Shown here piece after piece: positions 1 through 64,000 of a stretch of 64,000 nt of DNA; positions within the stretch are counted from its first letter, which is position 1, and each line of letters starts with the position of its first letter. The DNA comes from an uncultured Pelagibacteraceae bacterium. Its GTDB lineage: Bacteria > Pseudomonadota > Alphaproteobacteria > Pelagibacterales > Pelagibacteraceae. Both the position numbers and the translations under genes were made by a program. The notes beneath the pieces were generated by a model that worked only from the letters and a program-made list of their open reading frames with translations, had not been told where the DNA came from and made no database searches. The stretch spans positions 1 to 64,000 of the forward strand of contig CACNRP010000002.1 in NCBI GenBank assembly GCA_902622955.1. Reading direction: 5' to 3'.

Positions 1-77
1 GCTATTTTTTTTTTACTAATACGCCTTAATAAAGATGAACCTAATAATCCACAACCAATAATTAAAATATTTTTCAT
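1..77 (-). CDS. Prephenate/cyclohexadienyl dehydrogenase, N-terminal fragment (runs off the window edge)
   Basis: Reverse strand from position 77 reads MKNILIIGCGLLGSSLLRRISKKKIA, a Rossmann GCGLLGSS start. Its ATG overlaps the hisC TGA (ATGA). Next to hisC. Confidence 0.65.
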   Translation of the reverse strand, partial: MKNILIIGCGLLGSSLLRRISKKKI

Positions 78-1159
78 TTTTTTAATACTTGCTTAATGAC
101 ACTCATAAATTTTAAGTTTTCTTTTTTAGACCCAATAGTTAACCTTAATTTATTCTTTATATGATAACCATCTTCTGTTGATCTTAAAATAACTCCCTTA
201 TTTTTCAGTTTTTCATACAAAAATTTTGCTGAATATCTGCATTTTTCAAAATTTAATAACAAAAAATTTGCTGAAATTGAATTTGAGAAAATATTATATG
301 TCTCAAGAAATTTCTTAATTTTTCCAGAATATAATAAATTATGTCTAATTGATTTATTTATGAAAACTTTGTCCTTCAACGACTCAATAGCAGCTAATTG
401 AGCAATACCATTTACATTAAATGGTGGTTTTATAACATTTAGTGCATCAACAATTTTTTTTGATCCGTATCCCCAACCTACTCTTAAAGAGGCTAAACCA
501 AACATTTTAGAAAAAGTTCTAAGGATGAAAACATTATCTTTATTTTTAAACAAATCTAACCCAGATGAATAATCTTTGTTTTTCATATATTCCGCATAGG
601 CATCATCTATAACTAGTAAAATTTTTTTATTTAATCTTTTTCTTAACTCTAAAACCTCTTTTTTAGTTAAGTAAGTTGCTGTTGGATTATTTGGATTTGC
701 TATAAAGACAATCTTAGTTTTTTTTGTAATTTTTTTTAAAATTTCTTTTACTGAAACTTTAAAATTAATTTCTTTTGCAAATACAACATTTGCGCCAACA
801 ATTTTTGAATAAATTCTGTACATTAAAAAACTATACTCAGGTACCACAACCTCATCTTTTGGGTTTAAAAACAACTGACATATCATTTGAATGACTTCAT
901 CTGAACCTGCTCCACAAATAATTTTTTCAAAATTACATTCATAAGCTTTTGATATTGCTTTTCTCAAATTTAAAGATTTTCCATCTGGATATTTATCTAA
1001 ATTCAGATTTTTATTTGACATTATTTTCTTTGCTCTAGGACTCATACCTAAAGCAGATTCATTTGCAGATAGCTTAATTACGTTCTTAAGTTTCTTAATT
1101 TTTGATTTACCTGGCTTATAAGCCTCAATATTATATTTTTTGAAATTTGGAGTTATCAT
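74..1159 (-). CDS. hisC: Histidinol-phosphate aminotransferase
   Basis: 361 aa class I/II aminotransferase with NPNNPTATYL, DDAYAEY and RTFSKMFGLASLRVGWG (PLP lysine region). Confidence 0.88.
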   Translation of the reverse strand: MITPNFKKYNIEAYKPGKSKIKKLKNVIKLSANESALGMSPRAKKIMSNKNLNLDKYPDGKSLNLRKAISKAYECNFEKIICGAGSDEVIQMICQLFLNPKDEVVVPEYSFLMYRIYSKIVGANVVFAKEINFKVSVKEILKKITKKTKIVFIANPNNPTATYLTKKEVLELRKRLNKKILLVIDDAYAEYMKNKDYSSGLDLFKNKDNVFILRTFSKMFGLASLRVGWGYGSKKIVDALNVIKPPFNVNGIAQLAAIESLKDKVFINKSIRHNLLYSGKIKKFLETYNIFSNSISANFLLLNFEKCRYSAKFLYEKLKNKGVILRSTEDGYHIKNKLRLTIGSKKENLKFMSVIKQVLKK

Positions 1160-1264
1160 TTTTTTTAATTTATGAGCTCTTTATAGATAAAATTACAAAA
1201 TTTTATAGAGAATAAGAGGATTTTTTAAAAAATTGACATAATAAATAAGTTCTAGTAAAAAAAT

Positions 1265-1316
1265 TATGCGCTGATTTAACTGAATTGCGAGCGCTTAAAA
1301 AAAACCGCTAAAATAG
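1265..1316 (+). ncRNA. SAM-II riboswitch-like leader of metX
   Basis: GCGC-TGATTT-AACTGAATTGC-GAGCGC-TTAAAAAAAACCGCTAAA. Matches the alphaproteobacterial SAM-II layout as recalled (P1, UGAUUU, UUGC, UUAAA, CGCUAAA) and sits about 36 nt before metX. Confidence 0.85.
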
Positions 1317-1351
1317 TTTTTTTTTCTCACAATTCGAAACAGTCTAAAACT

Positions 1352-2467
1352 ATGAATACTGAGAAAAACATAAAAACACTAATTGTTAAAAAACCACTTA
1401 AATTAGACTGTGGAAAAACTATCAAAGATTTTCCGATAGCCTATGAAACTTATGGTTCACTTAATTCAAAAAAAGATAACGCAATATTGGTTTTTCATGC
1501 ACTAACTGGAGATCAATTTGTAACCGGTATAAACCCTATAACTAACAAAGAGGGTTGGTGGAGTTATGCGGTAGGTCCTGATAAAGCTATCGATACGAAT
1601 AAATATTTTGTTATTTGCTCTAACGTAATTGGTGGATGTATGGGTTCATACGGACCAAGTCATAAAGATCCTGATCAAAAAATTTTTGGAACAAATTTTC
1701 CTGTTATTACAATTAATGATATGGTGAATGCTCAATATAATTTACTTGATCATTTTGGTATTGATAAACTTTTTTCTATAGCTGGAGGTTCTATGGGAGG
1801 TATGCAGGTACTTCAGTTCATCAGCAACTTTCCTGATAAATCTAAAACAGTGATACCGATAGCAACCACGTCTAGTCATTCAGCACAAAATATTGCTTTT
1901 AATGAACTAGGCAGACAAGCTATTACAGCTGATAGTAACTGGAAAGATGGAAATTATACATCAAACGATACTAATCCTGGAAAGGGATTGGCGGTAGCTA
2001 GAATGGCAGCTCATATTACTTATTTATCTAAAAAAGGTTTGCAGGAAAAATTTGGAAGAAAGTTACAAGAAAGAGAAGATCTTAAATTTGGATTTGACGC
2101 TGACTTTCAAATAGAAAGTTATTTAAGATATCAGGGCTCAGTTTTTGTAGATAGATTTGATGCAAATAGTTATCTTTATATTACTAGAGCTATGGATTAT
2201 TTTGATTTAGCTAAGCAATTTAGAGGTAATCTTTCAGAAGCATTTATAAATACGAAAGCAAAATTTTTTATAATCTCATTTACGTCAGATTGGCTTTATC
2301 CAACACAAGAAAACAAAGATATTGTGATTGCTTTAAACTCAATAGGAGCTGATGTTGGATTTGTAGAAATTAAGTCAGATAAGGGTCACGACTCCTTTTT
2401 ACTGGACGTTCCTGATTTCTTAAATGCACTTAAAAACTTTTTAGATAAATCTTATGAAGAAAATTAA
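1352..2467 (+). CDS. metX: Homoserine O-acetyltransferase
   Basis: 371 aa alpha/beta hydrolase-fold protein with GGSMGGMQ nucleophile elbow and GHDSFL; followed by metW. Confidence 0.92.
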   Translation: MNTEKNIKTLIVKKPLKLDCGKTIKDFPIAYETYGSLNSKKDNAILVFHALTGDQFVTGINPITNKEGWWSYAVGPDKAIDTNKYFVICSNVIGGCMGSYGPSHKDPDQKIFGTNFPVITINDMVNAQYNLLDHFGIDKLFSIAGGSMGGMQVLQFISNFPDKSKTVIPIATTSSHSAQNIAFNELGRQAITADSNWKDGNYTSNDTNPGKGLAVARMAAHITYLSKKGLQEKFGRKLQEREDLKFGFDADFQIESYLRYQGSVFVDRFDANSYLYITRAMDYFDLAKQFRGNLSEAFINTKAKFFIISFTSDWLYPTQENKDIVIALNSIGADVGFVEIKSDKGHDSFLLDVPDFLNALKNFLDKSYEEN

Positions 2468-2469
2468 TT

Positions 2470-3066
2470 ATGAAAAATGAATTTCAAGTAATAGCAGATT
2501 TAATTGAAAAAAATAAGAAAGTCTTAGATGTAGGTTGTGCCGATGGAACTTTGATGAAATTTTTAAAGGATAATAAAAACATAAATATAAGAGGATTAGA
2601 GATTTCAAAAGAAAAAGTGCAAGAATGTATTGCTAAAGGTTTAACTGTAATTGAGGGAAATGCTGAAAAAGATCTAAAACAATTTCCAGACAAATCATTT
2701 GATTATGTTGTTTTAAGTCAAACACTTCAAGCTTTCATTAATCCTGAATTAGTTTTAGACGAACTTTTAAGAGTTGGAAAAAAAGCAATAGTTACTATTC
2801 CTAATTTTGGATATTGGAAGGTAAGATTTCATTTATTATTTAAAGGTACAATGCCAATTACAAAAACATTACCAGATGAATGGTATAACACCCCAAATTT
2901 ACACATGTGTACGATCAAAGATTTTTTTTATTTTGTTAATTCAAGAGATATAAAGATTTTTAAATCACTCGCTTTAAATAATCTTAATAAATCAATAATA
3001 AATGAGAGTAATTTAGGGGTTAAAAATTTGTTTGCAGATCTTGGTATATTTTTGATAGAAAAATAA
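2470..3066 (+). CDS. metW: Methionine biosynthesis protein MetW
   Basis: SAM-methyltransferase-like VLDVGCADGTLM; directly downstream of metX. Confidence 0.9.
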   Translation: MKNEFQVIADLIEKNKKVLDVGCADGTLMKFLKDNKNINIRGLEISKEKVQECIAKGLTVIEGNAEKDLKQFPDKSFDYVVLSQTLQAFINPELVLDELLRVGKKAIVTIPNFGYWKVRFHLLFKGTMPITKTLPDEWYNTPNLHMCTIKDFFYFVNSRDIKIFKSLALNNLNKSIINESNLGVKNLFADLGIFLIEK

Positions 3067-3067
3067 G

Positions 3068-3787
3068 ATGCGTGTTGAAATTATACCATGTCTTCAAGAT
3101 AACTATAGCTATGTAATCATAGACGACACCAACAACTCTGCGTGCGTTGTAGATCCTGGTGAGTCTGAACCTATAATAAATTACTTAAAAAATAAAAATA
3201 TAAAACTAAAATACATTCTTAATACCCATCATCATTATGATCATATCGGAGGAAATCAAGAATTAAAAAAAAGATATAGATCGGTTGTTGTAGGTTTTAA
3301 AGGAGACTCAAAAAGAATACCTGGGATAGACATATTATTAGAAGATAATCAAATATGGAAAGCTGAAAACTTTGAGTCTAAAATTATACATATACCTGGA
3401 CACACCTCAGGCCATATTTGTTTCAATTTTTTTAAAGAAAAATTAGCTTTTGTTGGAGATACTCTTTTCTCACTCGGTTGTGGGAGAATATTTGAAGGCT
3501 CTTATGAGGAAATGTTTGAGTCTTTAAACAAAATTAAAATATTACCAGAAGATACAAAAGTTTATTGTGGTCATGAATACACTCTTAGCAATGCAAAATT
3601 CTGTAAAAAGTATGACTCTGAAAACAAAGATTTACAAAAAAAAATAGAAAAAATAGAAAAATTAAGAAAAAATGGAATTCCTACCATACCAACAATTTTA
3701 AAAGAGGAATTAGACTGTAATATATTTTTAAGAGCAAAAGATGTTAAAACCTTTTCAAAATTAAGAGAATTTAAGGATAATTTCTAA
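3068..3787 (+). CDS. gloB: Hydroxyacylglutathione hydrolase (glyoxalase II)
   Basis: Metallo-beta-lactamase motif THHHYDHIGG, plus GHTSGH and CGHEYT. Confidence 0.9.
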   Translation: MRVEIIPCLQDNYSYVIIDDTNNSACVVDPGESEPIINYLKNKNIKLKYILNTHHHYDHIGGNQELKKRYRSVVVGFKGDSKRIPGIDILLEDNQIWKAENFESKIIHIPGHTSGHICFNFFKEKLAFVGDTLFSLGCGRIFEGSYEEMFESLNKIKILPEDTKVYCGHEYTLSNAKFCKKYDSENKDLQKKIEKIEKLRKNGIPTIPTILKEELDCNIFLRAKDVKTFSKLREFKDNF

Positions 3788-3797
3788 TTAATTCGGC

Positions 3798-3825
3798 TTG
3801 ACTAAAGGCTGACTACAACTATATT
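3798..3825 (+). promoter_or_regulatory. Putative sigma70-type promoter for rplU
   Basis: TTGACT - 16 bp - TATATT in the gloB-rplU gap. Confidence 0.5.
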
Positions 3826-3851
3826 GCGTTAACTTTAAATAAAATCATACT

Positions 3852-4250
3852 ATGTCATACGCAGTAATAAAAACGGGTGGAAAACAGTATAAAGTAAAAT
3901 CTGGAGAAATTCTAAAAATTGAAAAGCTACCAGATTCTAAACCTGAGACTAAAATAGAGTTTAACGAAATTTTGGCATACGGTGATGACAAAACAATTGA
4001 AATTGGAACTCCAAATGTTGAAGGTGCAAAGGTAGAGGCTGATTTAATAAAAAATAGTAAAAATAGAACTATTTTAATTTTTAAAAAAAGAAGAAGACAA
4101 AATTCAAGAAGAAAAAACGGGCATAGACAAGAATATTCAATGATAAGAATTAACAAAATTTTTTCAAAAGATGGTAAAGTGTTATCAGAAGCTGAAAAAA
4201 TTTCTAAAACTTCAAAAAAAGAAGAAGTTAAAGAAGCAGTAAGCAAATAG
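3852..4250 (+). CDS. rplU: 50S ribosomal protein bL21
   Basis: Starts MSYAVIKTGGKQYKVKSGEILKIEKL; followed by rpmA. Confidence 0.95.
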   Translation: MSYAVIKTGGKQYKVKSGEILKIEKLPDSKPETKIEFNEILAYGDDKTIEIGTPNVEGAKVEADLIKNSKNRTILIFKKRRRQNSRRKNGHRQEYSMIRINKIFSKDGKVLSEAEKISKTSKKEEVKEAVSK

Positions 4251-4264
4251 TTATTAGGTAAAAT

Positions 4265-4519
4265 ATGGCAACAAAAAAAGCAGGTGGATCATCACGAAAC
4301 GGACGAGATAGTGCCGGTAGAAGACTTGGTGTAAAAAAGTATGGTGGTGAAACAGTAATTCCTGGAAACATAATTGTTAGACAAAGAGGAACTAAGATTT
4401 TTCCAGGTGAAAATGTTGGTATGGGTAAAGATCATTCAATATTTTCAGTTGTTAAAGGGAAAGTTGTTTTCAAAAAATCTAAATCAGATAGAACTTTCGT
4501 TTCTGTAAAGCCCAATTAA
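4265..4519 (+). CDS. rpmA: 50S ribosomal protein bL27
   Basis: [28 protein letters not shown]. Confidence 0.97.
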
Positions 4520-4535
4520 TAGTACAACTAATTAA

Positions 4536-6630
<2,095 letters not shown>

Positions 6631-7881
6631 ATGATTAAATATATGAATTTAATTGGAATAAAAGCTCGAAAAGCTAGTGAGTATAAAGTTACAACTGAAG
6701 TAAAAAATAAAGTCTTAAATGATTACGCAAAATTAATTAAGAATGAAAAAAAATTTATTATTAATCAAAATTCAAAAGATATTAATTACGCAAAAAAAAA
6801 GGGGTTAAAAGAAAACTTAATCAAAAGACTTCTGTTAAATGAAAATAAATTGAATGGAATTATAAATTCTATTTTAAAAATAGCTAAATTAAGGGACCCT
6901 ATAGACAACACTTTAGACAAATGGAAAAGGCCAAATGGTTTAAATATAAAAAGAGTATCAATACCAATTGGAGTTATTGGGGTTATTTATGAAAGTAGAC
7001 CAAATGTTACTTCAGATGTTGCTAGTCTTTGTTTTAAATCTGGAAATGTTGTGATTTTGAAAGGAGGCTCTGAGGCCATAAATTCAAATAAAGCTCTAGC
7101 TAAGCTGTTTAGAAAAGCACTTAAAAAAAATAAAGTTGATGAAAACTTTATACAATTTATCGACTCAAAACAAAGAAAACTCGTAGATATAATGCTTTCT
7201 AAAATGAAAAAATATATCGATGTCATCATACCTCGTGGTGGAAAAAATTTAGTTAAAAAAGTTTTAGAATTATCCAAAGTACCAATAATTGGGCACTTAG
7301 AGGGGCTTTGTCATACTTATATAGATAAAGATGCAGATTTAAAAATGGCTAAAGAAGTTGTCTACAACGCTAAATTAAGAAATACAAGTATTTGTGGTGC
7401 AACTGAAACTATTCTTTTTCATAAAAATATAATCAAAAAATTTAGTAATCCTATTTTGCAGGTACTTGAAAATAATGGTTGTAAAATAATTGGCGATAAG
7501 ATTTTGAAGAATTATTACAATGGTCAAGTATATCCTGCAAAAGAAAAAGATTGGGCAACTGAATATTTAGCATCAATTGTATCTGTTAAAGTTGTTAAAA
7601 ATTCTGAAGAGGCAATTAAGCATATTAATAAGTACGGAACTATGCACACTGATTCCATCATTACAAAAAATAAAAAGACAGCAAAGTATTTCCTAAAAAA
7701 TGTTAAAAGCTCAATTGCGATGCATAATACCTCAACTCAATTTGCTGATGGCGGTGAATTTGGATTTGGTGGAGAAGTTGGAATTTCTACAAATACACTA
7801 CCACCAAGAGGTCCTGTAGGTTTAAATCAATTAATTTCATATAAATATGAAATCACTAGTAATGGTAAAATAAGAAATTAA
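6631..7881 (+). CDS. proA: Gamma-glutamyl phosphate reductase
   Basis: YESRPNVTSD, KGGSEA, IIPRGG, NTSICGATET motifs. Confidence 0.95.
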   Translation: MIKYMNLIGIKARKASEYKVTTEVKNKVLNDYAKLIKNEKKFIINQNSKDINYAKKKGLKENLIKRLLLNENKLNGIINSILKIAKLRDPIDNTLDKWKRPNGLNIKRVSIPIGVIGVIYESRPNVTSDVASLCFKSGNVVILKGGSEAINSNKALAKLFRKALKKNKVDENFIQFIDSKQRKLVDIMLSKMKKYIDVIIPRGGKNLVKKVLELSKVPIIGHLEGLCHTYIDKDADLKMAKEVVYNAKLRNTSICGATETILFHKNIIKKFSNPILQVLENNGCKIIGDKILKNYYNGQVYPAKEKDWATEYLASIVSVKVVKNSEEAIKHINKYGTMHTDSIITKNKKTAKYFLKNVKSSIAMHNTSTQFADGGEFGFGGEVGISTNTLPPRGPVGLNQLISYKYEITSNGKIRN

Positions 7882-7882
7882 A

Positions 7883-8404
7883 TTGAATAACACAAAAATA
7901 AAAATCGGTGTATTAGGTGGATCGTTTGATCCTGCTCACAAAGGGCATTTGGCAATTTCTAAGGAAGCAAAAAAAAGATTTAAACTAAAAAAAGTTATTT
8001 GGGCAATTACAAAAAAAAATCCATTTAAAACAGATAGTAAGACATCTGTTAATGACAGAATTAAATTTTGTAAAAAAATAATTGGTACAAATTCATTTAT
8101 TCAGGTTAAATTTTATGAAAAAATTATTAAATCAAATAAAACTATAAATTTAATCAATCATTTAAAAAAAAATAAAAGCATTGAAATTTATTTTTTAATG
8201 GGTGCAGACAACCTTATTAATTTTCATAAATGGCATAAATCTAAATTAATTTCACAAAAATGTTATATTCTGGTTTTTGACCGACATGGGTATAAAAAAA
8301 ATTCTTTAAAATCAAAGACATTTAAACGACTAAGTAAGGCCAATCTAGAGTTTATTGAGTTTAATAAAGTCAACATTTCATCTTCTCAATTAAGAAAAAT
8401 TTGA
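7883..8404 (+). CDS. nadD: Nicotinate-nucleotide adenylyltransferase (TTG start)
   Basis: GVLGGSFDPAHKGHLAIS and ISSSQLRK-type end; upstream of rsfS. Confidence 0.9.
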   Translation: MNNTKIKIGVLGGSFDPAHKGHLAISKEAKKRFKLKKVIWAITKKNPFKTDSKTSVNDRIKFCKKIIGTNSFIQVKFYEKIIKSNKTINLINHLKKNKSIEIYFLMGADNLINFHKWHKSKLISQKCYILVFDRHGYKKNSLKSKTFKRLSKANLEFIEFNKVNISSSQLRKI

Positions 8405-8421
8405 TAATCTAAAATCAATTA

Positions 8422-8772
8422 ATGGACAAAATTTCAGACTTAAAGGAAATTGTAATTAACACACTAGATCTCAATAAAGCTCAAGATATTGTAACTATTG
8501 ATCTTAAAGACAAAAGTTCTATGGCTGATTACATGATCATAGCAAGTGGAACTTCATCTAGACATATCCAATCCTTGTCAGAACAAGTTTTAGAAAAACT
8601 TAAAAATAATGGTGTAAAGGACTCTAAAATTGAAGGTAAAGAAAGTGGAGAATGGAAACTTGTTGATGGGATTGATTTGATTGTTCATATTTTTCACCCA
8701 GAGAAAAGAAAATTTTATGAATTAGAGAAAATTTGGTCAGAGTTAATTCCAAAAGAAAAAGTGATGATATGA
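8422..8772 (+). CDS. rsfS: Ribosome silencing factor
   Basis: ADYMIIASGTSSRHIQSL, GEWKLVDGIDLIVHIFHPEKRKFYELEKIW. Confidence 0.94.
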   Translation: MDKISDLKEIVINTLDLNKAQDIVTIDLKDKSSMADYMIIASGTSSRHIQSLSEQVLEKLKNNGVKDSKIEGKESGEWKLVDGIDLIVHIFHPEKRKFYELEKIWSELIPKEKVMI

Positions 8773-9908
8773 AAAAAATTAAATTTTTATTATTAATTTT
8801 TTTCTATGTTTTTTATTTAAATAAAACAGTTATTTCAGCTGAAATTGATATTTATAAAAAAATTGATCTTTTTGGTGAAGTTTTAGAAAAAATTAATAAA
8901 GAATATGTTGATGAGATCGATCAATCTGAAAGCATGGACTCTGCGATTAATGGTCTTTTACAATCACTCGATCCATATTCAGCATACATGTCACCTAAAA
9001 TTTTTGAGGAAATGCAAACTGAGACAAGTGGTGAGTTTGGTGGATTGGGAATTGAAGTTGGCATGGAGGCTGGAGTAGTAAAAGTAATTTCACCAATAGA
9101 TGATACACCTGCATCTAGAGCTGGATTGAAAGCTGGCGATTACATAGTCAAAATAAATGATGTTCAGGTTCAAGGAAAATCATTGAGTGAAGCTGTTGAT
9201 TTAATGAGAGGACCTGTCGGTTCTGGAATAGAGTTAACAGTAAGACGAAGAGGTGAAAGAAAAGCATTAACATTTAATATCATAAGAGAAGTAATTCAAG
9301 TTCAATCTGTAAAATCTGAAATTATAGATGAAAATATCGGATACATCAGGCTTACTTCATTTAACGATAACAGTAGTGATCAAATAGAAAAACAAATTAA
9401 AAAACTTAAAAAAGATAAAAACTTAAATTCATTTATTTTAGATTTAAGAAATAATCCTGGGGGTCTTTTATCTCAAGCAATAAAGATATCAGATTTTTTT
9501 CTGGAAAATGGAGAAATAGTTTCAACAAAAAGCAGAAAGAAATCTGAAAACAGAAAATGGTTTGCAAAAAAAGGAGATATTACTGATGGAAAAACATTAT
9601 TGGTTTTAATTAACTATGGTTCAGCATCTGCATCTGAAATTGTTGCTGGAGCTTTAAAGGATCACAAAAGGGCAATCATCGTTGGTGAAAATAGCTTTGG
9701 TAAAGGTTCTGTCCAATCAATTATTCCATTAAAAAATCGTGGAGCTATCAGATTAACTGTCGCAAAATATTATCTTCCCTCTGGAAAATCTATTTCTGAA
9801 GTAGGTGTTAGGCCAGATATTGAAGTAAATGAAGAAGGTGATGATTTTAGAATAAAAACTGATACTGATAATCAATTAAACTACGCTATTAAGTTACTTA
9901 ACGGATAA
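8769..9908 (+). CDS. ctpA: C-terminal processing peptidase (S41), exported
   Basis: Signal peptide MKKIKFLLLIFFYVFYL, PDZ domain, GSASASEIVAGAL and GKGSVQ. Start moved to ATG at 8769 (overlaps rsfS stop) from the track's 8733. Confidence 0.88.
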   Translation: MKKIKFLLLIFFYVFYLNKTVISAEIDIYKKIDLFGEVLEKINKEYVDEIDQSESMDSAINGLLQSLDPYSAYMSPKIFEEMQTETSGEFGGLGIEVGMEAGVVKVISPIDDTPASRAGLKAGDYIVKINDVQVQGKSLSEAVDLMRGPVGSGIELTVRRRGERKALTFNIIREVIQVQSVKSEIIDENIGYIRLTSFNDNSSDQIEKQIKKLKKDKNLNSFILDLRNNPGGLLSQAIKISDFFLENGEIVSTKSRKKSENRKWFAKKGDITDGKTLLVLINYGSASASEIVAGALKDHKRAIIVGENSFGKGSVQSIIPLKNRGAIRLTVAKYYLPSGKSISEVGVRPDIEVNEEGDDFRIKTDTDNQLNYAIKLLNG

Positions 9909-9909
9909 T

Positions 9910-10383
9910 ATGAATAAAAATTTTAAAGATTTACCACTGAGAAGTGGGGTCGGAATTGTGTTATTAAATAAACAAAATAAAGTATTCGTAGCAAAAAGGA
10001 TAGATAATCCTAAAAATTTTTGGCAAATGCCTCAAGGTGGCGTTGATGAGGGAGAGGATAATCTAAAAGCTGCATTTAGAGAACTAGAGGAAGAAACAAG
10101 TATCAAAAGCGTTGAACTTATAAAAGAATTAGATGGTACGTTAACCTATGATTTACCTGATAGATTACTAGGTATTATTTGGAAAGGAAAGTACAAAGGT
10201 CAGAGGCAAAAATGGTTTTTAATGCGATTTATTGGAAATGATAATGAAATAAATATTAATACATCTAATCCAGAATTTTTAGATTGGAAATGGATTGACT
10301 TAGATTTAATTACTGATGTTGTGGTTGATTTTAAACATCATGTTTACAAAGAACTTAAAGAAAAAGTAAAAAAATTAATTTAG
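9910..10383 (+). CDS. rppH: RNA pyrophosphohydrolase (Nudix)
   Basis: MPQGGVDEGEDNLKAAFRELEEETS Nudix box and QKWFLMRF. Confidence 0.88.
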   Translation: MNKNFKDLPLRSGVGIVLLNKQNKVFVAKRIDNPKNFWQMPQGGVDEGEDNLKAAFRELEEETSIKSVELIKELDGTLTYDLPDRLLGIIWKGKYKGQRQKWFLMRFIGNDNEININTSNPEFLDWKWIDLDLITDVVVDFKHHVYKELKEKVKKLI

Positions 10384-10766
10384 AGTTTTTAAAACATCAA
10401 CTTTTTGATCTGCTAAATATTTAGATTGATCGTTAATATCGGTTTTATTAGCCTCTTCTTCTGCCTGTTTAAGTAAATCTTGTTGCTTTGATTTATCCAT
10501 ATCAGCAAGATTAAAAATCGTACTTGTTAAAATAGATAGATTGTTATTTTTAAATTCAACGATTCCATCTTCAACATAGTAATTTTCATCACCCGATTTT
10601 GATAAAATCTTAATTATCCCAGGTTTCAAAAAGGAAATAATAGAAATATGATCCTTCAATATTCCCATCTCTCCTTCAAAAGCAGGGACCACAACTTCTG
10701 AAACATCATCTTTTACTAAAAAAGATTTTTCTGGATTTACTATTTCAACTTTAAACTCTTCGCTCA

Positions 10767-10767
<1 letters not shown>
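10375..10767 (-). CDS. atpC: ATP synthase F1 epsilon subunit
   Basis: Follows atpD; PAFEGEMGILKDHISIISFLKPGII. Confidence 0.93.
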
Positions 10768-13060
<2,293 letters not shown>

Positions 13061-13066
13061 AAGTTA

Positions 13067-14602
13067 TTAAGATTTAAAATTTCCTTTTAATTGAGTGATT
13101 ATCTCAACAAGTAATTTTTCTTTATCTTCCTCAAGTTTTCCTGAAGTTAAAATTGACTCGATAATTTCAGGCTTATCTGATTTACATTTTTCAATAATTT
13201 TACTCTCAAATTCGGCAACATCTTTTAAATCAATATCGTCCAGATAACCTTTAACTCCACAAAATACTGAAATAACTTGTTCTGCAACAGTCATCGGTGA
13301 ATATTGTTTTTGTTTTAAAAGTTCAGTTAGTTTAGAGCCTCTATTCAAAAGTTGCTGAGTAGATGCATCTAAATCAGATCCGAATTGAGCAAAAGCTGCC
13401 ATTTCTCTGTATTGGGCTAGCTCTAATTTCATTGAACCAGAAACTTTTTTCATCGCTTTTGTTTGAGCTGATGATCCAACCCTAGATACTGATAAACCTA
13501 CGTTAATTGCAGGTCTTATACCTTGGTTAAATAGTTCTGTTTCAAGGAAAATTTGTCCGTCTGTAATTGAAATAACGTTAGTTGGAATGAACGCGGATAC
13601 GTCTCCACCTTGTGTTTCAATAATCGGAAGTGCTGTAAGTGATCCACCACCATGTTCGTCACTTAATTTAGCTGCTCTTTCAAGTAATCTACTATGAAGA
13701 TAAAATACATCTCCAGGATAGGCCTCACGCCCCGGAGGTCTTCTCAATAGCAATGACATTTGTCTATAAGCAACTGCTTGTTTAGACAAATCATCATAAA
13801 TTATTAATGCGTGCATTCCATTATCTCTAAAATACTCACCCATAGTACAACCTGTATATGGTGCTAAGAATTGTAGAGGAGCAGAGTCCGATGCAGTAGC
13901 AGCAACGATTGTTGTGTACTCCATAGCTCCAGCTTCTTCTAATGTTTTTTGAATTTGTCTTACTGTTGATCTTTTTTGTCCAACTGCAACGTATATACAA
14001 TACAGTTTTTGTTTTTCATCACCAGATTCATTAATTTTTTTTTGATTAATAATTGCATCTACTGCAACTGCTGTTTTACCAGTTTGTCTATCACCAATAA
14101 TTAATTCCCTTTGACCTCTTCCAATCGGAACTAGACTATCAATTGACTTAAGACCAGTTTGCATTGGTTCACTAACTGATTGTCGTGGAATAATACCAGG
14201 AGCTTTTACTTCAACCCTGCTTTTTTTAATTCCTTTATCTAATGGTCCTTTTCCATCGATAGGATTTCCTAAACCATCCACTACTCTTCCTAATAATTCT
14301 TTTCCAACTGGAGTATCAACAATATTACCAGTTCTTTTTACTACATCCCCTTCTTTAACATTTCTGTCATCACCAAAAATTACGACACCAACGTTTTCAC
14401 TTTCTAAGTTTAGAGCCATACCTTTTGAACCATCTGCAAACTCTACCATTTCACCAGCTTGAACATTATCCAAACCATAAATCCTAGCAATACCATCTCC
14501 AACTGATAAAACTTGACCAACTTCTGTAACTTCTGCTTTATCACCAAAATTTTTAATTTGTTCTTTTAATATTTTTGTAACTTCTGAAGGATTTATTTCC
14601 AT
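13067..14602 (-). CDS. atpA: ATP synthase F1 alpha subunit
   Basis: [46 protein letters not shown]. Confidence 0.98.
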
Positions 14603-15160
14603 TTATGCCTCTATCATTCTATTTTCGATTTGTTGTAATTTATTTTTAATTGAGGTATCGACCATAGTACTTCCTACTTGTACTACCAAACCTCCTATTA
14701 AACTTTCATCATGTTTATAGTTTAATTTTATTTTTGAGCTAAAATTTTTTGTTAACTCCTCAGTAATTTTTCCAATTTCTTCATTAGATAATTCTTTTGC
14801 TGATTTTAATTCTGCCTTAAGTTCACCTCTTTTTCTTGAACAAATTTCAATAAAACTTTTAAGGATACGTTCAATAAAAAAGAATCGTCTTTTTTGAATT
14901 AAGAAACTTAAAAAATTTTTAAATAAAGACACAAATTTATTATTTTCAGAGATTGTATTGATTACTTTTAGTAAATCTTCTTGGCTTGTAGTTGGATCTT
15001 TGATCAAATTAGAAAAATCTTCACTTTGATCAATTAAACTAAGAATAGATGAAGATTGATCTTCAATCTGACTTAAAAGATTATTTTCCTCTGAAAGTTC
15101 AAATAGCGCAAGAGAATACCTTTCAGCTGAAGTTATTGAAAATCCGGTGTCTTTACTCAA
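14603..15160 (-). CDS. atpH: ATP synthase F1 delta subunit
   Basis: Position upstream of atpA; RYSLALFELSEE, LIGGLVVQVGSTMVDTSIKNKLQQI. Confidence 0.93.
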   Translation of the reverse strand: MSKDTGFSITSAERYSLALFELSEENNLLSQIEDQSSSILSLIDQSEDFSNLIKDPTTSQEDLLKVINTISENNKFVSLFKNFLSFLIQKRRFFFIERILKSFIEICSRKRGELKAELKSAKELSNEEIGKITEELTKNFSSKIKLNYKHDESLIGGLVVQVGSTMVDTSIKNKLQQIENRMIEA

Positions 15161-15244
15161 CTTGGTTCCTCTATAATGTTGAAGATTAATTAAAAATCAC
15201 GCCCTAAATAGCATATGACCCTTATGTCTTCAAGTAGCGGATTT

Positions 15245-15266
15245 GTAAAAAAGGCCTCTTTTTTAC
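15245..15266 (-). terminator. Intrinsic terminator-like hairpin after priA
   Basis: Perfect 9-bp inverted repeat gtaaaaaag-gcct-cttttttac, 2 nt past the priA stop and upstream of the atp operon. Confidence 0.6.
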
Positions 15267-15268
15267 GG

Positions 15269-17224
15269 TTAATTGAAGTTAATTGGGTCGACATCAACTG
15301 AAAGTTTTATTCCAGAAGAAAATTTATATTTTGGAATAATTTTTGCAAGAGAACTTTGTAATTTCATTGACTTAAATCCTCTTATTAAAAATCTTATTCT
15401 AAATTTTTTTTTTAATCTAAATAATGGAGCATTCACTGGACCTAATATTTTTCCTTCTATTTTATTTTTAATAAAGTTTTTAAAATTATTAGCTTCTTTT
15501 TCTAATTTATCCTCATTATCTCCAGTTAAAATTAAGGAAATAAATCTTTGAAATGGAGGAAGTTTATTTTTTTTTCTTATTTGCAGTTCTTTTTCTAAAA
15601 AGATATCTGGATTCTTACTTGTAATTTCTAGGATTAATTTAGTATTATTTTCATAGGTTTGAAAATATACTGTTGCAGGTTTTCCAGTTCTTCCTGCACG
15701 TCCACAAAGCTGATGATAGAGTTGCAAATTTTTTTCCGCACCTCTTAAATCATGTCCTTGAGATGAAAGGTCGATATCAACAACTACAATACAATTTAAA
15801 CTTGGGAAATGATAACCTTTAGAAATTAATTGGGTTCCAACTAAAATATGTGTTTCATTATTGATAATTTTTTCTATTTTTTCTTTAGAGTCTTTTTTGT
15901 TCATTGTGTCGCTTGAAAAAATCTCTATTTTTTTTCCAGGAAACCTTCTTTTTACTTCCTCTGAAATTCTCTCGACACCAGGTCCACTAAAAATAAATTC
16001 ACAATTACCTTTTTTAGTACAATTTCTTTTAAGATCTGATTTATATCCACAATAATGGCACAATAAATTATTTTTTTTTTTATGGTAAACTAAATTAATA
16101 CTACAATTTGGACACGTAAAACTAGTAAAACACTTATTACATAAGGCATTTGGAGAAAAGCCTCTTCTATTTAAAAAAAACAAAACCTGATCTTTTTTTT
16201 CCAAATGTAAATTTACTTTTTCAATGATTTTATTTGATAGCCATGATTGTTTTTCAAGTTTTGTATTATTTAAATTAATAATTTCATAATTAGGTAATGC
16301 AGCGTTTTGATACCTTTCGTTTAATCTAGAAACTTCATATTTACCTTTTTTAATATTTTCAAAAGTTTCAATAGACGGAACTGCTGTAATCAAATTAATT
16401 GGAATATTTTCAAATGACGCTCTTGAAATTGCCATATCACGAGCATTATAAGTTATGCCTTCATCTTGTTTAAAAGATTGATCATGCTCCTCATCAACAA
16501 TTATCATCCCTAATTTTTTAAATGGTAAAAATAATGAGGATCTTGCACCAATGATTATTTTTATTTTACCATTAGAAATACCACTCCAAATTAACTCTTT
16601 TTTTTTTTTTGAAATGCCTGAGTGCCAAACGGCAGGTTTAAAACCAAAGTAATCTAAAAATTTTTGTTCAAACTGACTGGTAAGACCTATTTCTGGTAAT
16701 AAAATTAATCCTTGAAAACCCTTCTTTATCAAAGGTTTTAAAGTCTCAAAATAAACTATCGTTTTACCTGATCCAGTTGTGCCTTGCAAAACATGAACTC
16801 TAAATTTTTTATTTGAAATATTCATTTTTTTAATAGATTTGTTTTGGTCACTAGATAGCTTGATTAACTTTTGATTAATTTTAGAGTCAAATATTTCATA
16901 AAGTTCAGATTCCTTATTCTCTATTGCACTACTGCTCAACAGAACCAGTTTTAAAGCCATACCTTTTGGAATTAGATTATACTCCGCAAACCAATTTAAA
17001 AAATTTATTGTATTTTTTTTTAATGGAGTAACATTTAACTTTTTTATTATCTTTTTTATTTTAAAGTTTTTATTATTATTTTTTTCAAAATGATCCCATA
17101 CAACACCAGTTATTTTTGATTTACCAAAAGGTACTATTACGTAATCACCTATATTTAACTCTTCGTCACTTTCGTATGTAAAAGGGTGATTAAATATATT
17201 TGGCAAAAGTATAGGTACTTTCAT
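15269..17224 (-). CDS. priA: Primosomal protein N' (PriA helicase)
   Basis: GTTGSGKT, VDEEHDQSFKQDE, cysteine zinc-binding cluster, LVGTQLISKGYHFPSL. Confidence 0.95.
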   Translation of the reverse strand: MKVPILLPNIFNHPFTYESDEELNIGDYVIVPFGKSKITGVVWDHFEKNNNKNFKIKKIIKKLNVTPLKKNTINFLNWFAEYNLIPKGMALKLVLLSSSAIENKESELYEIFDSKINQKLIKLSSDQNKSIKKMNISNKKFRVHVLQGTTGSGKTIVYFETLKPLIKKGFQGLILLPEIGLTSQFEQKFLDYFGFKPAVWHSGISKKKKELIWSGISNGKIKIIIGARSSLFLPFKKLGMIIVDEEHDQSFKQDEGITYNARDMAISRASFENIPINLITAVPSIETFENIKKGKYEVSRLNERYQNAALPNYEIINLNNTKLEKQSWLSNKIIEKVNLHLEKKDQVLFFLNRRGFSPNALCNKCFTSFTCPNCSINLVYHKKKNNLLCHYCGYKSDLKRNCTKKGNCEFIFSGPGVERISEEVKRRFPGKKIEIFSSDTMNKKDSKEKIEKIINNETHILVGTQLISKGYHFPSLNCIVVVDIDLSSQGHDLRGAEKNLQLYHQLCGRAGRTGKPATVYFQTYENNTKLILEITSKNPDIFLEKELQIRKKNKLPPFQRFISLILTGDNEDKLEKEANNFKNFIKNKIEGKILGPVNAPLFRLKKKFRIRFLIRGFKSMKLQSSLAKIIPKYKFSSGIKLSVDVDPINFN

Positions 17225-17291
17225 GATGTTATATGCTGTTTATGTAAAAACTTAATAATAACACTACCAATTAATTTTAATTTTAAACCAA

Positions 17292-18572
17292 TTACTCATC
17301 TGTAGAAATTATTTTATGACTTACTAATAGGTCAACTAAATCATATAATTCCCAAGTTGGTACGTTCAACTGCTCTGCAATTTCTATAAGTGAGGAACTA
17401 CCATCGCATAGACTAATAAAATTCATCATTAATATAATATCCTTTTGAGGAGTTTTGGTTGAAAGACTTGGATAGAGTCCACGTTTGCCCATTTGGGGTT
17501 CACCCATGACGCTAACTTTATATTTTTTATTCTTTTCGATTATTTCTAAAGAACGACGCAATGCCCAATAACCACCATTTAAACCTTGGGGTGTAACTAC
17601 ATTAATCAAATCATCTAAAGAAGTATGAGACTCCGGATATTCTCCATATTTCGTCCTCATTATTGTTGCAATTGGAAGATCTATTCCTGGAGCACAATAT
17701 TGTCTTTCATCACTTCCACGATCCAACCATGAATAGCTATGAAAATTTGGATCAGTCCATTTAAGAACATGCTTTGCTACTAAATCACTTATCGTGTTAC
17801 CATTACGTGAAGGTAGGTAGGAATAAGCTCGGTCATCACCAACACAGCTTACGTTAAAACCTGCTACAATTTTTTTTTTCATTTCCTCATGATTTAAACT
17901 TAGATAAGTTATAGATCCAATTGTTTCTGGAATAAAAATTATACGATATGAATAATTCAGAGATTTAAGCTGAGTTAACCACTGCGCGAGAAAAGTTACA
18001 ACTGTAGGACCAGATAATTCATTGTTTGCCATTGAAGGATGACATACATAAGTACTGATAAAAACTTCTTCTTTATTTTTTCCTTTAATTAATAATTCTG
18101 CAAAATTAAGAACTCCATCGAATAACTTTGTATTAATATAAACCTTGTATTTTCCTTCCTCAAGATTATCGTATTGCTGTTGGGATAAACAGAATCCCCA
18201 TCTCTCTTTATAATAACTCGTTAAATATGGTATTGCGTTAGGCTGATCTGGCAATGTGTATAAATGTTTTTTGAGTTCATCTAAGCCAAGCTCTCCTTTA
18301 AAAGGAGTGCTATAGCCTAATAAATGAAGATTATTTTCCTTAAAATCACATATTTTTTTACCATTAGGTGTAATTAGATATGCATCATGAACTATCCATT
18401 CTTTAGGCACAGTCCAATCAAAAACTTTAGTGTTAGAAGCTACAGAATGAATTTCTACATTTGGTAAAATTTTTTTTATTTCATTCAGAGTTTGTCTAAC
18501 ACCTTCCCCTGTAATACTCCTATTTATTGGCCACAATTTATGAGCAAAATCGTGAATATCTTTTCCTATCAT
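17292..18572 (-). CDS. DUF4910/DUF2172-type aminopeptidase-like protein (M28-like) with C-terminal winged-helix-like part
   Basis: LWPINRSITGEGVRQTL, STYVCHPSMANNELSGP, IIFIPETIGS, SDERQYCAPGIDLP, GEYPESHTSLDDL motifs. Confidence 0.8.
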   Translation of the reverse strand: MIGKDIHDFAHKLWPINRSITGEGVRQTLNEIKKILPNVEIHSVASNTKVFDWTVPKEWIVHDAYLITPNGKKICDFKENNLHLLGYSTPFKGELGLDELKKHLYTLPDQPNAIPYLTSYYKERWGFCLSQQQYDNLEEGKYKVYINTKLFDGVLNFAELLIKGKNKEEVFISTYVCHPSMANNELSGPTVVTFLAQWLTQLKSLNYSYRIIFIPETIGSITYLSLNHEEMKKKIVAGFNVSCVGDDRAYSYLPSRNGNTISDLVAKHVLKWTDPNFHSYSWLDRGSDERQYCAPGIDLPIATIMRTKYGEYPESHTSLDDLINVVTPQGLNGGYWALRRSLEIIEKNKKYKVSVMGEPQMGKRGLYPSLSTKTPQKDIILMMNFISLCDGSSSLIEIAEQLNVPTWELYDLVDLLVSHKIISTDE

Positions 18573-19450
18573 ATTGATTTTTTTAAAAATATTTTTAATT
18601 TATTAATTAAATCATTTGTAGTTTTAATTTCAAGAATTATATGATCACCGCTCACAACTAGAATACTATCCTTGTTGTGTTCAATTACACTTCCTGGAGG
18701 CATATCACTTGATTTAAGATTACGAACAGCTTTTATAATTGGAATTCCTTTTATACAAGTTTGAAAAGCGGGAGGTTTAAATGGATGAAAATTACTTGCT
18801 CTAATACTACTTTCAATCTCGATTGCTGGTTTACTCCAGTCAATTTCCTTATTATATGGATTAGCTTTTTTGTAAATACGTGATAAATAGAAAGATTGAT
18901 TTTTTTTTGGAATATCTTTTTTTTTACAAATCAAAAACAAAGTTTTTCTCATAGCTTTGATTCCTGCTTTTAGACATTTTTGATAAACGCTCAATCCTGT
19001 GTCAGAATTAGTAATATCAAATCTCTCCTCAAGAATTATTTTGCCACCATCAACTTTTGGAGTCATAAAATGAATAGTAGAACCAAATTCTTTCTCATTA
19101 TTATTAACTGCCCATTGATAACAATATAAACCAGCGTAAGTAGGTAAAATTCCTGGATGATAATTTATAGCTTTATCATTAAAAACATTTAACACTTCTT
19201 TTGATATTATTTTTTTATTATCAGCACTTACTAACCAGGTATTTTTATCTACAATTTTTAAAAAATATTTTAAATCTAAATTAATATGATTGGAATTTTT
19301 TACGTTAAATGGGCCCTCATGTCGTTTTTCATCTTTTATATTATCTACATAAATCGCTTTTATTTTCCCTCCCAAATTAACAATTTCATCAATTGTTGAT
19401 CCAAGAATTAAGCCAGAGCCTATAACAACAAATGATGGTGTTAAATTCAT
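18569..19450 (-). CDS. Formyltransferase-family protein (Fmt/ArnA-like, probably not initiator-tRNA Fmt)
   Basis: INYHPGILPTYAGLYCYQWAV...GSTIHFMTPKVDGGKI keeps the N/H/D catalytic positions; Fmt-C-like IDWSKPAIEIESSIRASNFHPF. Confidence 0.78.
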   Translation of the reverse strand: MNLTPSFVVIGSGLILGSTIDEIVNLGGKIKAIYVDNIKDEKRHEGPFNVKNSNHINLDLKYFLKIVDKNTWLVSADNKKIISKEVLNVFNDKAINYHPGILPTYAGLYCYQWAVNNNEKEFGSTIHFMTPKVDGGKIILEERFDITNSDTGLSVYQKCLKAGIKAMRKTLFLICKKKDIPKKNQSFYLSRIYKKANPYNKEIDWSKPAIEIESSIRASNFHPFKPPAFQTCIKGIPIIKAVRNLKSSDMPPGSVIEHNKDSILVVSGDHIILEIKTTNDLINKLKIFLKKSI

Positions 19451-19454
19451 TTTG

Positions 19455-19694
19455 CTATTTTTTATTGATTACAGTTAAAATTTCACTTATCGTTGTGAGG
19501 CTATCAGGTGGAGTTTTATCAAAGTCAAAATCTTTGTTAGATTTTTCACTAATTATTACTAATAATTCAATAAATGCAAAACTGTCCAATAAACAATGTT
19601 CAAAAAGATTATCTGATTCTTTTAAATTAATTAAAACCTTTTCTGATATTAAAAATTTTGTACGTAGAATTTTTTTTATTTCATCACTATTCAT
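19455..19694 (-). CDS. Free-standing acyl/peptidyl carrier protein
   Basis: 79 aa with LLDSFAFIELLVII around a candidate phosphopantetheine Ser, helical acidic profile, beside an adenylation gene. Confidence 0.75.
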   Translation of the reverse strand: MNSDEIKKILRTKFLISEKVLINLKESDNLFEHCLLDSFAFIELLVIISEKSNKDFDFDKTPPDSLTTISEILTVINKK

Positions 19695-19698
19695 TATG

Positions 19699-20463
19699 TC
19701 ATCTATCTATAAGCCAATTTAAATTCTTATCTAGTTCATCATTGAGAATTTTAATAAAATCTACTGCTTTAAATGTTTTAATGTACCCGTATGAAAATTT
19801 TTCAATAAATATTTTGCCATTTTTTTGCAAAATAGGCTCTATTTTGGTTAAATTTGGACTTGGATTTATGTCTAAATTTCTAACAAACATACCATACTTT
19901 TTTTTTTTAATATTTTTATCCTCATCAATGTAATCGCCCTCGAATTCTTTCCAGTATCTATAAGGAACATTAAACTGTTCTTCAGCTAGATGGACAAAAG
20001 AAACAGCTTGAATAGAAGCGCCTAGCAAAATAATTTGGGTATCTAGATTTAACATTTTTTCAAAAGCACTCTCGTGTCCAAACGCACTATATGTATCTTT
20101 TGAACATATTTCTTTTGCATCTTTACCAATTACGCAAACTGATTGAAGAGGATGTTTTGATCGAACTGATAGATCTAATTTTCTAACAAATTCAGAGAAT
20201 CCACCCATGCCTTCAGAAGGTGTATTTTTTATGTCATAAGTTTTTCCTTTAGTAAATTGAAAATTAAATGTAGGAACTATAATATTACCCGAAATACCTG
20301 TTTTTTTATCCAGTGCTTCTAATAATTCATAAGAAAAATTAGTAGGATTAATATCTTTTGCCGCTCCAAATGAATGAAGTGCTGAGTGAATAAAAATTGA
20401 ATTACCTCTTTCAAATTTTAAATTTTGGATTTTTTTAATTAGATCTTTTATGTGATAAAACAT
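19699..20463 (-). CDS. AAC(3)-family (Antibiotic_NAT fold) N-acyltransferase
   Basis: SIFIHSALHSFGA, IIVPTFNFQFTKG, SKHPLQSVCVIG, FGHESAFEKML, IILLGASIQAVSFVHLAEEQFNVPYR. Confidence 0.8.
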   Translation of the reverse strand: MFYHIKDLIKKIQNLKFERGNSIFIHSALHSFGAAKDINPTNFSYELLEALDKKTGISGNIIVPTFNFQFTKGKTYDIKNTPSEGMGGFSEFVRKLDLSVRSKHPLQSVCVIGKDAKEICSKDTYSAFGHESAFEKMLNLDTQIILLGASIQAVSFVHLAEEQFNVPYRYWKEFEGDYIDEDKNIKKKKYGMFVRNLDINPSPNLTKIEPILQKNGKIFIEKFSYGYIKTFKAVDFIKILNDELDKNLNWLIDR

Positions 20464-21973
20464 TATTTAGTTCTTTTCTCAATATTTTTGTATCAACTTT
20501 TCCACTGTGGTTAAGTGGAATTTTTAAAATATTAATTATTTTTCTAGGTATCATGTAATCGGGCAAGACTTTTTTCAATTTTTTTCTGATTTCGTACTCT
20601 TCAAACTTAAATTGTGTTTCCACAAATGAATATAGTGAATCTCCAAATTTAGTATTTTGGTTTATCGTATAAATTATTGCATTTTGAATTAATTTTCCTA
20701 ATTCCAAATTTATTTCTTCTAATTCTACACGATTACCATTAATTTTTACCTGATTATCTTTTCGAGCGACATAAAATATATCGTCATTTTCTATTTCAAT
20801 AAGATCACCAGTCTTGTAACAGTAAATACCTTTACTGCTTGAGAATACTTCTGCCGATTTACTAACATTATTCCAATATTTTTTTGTAACTTGTGGTCCT
20901 TTTAAAATAAGTTCATTTTTAATTGTTTTAATTTCATGGTTGTCAAAAATTTTTCCTATGGATACGATACCATATTTACTTTTAATATCATTTTGATTTG
21001 ATGGTAATTTATAACTTGTAATTGCGATCGTTGACTCTGTAGGTCCATAAAGATTATAAATTTCACTATTTGTTGCAGCTTTCATCCAATTTTTTGCCCC
21101 ATCTAAATTTAAAGCCTCTCCACAAAACAATGAAAATTGAATATCTGGGAATGTATTTGGTGTTAATAATCTAAGTTGATGAAGTAAAGAAATCTGAGAT
21201 GGAACAGAAAACCATACTTCTATTTTTTTTTCTTTTATAAACTTTGCGGGAGAAAACATTTGTCTTTCTGGAATAGGAATTAAAGTGCCAGCATTTTTCC
21301 AACACACAAAAATATCATGAATACTCAAATCAAAGGTTAATGGGAAAACTTGAGAAAATTTTAATTTACTTGCAAATTTTATACGTTTTTCTAAATTATT
21401 TAGGTAAGAAATCAAATTACTATGACTAATTGGTACCCCTTTAGGATTTCCAGTGCTTCCAGAAGTAAATAACAAATAAGCAAAAGAGTCGCCTCTTAAC
21501 TCTTTAACTTTTGGTGAGTGAAAGTCTTTAATTTGATTTAAACTAATAATCTTTATATTTGGAAGCTGTATCTTAATGTCATTTGAAATATCAGTTTCTG
21601 TTATTGCAATAGTACCATTTTTTAATTTTTTAAGAAAGCTTATAGCTTGTTCAAAATAATCTTTTGACACTATAATGGTGTCTGCTCTAGCTTCACAAAA
21701 TACGCTCACTTGTCTCTTTACTGGCAACTGATTACCAATTGGACAATAGATTTTTCCACTACTAAGTATTCCTATAATTGCGCTGTATGTTGTTACAGAT
21801 TTATTACCAAATACTGCAACTACATCTGCTTGACTAAAACGCTCAACATAAGCCTGAATTTTTTTTACAATTTTAACAATATCTTTATATTTATAAATTA
21901 ATCCATCTATATCTAACGCAGGTTCATTAGGAAAATTTTCACTTGTTTTCCAGAATACTTCTGTGCAATTCAT
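20435..21973 (-). CDS. AMP-dependent synthetase / amino-acid adenylation enzyme (DltA/NRPS A-domain-like)
   Basis: YLLFTSGSTGNPKGVPISH (A3), FDLSIHDIF, NLYGPTEST (A5), YKTGDL (A7), ARKDNQVKINGNRVELEEI (A8), NHSGKVD (A10). Confidence 0.85.
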   Translation of the reverse strand: MNCTEVFWKTSENFPNEPALDIDGLIYKYKDIVKIVKKIQAYVERFSQADVVAVFGNKSVTTYSAIIGILSSGKIYCPIGNQLPVKRQVSVFCEARADTIIVSKDYFEQAISFLKKLKNGTIAITETDISNDIKIQLPNIKIISLNQIKDFHSPKVKELRGDSFAYLLFTSGSTGNPKGVPISHSNLISYLNNLEKRIKFASKLKFSQVFPLTFDLSIHDIFVCWKNAGTLIPIPERQMFSPAKFIKEKKIEVWFSVPSQISLLHQLRLLTPNTFPDIQFSLFCGEALNLDGAKNWMKAATNSEIYNLYGPTESTIAITSYKLPSNQNDIKSKYGIVSIGKIFDNHEIKTIKNELILKGPQVTKKYWNNVSKSAEVFSSSKGIYCYKTGDLIEIENDDIFYVARKDNQVKINGNRVELEEINLELGKLIQNAIIYTINQNTKFGDSLYSFVETQFKFEEYEIRKKLKKVLPDYMIPRKIINILKIPLNHSGKVDTKILRKELNNVLSHKRSN

Positions 21974-22162
21974 ATCTTTAAATTTTTTCTATTTTTAGTC
22001 ATTTATATTTTTATAACTTAATTTATTAATTTTATATTAAGACAATATTTAAATTTAGTTTTATAAAAATTAATGTCGTAATTCCAACAATATTTATCTA
22101 AAACCAATATTTTTAATCTTATAGTCTGTGACTATTTATTTAAAAATAAAAAGAAAATTTAC

Positions 22163-23563
22163 TTATGAGTGTATTGCTCTTTTATCCACTGATAAAGCAG
22201 CTTCTTTAACTGCTTCAGAAAACGTTGGATGAGCATGACAAGTTCGAGCAATATCTTCTGCACTTGCACCAAATTCCATTGCAACACCGATCTCTGCAAT
22301 TAATTCTCCTGCATGAGGTCCAATTATATGTGCACCTAATACTTTATCTGTTTGCTCATCTGCTAAAATTTTAACAAAACCTTCTGCATCATCTATGGCC
22401 TTAGCTCTTGAATTTGCCATAAAAGAAAATTTCCCTACTTTATATTTTTTATTTAATTCTTTTAATTGTTCCTCAGTTTTACCGATTGATGCCACTTCAG
22501 GTGTTGTATAAACTACACCTGGGATTGTATCATAATTTACGTGTCCAGATTGACCAACTATATTTTCTGCAACTGCTATCCCTTCATCCTCTGCTTTATG
22601 TGCAAGCATTGGACCAACAATTACATCACCTATTGCATAAATATTTTCAACATTAGTCTTAAAAATTTTATCAGTTTTAATTCTGTTTCTTTCATCAAGA
22701 TCTACTCCTACAGACTCTAAATTTAAACCATCTGTATTGGGTTTTCTGCCAACAGAGATTAAAACAACATCACACTCAAAATTATTTTTATTACCATTTT
22801 TATCTATAGTTGATACTACTGCACCTGCTGCGTTTTTTTTAATTGTTTCAACTTTATTTTGCATATTAAATTTCATACCCTGTTTTTTTAAAATTTTCAT
22901 AAATTCTGAAGAAATTTCTTTATCCATACCAGGTGTAATATGGTCTAAAAATTCAACAACTTGCACCTCTGCTCCAAGTCTAGACCATACAGATCCCATC
23001 TCCAATCCTATATAGCCTCCTCCTACTACAACCATTTTCTTAGGTACCTTTTCTAACTTTAAAGCACCTGTTGATGAGACAATTGTTTTTTCATCTATTT
23101 CTACTCCTGGTAATGAAACTGGAACTGATCCTGTTGCAATAACTGTTTTTTCTGTTTGGATGATGGTTTCATTATTTTTATCGTCTTTTATTAAAATTTC
23201 ATTTTTAGATTTAAAACTACCGTGTCCTTTGAAATAAGTAACTTTGTTTTTTTTCAAAAGAAATTCAACACCTTTTGTAAGAACTGTTACAGCTTTATCT
23301 TTACTCTTCATCATTTTCTCTAAATTTAATTTTACTTCGCCAACTTCTATACCTTTTTTTTCTAATCCTTTAACTTTTTGAAATTCTTCAGAAAGATTGA
23401 GTAAACTTTTTGAGGGGATACAACCAATATTTAAACAAGTCCCACCTAAAGATCCTCTCGACTCAATACATGCAGTTTTTAATCCTAATTGAGCAAGTCT
23501 GATCGCGCACACATAGCCACCCGGGCCACCTCCAATAACTACAGCTTCAAATTTTTCTGACAT
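22163..23563 (-). CDS. lpdA: Dihydrolipoyl dehydrogenase
   Basis: [16 protein letters not shown] redox motif and GHAHPTFSE-like [14 protein letters not shown]; beside sucB. Confidence 0.95.
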
Positions 23564-24862
23564 TTAAATATCCAAAAATAACCTTCTAGGGTCTTCTAAA
23601 TTTTCTTTAATCATTTTGAGAAAAGATACAGACTCTTTTCCATCAATAATTCTGTGATCGTATGATAATGCTAAATACATAATTGGTCTTATTTTAATTT
23701 CATCATCTACAACAATAGGTCTTTCTACTATATTATGCATGCCTAACACTCCAGATTGAGGTAAATTTAGTATTGGAGTTGAAAGCATAGATCCATAAAC
23801 ACCTCCATTACTTATTGTAAATGTTCCTCCCTGAAGATCTTCAATAGTTAACTTTCCATCTCGTGCTTTTTCTGAAATTTCTTTAATTTTTTTTTCTATA
23901 TCAGCAAAAGATAATTCATCTACATTTCTTAACACTGGAACGACTAAACCTTTGTCTGTCCCAACTGCAAAACTAATATTGTAATAGTTTTTGTATATGA
24001 TCTCATCTTCATCTATTTCAGCATTTACCGCAGGGAAATTTTTTAAAGCAACTACACATGCTTTTACAAAAAAAGACATAAATCCTAGTTTAACCCCATA
24101 GCGAGATTGAAAATCCTCCTGATTTTCTTTTCTAATTTCCATTACACTGCTCATATCAACCTCATTAAAAGTTGTTAGAAGAGCTGCATTCTCTTGTGCT
24201 TGCTTTAATCTTTTTGCAATAGTTTGTCTCAACCTGCTCATTTTAATTCGTTCTTCTTCACCATATTGAATTTTTCTTTCAGATGGTTTTGGATTTGCTC
24301 CCATCAAACTTATTAAATCACCTTTTAAAACTCTTCCATCTTTCCCTGAACCTTGAATTGAATTAATGTCTATATTATTTTCAACAACAATTTTTCTCAC
24401 CGCTGGAGACAAGGTTTGATTTGTATCTGTTTTAATAGTAACTTCTGGTTCAACTTCCTCAGTTAAAATTAATGGTTTTGATTTAGATTTTTCAATTTTT
24501 TTTTCTTCAAATATCTTTGGTTCTTTTTTATTAGCATCTAATTTTATTACATTACTTTCCTTAACGACTATTTCTTCTTTTTTAATTTCTTCTTTCTTTA
24601 CTAAAGTGGTTTTTAAAGATTCATCTTCTTCAGATACAGATCCTAATAATGCCCCCACTTCAACTACCGAACCATCTTTTGAATTTATTTCAGTTAATAC
24701 TCCAGAAATTGGAGATGGAACCTCTAAATTTACTTTATCTGTCTCAAGTTCTACAATTGGCTCGTCTACTTCAACTGAATCTCCAGGATTTTTGAGCCAT
24801 TTAGCAACAGTAGCTTCGGTTATACTTTCACCAAGAACTGGGACTACAATTTTTTCACTCAT
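23564..24862 (-). CDS. sucB: Dihydrolipoyllysine succinyltransferase (E2)
   Basis: Lipoyl domain [13 protein letters not shown], catalytic [15 protein letters not shown]. Confidence 0.96.
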
Positions 24863-24867
24863 TATAA

Positions 24868-27786
24868 TTAATCAAAAGCCTCTTTAATTATTTCTTGTTG
24901 TTGAGAATTGTGCCTTTTAGCATATCCAGTTGCAGGAGTTGCGTCTGGGCTTCTTCCTATATAAGAAATTTTATTATTACTAGCCTTTATAGTCTCTAAT
25001 GTCCATTGGATATAATCTCTTACTGAAAACCAAGCACCCATATTTTTTGGTTCTTCCTGACACCAGAAAAATTCAGCATTTTTAGCATAGGGTTTTAATT
25101 CATTTATCAAAGCTTTTACTGGAAATGGGTATAGTTGTTCTATTCTATACATTACAACATCATCTCTTTTAAGTTTTTCTCTCGCATCTAGTAAATCAAA
25201 ATATACTTTTCCAGAACAAAGAATTACTTTTTTAATTTTAGAACTTTCTTTAAGTTTGATAAATCCTTTAGATTTAGGATCAATAGCATGATCCCACAAT
25301 ACCCTATGAAAAGTATTTTTTTTGTTAAAATCTTCTAAATTTGAGACACAATATTTATTTCTTAATAGTGATTTTGGAGTCATTATAATAAGTGGCTTCC
25401 TAAAACTTCTATGCATTTGTCTTCTTAAAGCATGAAAGTAATTTGCTGGAGTCGTACAATTCATTACTTGCATATTATCGTTAGAACATAATTGTAAAAA
25501 TCTTTCCAGTCTTGCTGAAGAATGTTCTGGTCCTTGTCCTTCATATCCGTGAGGCAACAACATTACTATACCAGAAGCTCTGTTCCATTTTCTCTCTCCA
25601 GATGCAATAAATTGATCAATTACAACTTGAGCTCCATTCGCAAAATCACCAAATTGTGCTTCCCAAAGAGTAAGAGTATTTGGCTCTACAAGACTGTATC
25701 CGTATTCAAATCCTAAAACTGCAAGCTCAGATAAAAAACTGTCTACTACCTCAAATTGCTTTTGATTATTAGAAATATTATTAAGTGGAACATACCTAGA
25801 ATTATCTATTTGATTTCTTAACACAGAATGTCTTTGACTAAATGTCCCTCTACCAGAATCTTGTCCTACAAGTCTAACTGGATATCCCTCCTCAAGCAAA
25901 GATCCAAATGCTAAAGCCTCTGCTGAAGACCAATCTATTCCAGTACCTTTTTCAAAATTTTTTTTTCTAGAATTAAAAATTTTAGCTATAGTTTTATGAA
26001 TATTTTTGTCTTCAGGGATAAAATTTATTTTGTCTGATATTAATTTTAATTTATCCTCCTCATAACCTGTTATGCCTCTTTTGTCTTTTCCTCTTTCAGG
26101 TTTATATCTCGACCATGTTCCTTCGAACCATTCTATTCTAGGCTTATAATCTTTTGCGCTCTTATATTGTTCAGCAAGTAAATTTTTAAATGATTTAACA
26201 TTTTGATTGAGTATTTCCTGAGTTATCGAGTTTTCATTTACTAATTTATTTCCATAAATTTTATAAACACTTGGATGCGATCTAATTTTTTTATACATTA
26301 AAGGTTGAGTGAATGAAGGCTCATCACCTTCATTATGTCCAAATCTTCTGTAACAAATTAAATCTACAACTACATCTCTATTAAATTTTAATCTAAATTC
26401 TGTTGCTATTCTGGTCGCATAAACAACTGCTTCTGGATCATCTCCATTAACATGAAGAATTGGTGCCTCTACCATTTTTGCAACATCAGATGGATAAGGT
26501 GAAGATCTAGCAAATCTTGGGCTCGTAGTAAATCCTATCTGATTATTGACAATAATATGTATTGTTCCTCCAGTATTGTGCCCAGGCAGCCCAGACATTG
26601 CAAAACATTCGGCGACAACTCCTTGCCCTGCAAATGCTGCGTCTCCATGAATTAAAATTGGTATAACTTTATTTCTCTCTCGGTCTTTATGAAAAAATTG
26701 TTTAGCTCTTGTTTGTCCTAAAACAACTGGGTTAACAGCTTCTAAATGAGATGGATTATCTGTTAAACTAACATGAACTGAATTTCCATCAAATTCTCTA
26801 TCAGACGACGCTCCAAGATGATATTTTACATCTCCAGCGCTATCTTCAGAATCGGTACTAAACTCACCGGCAAATTCATTAAAAATTTTCTTATAAGATT
26901 TTTGTAAAACGTTTGCTAAAACATTAAGCCTGCCTCTGTGAGACATTCCAATTTTAACTTCTTTTATATTATTTTGGCCACCGATTTTTATTATTTGTTC
27001 AAGGGCAGGAATTAAACTTTCACCACCATCTAAACCAAACCTTTTTGTTCCCACATACTTGGTTGCTAAAAATTTTTCAAATCCTTCTGCCTGTACTAAC
27101 TTATTTAAAATTGCCTCTTTACCATTTTTTGTAAACTGAAGTGCATTTTTATCTTGTTCAATTCTATCTCTAAACCACTTTCTCTCAACTGGGTTTGAAA
27201 TATGCATAAACTCATAACCTATTTTTCCACAATAAGTCTTTTTCATAAATTTAAGTATTTCTCTTATATTTGCATATTTAAGATTGATTACCCCATTTAG
27301 AAAAATTTTCTTATCGTAATTTTCTTTTTTAAAACCATAAAAATCTGGATGGAGCTCATCTAAATATTCTGACTCTCTCATTTCTAATGGATCAAGATCA
27401 GCTAATAAATGTCCTCTTAGTCTATATGCTCTAATTAATGCTACAGCACTGATAGAGTCTTTATTTGAGTCAGCAAGTAATTGAAAGTTAAATTTTTCTG
27501 AAGTGTCTAATTTTACATTATCAAAATCATTTTTATCTTGTTCTTCTATTTTTTTTTGTAATTCATCAATATCAATCTTTTTTTTAGTTGGTCCCCAAGA
27601 AGGACCATTAATTTCTTTTGCTATAACATTTAATTCCTCACCAATTCCCTCAAAATAATTTGCCCAACTTTCTGGAAGATCGGTATCTTTATTAATAAAT
27701 TTTAAATACATTTCTTCTATAAATGCACTATTAGACTTATTTAAAAATGAAGTTTTTTCAAAATTTAGATTTTTTGATGAAGACAT
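24868..27786 (-). CDS. sucA: 2-oxoglutarate dehydrogenase E1
   Basis: 972 aa with [49 protein letters not shown]. Confidence 0.98.
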
Positions 27787-27820
27787 CTATTTTTTTAATA
27801 TATCCCTCTAATATTATTTT

Positions 27821-28696
27821 TCAATTAGACAGTTTATTAAATAAAGTTTTTCCAATAATTGATGGTGATTTAGCAACTGTAATGCCACATTCTTCCATTT
27901 TTTTTATTTTATCTTCAGCTCCACCCTTGCCACCTGATATAATGGCACCAGCATGCCCCATTCTCCTTCCTGGAGGAGCAGTAATTCCAGCTATAAATCC
28001 AACTATTGGTTTTTTTATTTTATGATTATTTACAAAGTTAGCCGCTTCTTCTTCGGCTGTTCCTCCAATCTCACCTATCATTAAAATAGATTCTGTTTCA
28101 GAATCATTTAGAAATAAATCTAAACAATCTATAAAATTCGTTCCATTAATAGGATCACCACCAATACCAATACAAGTTGATTGACCAAGTCCATTTTCAG
28201 TTGTTTGTGCTACTGCTTCATATGTTAATGTTCCTGACCTCGATACAATTCCAACAGTTCCTCTTTTGTGAATACTACCTGGCATAATTCCAATTTTACA
28301 TTCATCTGGAGTAATTATTCCTGGACAATTAGGTCCAATTAATCTGCTACTAGATCCACTTAATTTTTGTCTGACCTTAAGCATATCCTGAATTGGAATT
28401 CCCTCTGTTATACAAACAATAAGTTCAATTGATGCATCAATAGCTTCAATGATTGCTGCTGCTGCAAATTTAGCAGGTACATAAATCATAGTTGCATCTG
28501 CTCCTACTTCATCTTTTGCCTCTAAAACGCTATTAAAAACTGGTCTGTCTAAATGTTTTTGTCCACCTTTCTTTGGCGTAACTCCACCAACAAGATTGGT
28601 TCCGTATTTTATAGCTTGCTCTGAATGAAATGTTCCGTGTGAGCCAGTAAATCCCTGACAAATTACTTTAGTATTTTTGTTTACCAAAACCGACAT
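27821..28696 (-). CDS. sucD: Succinyl-CoA ligase alpha subunit
   Basis: [35 protein letters not shown]. Confidence 0.97.
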
Positions 28697-28697
28697 T

Positions 28698-29858
28698 TTA
28701 TTTTATCGCCTCAACAATTTTCTTAGCAGCATCATCTAAATTTTCTGCAGAAATTAATTTTAATCCAGAATTATCAAGAATTTTTTTTCCTTCTTTAAAA
28801 TTTGTTCCTGCTAATCTTACAACTAAAGGTACACTGATATTAATTTCTTTAGCTGCATCAACTACTCCTTGGGCAAGGACATCACATCTCATTATTCCTC
28901 CAAAAATATTAATTAAAATACCTTTCACATTTTTATCTGAGAGAATTATCTTTAATGCAGCAGATACTTTTTCTTTGGATGCGCCACCGCCTACGTCTAA
29001 AAAATTTGCTGGCTCTTTACCATGCAATTTAATTATGTCCATTGTTGCCATCGCTAATCCTGCTCCATTCACCATACAGCCAATGCTTCCATCTAACTTG
29101 ATATATGCAAGATCATGCTTACTAGCTTCTATCTCGGTAGGATCTTCCTCATTTAAATCTCTTAATTCAACAATTTCTGGATGCCTGAATAAAGCGTTAG
29201 AGTCGAAATTAACTTTTGCATCTAAACAAACAATTTTTTCCTCTTTTGTCAAAATTAATGGATTTACTTCAACCATGTTTGCATCAGTACCCACAAACAT
29301 TTTATATATTGATTTAATTAATGTTATTGCTTGTTTTTTTGCATCTTCATTTAAATCAAAAATATTAATTATTTTTTCACAATCTGACTCGGAAATTTCA
29401 TCACCCATATCAACTTTTGTAGTTATAATTTTTTCAGGTGAGCTGCTTGCAACTTCTTCAATGTCCATCCCTCCTTGATCACTTGATATAAATGCAATTT
29501 TAGAACTTGCCCTGTCTACCAGGCATGATAAGTAAAATTCTTTATCTATATTTGATGACTCTTCTACGTATAATCTTTTTACCTCTCTTCCTTCAGGGCC
29601 AGTTTGATGGGTAAATAGTGTTTTTCCTAGTAATTCTTTAGCTGCTACCGTTAGTTCCTCAATAGAGTTTAAAATTTTTACACCACCAGCTTTTCCTCTG
29701 CCGCCAGCATGGATTTGTGCCTTAAGTACATATTTCTCAGTTTTGAGTACTTTTGCTTTTTCAATAAGTTCATCAACGTTAAGCGCAAATACTCCTTCGG
29801 GAACTACAGCTCCATATTTTTTTAATATCTGTTTAGCTTGATGCTCGTGAATGTTCAT
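28698..29858 (-). CDS. sucC: Succinyl-CoA ligase beta subunit
   Basis: [39 protein letters not shown]. Confidence 0.98.
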
Positions 29859-29860
29859 TA

Positions 29861-30823
29861 TTATTTAGATAAATCAGGATCTATTTTAGATGCAGCTTCC
29901 CATAAAGCTTTTACAGCATCTATTGAATGCATAAATTCTTTTTTTTCTATTTCATCTAAATCAATCTCTTCAATTTTTTCTACACCGTCTTTTCCAATGA
30001 CAACAGGAACACCTGCATAAACATTTTTCACACCGTATTCTCCATTTAATTGCACAGCGCAGGGTAATAATTTTTTCTGATCATTCAAATATGCTTCTGC
30101 CATTTGAACACCTGAAGCTGCTGGTGCATAAAAGGCTGATCCTTTTTCTAAATATTTAACTATTTCTGCACCACCATCTCGTGTTCTTTGATTAATTTCC
30201 TCAACTCTTTCTGAAGAAATCTCTCCATCCTTTACAAGATCCATCAATGGTTTACCTGAAATTTTTGTAAATCTTGGCATAGGAACCATGGTATCACCAT
30301 GACCACCCATAACCATTGCCTCAATTTCTCTTACTGGCACATTTAGTTCTAATGATAAAAATAATTTAAATCTCGAACTATCTAAAATACCTGCCATTCC
30401 AACAACTTTATTTGATGGCAAACCTGAAAATTTTTGAAATGCCATAACCATAACATCTAAAGGATTGGTGATACAGATCACAAAAGCATTAGGAGCATTT
30501 TTCTTTATCCCCTCAGCAACTTGTTTAATAATTTTTAAATTAATTCCAAGAAGATCGTCTCGGCTCATTCCAGGTTTTCTTGGAACACCTGCTGTAATTA
30601 TAATTACATCTGAATCTTTTATATCCTCATAGTTATCAGTTCCTGAAAACCTAACATTGAAACCATCTACAGATGAAGATTGTGCAATATCTAACGCTTT
30701 TCCTTTTGCAATACCACTAGCTACATCAAATAAAACCACTTCATTTACCAATTCTTTTGTTCCTATTAAATGTGCAAGAGTTCCACCTATTTGGCCTGCA
30801 CCAATTAAAGATATTTTTGTCAT
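29861..30823 (-). CDS. mdh: Malate dehydrogenase
   Basis: [37 protein letters not shown]. Confidence 0.97.
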
Positions 30824-30832
30824 TTATTTCCT

Positions 30833-32326
30833 TTATTTCATTGTTGGCATAACAAATTCCGCATTTGATCGGACACCTGAAGGCCATCTGGATGTTACTG
30901 TTTTGAGTTTAGTATAAAATTTTATTCCCTCCATACCATGCATTCCACTATCTCCAAATATGGATCTTTTCCAACCGCCAAAGCTATGAAATGCCATCGG
31001 AACTGGAATAGGTACATTAATTCCAACCATACCTACTTGAATTTTACTTGCAAAAGTTCTACCTGCATCACCATCTCGTGTATAAATACTAACTCCATTT
31101 CCATACTCATGGTCATTGATTAATTTTGCAGCTTCTTCAAAAGTTTTTACCCTTACAACCGATAATACTGGACCAAATATTTCTTCTTTATAAATTCTCA
31201 TGTCTTTATTTACATGATCAAATAAACATCCACCTATATAAAAACCATTTTCGTAACCCTGAAGTTTTAAACCTCTTCCATCAACTACTAATTTTGCTCC
31301 CTCCTTTACACCTAAGTCAACATAACTAGTAACTTTTTCCAAATGTTCTTTAGTAACCAAAGGCCCCATTTCTGATGTTTTATCCATTCCAGGACCTACT
31401 TTTAAAGCTTCTGCTTTTTTTGATAATTTTGATACAAGCGCATCTCCAATATCTCCTACAGCAACCGCAACTGATTGAGCCATACATCTCTCACCAGCTG
31501 AACCATATGCTGCGCCCATTAAACCATTAACTGCACCATCTAAATCGCAATCTGGCATTACAACTAAATGATTTTTAGCTCCACCTAAAGCTTGAACTCT
31601 TTTTTCATTTTTGGCTGAATTTTCATAAATATATTTTGCTATAGAAGTAGAACCTACAAAACTAACAGCTTTAATATCTTTGTTTTCTAAAATTGCATCA
31701 ACAGCTTCTTTGTCCCCATTTATAACGTTAAACACTCCGTCTGGAAGACCAGCTTCAGAAAGTAATTCGGCTAATCTCAAAGGACAAGATGGATCTTTTT
31801 CTGAAGGTTTAAGAATAAAAGTATTTCCACAAGCTATAGCTAGAGGAAACATCCACATTGGTACCATTGCAGGAAAATTAAATGGAGTAATTCCTGCAAC
31901 CACACCTAGTGGCTGTCTCATAGAGTAACTATCAACATCTGTACCTACATTTTCAGAGTACTCACCTTTTAACAAATGTGGAATTCCACAAGCAAATTCT
32001 ACTACTTCTAGTCCTCTTGTTAAGGAGCCTTTTGCATCCTCATAAACTTTTCCATGTTCTGATACAATTAGTTTAGTAAGCTCTTCAGAATTTTTTTCGA
32101 CTAACTCTTTAAACTTAAAAATTATTCTTGCTCTTTGAAGTGAAGGTTTTAGAGACCAGGTTTCAAATGCTTTTTTTGCTATTTCAACAGTACTATCCAA
32201 ATCACTCTTGCTTGCAAGTCTTACTTCAGAAGCTTGTTCTCCAGTAGCTGGATTAAACACTTTTCCATTTCTTTTTGATGAACCTGGAATTATTTTTCCA
32301 TTTACAAAGTGTTCAATTAATTTCAT
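30833..32326 (-). CDS. mmsA: CoA-acylating methylmalonate-semialdehyde dehydrogenase
   Basis: 497 aa ALDH; GVVAGITPFNFPAMVPMWMFPLAI, GGAKNHLVVMPD, GSAGERCMAQSVAV. Confidence 0.92.
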   Translation of the reverse strand: MKLIEHFVNGKIIPGSSKRNGKVFNPATGEQASEVRLASKSDLDSTVEIAKKAFETWSLKPSLQRARIIFKFKELVEKNSEELTKLIVSEHGKVYEDAKGSLTRGLEVVEFACGIPHLLKGEYSENVGTDVDSYSMRQPLGVVAGITPFNFPAMVPMWMFPLAIACGNTFILKPSEKDPSCPLRLAELLSEAGLPDGVFNVINGDKEAVDAILENKDIKAVSFVGSTSIAKYIYENSAKNEKRVQALGGAKNHLVVMPDCDLDGAVNGLMGAAYGSAGERCMAQSVAVAVGDIGDALVSKLSKKAEALKVGPGMDKTSEMGPLVTKEHLEKVTSYVDLGVKEGAKLVVDGRGLKLQGYENGFYIGGCLFDHVNKDMRIYKEEIFGPVLSVVRVKTFEEAAKLINDHEYGNGVSIYTRDGDAGRTFASKIQVGMVGINVPIPVPMAFHSFGGWKRSIFGDSGMHGMEGIKFYTKLKTVTSRWPSGVRSNAEFVMPTMK

Positions 32327-32365
32327 GAATAAGGTTTTTTAAAGCAAAATTCTTGTTGAGTCTAT

Positions 32366-33145
32366 TTAAACATTAGCTGTTGCTAACATTTTTTTTATTT
32401 CTGCAATAGCTTTTGCAGGATTTAAGCCTTTAGGGCATGCACTTGTACAATTTAATATTGTATGACACCTGTAAAGTTTTAATTCATCTGCAACTTTTTT
32501 TAATCTCTTTTTTCTATCTTCATCTCTACTATCTATTATCCATCTATAAGCTTGTAAGAGAACTGCTGGACCTAAATATTTATCACCATTCCACCAATAA
32601 CTTGGGCATGATGTAGAACAACATGCACACATAATACATTCATATGCACCATCTAATTTTGCTCTATCTTCTTTAGATTGATAAATTTCACTTGTTTGTC
32701 TCGTCGAATTGTTTTTTAACCAAGGTTCAATCGATTGATATTGCTTATATAAACCATCTAAATCTCCTATTAAATCTTTTTTTACTTTCAAATGTGGTAA
32801 AGGATAAATATCAATGTCACCATCAATGTCTGCATGAGATGTTGTACAAGCAAGCCCATTTTTTCCTCCCATATTCATCGCACATGAGCCACAAACTCCA
32901 TGAGCGCAAGATCGTCTATAAGCTAAAGTCGGATCAATTTCGTTTTTAATTTTATTTAAAATATCTAGTACTTTAGATGGACAATTATCCATATCAACTT
33001 CATATGTATCTATTCTTGGATTTTCCTCTGTTGATGGGTCCCATCTATATACGTTAACTTTTCTTAAATTTTTAGAACCAGTTTTATCCTGAAAGTATTT
33101 GCCTTTTTTAACTTCTGAATTCTTAGGCAAACTAATTTGAACCAT
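32366..33145 (-). CDS. sdhB: Succinate dehydrogenase iron-sulfur subunit
   Basis: [15 protein letters not shown] and [17 protein letters not shown]. Confidence 0.97.
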
Positions 33146-34920
33146 TAATACACTCTCTCTTGAGGTGGAAAATATTGAACTTCATTTGTTAATGTTGACT
33201 TATGTACCTCTCTGTAACTTATTTTAGTATTCTTTCCGTCACACCAAGCTAATGTATGTTGCATATATTTTACATCATCTCTTTTAGGATAATCGTCTCT
33301 TGCATGTGCGCCTCTGCTTTCTTTTCTGTGGTAGGCTGAATCTACAGTTGTTACTGCTTGTCTTATTAAATTATCAAATTCTAATGTTTCGACTAAATCT
33401 GTATTAAATACCAAAGATCTGTCTTTAACGGATATAGAATCCATGCCATCATAAGTTTTTCTAATTTCCTCAACACCTTCTTTTAAATTTTTTTCTGTTC
33501 TAAATACAGCACACTTTGATTGCATGGTTTTTTGCATTGAAAGTCTTAATTCTGCAGTGCTATTATTCCCATTAGCATTTCTTAGTTTATCGAACCTATC
33601 TAAACATTTTTGAGTTTCAGTTTCAGAAATTTTTTCATGTGGTGTTCCTGGTTTTATCAATTCAGCAGCTCTCTTCGCTGCTGCTCTTCCAAATACTACT
33701 AGATCAATTAATGAATTAGATCCAAGCCTATTTGCACCATGAACTGAAACACATGCTGCCTCACCAATAGCCATTAATCCAGGCACAGTTTTTTCTGAAC
33801 CATTAACAGTTAACACCTCTGCTTTATAATTAGTAGGTATACCTCCCATGTTATAATGAACCGTTGGCACGACTGGAATTGGTTCTTTTGTGACATCAAC
33901 ATTTGCAAATAATCTTGCAGCCTCAGTTATTCCTGGCAACCTACTTTCAATAATTTCTTTATCTAGGTGATTTAAATTTAAATGGACATGATCATGTTCT
34001 TTTCCAACTCCTCTTCCTTCATTAATCTCAATTGACATTGACCTGCTTACAACATCTCGTGATGCTAAATCTTTTGCGTTTGGAGCATACCTTTCCATAA
34101 ATCTTTCACCTTTTGAGTTTGTAAGATATCCTCCTTCCCCTCGTGCTCCCTCTGTTATTAAAGTACCATGGCCATATATCCCTGTAGGGTGAAATTGTAC
34201 AAATTCCATATCTTGTAATGGCAGACCTGCTCTTAAGACCATTGCATTACCGTCACCCGTGCAGGTATGTGCTGATGTTGCTGAATAATAAACTTTTCCA
34301 TATCCACCAGTTGCAATAATTACTGTGTGAGCTCTAAATCTGTGTATAGTCCCATCATTTAAATTCCAAGCGATCAATCCTTTACATTCGCCGTTTTTCA
34401 TTAACAAATCTAAGGCAAAGTATTCTATAAAAAATTCTGTGTTATGTTTTAAGGCTTGACCATAAAGTGTATGCAAAATTGCATGACCAGTTCTATCTGC
34501 CGCTGCACAAGTTCTTTGGACGATGCCATTACCATAATTTTTTGTCATACCACCGAATGGTCTTTGATATATTTTTCCCTCTTCAGTTCTGCTAAATGGA
34601 ACTCCGTATTGTTCTAATTCTAATACAGCTTTTGGTGCCTCTTTACATAAATACTCAATACTATCTTGGTCACCTAGCCAATCGGCACCTTTAACAGTAT
34701 CATACATGTGCCACCTCCAATCATCTTCACCCATATTTCCAAGAGATGCTGAAATACCACCTTGTGCAGCTGACGTATGACTTCTAGTAGGAAATACTTT
34801 TGAAATACAAGCTGTTTTTAATCCAGCTTCACTAAGCCCTACAGCCGCTCTTAATCCAGAGCCTCCAGCTCCGAGTACAACAACATCGTACTCATGTTCT
34901 ATGATATTATATTCTTTCAT
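33145..34920 (-). CDS. sdhA: Succinate dehydrogenase flavoprotein subunit
   Basis: [52 protein letters not shown]. Confidence 0.98.
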
Positions 34921-35246
34921 GTACCTAAGTTAGATATTACAATAATTGTAATTATAGGAATTACTATAGCAAAAAAATTAAGCGCTTTGTTTGCGGCATT
35001 TTTGATTTTTTCGTCTTTAATATAGTCCTCAAAAACCTCACTTATGCTCAAAGCTGAAAAAAAATAAGAAAATACCAAAAATAACCCTATTAAAGTTTTA
35101 TTTGGTTGAGCCGTTAAAAATCTAACTATTTCAACATATGTTTTATCATAAAAGTTTACTAAATTTATTATAAACCAAAACATGAGGGGTAATAAAATTA
35201 GTGAACTTATTCTTAAAAAAATCCACTTTTTTGTTGCTGTTAACAT
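34917..35246 (-). CDS. sdhD: Succinate dehydrogenase membrane anchor SdhD
   Basis: 109 aa, three predicted TM segments, between sdhC and sdhA. Confidence 0.82.
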
Positions 35247-35626
35247 TATACAAAACCTCTCCCTAATAAATAAATTAATATAGTTAAAATTATTGATCCA
35301 AAAATAACAATCAGTCCAGTAACTTTTGTTGTTTGTAATTCAAATCCATAGCCATAATCCATAATCAAATGTCTTATCTCACTTAACATTTGGAAACTAA
35401 ATGACCAAGTTATACCAATCAAAATAAATTTTCCTAAAAATGTTTCTAAAAAATTCTTTATTACTTGATAGTTGGTTTCGCCAAGAAGCATAAAAGCAAG
35501 CCAAAAACAAATCAAACTAATCGCAAAGAAATTTATTATTCCTGTAATTCTATGTGAAATTGATACCAATGAAGAAATATGCCATTTATAAATTTGTATA
35601 TGTGGTGATAAAGGTCTATTTTCCAT
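35246..35626 (-). CDS. sdhC: Succinate dehydrogenase cytochrome b556 subunit
   Basis: RPLSPHIQIYKWHISSLVSISHRITGI, SEIRHLIMDYGYG. Confidence 0.93.
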   Translation of the reverse strand: MENRPLSPHIQIYKWHISSLVSISHRITGIINFFAISLICFWLAFMLLGETNYQVIKNFLETFLGKFILIGITWSFSFQMLSEIRHLIMDYGYGFELQTTKVTGLIVIFGSIILTILIYLLGRGFV

Positions 35627-35630
35627 TTCC

Positions 35631-36626
35631 TTAATTTGATTTAATTATTGTTTCTGCAATTTCAACAGAATTAAGTGCAGCACCTCTTAATAGGTTGTCA
35701 GAAACTATCCATAAATTTAAAGAGTTAGGATTTGTTTTATCCTCTCTAATTCTCGAAATATAAGTATTGTCACTTCCTGTTGCTTCAATTGGAGTGCTAT
35801 AACCACCGTTTTCCCTTTTATCAATTACCACACATCCTTGTGCGTTATCTAGGGCATTTCTCACTTTTTCTAAGTTATATGGTTTTTCAAACTCAATGTT
35901 TACAGCTTCAGAATGTGACACTAGAACTGGAATTCTCACACAAGTTGCTGTTAGTTCAATTTTATTATCTAAAATTTTTTTTGTTTCATTCACCATTTTT
36001 AATTCTTCTTTTGTATAACCGTCTTCAGCAAATACATCTATATGTGGAATAATATTAAATGCAATTTGCTTGGTAAAATTTTTTGGTTCGATTTTTTTTC
36101 CTTCTAAGTACATTTTAGTTTGTTCAATTAATTCATCCATTGGAGCCTTCCCACCACCTGATACAGATTGATAAGTTGAAACTACAACTCTCTTTATTTT
36201 AAACAAATCATGAAGTGGTTTAAGTGCAATAACAAGCTGTGCTGTTGAACAATTTGGATTTGCAATTATATTTTTTTTCATTTTTTTTATGTCAGATCCA
36301 TTTACTTGCGGCACAATAAGAGGAACTTCTGGATCCATTCTAAAAAAACTTGAATTATCAATTACTATAGTATTTTTAGCTGCTTTTTCTGCATACTTTT
36401 CTGCAATTTTTCCTCCAGCTGCAAAAAAAGTTATATTTGCTTTTGAAAAATCATAGTTCTCTAAATTTTCAATCACATATTCTTTGTCTTTAAATGAGAT
36501 TTTTTTTCCTGCACTTTTTTCTGATGCTACTAGATACAGGTTATCAAACTTGAAGTTTTTTTTATGAAAAACATCAAGAGTTTTCCTTCCTACATTACCT
36601 GTTGCACCTACTATAGCTATGTTCAT
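35631..36626 (-). CDS. asd: Aspartate-semialdehyde dehydrogenase
   Basis: IVGATGNVGRKTLDV, IANPNCSTAQLVIALKPLHD, HIDVFAEDGYTKEE. Confidence 0.95.
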   Translation of the reverse strand: MNIAIVGATGNVGRKTLDVFHKKNFKFDNLYLVASEKSAGKKISFKDKEYVIENLENYDFSKANITFFAAGGKIAEKYAEKAAKNTIVIDNSSFFRMDPEVPLIVPQVNGSDIKKMKKNIIANPNCSTAQLVIALKPLHDLFKIKRVVVSTYQSVSGGGKAPMDELIEQTKMYLEGKKIEPKNFTKQIAFNIIPHIDVFAEDGYTKEELKMVNETKKILDNKIELTATCVRIPVLVSHSEAVNIEFEKPYNLEKVRNALDNAQGCVVIDKRENGGYSTPIEATGSDNTYISRIREDKTNPNSLNLWIVSDNLLRGAALNSVEIAETIIKSN

Positions 36627-36643
36627 GTTTTAGAACTTTTATA

Positions 36644-37753
36644 CTAAATAAAAGGTAAATCGCAAACTTTACCGGTACAATTTTCGCCATTTATCTTAGC
36701 TTTTACATTTTGATCAGTATTCCAGTAGTCTTTTTTCATCATAGCGATACCAATAACTTTTTTAAAATGTGGCGAATAACAGGCTGATCTCAATTCTCCA
36801 ATTATTTTATTACTTTGATCGGTCAGATTTAACGAACCTGTAAGACTAATTTTATCTGTATCAAACTTTACTCCCATTAGTTTTTTTTTAATTCCATCTG
36901 ATTTAATTTGTTTTAGTTTTTCTTTTCCTAAAAAATCAATATCACTATCTATATTAACGTATTTATCAAATCCACACTCATATGGATTATCTCCATTATC
37001 CATATCATTTCCATATGAAAGTAATCCACTTTCAATTCTTTCAATTAAATTAGGACATCCTGGTTTAATATTAAATTCTTTTCCAATTTCAAACAGATGA
37101 TCATATAATTTTAATCCTGAATCGTTATGCTCAACGTAAATTTCATAACCACCTTGTTTAGACCATCCAGATCTTGCAATTAAATGTTTATCACCACCAA
37201 ATTCAAAATAATCAAAACCAAAGAATTTTAAATTTACAATCTTATCTCCAAAAACTTTTTCCATCAGATTAAATGACTTTGGACCTTGTACTGCCATTAT
37301 ATCAACATCAGGTTCAATAATTTTAACATCAAATTTATTTCCTATTGCTAATCCTTTGGCAAACAATATCACATCTGAGTCAGCGAGAGAAACCCACCAT
37401 TTGTTTTCGTTTAACCTCAACACTACTGGATCATTAATAAGCCCTCCATTATCGTCAATTATTGGACAATAATAACATCTTCCATCTTTTGATTTTGAAA
37501 GATCTCTACAGGTCATTAACTGCACTAATTTTGCAGAATCTTTTCCAGAAATTTCTACCTGTCTTTCAGCAGCAACATCCCATATTTGTACGTGTTCTTT
37601 CAAATGATGGTAAGAGTCTCCCAACGTACCAAATGCAGCAGGGAGCAGCATATGATTATATATGGTATAAGCTGTAACACCTTGTTTTTCTATTCTTGAA
37701 GTATAAGGAGTACCTCTAAGTCTTCTAGATTTTGCTATTGAAAAAGTTTTCAT
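36644..37753 (-). CDS. dmdA: Dimethylsulfoniopropionate demethylase (GcvT family)
   Basis: 369 aa; [30 protein letters not shown]; adjacent dmdB/dmdC-type genes as in the SAR11 DMSP cluster. Confidence 0.85.
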
Positions 37754-38526
37754 TATTTTAAAAATTCTAAGACCTTGTCTCTCATTTCAAATGCTTTTTC
37801 AATCATAATCATATGACCACATCCTTCAATTATATGTACTGTTGAGTTTTTGACTAAATTAGAAAATTTTTTACCTGCTTCTAAATTTACCATTTTATCT
37901 AAAGATCCAAAAATAAATAAAGATGGGCATTCTATTGATTTTGCTGCATCAGTACCGTTTTTATAATTATTGCATGCAACAAGATCGACTGCCAATATTT
38001 CTCTAATATCCCTTGGCGACTGAATAATTTTTTCTACAGGATTACCTCCTATAAATTTTTTAGAACCTTCAAATCCCCACTTCATCATTAATTTAACAGC
38101 ATCAGAGTCTCCATTTTTTGCTAAATCAATCAAGTCAGGATGAACAGACATTATATTTGATCCACCCACAAAAACTAATTTTTTCAATCTATTTTTATAT
38201 TTTGATGCATACTCAAGTATTTCTAAACATCCTTGCGAATGTCCTACTATAGTTAATTTTTCTAATTTTAATGAAATAAACACTTGTTCTAACCAATCAG
38301 CAATTTTCTCAATACTATCTAAACAAGGGCCATCTGAATTTCCATGACCTGGCAAATCAATTGATAAAACATTAAAATTTTTATTAGAGAAAAATTGTTC
38401 AGTTAAAGACCAAACTATATGAGAAAGGCCACTTCCATGAAGAAATACTATATTCTCTTTTTTTGAATCTATTCCCTGTCCAGCATCTGAAGCGTGAATA
38501 TTTTTATTTTCTATTTGAAAAATCAA
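37753..38526 (-). CDS. Alpha/beta hydrolase within the DMSP cluster
   Basis: [23 protein letters not shown] nucleophile elbow, [12 protein letters not shown]. Confidence 0.85.
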
Positions 38527-38532
38527 AATTAC

Positions 38533-40149
38533 CTAAACTTGCTTTCTTAATTCAAATTTTTGTATTTTTCCTGTTGAAGTTTTTGGTAACTCACAAAAAA
38601 CAACTTTTTTTGGAACTTTAAACCCTGCTAATGTTTCCTTACAAAAATCAATTAATTCTTTTTCGCTAACTGGTTTATCTTTGACTGCTTCAATAAATGC
38701 GCATGGTACTTCTCCCCATTTTTCATCAGGTTTTGCAACAACGGCAGCAATGGAAACAGATGGATGTTTAGAAAGAGTATTCTCAATTTCAATTGAAGAA
38801 ATATTTTCTCCTCCAGAAATAATTATATCTTTTGATCTATCTTGTATTTTTATATATCCATCAGGGTGCATCACAGCTAAATCACCACTATGAAACCAAC
38901 CATTTTTCATAGCTTTATCAGTTGCATCTTTATCTTTGTAATATCCTTTCATTACCACATTTCCTCTTATCATGATTTCACCAATTGTCTTTCCATCTTT
39001 AGGGACTTCTTCCATTGTTTCAGGATCTAAAACAGTTACTCCTTCAGTGTTTGGATATTTAACACCTTGTCTTGCTTTAATTTCATTTTGCTTCTCTTCA
39101 TCAAAATCATTCCACTCATCATTCCAAGCACACTGGGTAACATGACCATAAGTTTCCGTTAAACCATATACATGCATCACCTCGAAACCTAGAGCTTTCA
39201 TTTTCTTAAAAATTATACTTGGAGGAGGAGCTCCAGCGGTTAGAACATAAACTTTTTGTTTTAATTTTTTTTGATCGCTCTCAGGTGCTCCAGTGATCAT
39301 ATTTAACACTATTGGTGCACCACCAAAGTGTGTAATTTTATATTTATCAATTAATTCAAAAATTTTTTTAATATCTATATTTCTTAAACAAATTGTTCGA
39401 CCATTTAGCATTGGAACTGTCCACGGATAACACCAACCATTACAATGAAACATTGGAACAACTGTCAAAAAATTTAATCTGTTTGGCATATTCCAGGCTA
39501 CGGAGCTTCCTGTTGACATTAAATATGCTCCTCTATGATGATATACTACTCCCTTTGGATTTCCTGTAGTTCCTGATGTATAGCTCAACGATATTGCTTG
39601 CCACTCGTCTTCTGGCATTTCCCACTGAAAATTTTCATCACCTGTATTTAAAAAACTCTCGTATTCTAAGTCTCCAATTTTTTCTGATTTAGATTGATCA
39701 GCATATTTATCATTAATATCAATTATAGTAATTTTCTTGCTTAGGGATTTTAATGCTTTTTTTACTTCTACATGTAATTGTCTGTCTACTACAAGCACCT
39801 TTGCTTCACTATGATCTAAAATGTAAGAAATTGTTTTAGCATCTAATCTTATATTAATAGTATTAATTACTGCACCTGTCATTGGAACTGAATAATGTGC
39901 TTCAAAAATTTCTGGTGTATTAAATGCCAAGAATGAAACCGTATCACCTTTTTTAACACCTATTTTTGATAATGCGCTGGCAAATTTTACAACTCTTTTA
40001 TAAACTTCATTCCAAGTGTATTTTCTATCCTCATAAATTAAAGCTTCATAATTTGGATAAATTTCTTTTGCCCTTTTTAAAAATGTTAACGGAGTGAGAG
40101 GTACATGATTAGCTTTATTTTTATCTAAATTTGTATCGTAATGGCTCAT
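38533..40149 (-). CDS. dmdB: Acyl-CoA ligase, probable 3-methylmercaptopropionyl-CoA ligase
   Basis: SLSYTSGTTGNPKGVVYHHRGAYL, HVYGLTETYG, GWFHSGDLAV; context. Confidence 0.8.
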   Translation of the reverse strand: MSHYDTNLDKNKANHVPLTPLTFLKRAKEIYPNYEALIYEDRKYTWNEVYKRVVKFASALSKIGVKKGDTVSFLAFNTPEIFEAHYSVPMTGAVINTINIRLDAKTISYILDHSEAKVLVVDRQLHVEVKKALKSLSKKITIIDINDKYADQSKSEKIGDLEYESFLNTGDENFQWEMPEDEWQAISLSYTSGTTGNPKGVVYHHRGAYLMSTGSSVAWNMPNRLNFLTVVPMFHCNGWCYPWTVPMLNGRTICLRNIDIKKIFELIDKYKITHFGGAPIVLNMITGAPESDQKKLKQKVYVLTAGAPPPSIIFKKMKALGFEVMHVYGLTETYGHVTQCAWNDEWNDFDEEKQNEIKARQGVKYPNTEGVTVLDPETMEEVPKDGKTIGEIMIRGNVVMKGYYKDKDATDKAMKNGWFHSGDLAVMHPDGYIKIQDRSKDIIISGGENISSIEIENTLSKHPSVSIAAVVAKPDEKWGEVPCAFIEAVKDKPVSEKELIDFCKETLAGFKVPKKVVFCELPKTSTGKIQKFELRKQV

Positions 40150-40151
40150 TT

Positions 40152-41915
40152 CTAGTTAAAATTAAAATTCATAATGTTTGAACTTCCAGAAATTGCAGAT
40201 TTGTAATGATACTCAGCTCGAGGCAGAACTTTATCAAAATAAAATTTAGCAGTATTTATCTTATCAGTATAAAACTCCTCATTTGTATTAAAATCATTGA
40301 AACTTACATCCAAAATTTTAATCCATGCATAAGCAATTGAGATATATCCTAAACTTTTTAAATAATCATTTGCTGCAGCACTCACATCATCTTTTTCAAT
40401 TTTATTTTTATCCTTTATCCAGTCTGTAAACTTAGACAATATATCTAAATAATAATTTAATTCTTTAGAAAATGTTTTTACTTTTCCATTTTTAGATTCA
40501 CATTCTGACTTAACCATTTCTAAAAACTTATTAATAATATCACCATTTTTATTAAACAATTTTCTAAATACTAAATCTGCTGCTTGTACTGAATTTGTTC
40601 CTTCATAAATAGGAGTAATACGATTATCTCTATACAATTGTTCTATTCCTTGATCTTTCGTATAACCGTATCCACCATGTATTTGCATAGCATCACTTGT
40701 AATTTCCATTGCTAAATCAGTAAACAGTGATTTTACTACAGGTGTCATTAATGAAACATAATCTGAAGCATCATGCTTTACTTTTTCATCTGGATGATAA
40801 AGACTCACCTCTGTTTGTTGGGACAACCAAAAACATAGAGCTCTTTCACCTTCAATTATTGATTTCATATTCAGTAAGGATCTTCTAATATCTGCATGTT
40901 CAATAATGAAATCTGCTCCATTTGAAGATTTAGAATTATTCGTTTTTCCTTGCTTTCTTTCTTTTGCGTAAGCAAGTGAGTTTTGATAAGCGATTTCAGA
41001 AATTCCTAAACCTTGAATACCAACAACTATTCTTTCTAAATTCATCATAGTAAACATCGCACTAAGACCTTTATCTTTTGTGCCGATCATATAACCAGTT
41101 GCATCATCAAAATTTAACACACACGTAGCTGAACCTTTGATGCCCATTTTGCTTTCAATAGATCCAGTAGAAATACCATTTCTTGGACCAACACTACCAT
41201 CTTCATTTACAATATATTTTGGAACTAGAAATAAACTAATACCCTTGGTACCGGAAGGAGAGTCAGTAGATCTTGCTAAAACTAAATGAATAATATTTTC
41301 AGTTAAGTCGTGGTCACCTGAAGTTATAAATATTTTTTGACCACTAATTTTATACGTTTCATCTTGCTGTTTTATCGCTTTAGTTTTTAATAAACCCAAA
41401 TCTGTTCCACATACTGGCTCAGTTAAGCACATTGTACCACTCCATTTACCTTCAACAATTTTTGGTAAATATTTATCTTTTATTTCATTTGATGCATGAT
41501 GATTAATACAATTGTAAGCACCAATACTTAATTCACTATATAATTTAAATGATAGACTTGCTGAAGATAACATTTCATCAAAGAACGCACTTACAGTTTT
41601 TGGCATTCCTTGACCACCATATTTGGGATCACAAGACAACGATGTCCAACCATCCTCAATATATTTCTGGTACGCTTCTTTATATCCTGGAGGAGTTCTA
41701 ACAATACCATTTTCTAAAATAGCTGGATTTTCATCTCCTACTTTAGCAAGAGGTAAAATTAAATTTTGATTTATCTTAGCAGCTTCCTCTAAAATATCTT
41801 TTACTAAGTCTGGGGTTACTTCATTATACTTCTCAAGCTCGTTATAATTTTTATTATCTCTTAATTTTTCAAAGAGAAACATCATATCTTTTACTGGAGC
41901 TATGTAACTTGGCAT
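40152..41915 (-). CDS. dmdC: Acyl-CoA dehydrogenase, probable 3-methylmercaptopropionyl-CoA dehydrogenase
   Basis: 587 aa; GTMCLTEPVCGTDLGLLKTKA, QIHGGYGYTKDQGIEQLYRDNRITPIYEGTNSVQAADL; context. Confidence 0.82.
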   Translation of the reverse strand: MPSYIAPVKDMMFLFEKLRDNKNYNELEKYNEVTPDLVKDILEEAAKINQNLILPLAKVGDENPAILENGIVRTPPGYKEAYQKYIEDGWTSLSCDPKYGGQGMPKTVSAFFDEMLSSASLSFKLYSELSIGAYNCINHHASNEIKDKYLPKIVEGKWSGTMCLTEPVCGTDLGLLKTKAIKQQDETYKISGQKIFITSGDHDLTENIIHLVLARSTDSPSGTKGISLFLVPKYIVNEDGSVGPRNGISTGSIESKMGIKGSATCVLNFDDATGYMIGTKDKGLSAMFTMMNLERIVVGIQGLGISEIAYQNSLAYAKERKQGKTNNSKSSNGADFIIEHADIRRSLLNMKSIIEGERALCFWLSQQTEVSLYHPDEKVKHDASDYVSLMTPVVKSLFTDLAMEITSDAMQIHGGYGYTKDQGIEQLYRDNRITPIYEGTNSVQAADLVFRKLFNKNGDIINKFLEMVKSECESKNGKVKTFSKELNYYLDILSKFTDWIKDKNKIEKDDVSAAANDYLKSLGYISIAYAWIKILDVSFNDFNTNEEFYTDKINTAKFYFDKVLPRAEYHYKSAISGSSNIMNFNFN

Positions 41916-41941
41916 TTTTGAACCTTAGAATAATTCCTTTT

Positions 41942-43048
41942 TTATTGCAATTTTGAAATTATCGCATCACCCATTGCTGAAGTTGATATTTCTTTCATAC
42001 TATCTGACATTATATCTTTAGTTCTTAAACCATCGTTTAGAACGTCTTGGACTGCTTTTTCTAAAATATCTGCTTCTTTATCAAGATCTAGTGAATATCT
42101 TAATGCCATTGCAAAGCTTAAAATTGAAGCGATCGGATTTGCAATACCTTTTCCCGCAATGTCTGGAGCAGATCCATGAATAGGCTCATACATTGCTCTC
42201 ATCTCACCATCTTTATTTTTTGCACCTAAAGATGCAGAAGGCAGAAGGCCTAGAGATCCAGTTAACATAGAAGCTTGGTCAGATAACATATCTCCAAATA
42301 AATTATCAGTTACAATTACATCAAATTGTTTTGGGTTTCTTAAAAGTTGCATAGCACAGTTGTCTGCCAGCATATGACTCAGTTCTACATCTTTATACTC
42401 TTTATCATGTAATTCCTGAACCTCTTCTTTCCATAACTGTCCAGCCTCCATTACATTTGATTTTTCGCTTGATGTAACTTTATTAGATCTTTTCCTTGCT
42501 AAATCAAAAGCTACTCTTGCCACTCTTTTAATTTCACTTGTGGTATATGTGTGGGTATTTATTCCTTTTCTTTCACCATTTTCTATTGGCTTAATTCCTC
42601 TTGGCTCACCAAAATATATACCACCAGTAAGCTCTCGTACTATCATAATGTCCAAACCAGAAACTATTTCTGGCTTTAAAGTTGAAGCATCAACCAATTG
42701 CTCAAAACAAATAGCAGGTCTTAAATTTGCAAATAATTTTAATTCTTTTCTAAGCTTTAAAAGTGCTCTTTCAGGTTTTTTTGAAAATTCTAAACTATCC
42801 CAAGTAGGACCACCAACTGCTCCTAACATAATAACTTCGCTCTCTAAAGCTTTATAAAAAACTTCATCTGTAATTGGAGTACCATGCTTATCATAAGAAC
42901 ATCCACCTATGAGTTCTTGATCAACCTCAAAATCTAGAGATTTTTTATCATTAAACCAGTTTATAATTTTTTTAACTTCACTGATTACTTCTGGACCAAT
43001 ACCATCACCAGGAAGTAAAAGTATTTTTCTTTTTTTAACTTTAATCAT
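41942..43048 (-). CDS. leuB: 3-isopropylmalate dehydrogenase
   Basis: [45 protein letters not shown]. Confidence 0.97.
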
Positions 43049-43646
43049 TCATAATCCATGGTTTATGGTCTTTTAATTTATTTTCAAATTGTTCTATTTT
43101 TTCAGATTTTTTTAATGACAAAGCAATATCATCTAAACCTTCTAAGAGACATTTTTTTTTAAAAGGATCAATCTTAAAATTAATTTCATTATTTCCGTAT
43201 ACAATTTTTTCTTCACTCAAGTTTATTGAAATTTCTTCTTTCCTTTTGGCATATTCAGACAATTCTTTTATTTTTTCATCTTCAAGAATTATTGGTAATA
43301 TTCCATTTTTAAAACAATTATTATAGAAAATATCTGCATAACTTGAACTAATTACGCAAGTAATGCCAAAATCTAGCAAAGCCCATGGAGCATGCTCTCT
43401 AGATGAGCCACAGCCAAAGTTATTTCCAGCAATTAAAATTTTAGAATTATTATATGGATCTTTATTTAAAACAAAGTCATGAATTATATTTCCATTTTCA
43501 TCATATCTCATTTCAAAAAATAAATTTTTTCCAAGACCAGTTCTTTTAATTGTTTTTAAAAATTGTTTTGGAATTATCATGTCCGTATCAATATTAACTA
43601 TTGGTAAATACGCAGGGATACTTTTAAGGGTATTAAATTTTCTCAT
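43041..43646 (-). CDS. leuD: 3-isopropylmalate dehydratase small subunit
   Basis: [28 protein letters not shown]. Confidence 0.97.
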
Positions 43647-45050
43647 TTAATTTTGGTACTTTCTAACATCATCTAGATTTCCGGAAATAGCTGCTGCTGC
43701 TGCCATACCTGGACTTACTAAATGAGTTCTTCCACCTCTTCCTTGTCTTCCTTCGAAATTTCTATTAGATGTAGATGCACATCTTTCCTCTGGTTTTAGT
43801 TTGTCTGCATTCATAGCTAAGCACATTGAACATCCGGGTTCTCTCCATTCAAACCCTGAATTAACAAAAATTTTATCCAATCCCTCTTGCTCTGCCTGTT
43901 CCTTAACCAATCCTGAGCCAGGTACTACCATGGCATGAACATGTGAAGCTATTTTTTTATCTTTTAATATTTGAGCTGCCTCTCTTAAATCCTCAATTCT
44001 ACCATTTGTACAACTACCTATAAAAACTTTATCAATTTTAATATCTGTAGCTGCCATATCTGGTTTTAAACCCATATAATCTAATGCTCTCTCTAAAGAA
44101 TTTTTTTTGTCTTCATCTTTTTCATTTTTTGGATTTGGAATATTTCCATCAATAGTTATTACATCCTGTGGAGAAGTTCCCCAAGTAATCATTGGTACAA
44201 TTTCATCAGCTTTTAAACTCATCTCTTTATCAAAATTTGCGCTAGAATCTGTTTTTAAACTACTCCAATATTCTATTGCTTTTTGCCAATTTTCACCCTT
44301 AGGAGACATAGGTCTATCTTTTAGATAATGAAATATTTTTTCATCAGGTGCAATCAATCCGGCTCTTGCACCACCTTCTATTGTCATATTGCAAATAGTC
44401 ATACGTTGCTCTACACTTAAAGACTCTATTAGATCTCCAGCATATTCCAAAACACATCCTGTTCCACCTGCTGTTCCTATTTTGCCAATAATTTGAAGAA
44501 TGACATCCTTTGAAGTTACACCCAAAGGTAATTTTCCATTTACATTAATTCTAAAATTTTTAGCTTTTTTCTGAACTAATGTTTGTGTAGCCAATACATG
44601 CTCAACTTCTGAAGTTCCTATTCCAAAAGCTAACGCTCCAAAGGCACCATGTGTAGCGGTATGACTATCTCCACAAACAATAACTGTACCTGGTTGCGTG
44701 AAACCTTGTTCTGGACCAGTTACATGAACAATACCTTGCCTTTTGTCATTCATACTAAAAAGTTGAACTCCAAACTCTTTACAATTCGCTTCTAAAGTTT
44801 CTACCTGTATTTTTGAGTCAGTATCAGCAATTCCTTTTGTTCTATCTGTAGTTGGAACATTGTGATCAGCAACAGCTAAAGTCAACTTAGGATGCCTAAC
44901 TTTTCTATTTGAATTTCTTAAACCTTCAAAAGCTTGTGGACTTGTTACCTCATGTACTAAGTGTCTATCAACAAACAATAATGCTGTACCATCATCTTGT
45001 TGATCTACTAGGTGATCTTTCCAAATTTTATCGTAAAGTGTTGTGGCCAT
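43647..45050 (-). CDS. leuC: 3-isopropylmalate dehydratase large subunit
   Basis: [44 protein letters not shown]. Start placed at [10 protein letters not shown] rather than the track's upstream Met. Confidence 0.96.
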
Positions 45051-45060
45051 TGAAAAAATA

Positions 45061-45615
45061 TTATTTTTTCTCTGAAGCACCCTCTGACTTTTCTACTTTA
45101 GGAGCTTCTTCTTTAGTAGCCTCTGCTGCTGGTGCTGCGTCTGCTTTAGGAGCTTCTCCAGCTGGAGCTAATTCTTCTTTTGGAGCTTCTGCTACTGGAG
45201 CTACATTTTCCTCAGTAACCGTTTCTGGTTTTACGTCAATATCAATACCAATTTTTTTTCTAATTTTTTCAGCAATCCTTGCTGATTTACCTGTTCTGTC
45301 CCTTAAATAATAAAGTTTGGCTCTTCTTACTTTACCAGATCTTATAACTTTGATTGAGTCAATTAATGTTCCAAATAAAGGAAAAGTTCTCTCAACACCT
45401 TCCCCAAAAGAGATTTTTCTAACAGTAAAAGATGAATTTAAATCTCTACTCTTTTTTGCAATACAAACCCCTTCAAAATATTGAATTCTCTCTTTTTTAC
45501 CCTCAGTAATTCTCACACCAACTTTAACAACATCTCCAGGATAAAATTCAGGAATTTTTTTCTCTGAAAGTATTTTCTTAACGTTGTGCTGATTTATTTC
45601 TTCAATTGTTTTCAT
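45061..45615 (-). CDS. rplS: 50S ribosomal protein bL19 with Ala/Pro/Glu/Lys-rich C-terminal tail
   Basis: [49 protein letters not shown]. Start placed at MKTIEEIN. Confidence 0.95.
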
Positions 45616-45631
45616 ATTAATGTGTATCAAG

Positions 45632-46318
45632 TTAGTTTTTCTTATATTTTTCCCATAAATCTGGTCTTCGGTCGCGTGTTATAGCCTCAGATTGAGATAA
45701 ACGCCAGTGTTTAATTTTATTATGATCCCCTGATAATAGTACGTCTGGTACGGCTTTTTCCTCCCAAATTTGTGGTTTTGTATATTGAGGGTACTCTAGA
45801 AGACCATTTTCAAAGGTTTCATCTAATTTAGAGTTTTCATTTCCTAATACACCTGGCAGTAATCTTAAAATGCTATCTATCACTACATACGCTGCCGACT
45901 CTCCACCTGACAAAATATAATCTCCAATACTAATCTCCTCAATCTTTCTTGTTGAAAGTATTCTCTCATCTACACCTTCAAAATGACCACAAATTATTGA
46001 CAATGATTTTTCATTAGCTAGCTCTTTTGCCAAATTTTGATCAAACTTTTTTCCTTTTGGTGACAAGTATAAGATTCTCTCATTCTCATTTTTATTTTCG
46101 TCTAAGGACTTTGCAAGAACATCAGCTTTTAACAACATCCCAGAGCCACCTCCATAAGGTGTATCATCTACTGTTTTATGTTTGTCATAAGCTGCATCTC
46201 TTATGTTTACAACTTTTAGTTTCCATAAATTATTTGATATAGCTTTTCCATAAAGCCCTTTAGATAAAGGACCAGGAAAAACTTCTGGATAAAGTGTAAA
46301 CACTTGAGCTTGCCACAT
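45632..46318 (-). CDS. trmD: tRNA (guanine37-N1)-methyltransferase
   Basis: [44 protein letters not shown]. Confidence 0.96.
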
Positions 46319-46332
46319 AAATAAACTTTAAA

Positions 46333-46824
46333 TTATTTTTTTTCCTCTACTGCAGCTTCTTCCTTAGGAGCTTCTGCCGCTGGTGCTGCTTCTGCTTTTG
46401 GAGCTTCTTCCTTAGGAGCTTCTGCTTTTGGAGCTTCTTCCTTAGGAGCTTCTGCTGCTGGAGCTGCTTCTGCTTTTGGAGCTTCTTCCTTAGGAGCTTC
46501 TTTATTATCCTCTTCTTTTTTGTTTCTCTCTTTTTTTGGCACTGCTTTATTTGGATTATTTCCATTTGCAGGCATAGGCATTAGTTCGTTCTCACCTAAA
46601 ATTCTTGCTACTCTAGTTGTTGGTTGAGCTCCTTGACCAAGCCAATATTTAATTCTCTCGGCTTCTAGGCCTACTCTTTCTTTTTTCTCTTTAGGTAATA
46701 GAGGGTTAAAGAAACCAACCTTTTCTATAAATCTTCCATCTCTTGCAAAACGACTGTCGGCAACAACAACCTTATAAACAGGACGTTTTTTAGTTCCACC
46801 TCTTGATAATCTTAATTTTAACAT
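46333..46824 (-). CDS. rpsP: 30S ribosomal protein bS16 with long repetitive C-terminal tail
   Basis: [42 protein letters not shown], then [21 protein letters not shown] repeats. Confidence 0.96.
46338..46502 (-). repeat. Tandem degenerate coding repeat in the rpsP 3' end (ggagcttcttccttaggagcttctgct...)
   Basis: Repeated ggagcttcttccttaggagcttct units visible in the + strand text; encodes [12 protein letters not shown] units. Confidence 0.9.
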
Positions 46825-46837
46825 TTCTTCTCCTTTT

Positions 46838-48196
46838 TTACTTTAATTGGTTAAATAGCTCTGGCGGTATACCTTTATCAGACATACCTTTCAGATTTCC
46901 TTTTGACATCTTTTTCATCATTTCAGACATCATTTTAAATTGCTTAAGCAATTTATTGATAGTGGCCGGATCTGTGCCAGAACCATTAGCAATTCTTTTT
47001 TTTCTAGAACCATCAATTATTTTTGGGTTCTCTCTCTCTTTTTTTGTCATTGATAAAATAATAGCTTCATTTTTAGTAATTATACTTTCATCAATTCCCG
47101 CTGAATCCATTTGAGATTTAATTTTAGAAACTCCTGGCATAAAAGACATAATCCCCTCAATGCCACCCATTTTTTTCATTTGTCTTAATTGAGATAAATA
47201 ATCTTCCATTGAAAATTGACCCTTTTTTAAATTTTCTTCAGCTTTTTTAATATTCTCCTCACCTAAATCTTGAGCCGCCTTTTCAACAAGGGATACGATA
47301 TCCCCCATACCAAGAATTCTGTTTGCAATTCTATCTGGATGGAATACTTCAAGATTATCTATTTTTTCTCCTATCCCTAAAAATTTAATTGGAACGTTTG
47401 AAACATATTTCATACTCACTGCGGCTCCACCTCTTGCATCACCATCAGCCCTAGTTAAAATAATACCAGATAAATTAACTGTATTTTTAAATTCTTTTGC
47501 CACCGAGGCTGCAACTTGACCTGTTAAAGAGTCTGCAACTAAGAAAGTTTCTGTTGGATTAATGACAGCTTCAATTTGCTTAATCTCACTCATCATTTGT
47601 AAATCGATTTGAGTTCTACCAGCAGTATCAAATAAAATTATTTCAGCTCCATTTAAATTAGCAGCACTTATTGCTCTTCTACAAATATCAGCAGGTTGCT
47701 GACCTTCTATAATAGGTAAAGTTAAAATATTATTTTGTTCTCCTAAAGATCTAAGTTGTTCTTGTGCAGCTGGTCTGTAAATATCTAGACTGACCATCAT
47801 TACTTTTTTCTTTTTATTATTTTCTAAAAATTTGGCTAATTTTGCTGTTGTTGTTGTTTTTCCAGAACCTTGTAACCCAACTAACATCATTGGCACAGGC
47901 GGTACTGCGTTTAAGTTTATCTCATTATTTGTTGCACCTAATAAGTCTACAAGCTCATCATAAACAATTTTAACAACCATATCTCCAGGGGAGGTAGACC
48001 TTATTATCTCTTGGCCTAATGCTTTTGGCTTAACTTTTTCAATAAAATCTTTTGCAACATCCAAAGAGACATCTGCTTCAAGTAAGGCTTGCCTAATGCC
48101 TCTTAAACCTTCATCTACTTGAGCTTCATCAAGTGAAGGTGCTTTTTTCAGAGAAGAAAAAATTTCTTCAAATTTATTTGTTAAATTTTCAAACAT
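46838..48196 (-). CDS. ffh: Signal recognition particle protein Ffh
   Basis: [46 protein letters not shown]. Start moved from 48274 because upstream in-frame codons overlap a structured leader. Confidence 0.95.
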
Positions 48197-48214
48197 ATTT
48201 ATTACGCATAGCAA

Positions 48215-48302
48215 TAACGCACTAGTGGGCGAACCCTCGCTGACTAGTGTCGATCTCTTTGTTTCCAAAGACACCGCAAAGTTAATGTTTTTGCGGAAAC
48301 GA
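48215..48302 (-). ncRNA. Structured leader of ffh (candidate cis-regulatory RNA)
   Basis: On the - strand: CACUAGU-CAGCGA-GGG-UUCG-CCC-ACUAGUG hairpin with UUCG loop, plus GUUUCC/GGAAAC and CCGCAAA/UUUGCGG pairings. A leader upstream of ffh was reported for Ca. P. ubique (recalled literature). Confidence 0.72.
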
Positions 48303-48356
48303 CAACAACCTATAATAGAGGTTCAAAAAGTCAATAAATAAGTTAAATATCTATAT

Positions 48357-49181
48357 ATGGATATTAAAGCTTTTAAAATGGACGGTTTAGGTAATGATTT
48401 TGTCATCATAGATAATAGGCAAACAATTACAAATTTGACAAAAGAGCAAATCGTAAAGATTTGTGACAGAAAATTTATTGGTTGTGACCAACTAATATTA
48501 ATTAAAAATAATGATATTTCAGATGCTTCACTAGAATTTTACAATTCAGATGGAGGAATATCTGGTGCGTGTGGAAATGGTACACGATGTATTGCTGATT
48601 TATTAGGCAAAGAAAATAACAAAAAAGAAATTGTCCTAACAACTTTATCTGGCAAATTAAAATCAAATATTGTTGGAGAAAAAATGGTTTCTACAGAAAT
48701 GGGTGTTGCAAAAACAAAATGGGATGAAATTCCATTGTCTAAAGAATTAAACACAAATAATTTAGGAATTAAAATTAACGACAAAAATAACAACGAATTT
48801 TCTGGTGGAACTGCTGTAAATGTTGGAAATCCACATGTAATTTTTTTTGTTGATAATAACGAAAATTTTGAAATTGAAAAAATTGGACCAACAATTGAAA
48901 CTCACTCTCTATTTCCAGAAAAATGTAATGTTACTTTAGCAACTGTTGTTAACAAAGAATTGATAAAAGTTAGAGTGTGGGAAAGAGGAGCTGGACTTAC
49001 CAAAGCTTGTGGAACTGCAGCTTGTGCAACAGCTTTTGCCGCAAAACAAAACGGACTGGTAAATGATAAAGTTGATATTGAATTCTCTGCAGGTAGATTG
49101 TCAATTTCAATTGATGAAAAAAATAGTATTCATATGAAAGGACCAGTTTCAGATATTGAGGAGATAAATTTTAAAATTTAA
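48357..49181 (+). CDS. dapF: Diaminopimelate epimerase
   Basis: KMDGLGNDFVIIDNR, GACGNGTRCIADL, ACGTAACAT. Confidence 0.97.
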   Translation: MDIKAFKMDGLGNDFVIIDNRQTITNLTKEQIVKICDRKFIGCDQLILIKNNDISDASLEFYNSDGGISGACGNGTRCIADLLGKENNKKEIVLTTLSGKLKSNIVGEKMVSTEMGVAKTKWDEIPLSKELNTNNLGIKINDKNNNEFSGGTAVNVGNPHVIFFVDNNENFEIEKIGPTIETHSLFPEKCNVTLATVVNKELIKVRVWERGAGLTKACGTAACATAFAAKQNGLVNDKVDIEFSAGRLSISIDEKNSIHMKGPVSDIEEINFKI

Positions 49182-50098
49182 TGGGAATTTTCGAAAAATT
49201 TAAATCAGGTTTTAAAAAAAGTGCCTCAGCTTTTACAACAGGTTTAAGAGATATAGTTGTAAAAAAAGAGATTGATGACAAAACATTAGACAAAATCGAA
49301 GATTACTTAATTCAATCAGATGTTGGTATTGTTTCGGCTTCAGAAATAAGAAAAATAATTTCTCAAACAAAAATTGATCCCAATAAAGATTTAACCGACG
49401 AAATAAATAATATTCTAAAAAATTATATTATTTCAATTATGAAACCTTTGGAAAATATTGAATTCTTCAAAAAAAAAGAAAAATTAAATGCAACATTAAT
49501 TTCAGGTGTCAATGGTGTTGGAAAGACTACTACTATTGGAAAAATAAGCAAAATACTAAAAGGTAATGGAAACAAAGTAATGCTAGCTGCATCAGATACT
49601 TTTAGAGCAGCAGCTATAGAACAACTAGAAAATTGGGCAAACAAAGTTGATGTTAAAATTACAAAATCATCTCAAGGCTCTGATCCTGCATCTGTCGCTT
49701 ACAAGGCTATTGAAGAAGCATTAAAAAATAATTTTAACCAAGTTTTAATTGATACAGCTGGAAGATTGCAAAATAAAAAAAATTTGATGGAAGAATATAA
49801 AAAAATTGCAAACGTTACTAAAAAAATTGATCCTGATGCTCCACATGATGTTATTTTAGTTTTGGATGCAACTTCTGGTCAAAATGTAATTAATCAAGTT
49901 GAAGAATTTAATAAAATTATTCCAATAACTGGTCTTATTATGACAAAATTAGATGGTACAGCAAAAGGAGGTATTCTTTTAGCTGTTGCTAAAAAATATA
50001 AACTACCGATTATTGCACTTGGATTAGGTGAAAAAGAAGATGATTTGCAAATTTTTGAGGCCGAAAAATTCGCAGAGGCATTTACTCAAATTAATTAA
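49181..50098 (+). CDS. ftsY: Signal recognition particle receptor FtsY
   Basis: GVNGVGKTTTIGKIS, SDTFRAAAIEQLE, DTAGRLQNKKNLMEE. Confidence 0.96.
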   Translation: MGIFEKFKSGFKKSASAFTTGLRDIVVKKEIDDKTLDKIEDYLIQSDVGIVSASEIRKIISQTKIDPNKDLTDEINNILKNYIISIMKPLENIEFFKKKEKLNATLISGVNGVGKTTTIGKISKILKGNGNKVMLAASDTFRAAAIEQLENWANKVDVKITKSSQGSDPASVAYKAIEEALKNNFNQVLIDTAGRLQNKKNLMEEYKKIANVTKKIDPDAPHDVILVLDATSGQNVINQVEEFNKIIPITGLIMTKLDGTAKGGILLAVAKKYKLPIIALGLGEKEDDLQIFEAEKFAEAFTQIN

Positions 50099-50654
50099 TT
50101 AAGGTACTGGAAATTAAAGGTTTATAGAAACTACATTTGTAGTGTTCTTTAAATTCATAATGTCCACAATTTTTAGCTATTGAAGAAATAATAAAATCAA
50201 ATTTTCCATTTATGGGATAAAGCTCTAACTTTTTTTCAATAATATCAAATTTAAAATTAGCTTTTAAACTTTTTACAGCACTAATCATCACAAGAGTTTT
50301 GTTATCTTTTAAAAGATAATATGCAAAATCATCTGGGAAAACTGGAAAATCATACTCTTGCAAAAAATATTTTGCAGTCTTGGGAAACCATTCATAAGAA
50401 ATTAATGGCAAAGACTCTTTTGTTTTGTAGTTATAAATATAAAGATCTTTTGGAAAATCATTAATATAATTTGAATTTTCTCCTCGTGCCAGAACAGCTT
50501 TTTCACGGGTTTTAAAATATAATGCAAAATTTTCATCATGCGAATTCATTTGATCAATATGAAAAAGGCTGTCTACAGATGCTAAATTTTCTTTGGCATT
50601 TGATAAATTATTTAAAGAAAAAAGGACAATAAAAAATAAGAAAAAAATTTTCAC
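50091..50654 (-). CDS. Hypothetical exported protein
   Basis: 187 aa ORF with N-terminal signal peptide MKIFFLFFIVLFSLNNLSNA; no family recognised. Confidence 0.6.
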   Translation of the reverse strand: MKIFFLFFIVLFSLNNLSNAKENLASVDSLFHIDQMNSHDENFALYFKTREKAVLARGENSNYINDFPKDLYIYNYKTKESLPLISYEWFPKTAKYFLQEYDFPVFPDDFAYYLLKDNKTLVMISAVKSLKANFKFDIIEKKLELYPINGKFDFIISSIAKNCGHYEFKEHYKCSFYKPLISSTLIN

Positions 50655-50702
50655 AGATTAACTTAAAAAAAAAATTTGAATTATCTTTGTTAAGATTATG
50701 GC

Positions 50703-51521
50703 TTAATTTAAACTATCAACGAAAGATTTAAGAGCTAATACAAGTTTATCATCATATTCCATCATATGATCGTCATATTTTGTAAAATATGAATATTTAG
50801 GTTCACTTGCTAAATTGAAAATTTTTTTGCCCATCCAAAATGGAACTATTTGGTCAGCCTCACCATGCATTACTAATACTGGAATATTAATATTTTTAAT
50901 TTTTTCATTATTTTCATACTTATCTTTTAAAATTAAACCTACTGGAATATATGGATAAAAATTTTTCGCGGCTTCTATCATTGATGTGAAAGGTGTTTCT
51001 AAAATTAATCCTGCAAAATTTTTATTCTGAGTAATTTCAGTAGCAATTCCAGTTCCTAATGACTCTCCATAAATAATTATATCCTCTTCTTTTAGACCTT
51101 TTTCTTTAAGCCAGTTTATTGCACTGGCACCATCTGTATAAAGACCCTCCTCACTTGGTTTTCCTTTATTACCACTAAAACCTCTCCATGCAATTATTAA
51201 AAAATTAACATCCATACTTTTAAAATGATTTAATTTGTGGATTCTGTTTTCAAGTGAACCTGCGTTTCCATGAAAATAAACTATTGTTTTATAGTTTTTT
51301 AAATCTTTATTATGAAACCAGCCTAATAGATTAATATTATCAGTCGTTTTGATAGTAACTTTTTCAATGTTAACTTTTAAATTATCTCCGGAGTAATTAT
51401 TCTCATCAGGATGATACATTAAATTTCTTTGAAAAAAGAATAGGAAAATTAAAACAATCAAGTAAATAGCAACGATACCAATAAATAGTTCCAAAAAAAA
51501 ATTCCTACGTTTTATTTTCAT
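50703..51521 (-). CDS. Membrane-anchored alpha/beta hydrolase (BEM46/Abhd-like)
   Basis: N-terminal TM, VYFHGNAGSLENR, IIYGESLGTGIATE, VMHGEADQIVPFWMG. Confidence 0.85.
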   Translation of the reverse strand: MKIKRRNFFLELFIGIVAIYLIVLIFLFFFQRNLMYHPDENNYSGDNLKVNIEKVTIKTTDNINLLGWFHNKDLKNYKTIVYFHGNAGSLENRIHKLNHFKSMDVNFLIIAWRGFSGNKGKPSEEGLYTDGASAINWLKEKGLKEEDIIIYGESLGTGIATEITQNKNFAGLILETPFTSMIEAAKNFYPYIPVGLILKDKYENNEKIKNINIPVLVMHGEADQIVPFWMGKKIFNLASEPKYSYFTKYDDHMMEYDDKLVLALKSFVDSLN

Positions 51522-52743
51522 ATTTTTTTCTATTTAATATTAAAAAAAATATATAAGAAATAATACTTAAGATTAAGAAAACTGAAAAAGCTGATTTAAA
51601 AGCAAATATTTCCGTGTAACCCATGCCTTTAACGATATCTATCACTAGGCCCATTAGCCATTGCATTATGAATGTTCCAGCAAATATTAATAAATTAAAT
51701 GAAGTTAGTGCTTTACCAGCAGAATAACCTGAAAAAGAAAGGCCTACAGCTGGCTGTGTAACTGATAAAAAAATTGAACTTAAAATAAATAAAGTTATGT
51801 AGAATGCACCAGCTTTTGGGCCTAGTAATATAATCACAAACATTACAGAAAAACTAATTGGTAAACCTAATTTAAGTATTCTTTTTGCAGTAAAACCTAT
51901 ACCTGAAATTTTTGGTAAAAAATAACCCCACAAAAAAAAGGATACCAACATAGTTACATTGATCCAAAATAATCCTGTAGCACTCTGAAGCGGTGTATAA
52001 CCAGCAACTCTAGTCATCCATGGGCCTGCCCATAAAGTTTGTATAGCCATTAAGCCCCCATAATTAAATAAACCCATTGGAATTACACTTACAAAAAATC
52101 TATTTTTCCAAACTTCTGATAAAGTTCCAGTATTACTTGGCTCTTTTAAATCTTTATTTTTAGTTAAATTCCATTTTGGAATGAAAACTAACATTAAAAA
52201 AATACTAATTAAAATTAAGATAGCGATACCACCAAATATCCACCTCCACCCGAAACTAGGCAATAAAAGTTGCACAGGCAATGTGGATGACAAAAAACCT
52301 AATGACGCAATCATTAGCATCCATGAGTTTGCTCTTTGTTGTTGATTTTCTGCATACCATATTCTGTAACCAGTTAATGGAGCCATTAAACAAGCACTGA
52401 CACCTACGCCGATTAGAATTCGCGAAACTAACAATCCAGAAAAACTTTCAGCTAAAGCAAATGATCCTGTTCCAACTAATGCAATTAATAAAAAAGAAGA
52501 GACAATTTTTTTTGGTCCATATTTATCTAACAAATATCCAAGTGGTATTTGCATACAAGCAAAACCCAAAAAATAACCCCCAGCTAATAATCCTAAATCA
52601 GCTGCTAACAAATTAAATTCTGAAGTTAATACGGGGGAAAGTGTTGCAGTAATTGCACGCAACAAACATGATAAAAAATAACCAAATGCAAATACAAAAA
52701 AAACAACAATAGCCTGTTTTTTTGGTAGAATATAATTTTCCAT
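51505..52743 (-). CDS. MFS transporter
   Basis: 412 aa, about 12 hydrophobic segments, LGYLLDKYGPKK loop motif. Confidence 0.85.
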   Translation of the reverse strand: MENYILPKKQAIVVFFVFAFGYFLSCLLRAITATLSPVLTSEFNLLAADLGLLAGGYFLGFACMQIPLGYLLDKYGPKKIVSSFLLIALVGTGSFALAESFSGLLVSRILIGVGVSACLMAPLTGYRIWYAENQQQRANSWMLMIASLGFLSSTLPVQLLLPSFGWRWIFGGIAILILISIFLMLVFIPKWNLTKNKDLKEPSNTGTLSEVWKNRFFVSVIPMGLFNYGGLMAIQTLWAGPWMTRVAGYTPLQSATGLFWINVTMLVSFFLWGYFLPKISGIGFTAKRILKLGLPISFSVMFVIILLGPKAGAFYITLFILSSIFLSVTQPAVGLSFSGYSAGKALTSFNLLIFAGTFIMQWLMGLVIDIVKGMGYTEIFAFKSAFSVFLILSIISYIFFLILNRKKYENKT

Positions 52744-52746
52744 TAA

Positions 52747-55398
52747 TTAAAAGTTTAAAGATATATCTCTATGAACTGAGTTACACCTTGCAACAAATTT
52801 AGCTTGCTCTTTAGTTAATCTGTTTTGAAGTCTTAGACCAATATTATGTTTGATAACATCATTATATTTAGTTAATTCAGGCATCAAATTCTTATTAGCA
52901 TCATCTCTCCATGAAACTTCTAAATTAAAAAGATTGAAAGTTTCTGAACCTACTTCAATTAATTTTTGCTCATCTATCTCGTCATTATCTATAACAGATA
53001 TTAGATCATCTAATTTATTTGCAAATTCTTCAGTTCCAGAAATTTCTCCTAATTTTTCAAAAAGATTATCAATGATTGATATTGCGTTTTCATAATTTTT
53101 GTTATCTATGGTATATTTTAATTCTTTTATTTCTGATGAAAGTTCTTTCAATTTTTCACTATCCTTTATAAACATCACTATTTGATCCAGAGTTTCATAA
53201 GCTTCATCAACGTTTTTTCTATACCTTTTTGTTCTAGTGTTTTTTGCTTTGTGCAATATTTCAAATTCTCCATTTTTATCTTTCCAACTTTCAGGAATTC
53301 TATTTTGAAGCTCATTAATTTCTAGCTCATAATTCTCAATTTTTAATTCCAATTTATTTTTAGCTGATAAATTATCGTCGTCTAAATTTCTAATTTCCGC
53401 TTTATTTTTTTTAATTTTCTGATCTATTTTTCTAATTTTTTTCTCAATTTTTCTTACATTGAAATGCAAGTCCCTGTAATCTTTTGTAAATAATTCATAT
53501 TCTTTTTCTGTTTTTTGAAGTTTTTTAACAATAGCAAAAGTTCCAAGCGCATTATCAAAATGCTCTTCAAAAATGTCTAATTTATCCATTGGAAGATTTG
53601 CAGGAGTTAATTTCTGCATGTCTTTTATTGCATTCGTAATTCTTTGTTCTTCAGTGTTGTAAATCGCAAATTTGTATTCTTGTAAACAATATTGTAGCTT
53701 TGGATTCATCGGTGGTGGAGCAACGTTAGATGTTAAATATGTTCTTGCTGGTAGATAATTTACTAATGATGGATAAAAACCAACAATTCCAAGACCTATT
53801 AATTGTAAAATAATAAATGGAACCACTCCCTTCCAAATATTTAAAGTAGTAACGAGTTTTGAAGCTACACCTTTTAAGTAAAATAATGCAAAACCAAAAG
53901 GTGGTGTTAAAAATGAGGTTTGTAAATTTACCCCAATCATGACACCAAGCCAAATTGCACTTACATTAGCTCCTGGTTCAGCTAATAATATTGGGGCAAT
54001 TATAGGAACAACAACTACAGCTATTTCAATAAAATCAAGAAAGAAACCTAGTAAAAAAATTACTGCCATTACAACAATAAACTGTGTCCAAAATCCACCC
54101 GGTAAATCTTGAAGAAAATCTCTTACTAACTCTTCACCTCCAAACGCTCTAAATCCAGAGGTTAACATTGCAGCACCTAATAAAATTATAAAAACCATTG
54201 AAGTCGTTACGCATGTTTCTGTAACAACTTCTCTTAAAACATTCTCAATTTTATACGCTCTCCAAAAACTCCAAATAATTCCTATTAAAAAAGTAATTGT
54301 AAAAAATCCTGTAATAAAAATTGCGGTAAGATCTCTAGTTTCTACAGCCTTAATATTTAAATTATAATTCTTAGATAAAATATAAATTGGAATGACTGAT
54401 AAAATTGCAATTATAATTGGATAATAAGCATCTTTTTTTCCTTTATGTAAACGATAACCTGCCATCATAGTTGCACCTATTGCTCCAATAGATCCAGCTT
54501 GATTAACGGTTGCAATACCTAAAAGTATAGATCCTAAAACCGCAAAAATTAAAGCAAGAGGAGGAATAATTACTATTAAAACCTTCATCCAAAATTTTGA
54601 GTCAAAATTTCCTTTAAATGGAACAGGAGGAGCTGCCTTGGGATTTAATCTTGCATAAACAAATACATAAATCATATACAAACCAACCAATACTAAACCA
54701 GGTAATAATGCCCCCAAAAACATATCTCCTGCAGAAGTAGATCCCACTCTAAATTCTCCAGGCATATTAAATTCACCAGTTAAAATTTTGTAATCAGTCT
54801 GACGCATAGTATTTGCAACGTCTGCTGCGCTAGCTAATTGATCGGCTATGATAATTAATACAATAGAAGGAGGTATAATTTGCCCAAGAGTTCCTGATGA
54901 ACAAACAATTCCACTTGCTAAACTTTTATCGTATTTATTATTGAGCATTGTGGGTAATGATATTAATCCCATTGCTATTACTGTTGCGCCAACAATACCC
55001 GTGGTTGCTGCAAGTAATGCCCCAACAAAAATTACTGATATTCCTAAACCTCCAGGGATAGGTCCAAACAACTGCCCCATTGTAACTAAAAGATCTTCCG
55101 CGATTTTTGATTTTTGCAGCATGATCCCCATGAAAATAAATAAAGGAATTGCAATTAAAGTATCAGTTTCTACATCCCAGTAGTTACTCCTAAAGTTTGT
55201 AATACCGGCAGTTAACCATTCTTTAGGGCCATCAACAGCAAAATAAGCACTACTATCTCCTGCAAATAAATAACCAAAAAAAGCAGCTAGCCCGATTGAA
55301 ATTATTGCTGATCCAGGTAATGCAAAAGCTACTGGAAAACCAGAGGCTAGTGCTCCAATCATTATAATTACAAGTAAAGCTAAAAATAAATGTTCCAT
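52747..55398 (-). CDS. TRAP transporter large permease DctM with coiled-coil C-terminal extension
   Basis: DctM motifs SGTLGQIIPPSIVLIIIADQ and NLQTSFLTPPFGFALFYLKGV; then ~330 charged residues. Confidence 0.88.
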   Translation of the reverse strand: MEHLFLALLVIIMIGALASGFPVAFALPGSAIISIGLAAFFGYLFAGDSSAYFAVDGPKEWLTAGITNFRSNYWDVETDTLIAIPLFIFMGIMLQKSKIAEDLLVTMGQLFGPIPGGLGISVIFVGALLAATTGIVGATVIAMGLISLPTMLNNKYDKSLASGIVCSSGTLGQIIPPSIVLIIIADQLASAADVANTMRQTDYKILTGEFNMPGEFRVGSTSAGDMFLGALLPGLVLVGLYMIYVFVYARLNPKAAPPVPFKGNFDSKFWMKVLIVIIPPLALIFAVLGSILLGIATVNQAGSIGAIGATMMAGYRLHKGKKDAYYPIIIAILSVIPIYILSKNYNLNIKAVETRDLTAIFITGFFTITFLIGIIWSFWRAYKIENVLREVVTETCVTTSMVFIILLGAAMLTSGFRAFGGEELVRDFLQDLPGGFWTQFIVVMAVIFLLGFFLDFIEIAVVVVPIIAPILLAEPGANVSAIWLGVMIGVNLQTSFLTPPFGFALFYLKGVASKLVTTLNIWKGVVPFIILQLIGLGIVGFYPSLVNYLPARTYLTSNVAPPPMNPKLQYCLQEYKFAIYNTEEQRITNAIKDMQKLTPANLPMDKLDIFEEHFDNALGTFAIVKKLQKTEKEYELFTKDYRDLHFNVRKIEKKIRKIDQKIKKNKAEIRNLDDDNLSAKNKLELKIENYELEINELQNRIPESWKDKNGEFEILHKAKNTRTKRYRKNVDEAYETLDQIVMFIKDSEKLKELSSEIKELKYTIDNKNYENAISIIDNLFEKLGEISGTEEFANKLDDLISVIDNDEIDEQKLIEVGSETFNLFNLEVSWRDDANKNLMPELTKYNDVIKHNIGLRLQNRLTKEQAKFVARCNSVHRDISLNF

Positions 55399-55401
55399 TA
55401 T

Positions 55402-56385
55402 TTAATTCTTTAAAAGTTTATGACTGCTACTCATGAAGTAGCTAGTAAATTGAGTTAACATACTTACTGCAAAAACAGCTAAATAAACTGCCATTAGATA
55501 AAGTAAATATAATCCGTTTGAACCTTGCTGCGTAATTTCAAATGAAATTACAGGACCATTGATGATACTAGCTTTGCCCCCCATGCCTAAAAATATTACA
55601 ATCAAACATAAAGGAATTCCTAGAATTAATGACCCAATTGCATTAGTCCATGCTTTTTTACGTTCACTAAAACCAGTATAAAGAACATCAACTCTAACAT
55701 GGCCCTCGTGAATTAAAGCATAAGCGCTTGCAAATAAATAAAGAGCTGCATACCAAAAACGAACAAGATCTCCCTGAAATGCCTGTTCATACTGAAATAT
55801 GAATCTTGAAAGAACTATCAAAAATTCACTTCCAACTACTAAGACTGCTAGCCAAATAAACCCTACAGATCTTGTAAAAAAACCAATTACAAAAGAAGCC
55901 AATATTAAAGGAAAGTGTATATATGTAATTCTGAAAGCAGGTATTACTAAATTAATTTTAAGTTGTTCTCCAAAAATTGGCTCAACTAGTTTTTCCACAA
56001 CCATAAATGAGATTAAAAAATCTGCTACTCCAACTATTAACACAGCCCAGAAAGAAGATCTTACTACGTAAGCAGTAATTTTTGTTAGGATCTCAGAGTC
56101 GGTTTGTAATGTTTGTTTTATAGATTTTAGAACAAAAAATATAACACCTATGAAAGACGCAAAATAAAATAGTAATTGAATATATGATAAGTTGATTGCT
56201 AACCCCTCTAAAGGTTTATTTAATTTTTTAAATCCAAATAATTCATAATGAGCAAAAAGTTTTTTCACTCCTGGCCAATCAAACCAAACTGTTAAAACAT
56301 TATTAATTAGAAAAACTAATGTTAAGGCTAAAATAGAATAACTAAATATTCTTATTAAAATAGATAAGTTATTTTTTTCAACCAT
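55402..56385 (-). CDS. TRAP transporter small permease DctQ (extended N-terminus)
   Basis: SAYALIHEGHVRVDVLYTGFSERKKAWTNAIG; multi-TM; between dctP and dctM. Confidence 0.82.
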   Translation of the reverse strand: MVEKNNLSILIRIFSYSILALTLVFLINNVLTVWFDWPGVKKLFAHYELFGFKKLNKPLEGLAINLSYIQLLFYFASFIGVIFFVLKSIKQTLQTDSEILTKITAYVVRSSFWAVLIVGVADFLISFMVVEKLVEPIFGEQLKINLVIPAFRITYIHFPLILASFVIGFFTRSVGFIWLAVLVVGSEFLIVLSRFIFQYEQAFQGDLVRFWYAALYLFASAYALIHEGHVRVDVLYTGFSERKKAWTNAIGSLILGIPLCLIVIFLGMGGKASIINGPVISFEITQQGSNGLYLLYLMAVYLAVFAVSMLTQFTSYFMSSSHKLLKN

Positions 56386-56413
56386 ATTTAAAAACTTTTA
56401 TTGATAAGTAAAA

Positions 56414-56437
56414 AGAGGGCCCATTTAAGGGCCCTCT
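56414..56437 (-). terminator. Hairpin between dctP1 and dctQ1 (terminator/attenuator or mRNA stabiliser)
   Basis: agagggccc-atttaa-gggccctct, perfect 9-bp stem; followed on the - strand by TTTTACTT. Confidence 0.75.
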
Positions 56438-56456
56438 AATAATAGTAAGAATTAAA

Positions 56457-57590
56457 TTATACTCCTAATGCTCTATTTCTTTGAGCAACATATGGCCCGT
56501 CAGACAAATTAGTCCAAGCACCAATTTCCTTACGACCTTTAACAAAGGCAGCATGTACTTTCTTAGCAAGAGCACTATGTTGTTGAACTTCGTCGAAAAC
56601 TTCAGCAGCACCTTTAGCGAAAGCATCATAAACTTTATCGTTAAACTTCTCTAGTTTAACTCCACTTTCGTTTACTAATCGTGCTAGTGCAGCTCCGTTT
56701 TTAGCATTGTATTCAGCCATTGTAGTTGTGTCAGCCCAATCACATGCAGTTTTAATAATTAACTGATCTGATTTTGACAAACTAGTAAACCAAGATTTAT
56801 TAACACCGCATGCTAATGTAGATCCTGGTTCATGCATTCCTGGATAGTAATAATACTTAGCAGCTTCCTGGAATTTCATCGCTTCATCATTCCAAGGTCC
56901 TACCCATTCTGTTGCATCAATTGCCCCTGACACAAGGTTTTCATAAATTTGTCCACCAGGTAGTGAAATTGGAGAACCACCAAGTTTTCCAAGAACTTGT
57001 CCACCTAAACCAGGCATACGCATTTTTAAACCTTTAAAGTCATTAGCTGATCTAATTTTTTTATTAAACCAACCACCCATTTGCACTCCAGTATTACCAG
57101 CAGCAAAACTTTGTGTACCAAAATCATCAGTCAATTCGTCCCACAATTCTTGTCCACCAGCAAATTTTAACCACGCATTCATTTCAGCATATGTGAAACC
57201 AAATGGAACTGCAGTAAAATATCCAAATGCAGGGTGTTTTTTAACCCAATAGTAATCAGCACCATGATACATTTGAGAGTTACCTGATGCAACTTCATCA
57301 AACGAGTCGAATGCTTTAACTCTTTCATTAGCAGCGTAATAAGTGACTTGAATACGACCATCACTCATGTCGCTTAATCTTTGAGCAAGTCTTTGTGCGC
57401 CAGTTCCTAAGCCTGGAAAATCTCTAGGCCAAGTTGCTACCATAGAAGCTTCTACTCTTTCTTTGGCAACAGCTGGAGCAGATAAAGATGATGCTGCAAC
57501 AGCAGCAACACCAGTTGCAGCTGCAGTTTTAAAGAACTTTCTTCTTGAAGGTGATCTAGAAACCTTCAATGATTTTTTTTCTTTAATCAT
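56457..57590 (-). CDS. TRAP transporter solute-binding protein (TakP/DctP-like), Tat signal
   Basis: SRRKFFKTAAATGVAAVAASSLSAPAVA; TWPRDFPGLGTGAQRLAQRLSDMSDGRIQVTYYAANE. Confidence 0.88.
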   Translation of the reverse strand: MIKEKKSLKVSRSPSRRKFFKTAAATGVAAVAASSLSAPAVAKERVEASMVATWPRDFPGLGTGAQRLAQRLSDMSDGRIQVTYYAANERVKAFDSFDEVASGNSQMYHGADYYWVKKHPAFGYFTAVPFGFTYAEMNAWLKFAGGQELWDELTDDFGTQSFAAGNTGVQMGGWFNKKIRSANDFKGLKMRMPGLGGQVLGKLGGSPISLPGGQIYENLVSGAIDATEWVGPWNDEAMKFQEAAKYYYYPGMHEPGSTLACGVNKSWFTSLSKSDQLIIKTACDWADTTTMAEYNAKNGAALARLVNESGVKLEKFNDKVYDAFAKGAAEVFDEVQQHSALAKKVHAAFVKGRKEIGAWTNLSDGPYVAQRNRALGV

Positions 57591-57718
57591 TAGTTATCTC
57601 CTCTTCTTTGTTAATTAACTAATAAGATTTAATTACAAATGAGACTGTAAGTCTAGATTAAAATAACAAATGAATATCGTATTACAATCTGAGGTAGTAA
57701 ATTGAATATTGATGAATT

Positions 57719-57895
57719 TTATTTTTTGTCGAAAAAGGCTTCGTAGAGCATCATAGATATTGCTAACGCCATCAAAATATAAACAGGTATAACATCAAGA
57801 AAACCAATCATCATTGATCTTGTAAGAGTTGTGGCTAATCCAATAAGAAAAAAAATTGCAAAAGAAAGTCCGATAAGAGTTACAAGTTTATTCAT
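57719..57895 (-). CDS. Small two-TM membrane protein
   Basis: MNKLVTLIGLSFAIFFLIGLATTLTRSMMIGFLDVIPVYILMALAISMMLYEAFFDKK; ATG overlaps the last codons of the amidase. Start refined from the track's 57934. Confidence 0.55.
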   Translation of the reverse strand: MNKLVTLIGLSFAIFFLIGLATTLTRSMMIGFLDVIPVYILMALAISMMLYEAFFDKK

Positions 57896-59240
57896 TAAAT
57901 TTCTCACTTTCTTTTTCAAGCCAACTGCAGACACCTAAGAAACGATTGTCATCGTACTTCTCACCAATCACTTGAATGCCTAATGGTAAATTATTTTCTC
58001 CTTGAAGTAAAGGCAGAGAAACACATGGTGTACCCAAATAAGACCATACTTTATTAAAATCTGCTGAACCAGTACTTTTTAATCCCTTTAAAGCAATGCC
58101 TGGACTTGATGGAGATAAAACCCCATGATAATCCTCGAACACTTCTTTGTATGAATCGTAACTTCTTTTCATAAAATCTATTGCTTCAGCATAATCCTTT
58201 GCAGTATGTTTTTTTCCATTAGCAATTGCATTTTGCATAATTTTTGAAAGTTTTGTTTTATAATTTTTATAATAGTCACTAAAATTATTAGCTAAATCAG
58301 TTTCATAAATAATTTGATGATACTTATGAATATCTTTGAAATATGAAGGAGTATCATGAATTTCAATATTTTTTTTAAATGATTTAATAAAATACTCAAA
58401 AGCTTCTTTTGATTTTTTATCAATTGTTTTCCAAAACTCAGTTTTATAAAAAATAAACTTTGGTTCATACAAAGGACCCTTTTTTGCTATATCAATCATA
58501 TTATTTGAAGAATAGTAGACAGTTGCAGGATCATGGGAGTCTTTTTTAATTAACTCTTTAACTAGATAAGCAATATCCTCAACCGTTCTTCCAAAAACAC
58601 CAATATGATCGAGTTTCTCTGAAGTTTTTAATACTCCATTTCTAGAGATTAGACCGTAAGAAGGTTTGTATCCAACAACACCACAATATGATGCTGGTCT
58701 TATTATTGATCCTCCTGTCTGTGATCCAATTGATAGTGGGGCCATGAATGATGCGATTACTGCTGCAGAACCACTTGATGATCCTCCAGGTGTTCGCGAG
58801 TAATCATGTGGATTTTTTGTTTTAGATGGATTTAAATAAGCTAGCTCTGTAGTAACTGTTTTACCCATTACAATTGCACCAGAAGCATGAAGTAAATCAA
58901 TAATTTCTGCATTTTGAGAATATGATTTCCCTTTTCTAATTGGTGTTCCACATTCAGTAGGCATATCTAAAGTGCCAACAATATCTTTTACTGCAACTGG
59001 TATTCCGTGTAGAGGACCGGTGGGCTTACCAGATTTTTTATAGTCATCTGACTCTTTTGCTTTTTCTAATAATAATTCTTTATCAAAGAAGGCCCATGCA
59101 TTTATGTCTTTTTCAAATTTGTTAATTCTTTCTATATAAGCCTCACATATTTCAACGGACGTTATTTGAGAGTTTGAAATTTTAGTGATTAATTCTTCGA
59201 CTGAAAAATTTATAATTTCATTCATGGATCTAGTTTGCAA
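57888..59240 (-). CDS. Amidase signature family hydrolase
   Basis: GIPVAVKDIVGT, SRTPGGSSSGSAAVIAS, GSQTGGSIIRPASYCG. Confidence 0.9.
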   Translation of the reverse strand: MQTRSMNEIINFSVEELITKISNSQITSVEICEAYIERINKFEKDINAWAFFDKELLLEKAKESDDYKKSGKPTGPLHGIPVAVKDIVGTLDMPTECGTPIRKGKSYSQNAEIIDLLHASGAIVMGKTVTTELAYLNPSKTKNPHDYSRTPGGSSSGSAAVIASFMAPLSIGSQTGGSIIRPASYCGVVGYKPSYGLISRNGVLKTSEKLDHIGVFGRTVEDIAYLVKELIKKDSHDPATVYYSSNNMIDIAKKGPLYEPKFIFYKTEFWKTIDKKSKEAFEYFIKSFKKNIEIHDTPSYFKDIHKYHQIIYETDLANNFSDYYKNYKTKLSKIMQNAIANGKKHTAKDYAEAIDFMKRSYDSYKEVFEDYHGVLSPSSPGIALKGLKSTGSADFNKVWSYLGTPCVSLPLLQGENNLPLGIQVIGEKYDDNRFLGVCSWLEKESEKFNE

Positions 59241-60591
59241 ATAACTGATCAGGTAGCCATAAAGCTATACCTGGAAATAAATACATTAAAACCATTCCAA
59301 GAATAACTATTGCTAGAAAAGGCATTATTCCTTTAAAAACCTCGATTAATTCAACATTTTTGGATTGTACCCCTTTTAAATAGTACGCCGACATTGCCAT
59401 GGGGGGTGTTAAAAATGAGGTTTGCAAATTTAAAGCAATCAGCATTGCAAAAAAATAAGGGTTCACACCAAAAAATTCAACTAATGGTAAAAATATTGGA
59501 ACAAATATAATTAATATTTCAGTCCATTCTAAAGGCCATCCCAATAAGAATATTATAATTTGTGTAATAACCAAAAATTGCCAAGGTTTAATATCCATTG
59601 ACTTGAAAAAGTGCTCAAAAACTTCGTGTCCACCTAAATATGAAAATACTGATGCAAATGTCCAGGAACCAATAAATAACCACATGATCATTGCAGTAGT
59701 TTTTGCAGTTAAGAAAACCGACTCTTTAAAATTTTTCCATTTTAGCGACTTATAAAAAAAGGATAAAACCAAAGCTCCAAATGCACCTACGCCAGCTGCT
59801 TCAGCTGGAGTTGCTAAACCAGCAAGAATACTTCCTAAAACTAAAATAATAAGAGAAAATAAAGGTAAAAAAGAAACTAAAACTTCCTTTAGTATTACCG
59901 CTCTTGGGGGTATTTCTTCTTTAGGAGGTTTAGGTGCTATTGACGGATTAAAGTAAGCTAAAATAATAGCATATAAAATATATAATCCTGCCAACATTAA
60001 TCCTGGAAATATTGCTGCTGCAAATAATCTAAGTGGTGATAACTGAGCTATCACAGCATAAACAATAAGCATAATACTTGGTGGAATTAAAATTCCTAAA
60101 CAACCACCAGCACATATAACTCCTGAAGCAAATTTTTTATCATAACCAGCCTTGACCATCGCAGGCCAAGCAAGTAGACCCATTAAAGTTACAACTGCAC
60201 CAATTATACCTGTCGCTGTTGAAAATAAAGTACATGTAATCAAAGCTGCCACTGCCATTGATGCCGGAAGAGAATGAGAAGCAAGCCTAATTGCATAAAA
60301 TAATCTTGCAACTATTCCTGCTCTTTCAACTAAATATCCCATAAATAAAAATAAAGGTACGGCGGTGAGAACGTGATTATCCATGACAGAGTAGGTGTTT
60401 TGGACAAATAATTTAAATATCCTATTATCAAATAGATGATCCATTCTAGATGGATCAAAATAAGCATAGTAACCAAATCCTAGACCCATTGCCATTAAAG
60501 TGAAGGCAATCGGAAAACCTAAAAGGACAGCAAACAAAAATATTACCATCATTAAAATTGCAATTTCTGGATTTGTTAAACTAAACAACAT
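59230..60591 (-). CDS. TRAP transporter large permease DctM
   Basis: GGCLGILIPPSIMLIVYAVIA, NLQTSFLTPPMAMSAYYLKGV. Confidence 0.9.
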   Translation of the reverse strand: MLFSLTNPEIAILMMVIFLFAVLLGFPIAFTLMAMGLGFGYYAYFDPSRMDHLFDNRIFKLFVQNTYSVMDNHVLTAVPLFLFMGYLVERAGIVARLFYAIRLASHSLPASMAVAALITCTLFSTATGIIGAVVTLMGLLAWPAMVKAGYDKKFASGVICAGGCLGILIPPSIMLIVYAVIAQLSPLRLFAAAIFPGLMLAGLYILYAIILAYFNPSIAPKPPKEEIPPRAVILKEVLVSFLPLFSLIILVLGSILAGLATPAEAAGVGAFGALVLSFFYKSLKWKNFKESVFLTAKTTAMIMWLFIGSWTFASVFSYLGGHEVFEHFFKSMDIKPWQFLVITQIIIFLLGWPLEWTEILIIFVPIFLPLVEFFGVNPYFFAMLIALNLQTSFLTPPMAMSAYYLKGVQSKNVELIEVFKGIMPFLAIVILGMVLMYLFPGIALWLPDQLFAN

Positions 60592-61171
60592 CTATATCTT
60601 CTTCCTCTTTAGATTTTCTCATTAAAATTTTTTCAGTTTCTTCAGCACCAGCTTCTCTTTCAGGCCAGTGTCCTGTTTTAATACATATAATTGCTCTAAA
60701 TACTTCACTCACTCCTTGAATAGTAAGAAGTATACCTGATAGCGGTATTAACGATTTAGCCATATAAATTTGAATTTGCGCAGGACTATTCCAGCTAGTT
60801 TCTTTTACCATCCAAGCTTTAGCAGCATATTCATATCCATAAAAAGCAAGGGCAATTACGCCAGGAAAGAAGAAAATAAAATACAATACTAAATCGATCC
60901 ATCCTTGAACTTTTGTAGGGAATAATCTGTAAATTACATCTCCCCTGACATGAGCCTCAGTTGCTAAAGTGTATGCACCTGCCATCATGAAAATAGCGCC
61001 ATACATCTGAAGACTAAAATCAAAATTCCATAAAGTTGGAGCGTTAAAAGCATAAGCCATTATTACCTCATAACATGTTCCACCCATTAATATTACAATG
61101 CACCATGAAAAAGCTTTTCCCATTGAGGAGCTTAGAGTATCGGCAAATTTTATATAAGAATGCATAAACAA
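60581..61171 (-). CDS. TRAP transporter small permease DctQ
   Basis: GAYTLATEAHVRGDVIYRLFPTKVQGWIDLVLY; between dctP and dctM. Confidence 0.87.
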   Translation of the reverse strand: MFMHSYIKFADTLSSSMGKAFSWCIVILMGGTCYEVIMAYAFNAPTLWNFDFSLQMYGAIFMMAGAYTLATEAHVRGDVIYRLFPTKVQGWIDLVLYFIFFFPGVIALAFYGYEYAAKAWMVKETSWNSPAQIQIYMAKSLIPLSGILLTIQGVSEVFRAIICIKTGHWPEREAGAEETEKILMRKSKEEEDIDVV

Positions 61172-61211
61172 ATAACTTATCTTAATTTTCTTATTTTATT
61201 CAATTAAAAAA

Positions 61212-61233
61212 AAGGGGGCCATAAAGCCCCCTT
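61212..61233 (-). terminator. Hairpin between dctP2 and dctQ2 with U-tract
   Basis: aagggggc-cataaa-gccccctt; an eight-A run on the + strand gives a U-tract 3' of the stem on the - strand. Confidence 0.8.
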
Positions 61234-61254
61234 AATTTTTGATATTTTTTAAGC

Positions 61255-62412
61255 TTAGATTTTAACTTTCGCTAACGGACCAAACTCATTTTCATAAGCA
61301 AGTCTGTAGTTAGGTTGATTCATTAGTAAGTATTTCATTACTCTTTTCGCATAAGCTTTTTGTGAATCAACAATCTTCTTAAAGAACGGATCTTTAGAAG
61401 AGAAGTCACCTACAACTTTATCCCAACCTTTTAACTGCTCTGCAAGAATTGCATCCGAAGTTTGGTAAACATTTACTTTATGCTCATTCATCAATTTTGA
61501 TAAATCAGCAGAGTATCTTACCAAAGCTTTAAAGTAGTTAGCAGTATTTGCTGCATACGAAGCATTTTTTAGGATTGCTTGGTTTGCAGGAGATAAGCTA
61601 TTAAATGTTTTTTTGTTAATTGGTATTTCAAACATCTCTTGTGATTGGTGGAAAGATCCTAAGTGATAATGCTTAGATACATCTTGCATACCAAACTGAG
61701 AGTCTGAAGTAGGATTGTTAAACTCAGCTGCTTCAATCAAACCAGTTTTCATAGCTGGCTGAATTTCACCACCTGGTAATTGTCTAACTACCATTCCCAT
61801 TGCAGTAAGAACGTTTGTTGCTAAACCAACAGTTCTATACTTCATACCTTTAACATCAGATACTTTAGTTACGTTCTTTTTAAACCAACCAAACGGCTGA
61901 GCAGGCATTGGCATTGCGAATACACCGACATAATCATATCCAACTTTAGCAAGTGTTTCCTCATATAATGCTCTTCCACCACCTTCTTCCATCCAAGCCA
62001 TTACTTCTTGAGATGATAGACCGTATGATGGACCTGTTCCGAAAAGAGACGCGGCAGGATTTTTTCCATACCAGTAAGCAGTAACCCAGTGACCCATATC
62101 TAGCACACCGTCACTAACAGCTTGTCCAATTTCTCCAGTTTTTACAACTGCTCCAACAGGTTGAAGATCAATTTTTAAACTTCCACCTGACATGTCTCCA
62201 ACCATTTTGGCATAGTCTCCGGCCATTTCAAAAAAGATGTTAGCGCCTGAAGGCCAAGCTGCCTGCATCTTTAATGTTTGTGGAGCACCAAATGCAACGT
62301 TCGGCATTGCTACAGCTGTCGCTGCTGCTGCACCTGTCGCTGCTGCGGCTTTGAAGAACTTTCTTCTTGAAGGAGTTTTTGAACCCTTCAATGATTTTTT
62401 ACTCTTAATCAT
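61255..62412 (-). CDS. TRAP transporter solute-binding protein DctP, Tat signal
   Basis: SRRKFFKAAAATGAAAATAVAMPNVAFGA; MQAAWPSGANIFFEMAGDYAKMVGDMSGGSLKIDLQPVGAVV. Confidence 0.88.
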   Translation of the reverse strand: MIKSKKSLKGSKTPSRRKFFKAAAATGAAAATAVAMPNVAFGAPQTLKMQAAWPSGANIFFEMAGDYAKMVGDMSGGSLKIDLQPVGAVVKTGEIGQAVSDGVLDMGHWVTAYWYGKNPAASLFGTGPSYGLSSQEVMAWMEEGGGRALYEETLAKVGYDYVGVFAMPMPAQPFGWFKKNVTKVSDVKGMKYRTVGLATNVLTAMGMVVRQLPGGEIQPAMKTGLIEAAEFNNPTSDSQFGMQDVSKHYHLGSFHQSQEMFEIPINKKTFNSLSPANQAILKNASYAANTANYFKALVRYSADLSKLMNEHKVNVYQTSDAILAEQLKGWDKVVGDFSSKDPFFKKIVDSQKAYAKRVMKYLLMNQPNYRLAYENEFGPLAKVKI

Positions 62413-62541
62413 AAGTTTCTCCCTTATTAGTTAATTAACTGGCGAGGAATTAAACATAGATTCAAATTGGAGTCTTTCTAAAAAGAGTCACAGATTGTCA
62501 CAATTAAACTCAGAATAGAAATTTTCAATTTTTAGTTGATT

Positions 62542-63615
62542 CTAAATCAACTTATTGTCCTCATAGACACAACATTTCTCAGCAGGTATATGTAGTTTAA
62601 CTTTCTGATTTGGAATTTCTGTTTCTCTATTAACTTTTGATTTAATTGTAAAATTTCCCATTTTGGCTGTGATTAATTTATAATTCCCAAGATCCTCAAC
62701 CTTTTCAACATTAACATCAACCAAGTTTTCATTTTGGTTTTGTGCAATTTTAATGAATTCCGATCTAATTCCTAATTTAATATTTTTAGTTTTTAAGTTA
62801 GATAAATTTGTATGTGTTTTAATTAAAACATTATTAATTTTTACACTATTGCCTGATGAAGCCTCGCTTTCAAATAAGTTCATAGCTGGAGATCCAATAA
62901 AGTATCCAACAAAAGTTGTATTCGGTCTTTCAAAAAGTTCTTTTGGTGAACCAGTTTGTACTACTTCACCTTCGCTCATGACAATAATATTATCAGCAAA
63001 CGTCATTGCCTCATTTTGATCATGAGTAACGTAAACTAATGTAGTTTTGTATTGCTCATTAATTTCTTTAAGATTTCTTCTTAATCTAAATTTTAAATCT
63101 GGATCAATAACTGTTAACGGTTCATCCATTAGAACAGCAGCTACATCTTCTCTTACAAGACCTCTTCCTAAAGATATTAATTGTTTTTGATCTGCAGTTA
63201 ATTTTCTTGCAGGTGAATTTAAAAAAGATTGTAAATTTAAAGTTTCAGCAACTGAATTAACTCTTTCATCGATTTTGTTTTTAGAAAAATCTCTACATTT
63301 CAGTGGAAATGCTAAATTTTCATAAACAGTCATAGTATTATAAATAACTGGAAATTGAAAAACTTGAGCAATATTTCTATCCTCTGTTTTTAAATCTGTA
63401 ACATCTTTATCATCAAACAATATTCTTCCGGCAGAGGGTCTCACTAAGCCAGATACAATATTTAGCATTGTGGTTTTTCCACATCCAGAAGGACCTAAAA
63501 TTGCATATCGATTTCCATTTTCCCATGTCATTGAGAAAGGATTTAAAGCATATACTGGATTTAGATCATTTGGATTGTATGAATGAGATATGTTACTTAA
63601 ATCAATTTTAGCCAT
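62542..63615 (-). CDS. ABC transporter ATP-binding protein (MalK/UgpC-like; resembles rhizobial glycerol-type GlpT)
   Basis: GPSGCGKTTMLNIVSG, VLMDEPLTVIDPDLKFRLRRNLKEI, VYVTHDQNEAMTFAD; non-canonical LTADQKQ signature. Confidence 0.85.
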   Translation of the reverse strand: MAKIDLSNISHSYNPNDLNPVYALNPFSMTWENGNRYAILGPSGCGKTTMLNIVSGLVRPSAGRILFDDKDVTDLKTEDRNIAQVFQFPVIYNTMTVYENLAFPLKCRDFSKNKIDERVNSVAETLNLQSFLNSPARKLTADQKQLISLGRGLVREDVAAVLMDEPLTVIDPDLKFRLRRNLKEINEQYKTTLVYVTHDQNEAMTFADNIIVMSEGEVVQTGSPKELFERPNTTFVGYFIGSPAMNLFESEASSGNSVKINNVLIKTHTNLSNLKTKNIKLGIRSEFIKIAQNQNENLVDVNVEKVEDLGNYKLITAKMGNFTIKSKVNRETEIPNQKVKLHIPAEKCCVYEDNKLI

Positions 63616-64000
63616 TCAAACCTCCAAATGGTGAAGATGCTAATTTTCCATTAGCATTGAACGCATAAGCTCTGTCAACTTTAAAATTTATTTTTACTTT
63701 ATCGTGTATCTTAAAGTTTAGAACTTCTTCAATTGAAACAATAATTTTTGTATCTCCTCTTTTTAAGTGAAGTAAAGTTTCTGAACCACTAATTTCTGCA
63801 AGCTCAACTTCAAATTCGTGTCCGTTTTCGTTTAATTCAATATCAGAAGATCTTAAACCGATTTTTAAACCATCTTCAGTTAATTTAGATAAATGTTGTG
63901 GGGCCTCTACATCAATGCCCTCAAATCTAATGTGATTACCTGTAATTTTAGCTTCTATAATATTCATGGGCGGGTCATTTGAAATTTCTGCAACTTTTAA
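63608..64000 (-). CDS. Second ABC ATPase, C-terminal TOBE-like part (N-terminus outside window)
   Basis: Frame stays open to 64000: LKVAEISNDPPMNIIEAKITG...IGLRSSDIEL, typical of MalK-family C-termini; overlaps the downstream ATPase start. Confidence 0.75.
   Translation of the reverse strand, partial: LKVAEISNDPPMNIIEAKITGNHIRFEGIDVEAPQHLSKLTEDGLKIGLRSSDIELNENGHEFEVELAEISGSETLLHLKRGDTKIIVSIEEVLNFKIHDKVKINFKVDRAYAFNANGKLASSPFGGLNG

Follow-up and report, generated by a model that had tools for sequence, protein, structure and literature searches.

What is a compact block of five genes doing between lpdA and priA, two genes that in most related genomes lie about 22 bp apart? We address this question for an uncultured Pelagibacteraceae (SAR11) bacterium, in a 64,000-nt stretch of its DNA that we analyzed as a whole (the window). 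A sequence-only reading of the window had proposed a carrier-protein pathway, in which an amino acid is activated, loaded on a free carrier protein and moved to an amine acceptor, with a formylation and a hydrolytic or proofreading step. The locus has the following features.

17225..17291, minus strand: 67-nt downstream border, from the DUF4910 gene to priA (from the ORF coordinates and the lpdA-priA junction of relatives)
17292..18572, minus strand: DUF4910+DUF2172+HTH_47 protein (PIRSF015244, Cj1295/CA_C2195 family), 426 aa (from Pfam, 3k9t_A and 23 homologues)
18569..19450, minus strand: 10-formyl-THF-dependent N-formyltransferase with a C-terminal domain, 293 aa (from Formyl_trans_N and Formyl_trans_C; FdtF, QdtF, ArnA)
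19455..19694, minus strand: putative discrete acyl/peptidyl carrier protein, 79 aa (from AmcB and DltC matches and D37-S38)
19699..20463, minus strand: N-acyltransferase of the AAC(3)/FrbF fold, 254 aa (from Antibiotic_NAT, the fold and, in other genomes, neighbouring carrier proteins and loaders)
20435..21973, minus strand: stand-alone AlmE/DltA-like A-domain, 512 aa, code D-L-H-F-L-C-L-I-A-K (from AMP-binding, DltA models and 4oxi)
21974..22162, minus strand: AT-rich 189-nt upstream border, from the lpdA stop to the A-domain start (in relatives, lpdA to priA spans about 22 bp overall)

All five ORFs were confirmed at the coordinates first read, tightly packed on the minus strand: the A-domain and AAC(3) ORFs overlap by 29 nt (20435-20463), the formyltransferase and DUF4910 ORFs overlap by 4 nt (18569-18572), and gaps of 4 nt separate the carrier protein (ACP) gene from the AAC(3) gene on one side and from the formyltransferase gene on the other. 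The layout originally described, same-strand ORFs with overlapping or 4-nt junctions between housekeeping genes, thus stands in every coordinate, overlap and gap. The AT-rich gap of 189 nt to lpdA is a probable candidate promoter region, and on the other side 67 nt lead to priA. An antisense ORF at 19432-19722 (+) was treated as a reverse-strand artefact. The neighbours in the window look like housekeeping genes, for example those of ATP synthase and the TCA cycle. Beside the cassette we recognised no gene for sugar biosynthesis, no glycosyltransferase and no exporter, and comparing the rest of the window to glycan reference proteins gave one weak ligase match and nothing else.

The lpdA-priA comparison across SAR11 genomes that had been suggested with that reading points to an insertion. 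The gap is 4.9 kb here and about 22 bp in 20 related Pelagibacter genomes, which are most of the relatives showing both genes, and this difference indicates a discrete insertion as opposed to chance ORFs. The base composition of the cassette differs only slightly from that of its flanks. Other relatives carry something else at the same junction: an FkbM methyltransferase (G302), a sulfotransferase (G321), PhyH (G322), a DMSP-lyase-like cupin (G026), a large helicase (G301), or a block with a weak integrase match (G324). Two more have amino-sugar genes, G298 with two DegT aminotransferases, two epimerases, a glycosyltransferase and WbqC, and G312 with a DegT aminotransferase, an epimerase and a third gene. 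Since the genes differ from one relative to another, the cassette is cargo of a variable site, one that sometimes takes amino-sugar genes.

What are the five proteins? Pfam and NCBIfam clearly support the four larger ones, and the families first assigned to them hold by Pfam. The A-domain matches AMP-binding at 7.5e-45 and the NCBIfam DltA models at 1e-78 to 1e-80, below their cut-off (263 bits vs. 560), and its best PDB match is 4oxi (AlmE, 2.5e-61). Its ten-residue pocket code, taken from the alignment, is DLHFLCLIAK vs. DLHLFCLIAK in AlmE, that is, eight of the ten residues are equal and the other two swap Leu and Phe. AlmE uses glycine and misactivates D-alanine (PMC12930378). The Asp at the alpha-amino position speaks for such an amino acid (alpha) as substrate, and from the near-AlmE code and the substrates of AlmE, we predict glycine or alanine for this A-domain. 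An enzyme on a Solidesulfovibrio plasmid has the identical code at an overall identity of 34%, and A-domains at other SAR11 loci have different codes, which would be consistent with different acyl groups.

The 79-aa protein has no Pfam match at E 0.001. Its NCBIfam matches to AmcB (3.7e-5) and DltC (3e-4; 20.7 bits vs. a cut-off of 68) are both weak, and it is from these, from its length, and from an intact D37-S38 motif that we tentatively call it a carrier protein, in agreement with the first assignment. The putative phosphopantetheine site is S38 in LDSF, and the motif is conserved in the alignment.

The AAC(3)-like enzyme (Antibiotic_NAT, 3.8e-32) scores 66 bits against AAC(3) resistance models that have a cut-off of 270, and keeps the H158 and E161 common to AAC(3) enzymes. 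Its predicted model (pLDDT 94) has AAC(3)-IVa, FrbF and BA2930 as best folds. We propose that it acts as an aminoacyl transferase, from the ACP to an amino sugar. The formyltransferase (Formyl_trans_N 1.3e-21, Formyl_trans_C 1.4e-8) has an intact N-H-D site (N96, H98, D134), and its best sequence matches are FdtF, QdtF and ArnA, with the LgrA formylation domain among the weaker ones. Its predicted model (pLDDT 70) matches ArnA, FdtF, QdtF and Met-tRNA formyltransferases alike, so the fold does not discriminate the substrate.

The DUF4910 protein is where the proposed pathway has to change. It is a clear family member (DUF4910 1.9e-96, DUF2172 3.8e-39, HTH_47 3e-20), and phmmer aligns it to 3k9t_A (CA_C2195) at 7.9e-103 and 348 bits. 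The metal-site residues H178 and H316 are kept. The Zn-ligand Asp195 of 3K9T corresponds to Asn184 in all 23 aligned sequences of the clade of the window protein, and HPS and PE stand where M28 peptidases have their catalytic Asp and Glu (alignment; PMC4000134). With the catalytic Asp and Glu and one Zn ligand replaced, we reject an active M28 peptidase, and the Asn found for a Zn-ligand Asp means that simple amide hydrolysis is not assured.

The literature on two homologs, which are one family according to those papers (PMC3068675, PMC4000134), points to another role. In Campylobacter jejuni, Cj1295 is required for the dimethylglyceroyl group that replaces the 5-N-acetyl of flagellar pseudaminic acid, and its knockout loses 5-N-(2,3-di-O-methylglyceroyl) pseudaminic acid; Hitchen et al. 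2010 proposed that Cj1295 strips the 5-acetamido acyl group, letting another take its place (PMC3068675). The adjoining Cj1296/7 is annotated as an aminoglycoside N3′-acetyltransferase (PMC3025981). Das et al. 2014, who solved the structure of CA_C2195, reported that it lacks the peptidase residues and suggested a function connected with a modified surface carbohydrate, perhaps transacylation (PMC4000134). Rather than in proofreading, as in the earlier proposal, DUF4910 probably has a part in exchanging the N-acyl groups of the sugar.

Do these families travel together? In a sample of 296 other Pelagibacterales genomes, one per species, DUF4910 is found in 27 of the 33 genomes that have an AAC(3)-like match and in 30 of the 263 that do not (odds ratio 35, Fisher p 5e-17, relatedness uncorrected). 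Both genes are on one contig in 22 of the 27, and in 19 of these at most 10 kb apart. A genome-wide scan across phyla gave 74 DUF4910 loci, which are the best-scoring loci and not a random sample. An AAC(3) gene lies within 10 kb in 42 of the 74 (within three genes in 39) and is absent at that distance in 32; pseudaminic acid (Pse) or other nonulosonate genes lie within 10 kb in 39, and a carrier protein is nearby in 23.

We observe that the loading enzyme varies while DUF4910, AAC(3) and ACP stay. The loader is FkbH in L056, L047 and Aeromonas, with fused forms on Sinorhizobium and Maritalea plasmids, and an acyl ligase in L135, L043 and L103. As an example, L135, from Vibrio coralliilyticus, reads pseF-x-pseG-pseI-x-ligase-x-x-ACP-AAC(3)-DUF4910-pseH. 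In L062, the order ligase-AAC(3)-ACP is the same as in the window. A-domains are the loaders in L054 (AAC(3)-A-ACP-DUF4910) and on the Solidesulfovibrio plasmid L067 (A-ACP-x-AAC(3)), and on an Agrobacterium plasmid AAC(3) and DUF4910 adjoin pseBCFGIH. Divergent members of all five families come together in SAR11 AG-447-M19 (L090), in an rRNA-linked region, next to pseB and a NeuB-like gene.

The co-occurrence of the five families therefore holds in part: the DUF4910-AAC(3) pair is strongly associated, but this particular combination of five genes is rare. Among 297 Pelagibacterales genomes, this is the only one with close copies of every gene. The formyltransferase is rarely found with the other families, and it was rejected as a marker on its own, as it has only two weak Pelagibacterales matches, both in genomes where DUF4910 has no match. 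Scans of viral contigs with the formyltransferase and the A-domain found no relative, and the scan with DUF4910 found one locus, at 34% identity.

The host genome (67% complete) was examined by targeted searches for the rest of such a pathway. It has one partial NeuB-like gene, which borders a stretch of N by the rRNA operon and is followed by a GNAT gene, and an AAC(3) paralogue on another contig (C18) with no ACP, A-domain or DUF4910 nearby. The searches gave no strong DegT aminotransferase, no PseB homologue and no phosphopantetheinyl transferase. Any cell with a working carrier protein should have a phosphopantetheinyl transferase, and the absence of one here is probably due to the incompleteness of the genome; the absences of DegT and PseB thus say little.

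Putting these observations together, we consider it reasonably likely that the cassette works as a carrier-protein module for attaching a small amino acid to a surface amino sugar, for which a nonulosonic acid of the pseudaminic or legionaminic type is the most likely candidate. The A-domain would adenylate glycine or alanine and load it on the phosphopantetheine of the ACP. DUF4910, in the role proposed for Cj1295, would free the sugar amine or help to exchange its N-acetyl group; the AAC(3)-fold enzyme would then take the aminoacyl group off the ACP and attach it to the amine. The formyltransferase would formylate an amine left free, on the newly attached aminoacyl group or elsewhere on the sugar. 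Synthesis of the acceptor sugar would be encoded at another locus, probably the rRNA-linked hypervariable region, and the finished product would leave the cell along with the surface polysaccharide. The core of the earlier proposal, that an AAC(3)-fold enzyme passes an activated amino acid from a free carrier to an amine on a sugar or on a surface glycan, is well supported by the co-occurrence, the gene context and the Cj1295 literature. The acceptor, given there as any of an amino-sugar, a glycan or a small metabolite, narrows to a nonulosonic acid as the best supported, from the Pse genes beside DUF4910 and from Cj1295.

The same transfer could instead end on an NDP-4-amino (or 3-amino) sugar of an ordinary O-antigen, with DUF4910 acting on that sugar and the formyltransferase on a second amino sugar. 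ArnA, FdtF and QdtF are amino-sugar formyltransferases, and they are the nearest to the cassette enzyme in sequence and fold; DegT aminotransferases and epimerases occupy the lpdA-priA site in G298 and G312, and about half of the 74 best-scoring DUF4910 loci have no Pse or nonulosonate gene within 10 kb. We nevertheless regard this acceptor as unlikely, given that nonulosonate synthases and Pse genes recur beside DUF4910 and that the sole genetic evidence for DUF4910 concerns pseudaminic acid (PMC3068675).

Readings that leave the sugar out altogether fare worse. That the product is a small diffusible N-formyl-aminoacyl metabolite (a siderophore, signal or antibiotic) seems improbable to us: DUF4910 and AAC(3) homologues sit in glycan clusters, no exporter or receptor is recognised beside the cassette, and Pfam finds no condensation or thioesterase domain in the five proteins. 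What speaks for it is that a discrete A-domain and ACP resemble stand-alone NRPS starter units, that the ACP weakly matches the cispentacin ACP AmcB, and that the weaker formyltransferase matches include LgrA, the linear gramicidin synthetase that formylates a carrier-bound amino acid. Aminoacylation of hydroxyls of lipid A or another envelope polymer, altering surface charge as AlmEFG or Dlt systems do, would account for AlmE being the best A-domain PDB match with a near-identical code and for the weakly DltC-like ACP. We find it very hard to credit, as the five genes include no AlmG-type lipid A acyltransferase, DltB or DltD, and the transferase that is present has an N-acyltransferase fold. 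To our knowledge, DUF4910 and a formyltransferase are not part of AlmEFG or Dlt systems, and the cassette has both. A classical NRPS (condensation and thioesterase domains missing) and a Dlt system (scores below the DltA and DltC cut-offs, DltB and DltD missing) are rejected, as the sequence-only reading had it.

Beyond the proposed decoration of a nonulosonic acid in this one genome, we put forward a wider idea, tentatively and with the balance somewhat against it. A widespread and interchangeable module might consist of DUF4910, a transferase of the AAC(3) fold and a discrete carrier protein, and might rewrite nonulosonic acids at their N-acyl groups, with DUF4910 as sugar N-deacylase or transacylase, and the loader that is plugged in (FkbH for glyceroyl, ligases for acyl groups, A-domains for amino acids) would set the chemistry. 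The SAR11 cassette would be the N-formyl-aminoacyl form. The pathway proposed here would link a domain of unknown function from many phyla to a concrete step in the synthesis of sialic-acid-like sugars, and would account for the presence of AAC(3) “antibiotic resistance” homologues among glycan genes. SAR11 are among the most abundant marine bacteria, and our results suggest that they diversify their surface through the exchange of small acyl-loading cassettes, a second site for which lies beyond the classical hypervariable region; this may bear on phage recognition.

How much of this is new? The locus had been offered as an undescribed system, and that is true of only part of it: DUF4910 already has a knockout phenotype in Campylobacter and a proposed role in surface carbohydrates (PMC3068675, PMC4000134). 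The families, and the idea of N-acyl exchange around DUF4910, are known and poorly characterised; the aminoacyl-plus-formyl cassette and its housekeeping location are new. In searching the literature for nonulosonate acylation with an acyl-carrier or adenylation step, we found no description of this enzyme set.

The closest known system is Cj1295-Cj1296/7, which also pairs a DUF4910/PIRSF015244 protein with an adjacent AAC(3)-annotated acyltransferase and has a similar proposed role, N-acyl exchange on an amino sugar. The acyl group is glyceroyl there and predicted to be aminoacyl here; the Campylobacter genes are embedded among pse and flagellin genes whereas the SAR11 cassette stands alone among housekeeping genes; and no A-domain or formyltransferase is reported for them (PMC3068675, PMC3025981), while the cassette has both. 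CA_C2195 (3K9T) shares the three-domain architecture of the cassette protein, in whose clade its Zn-ligand Asp is Asn. AlmEFG provides the closest solved A-domain, with a Gly-type code, and a discrete carrier protein. The Vibrio cholerae enzyme AlmG attaches glycine to an acyl chain of lipid A; in its place the cassette has the AAC(3)-fold N-acyltransferase, DUF4910 and the formyltransferase. DltABCD similarly combines a stand-alone aminoacyl A-domain with a small carrier protein, and differs from the cassette in its DltB and DltD, in its transferase, and in the DltA and DltC cut-offs that the cassette proteins fall below. Finally, ArnA, FdtF, QdtF and PseJ share the Formyl_trans_N fold and N-H-D site of the cassette formyltransferase, which is nearest to the first three and nearly as close to Met-tRNA formyltransferase folds.

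The junction between lpdA and priA (17225-22162 in the window) is a cargo hotspot in Pelagibacter, as observed when the window interval was compared with loci L199-L205, L208 and L210 from other genomes. The cargo varies genome by genome, and includes amino-sugar genes, an FkbM methyltransferase, a sulfotransferase and PhyH proteins; further genomes carry a DMSP-lyase-like cupin, a 1531-aa helicase, or a gene block in which one match, a weak one, is to an integrase. Because genes for nucleotide-sugar aminotransferases and epimerases lie at this junction in two related genomes, G312 and G298 (L201:9648-12841 and L200:2171-8110), it can serve as another glycan site in addition to the rRNA-linked region.

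In an alignment of 23 DUF4910 homologues (A1), the clade of the window protein (17292-18572) has an invariant Asn at the position of Asp195, a Zn ligand in the CA_C2195 structure 3K9T, and a second invariant Asn adjoins the first. Contigs labelled Prochlorococcus (L093, L159) carry DUF4910 genes that share 53-69% identity with the one in the window.

Loci outside the window with AAC(3) or AAC(3)-like genes include:

L082:1154-1933, second AAC(3)-like gene, own-genome contig C18, 41% identical over the match
L067:11992-15563, A-domain, ACP, 241-aa unknown and AAC(3), Solidesulfovibrio plasmid

The C18 gene has no ACP or DUF4910 nearby, and precedes a gene for a large exported-looking protein. 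The ten-residue A-domain code of the Solidesulfovibrio plasmid is identical to that of the window A-domain.
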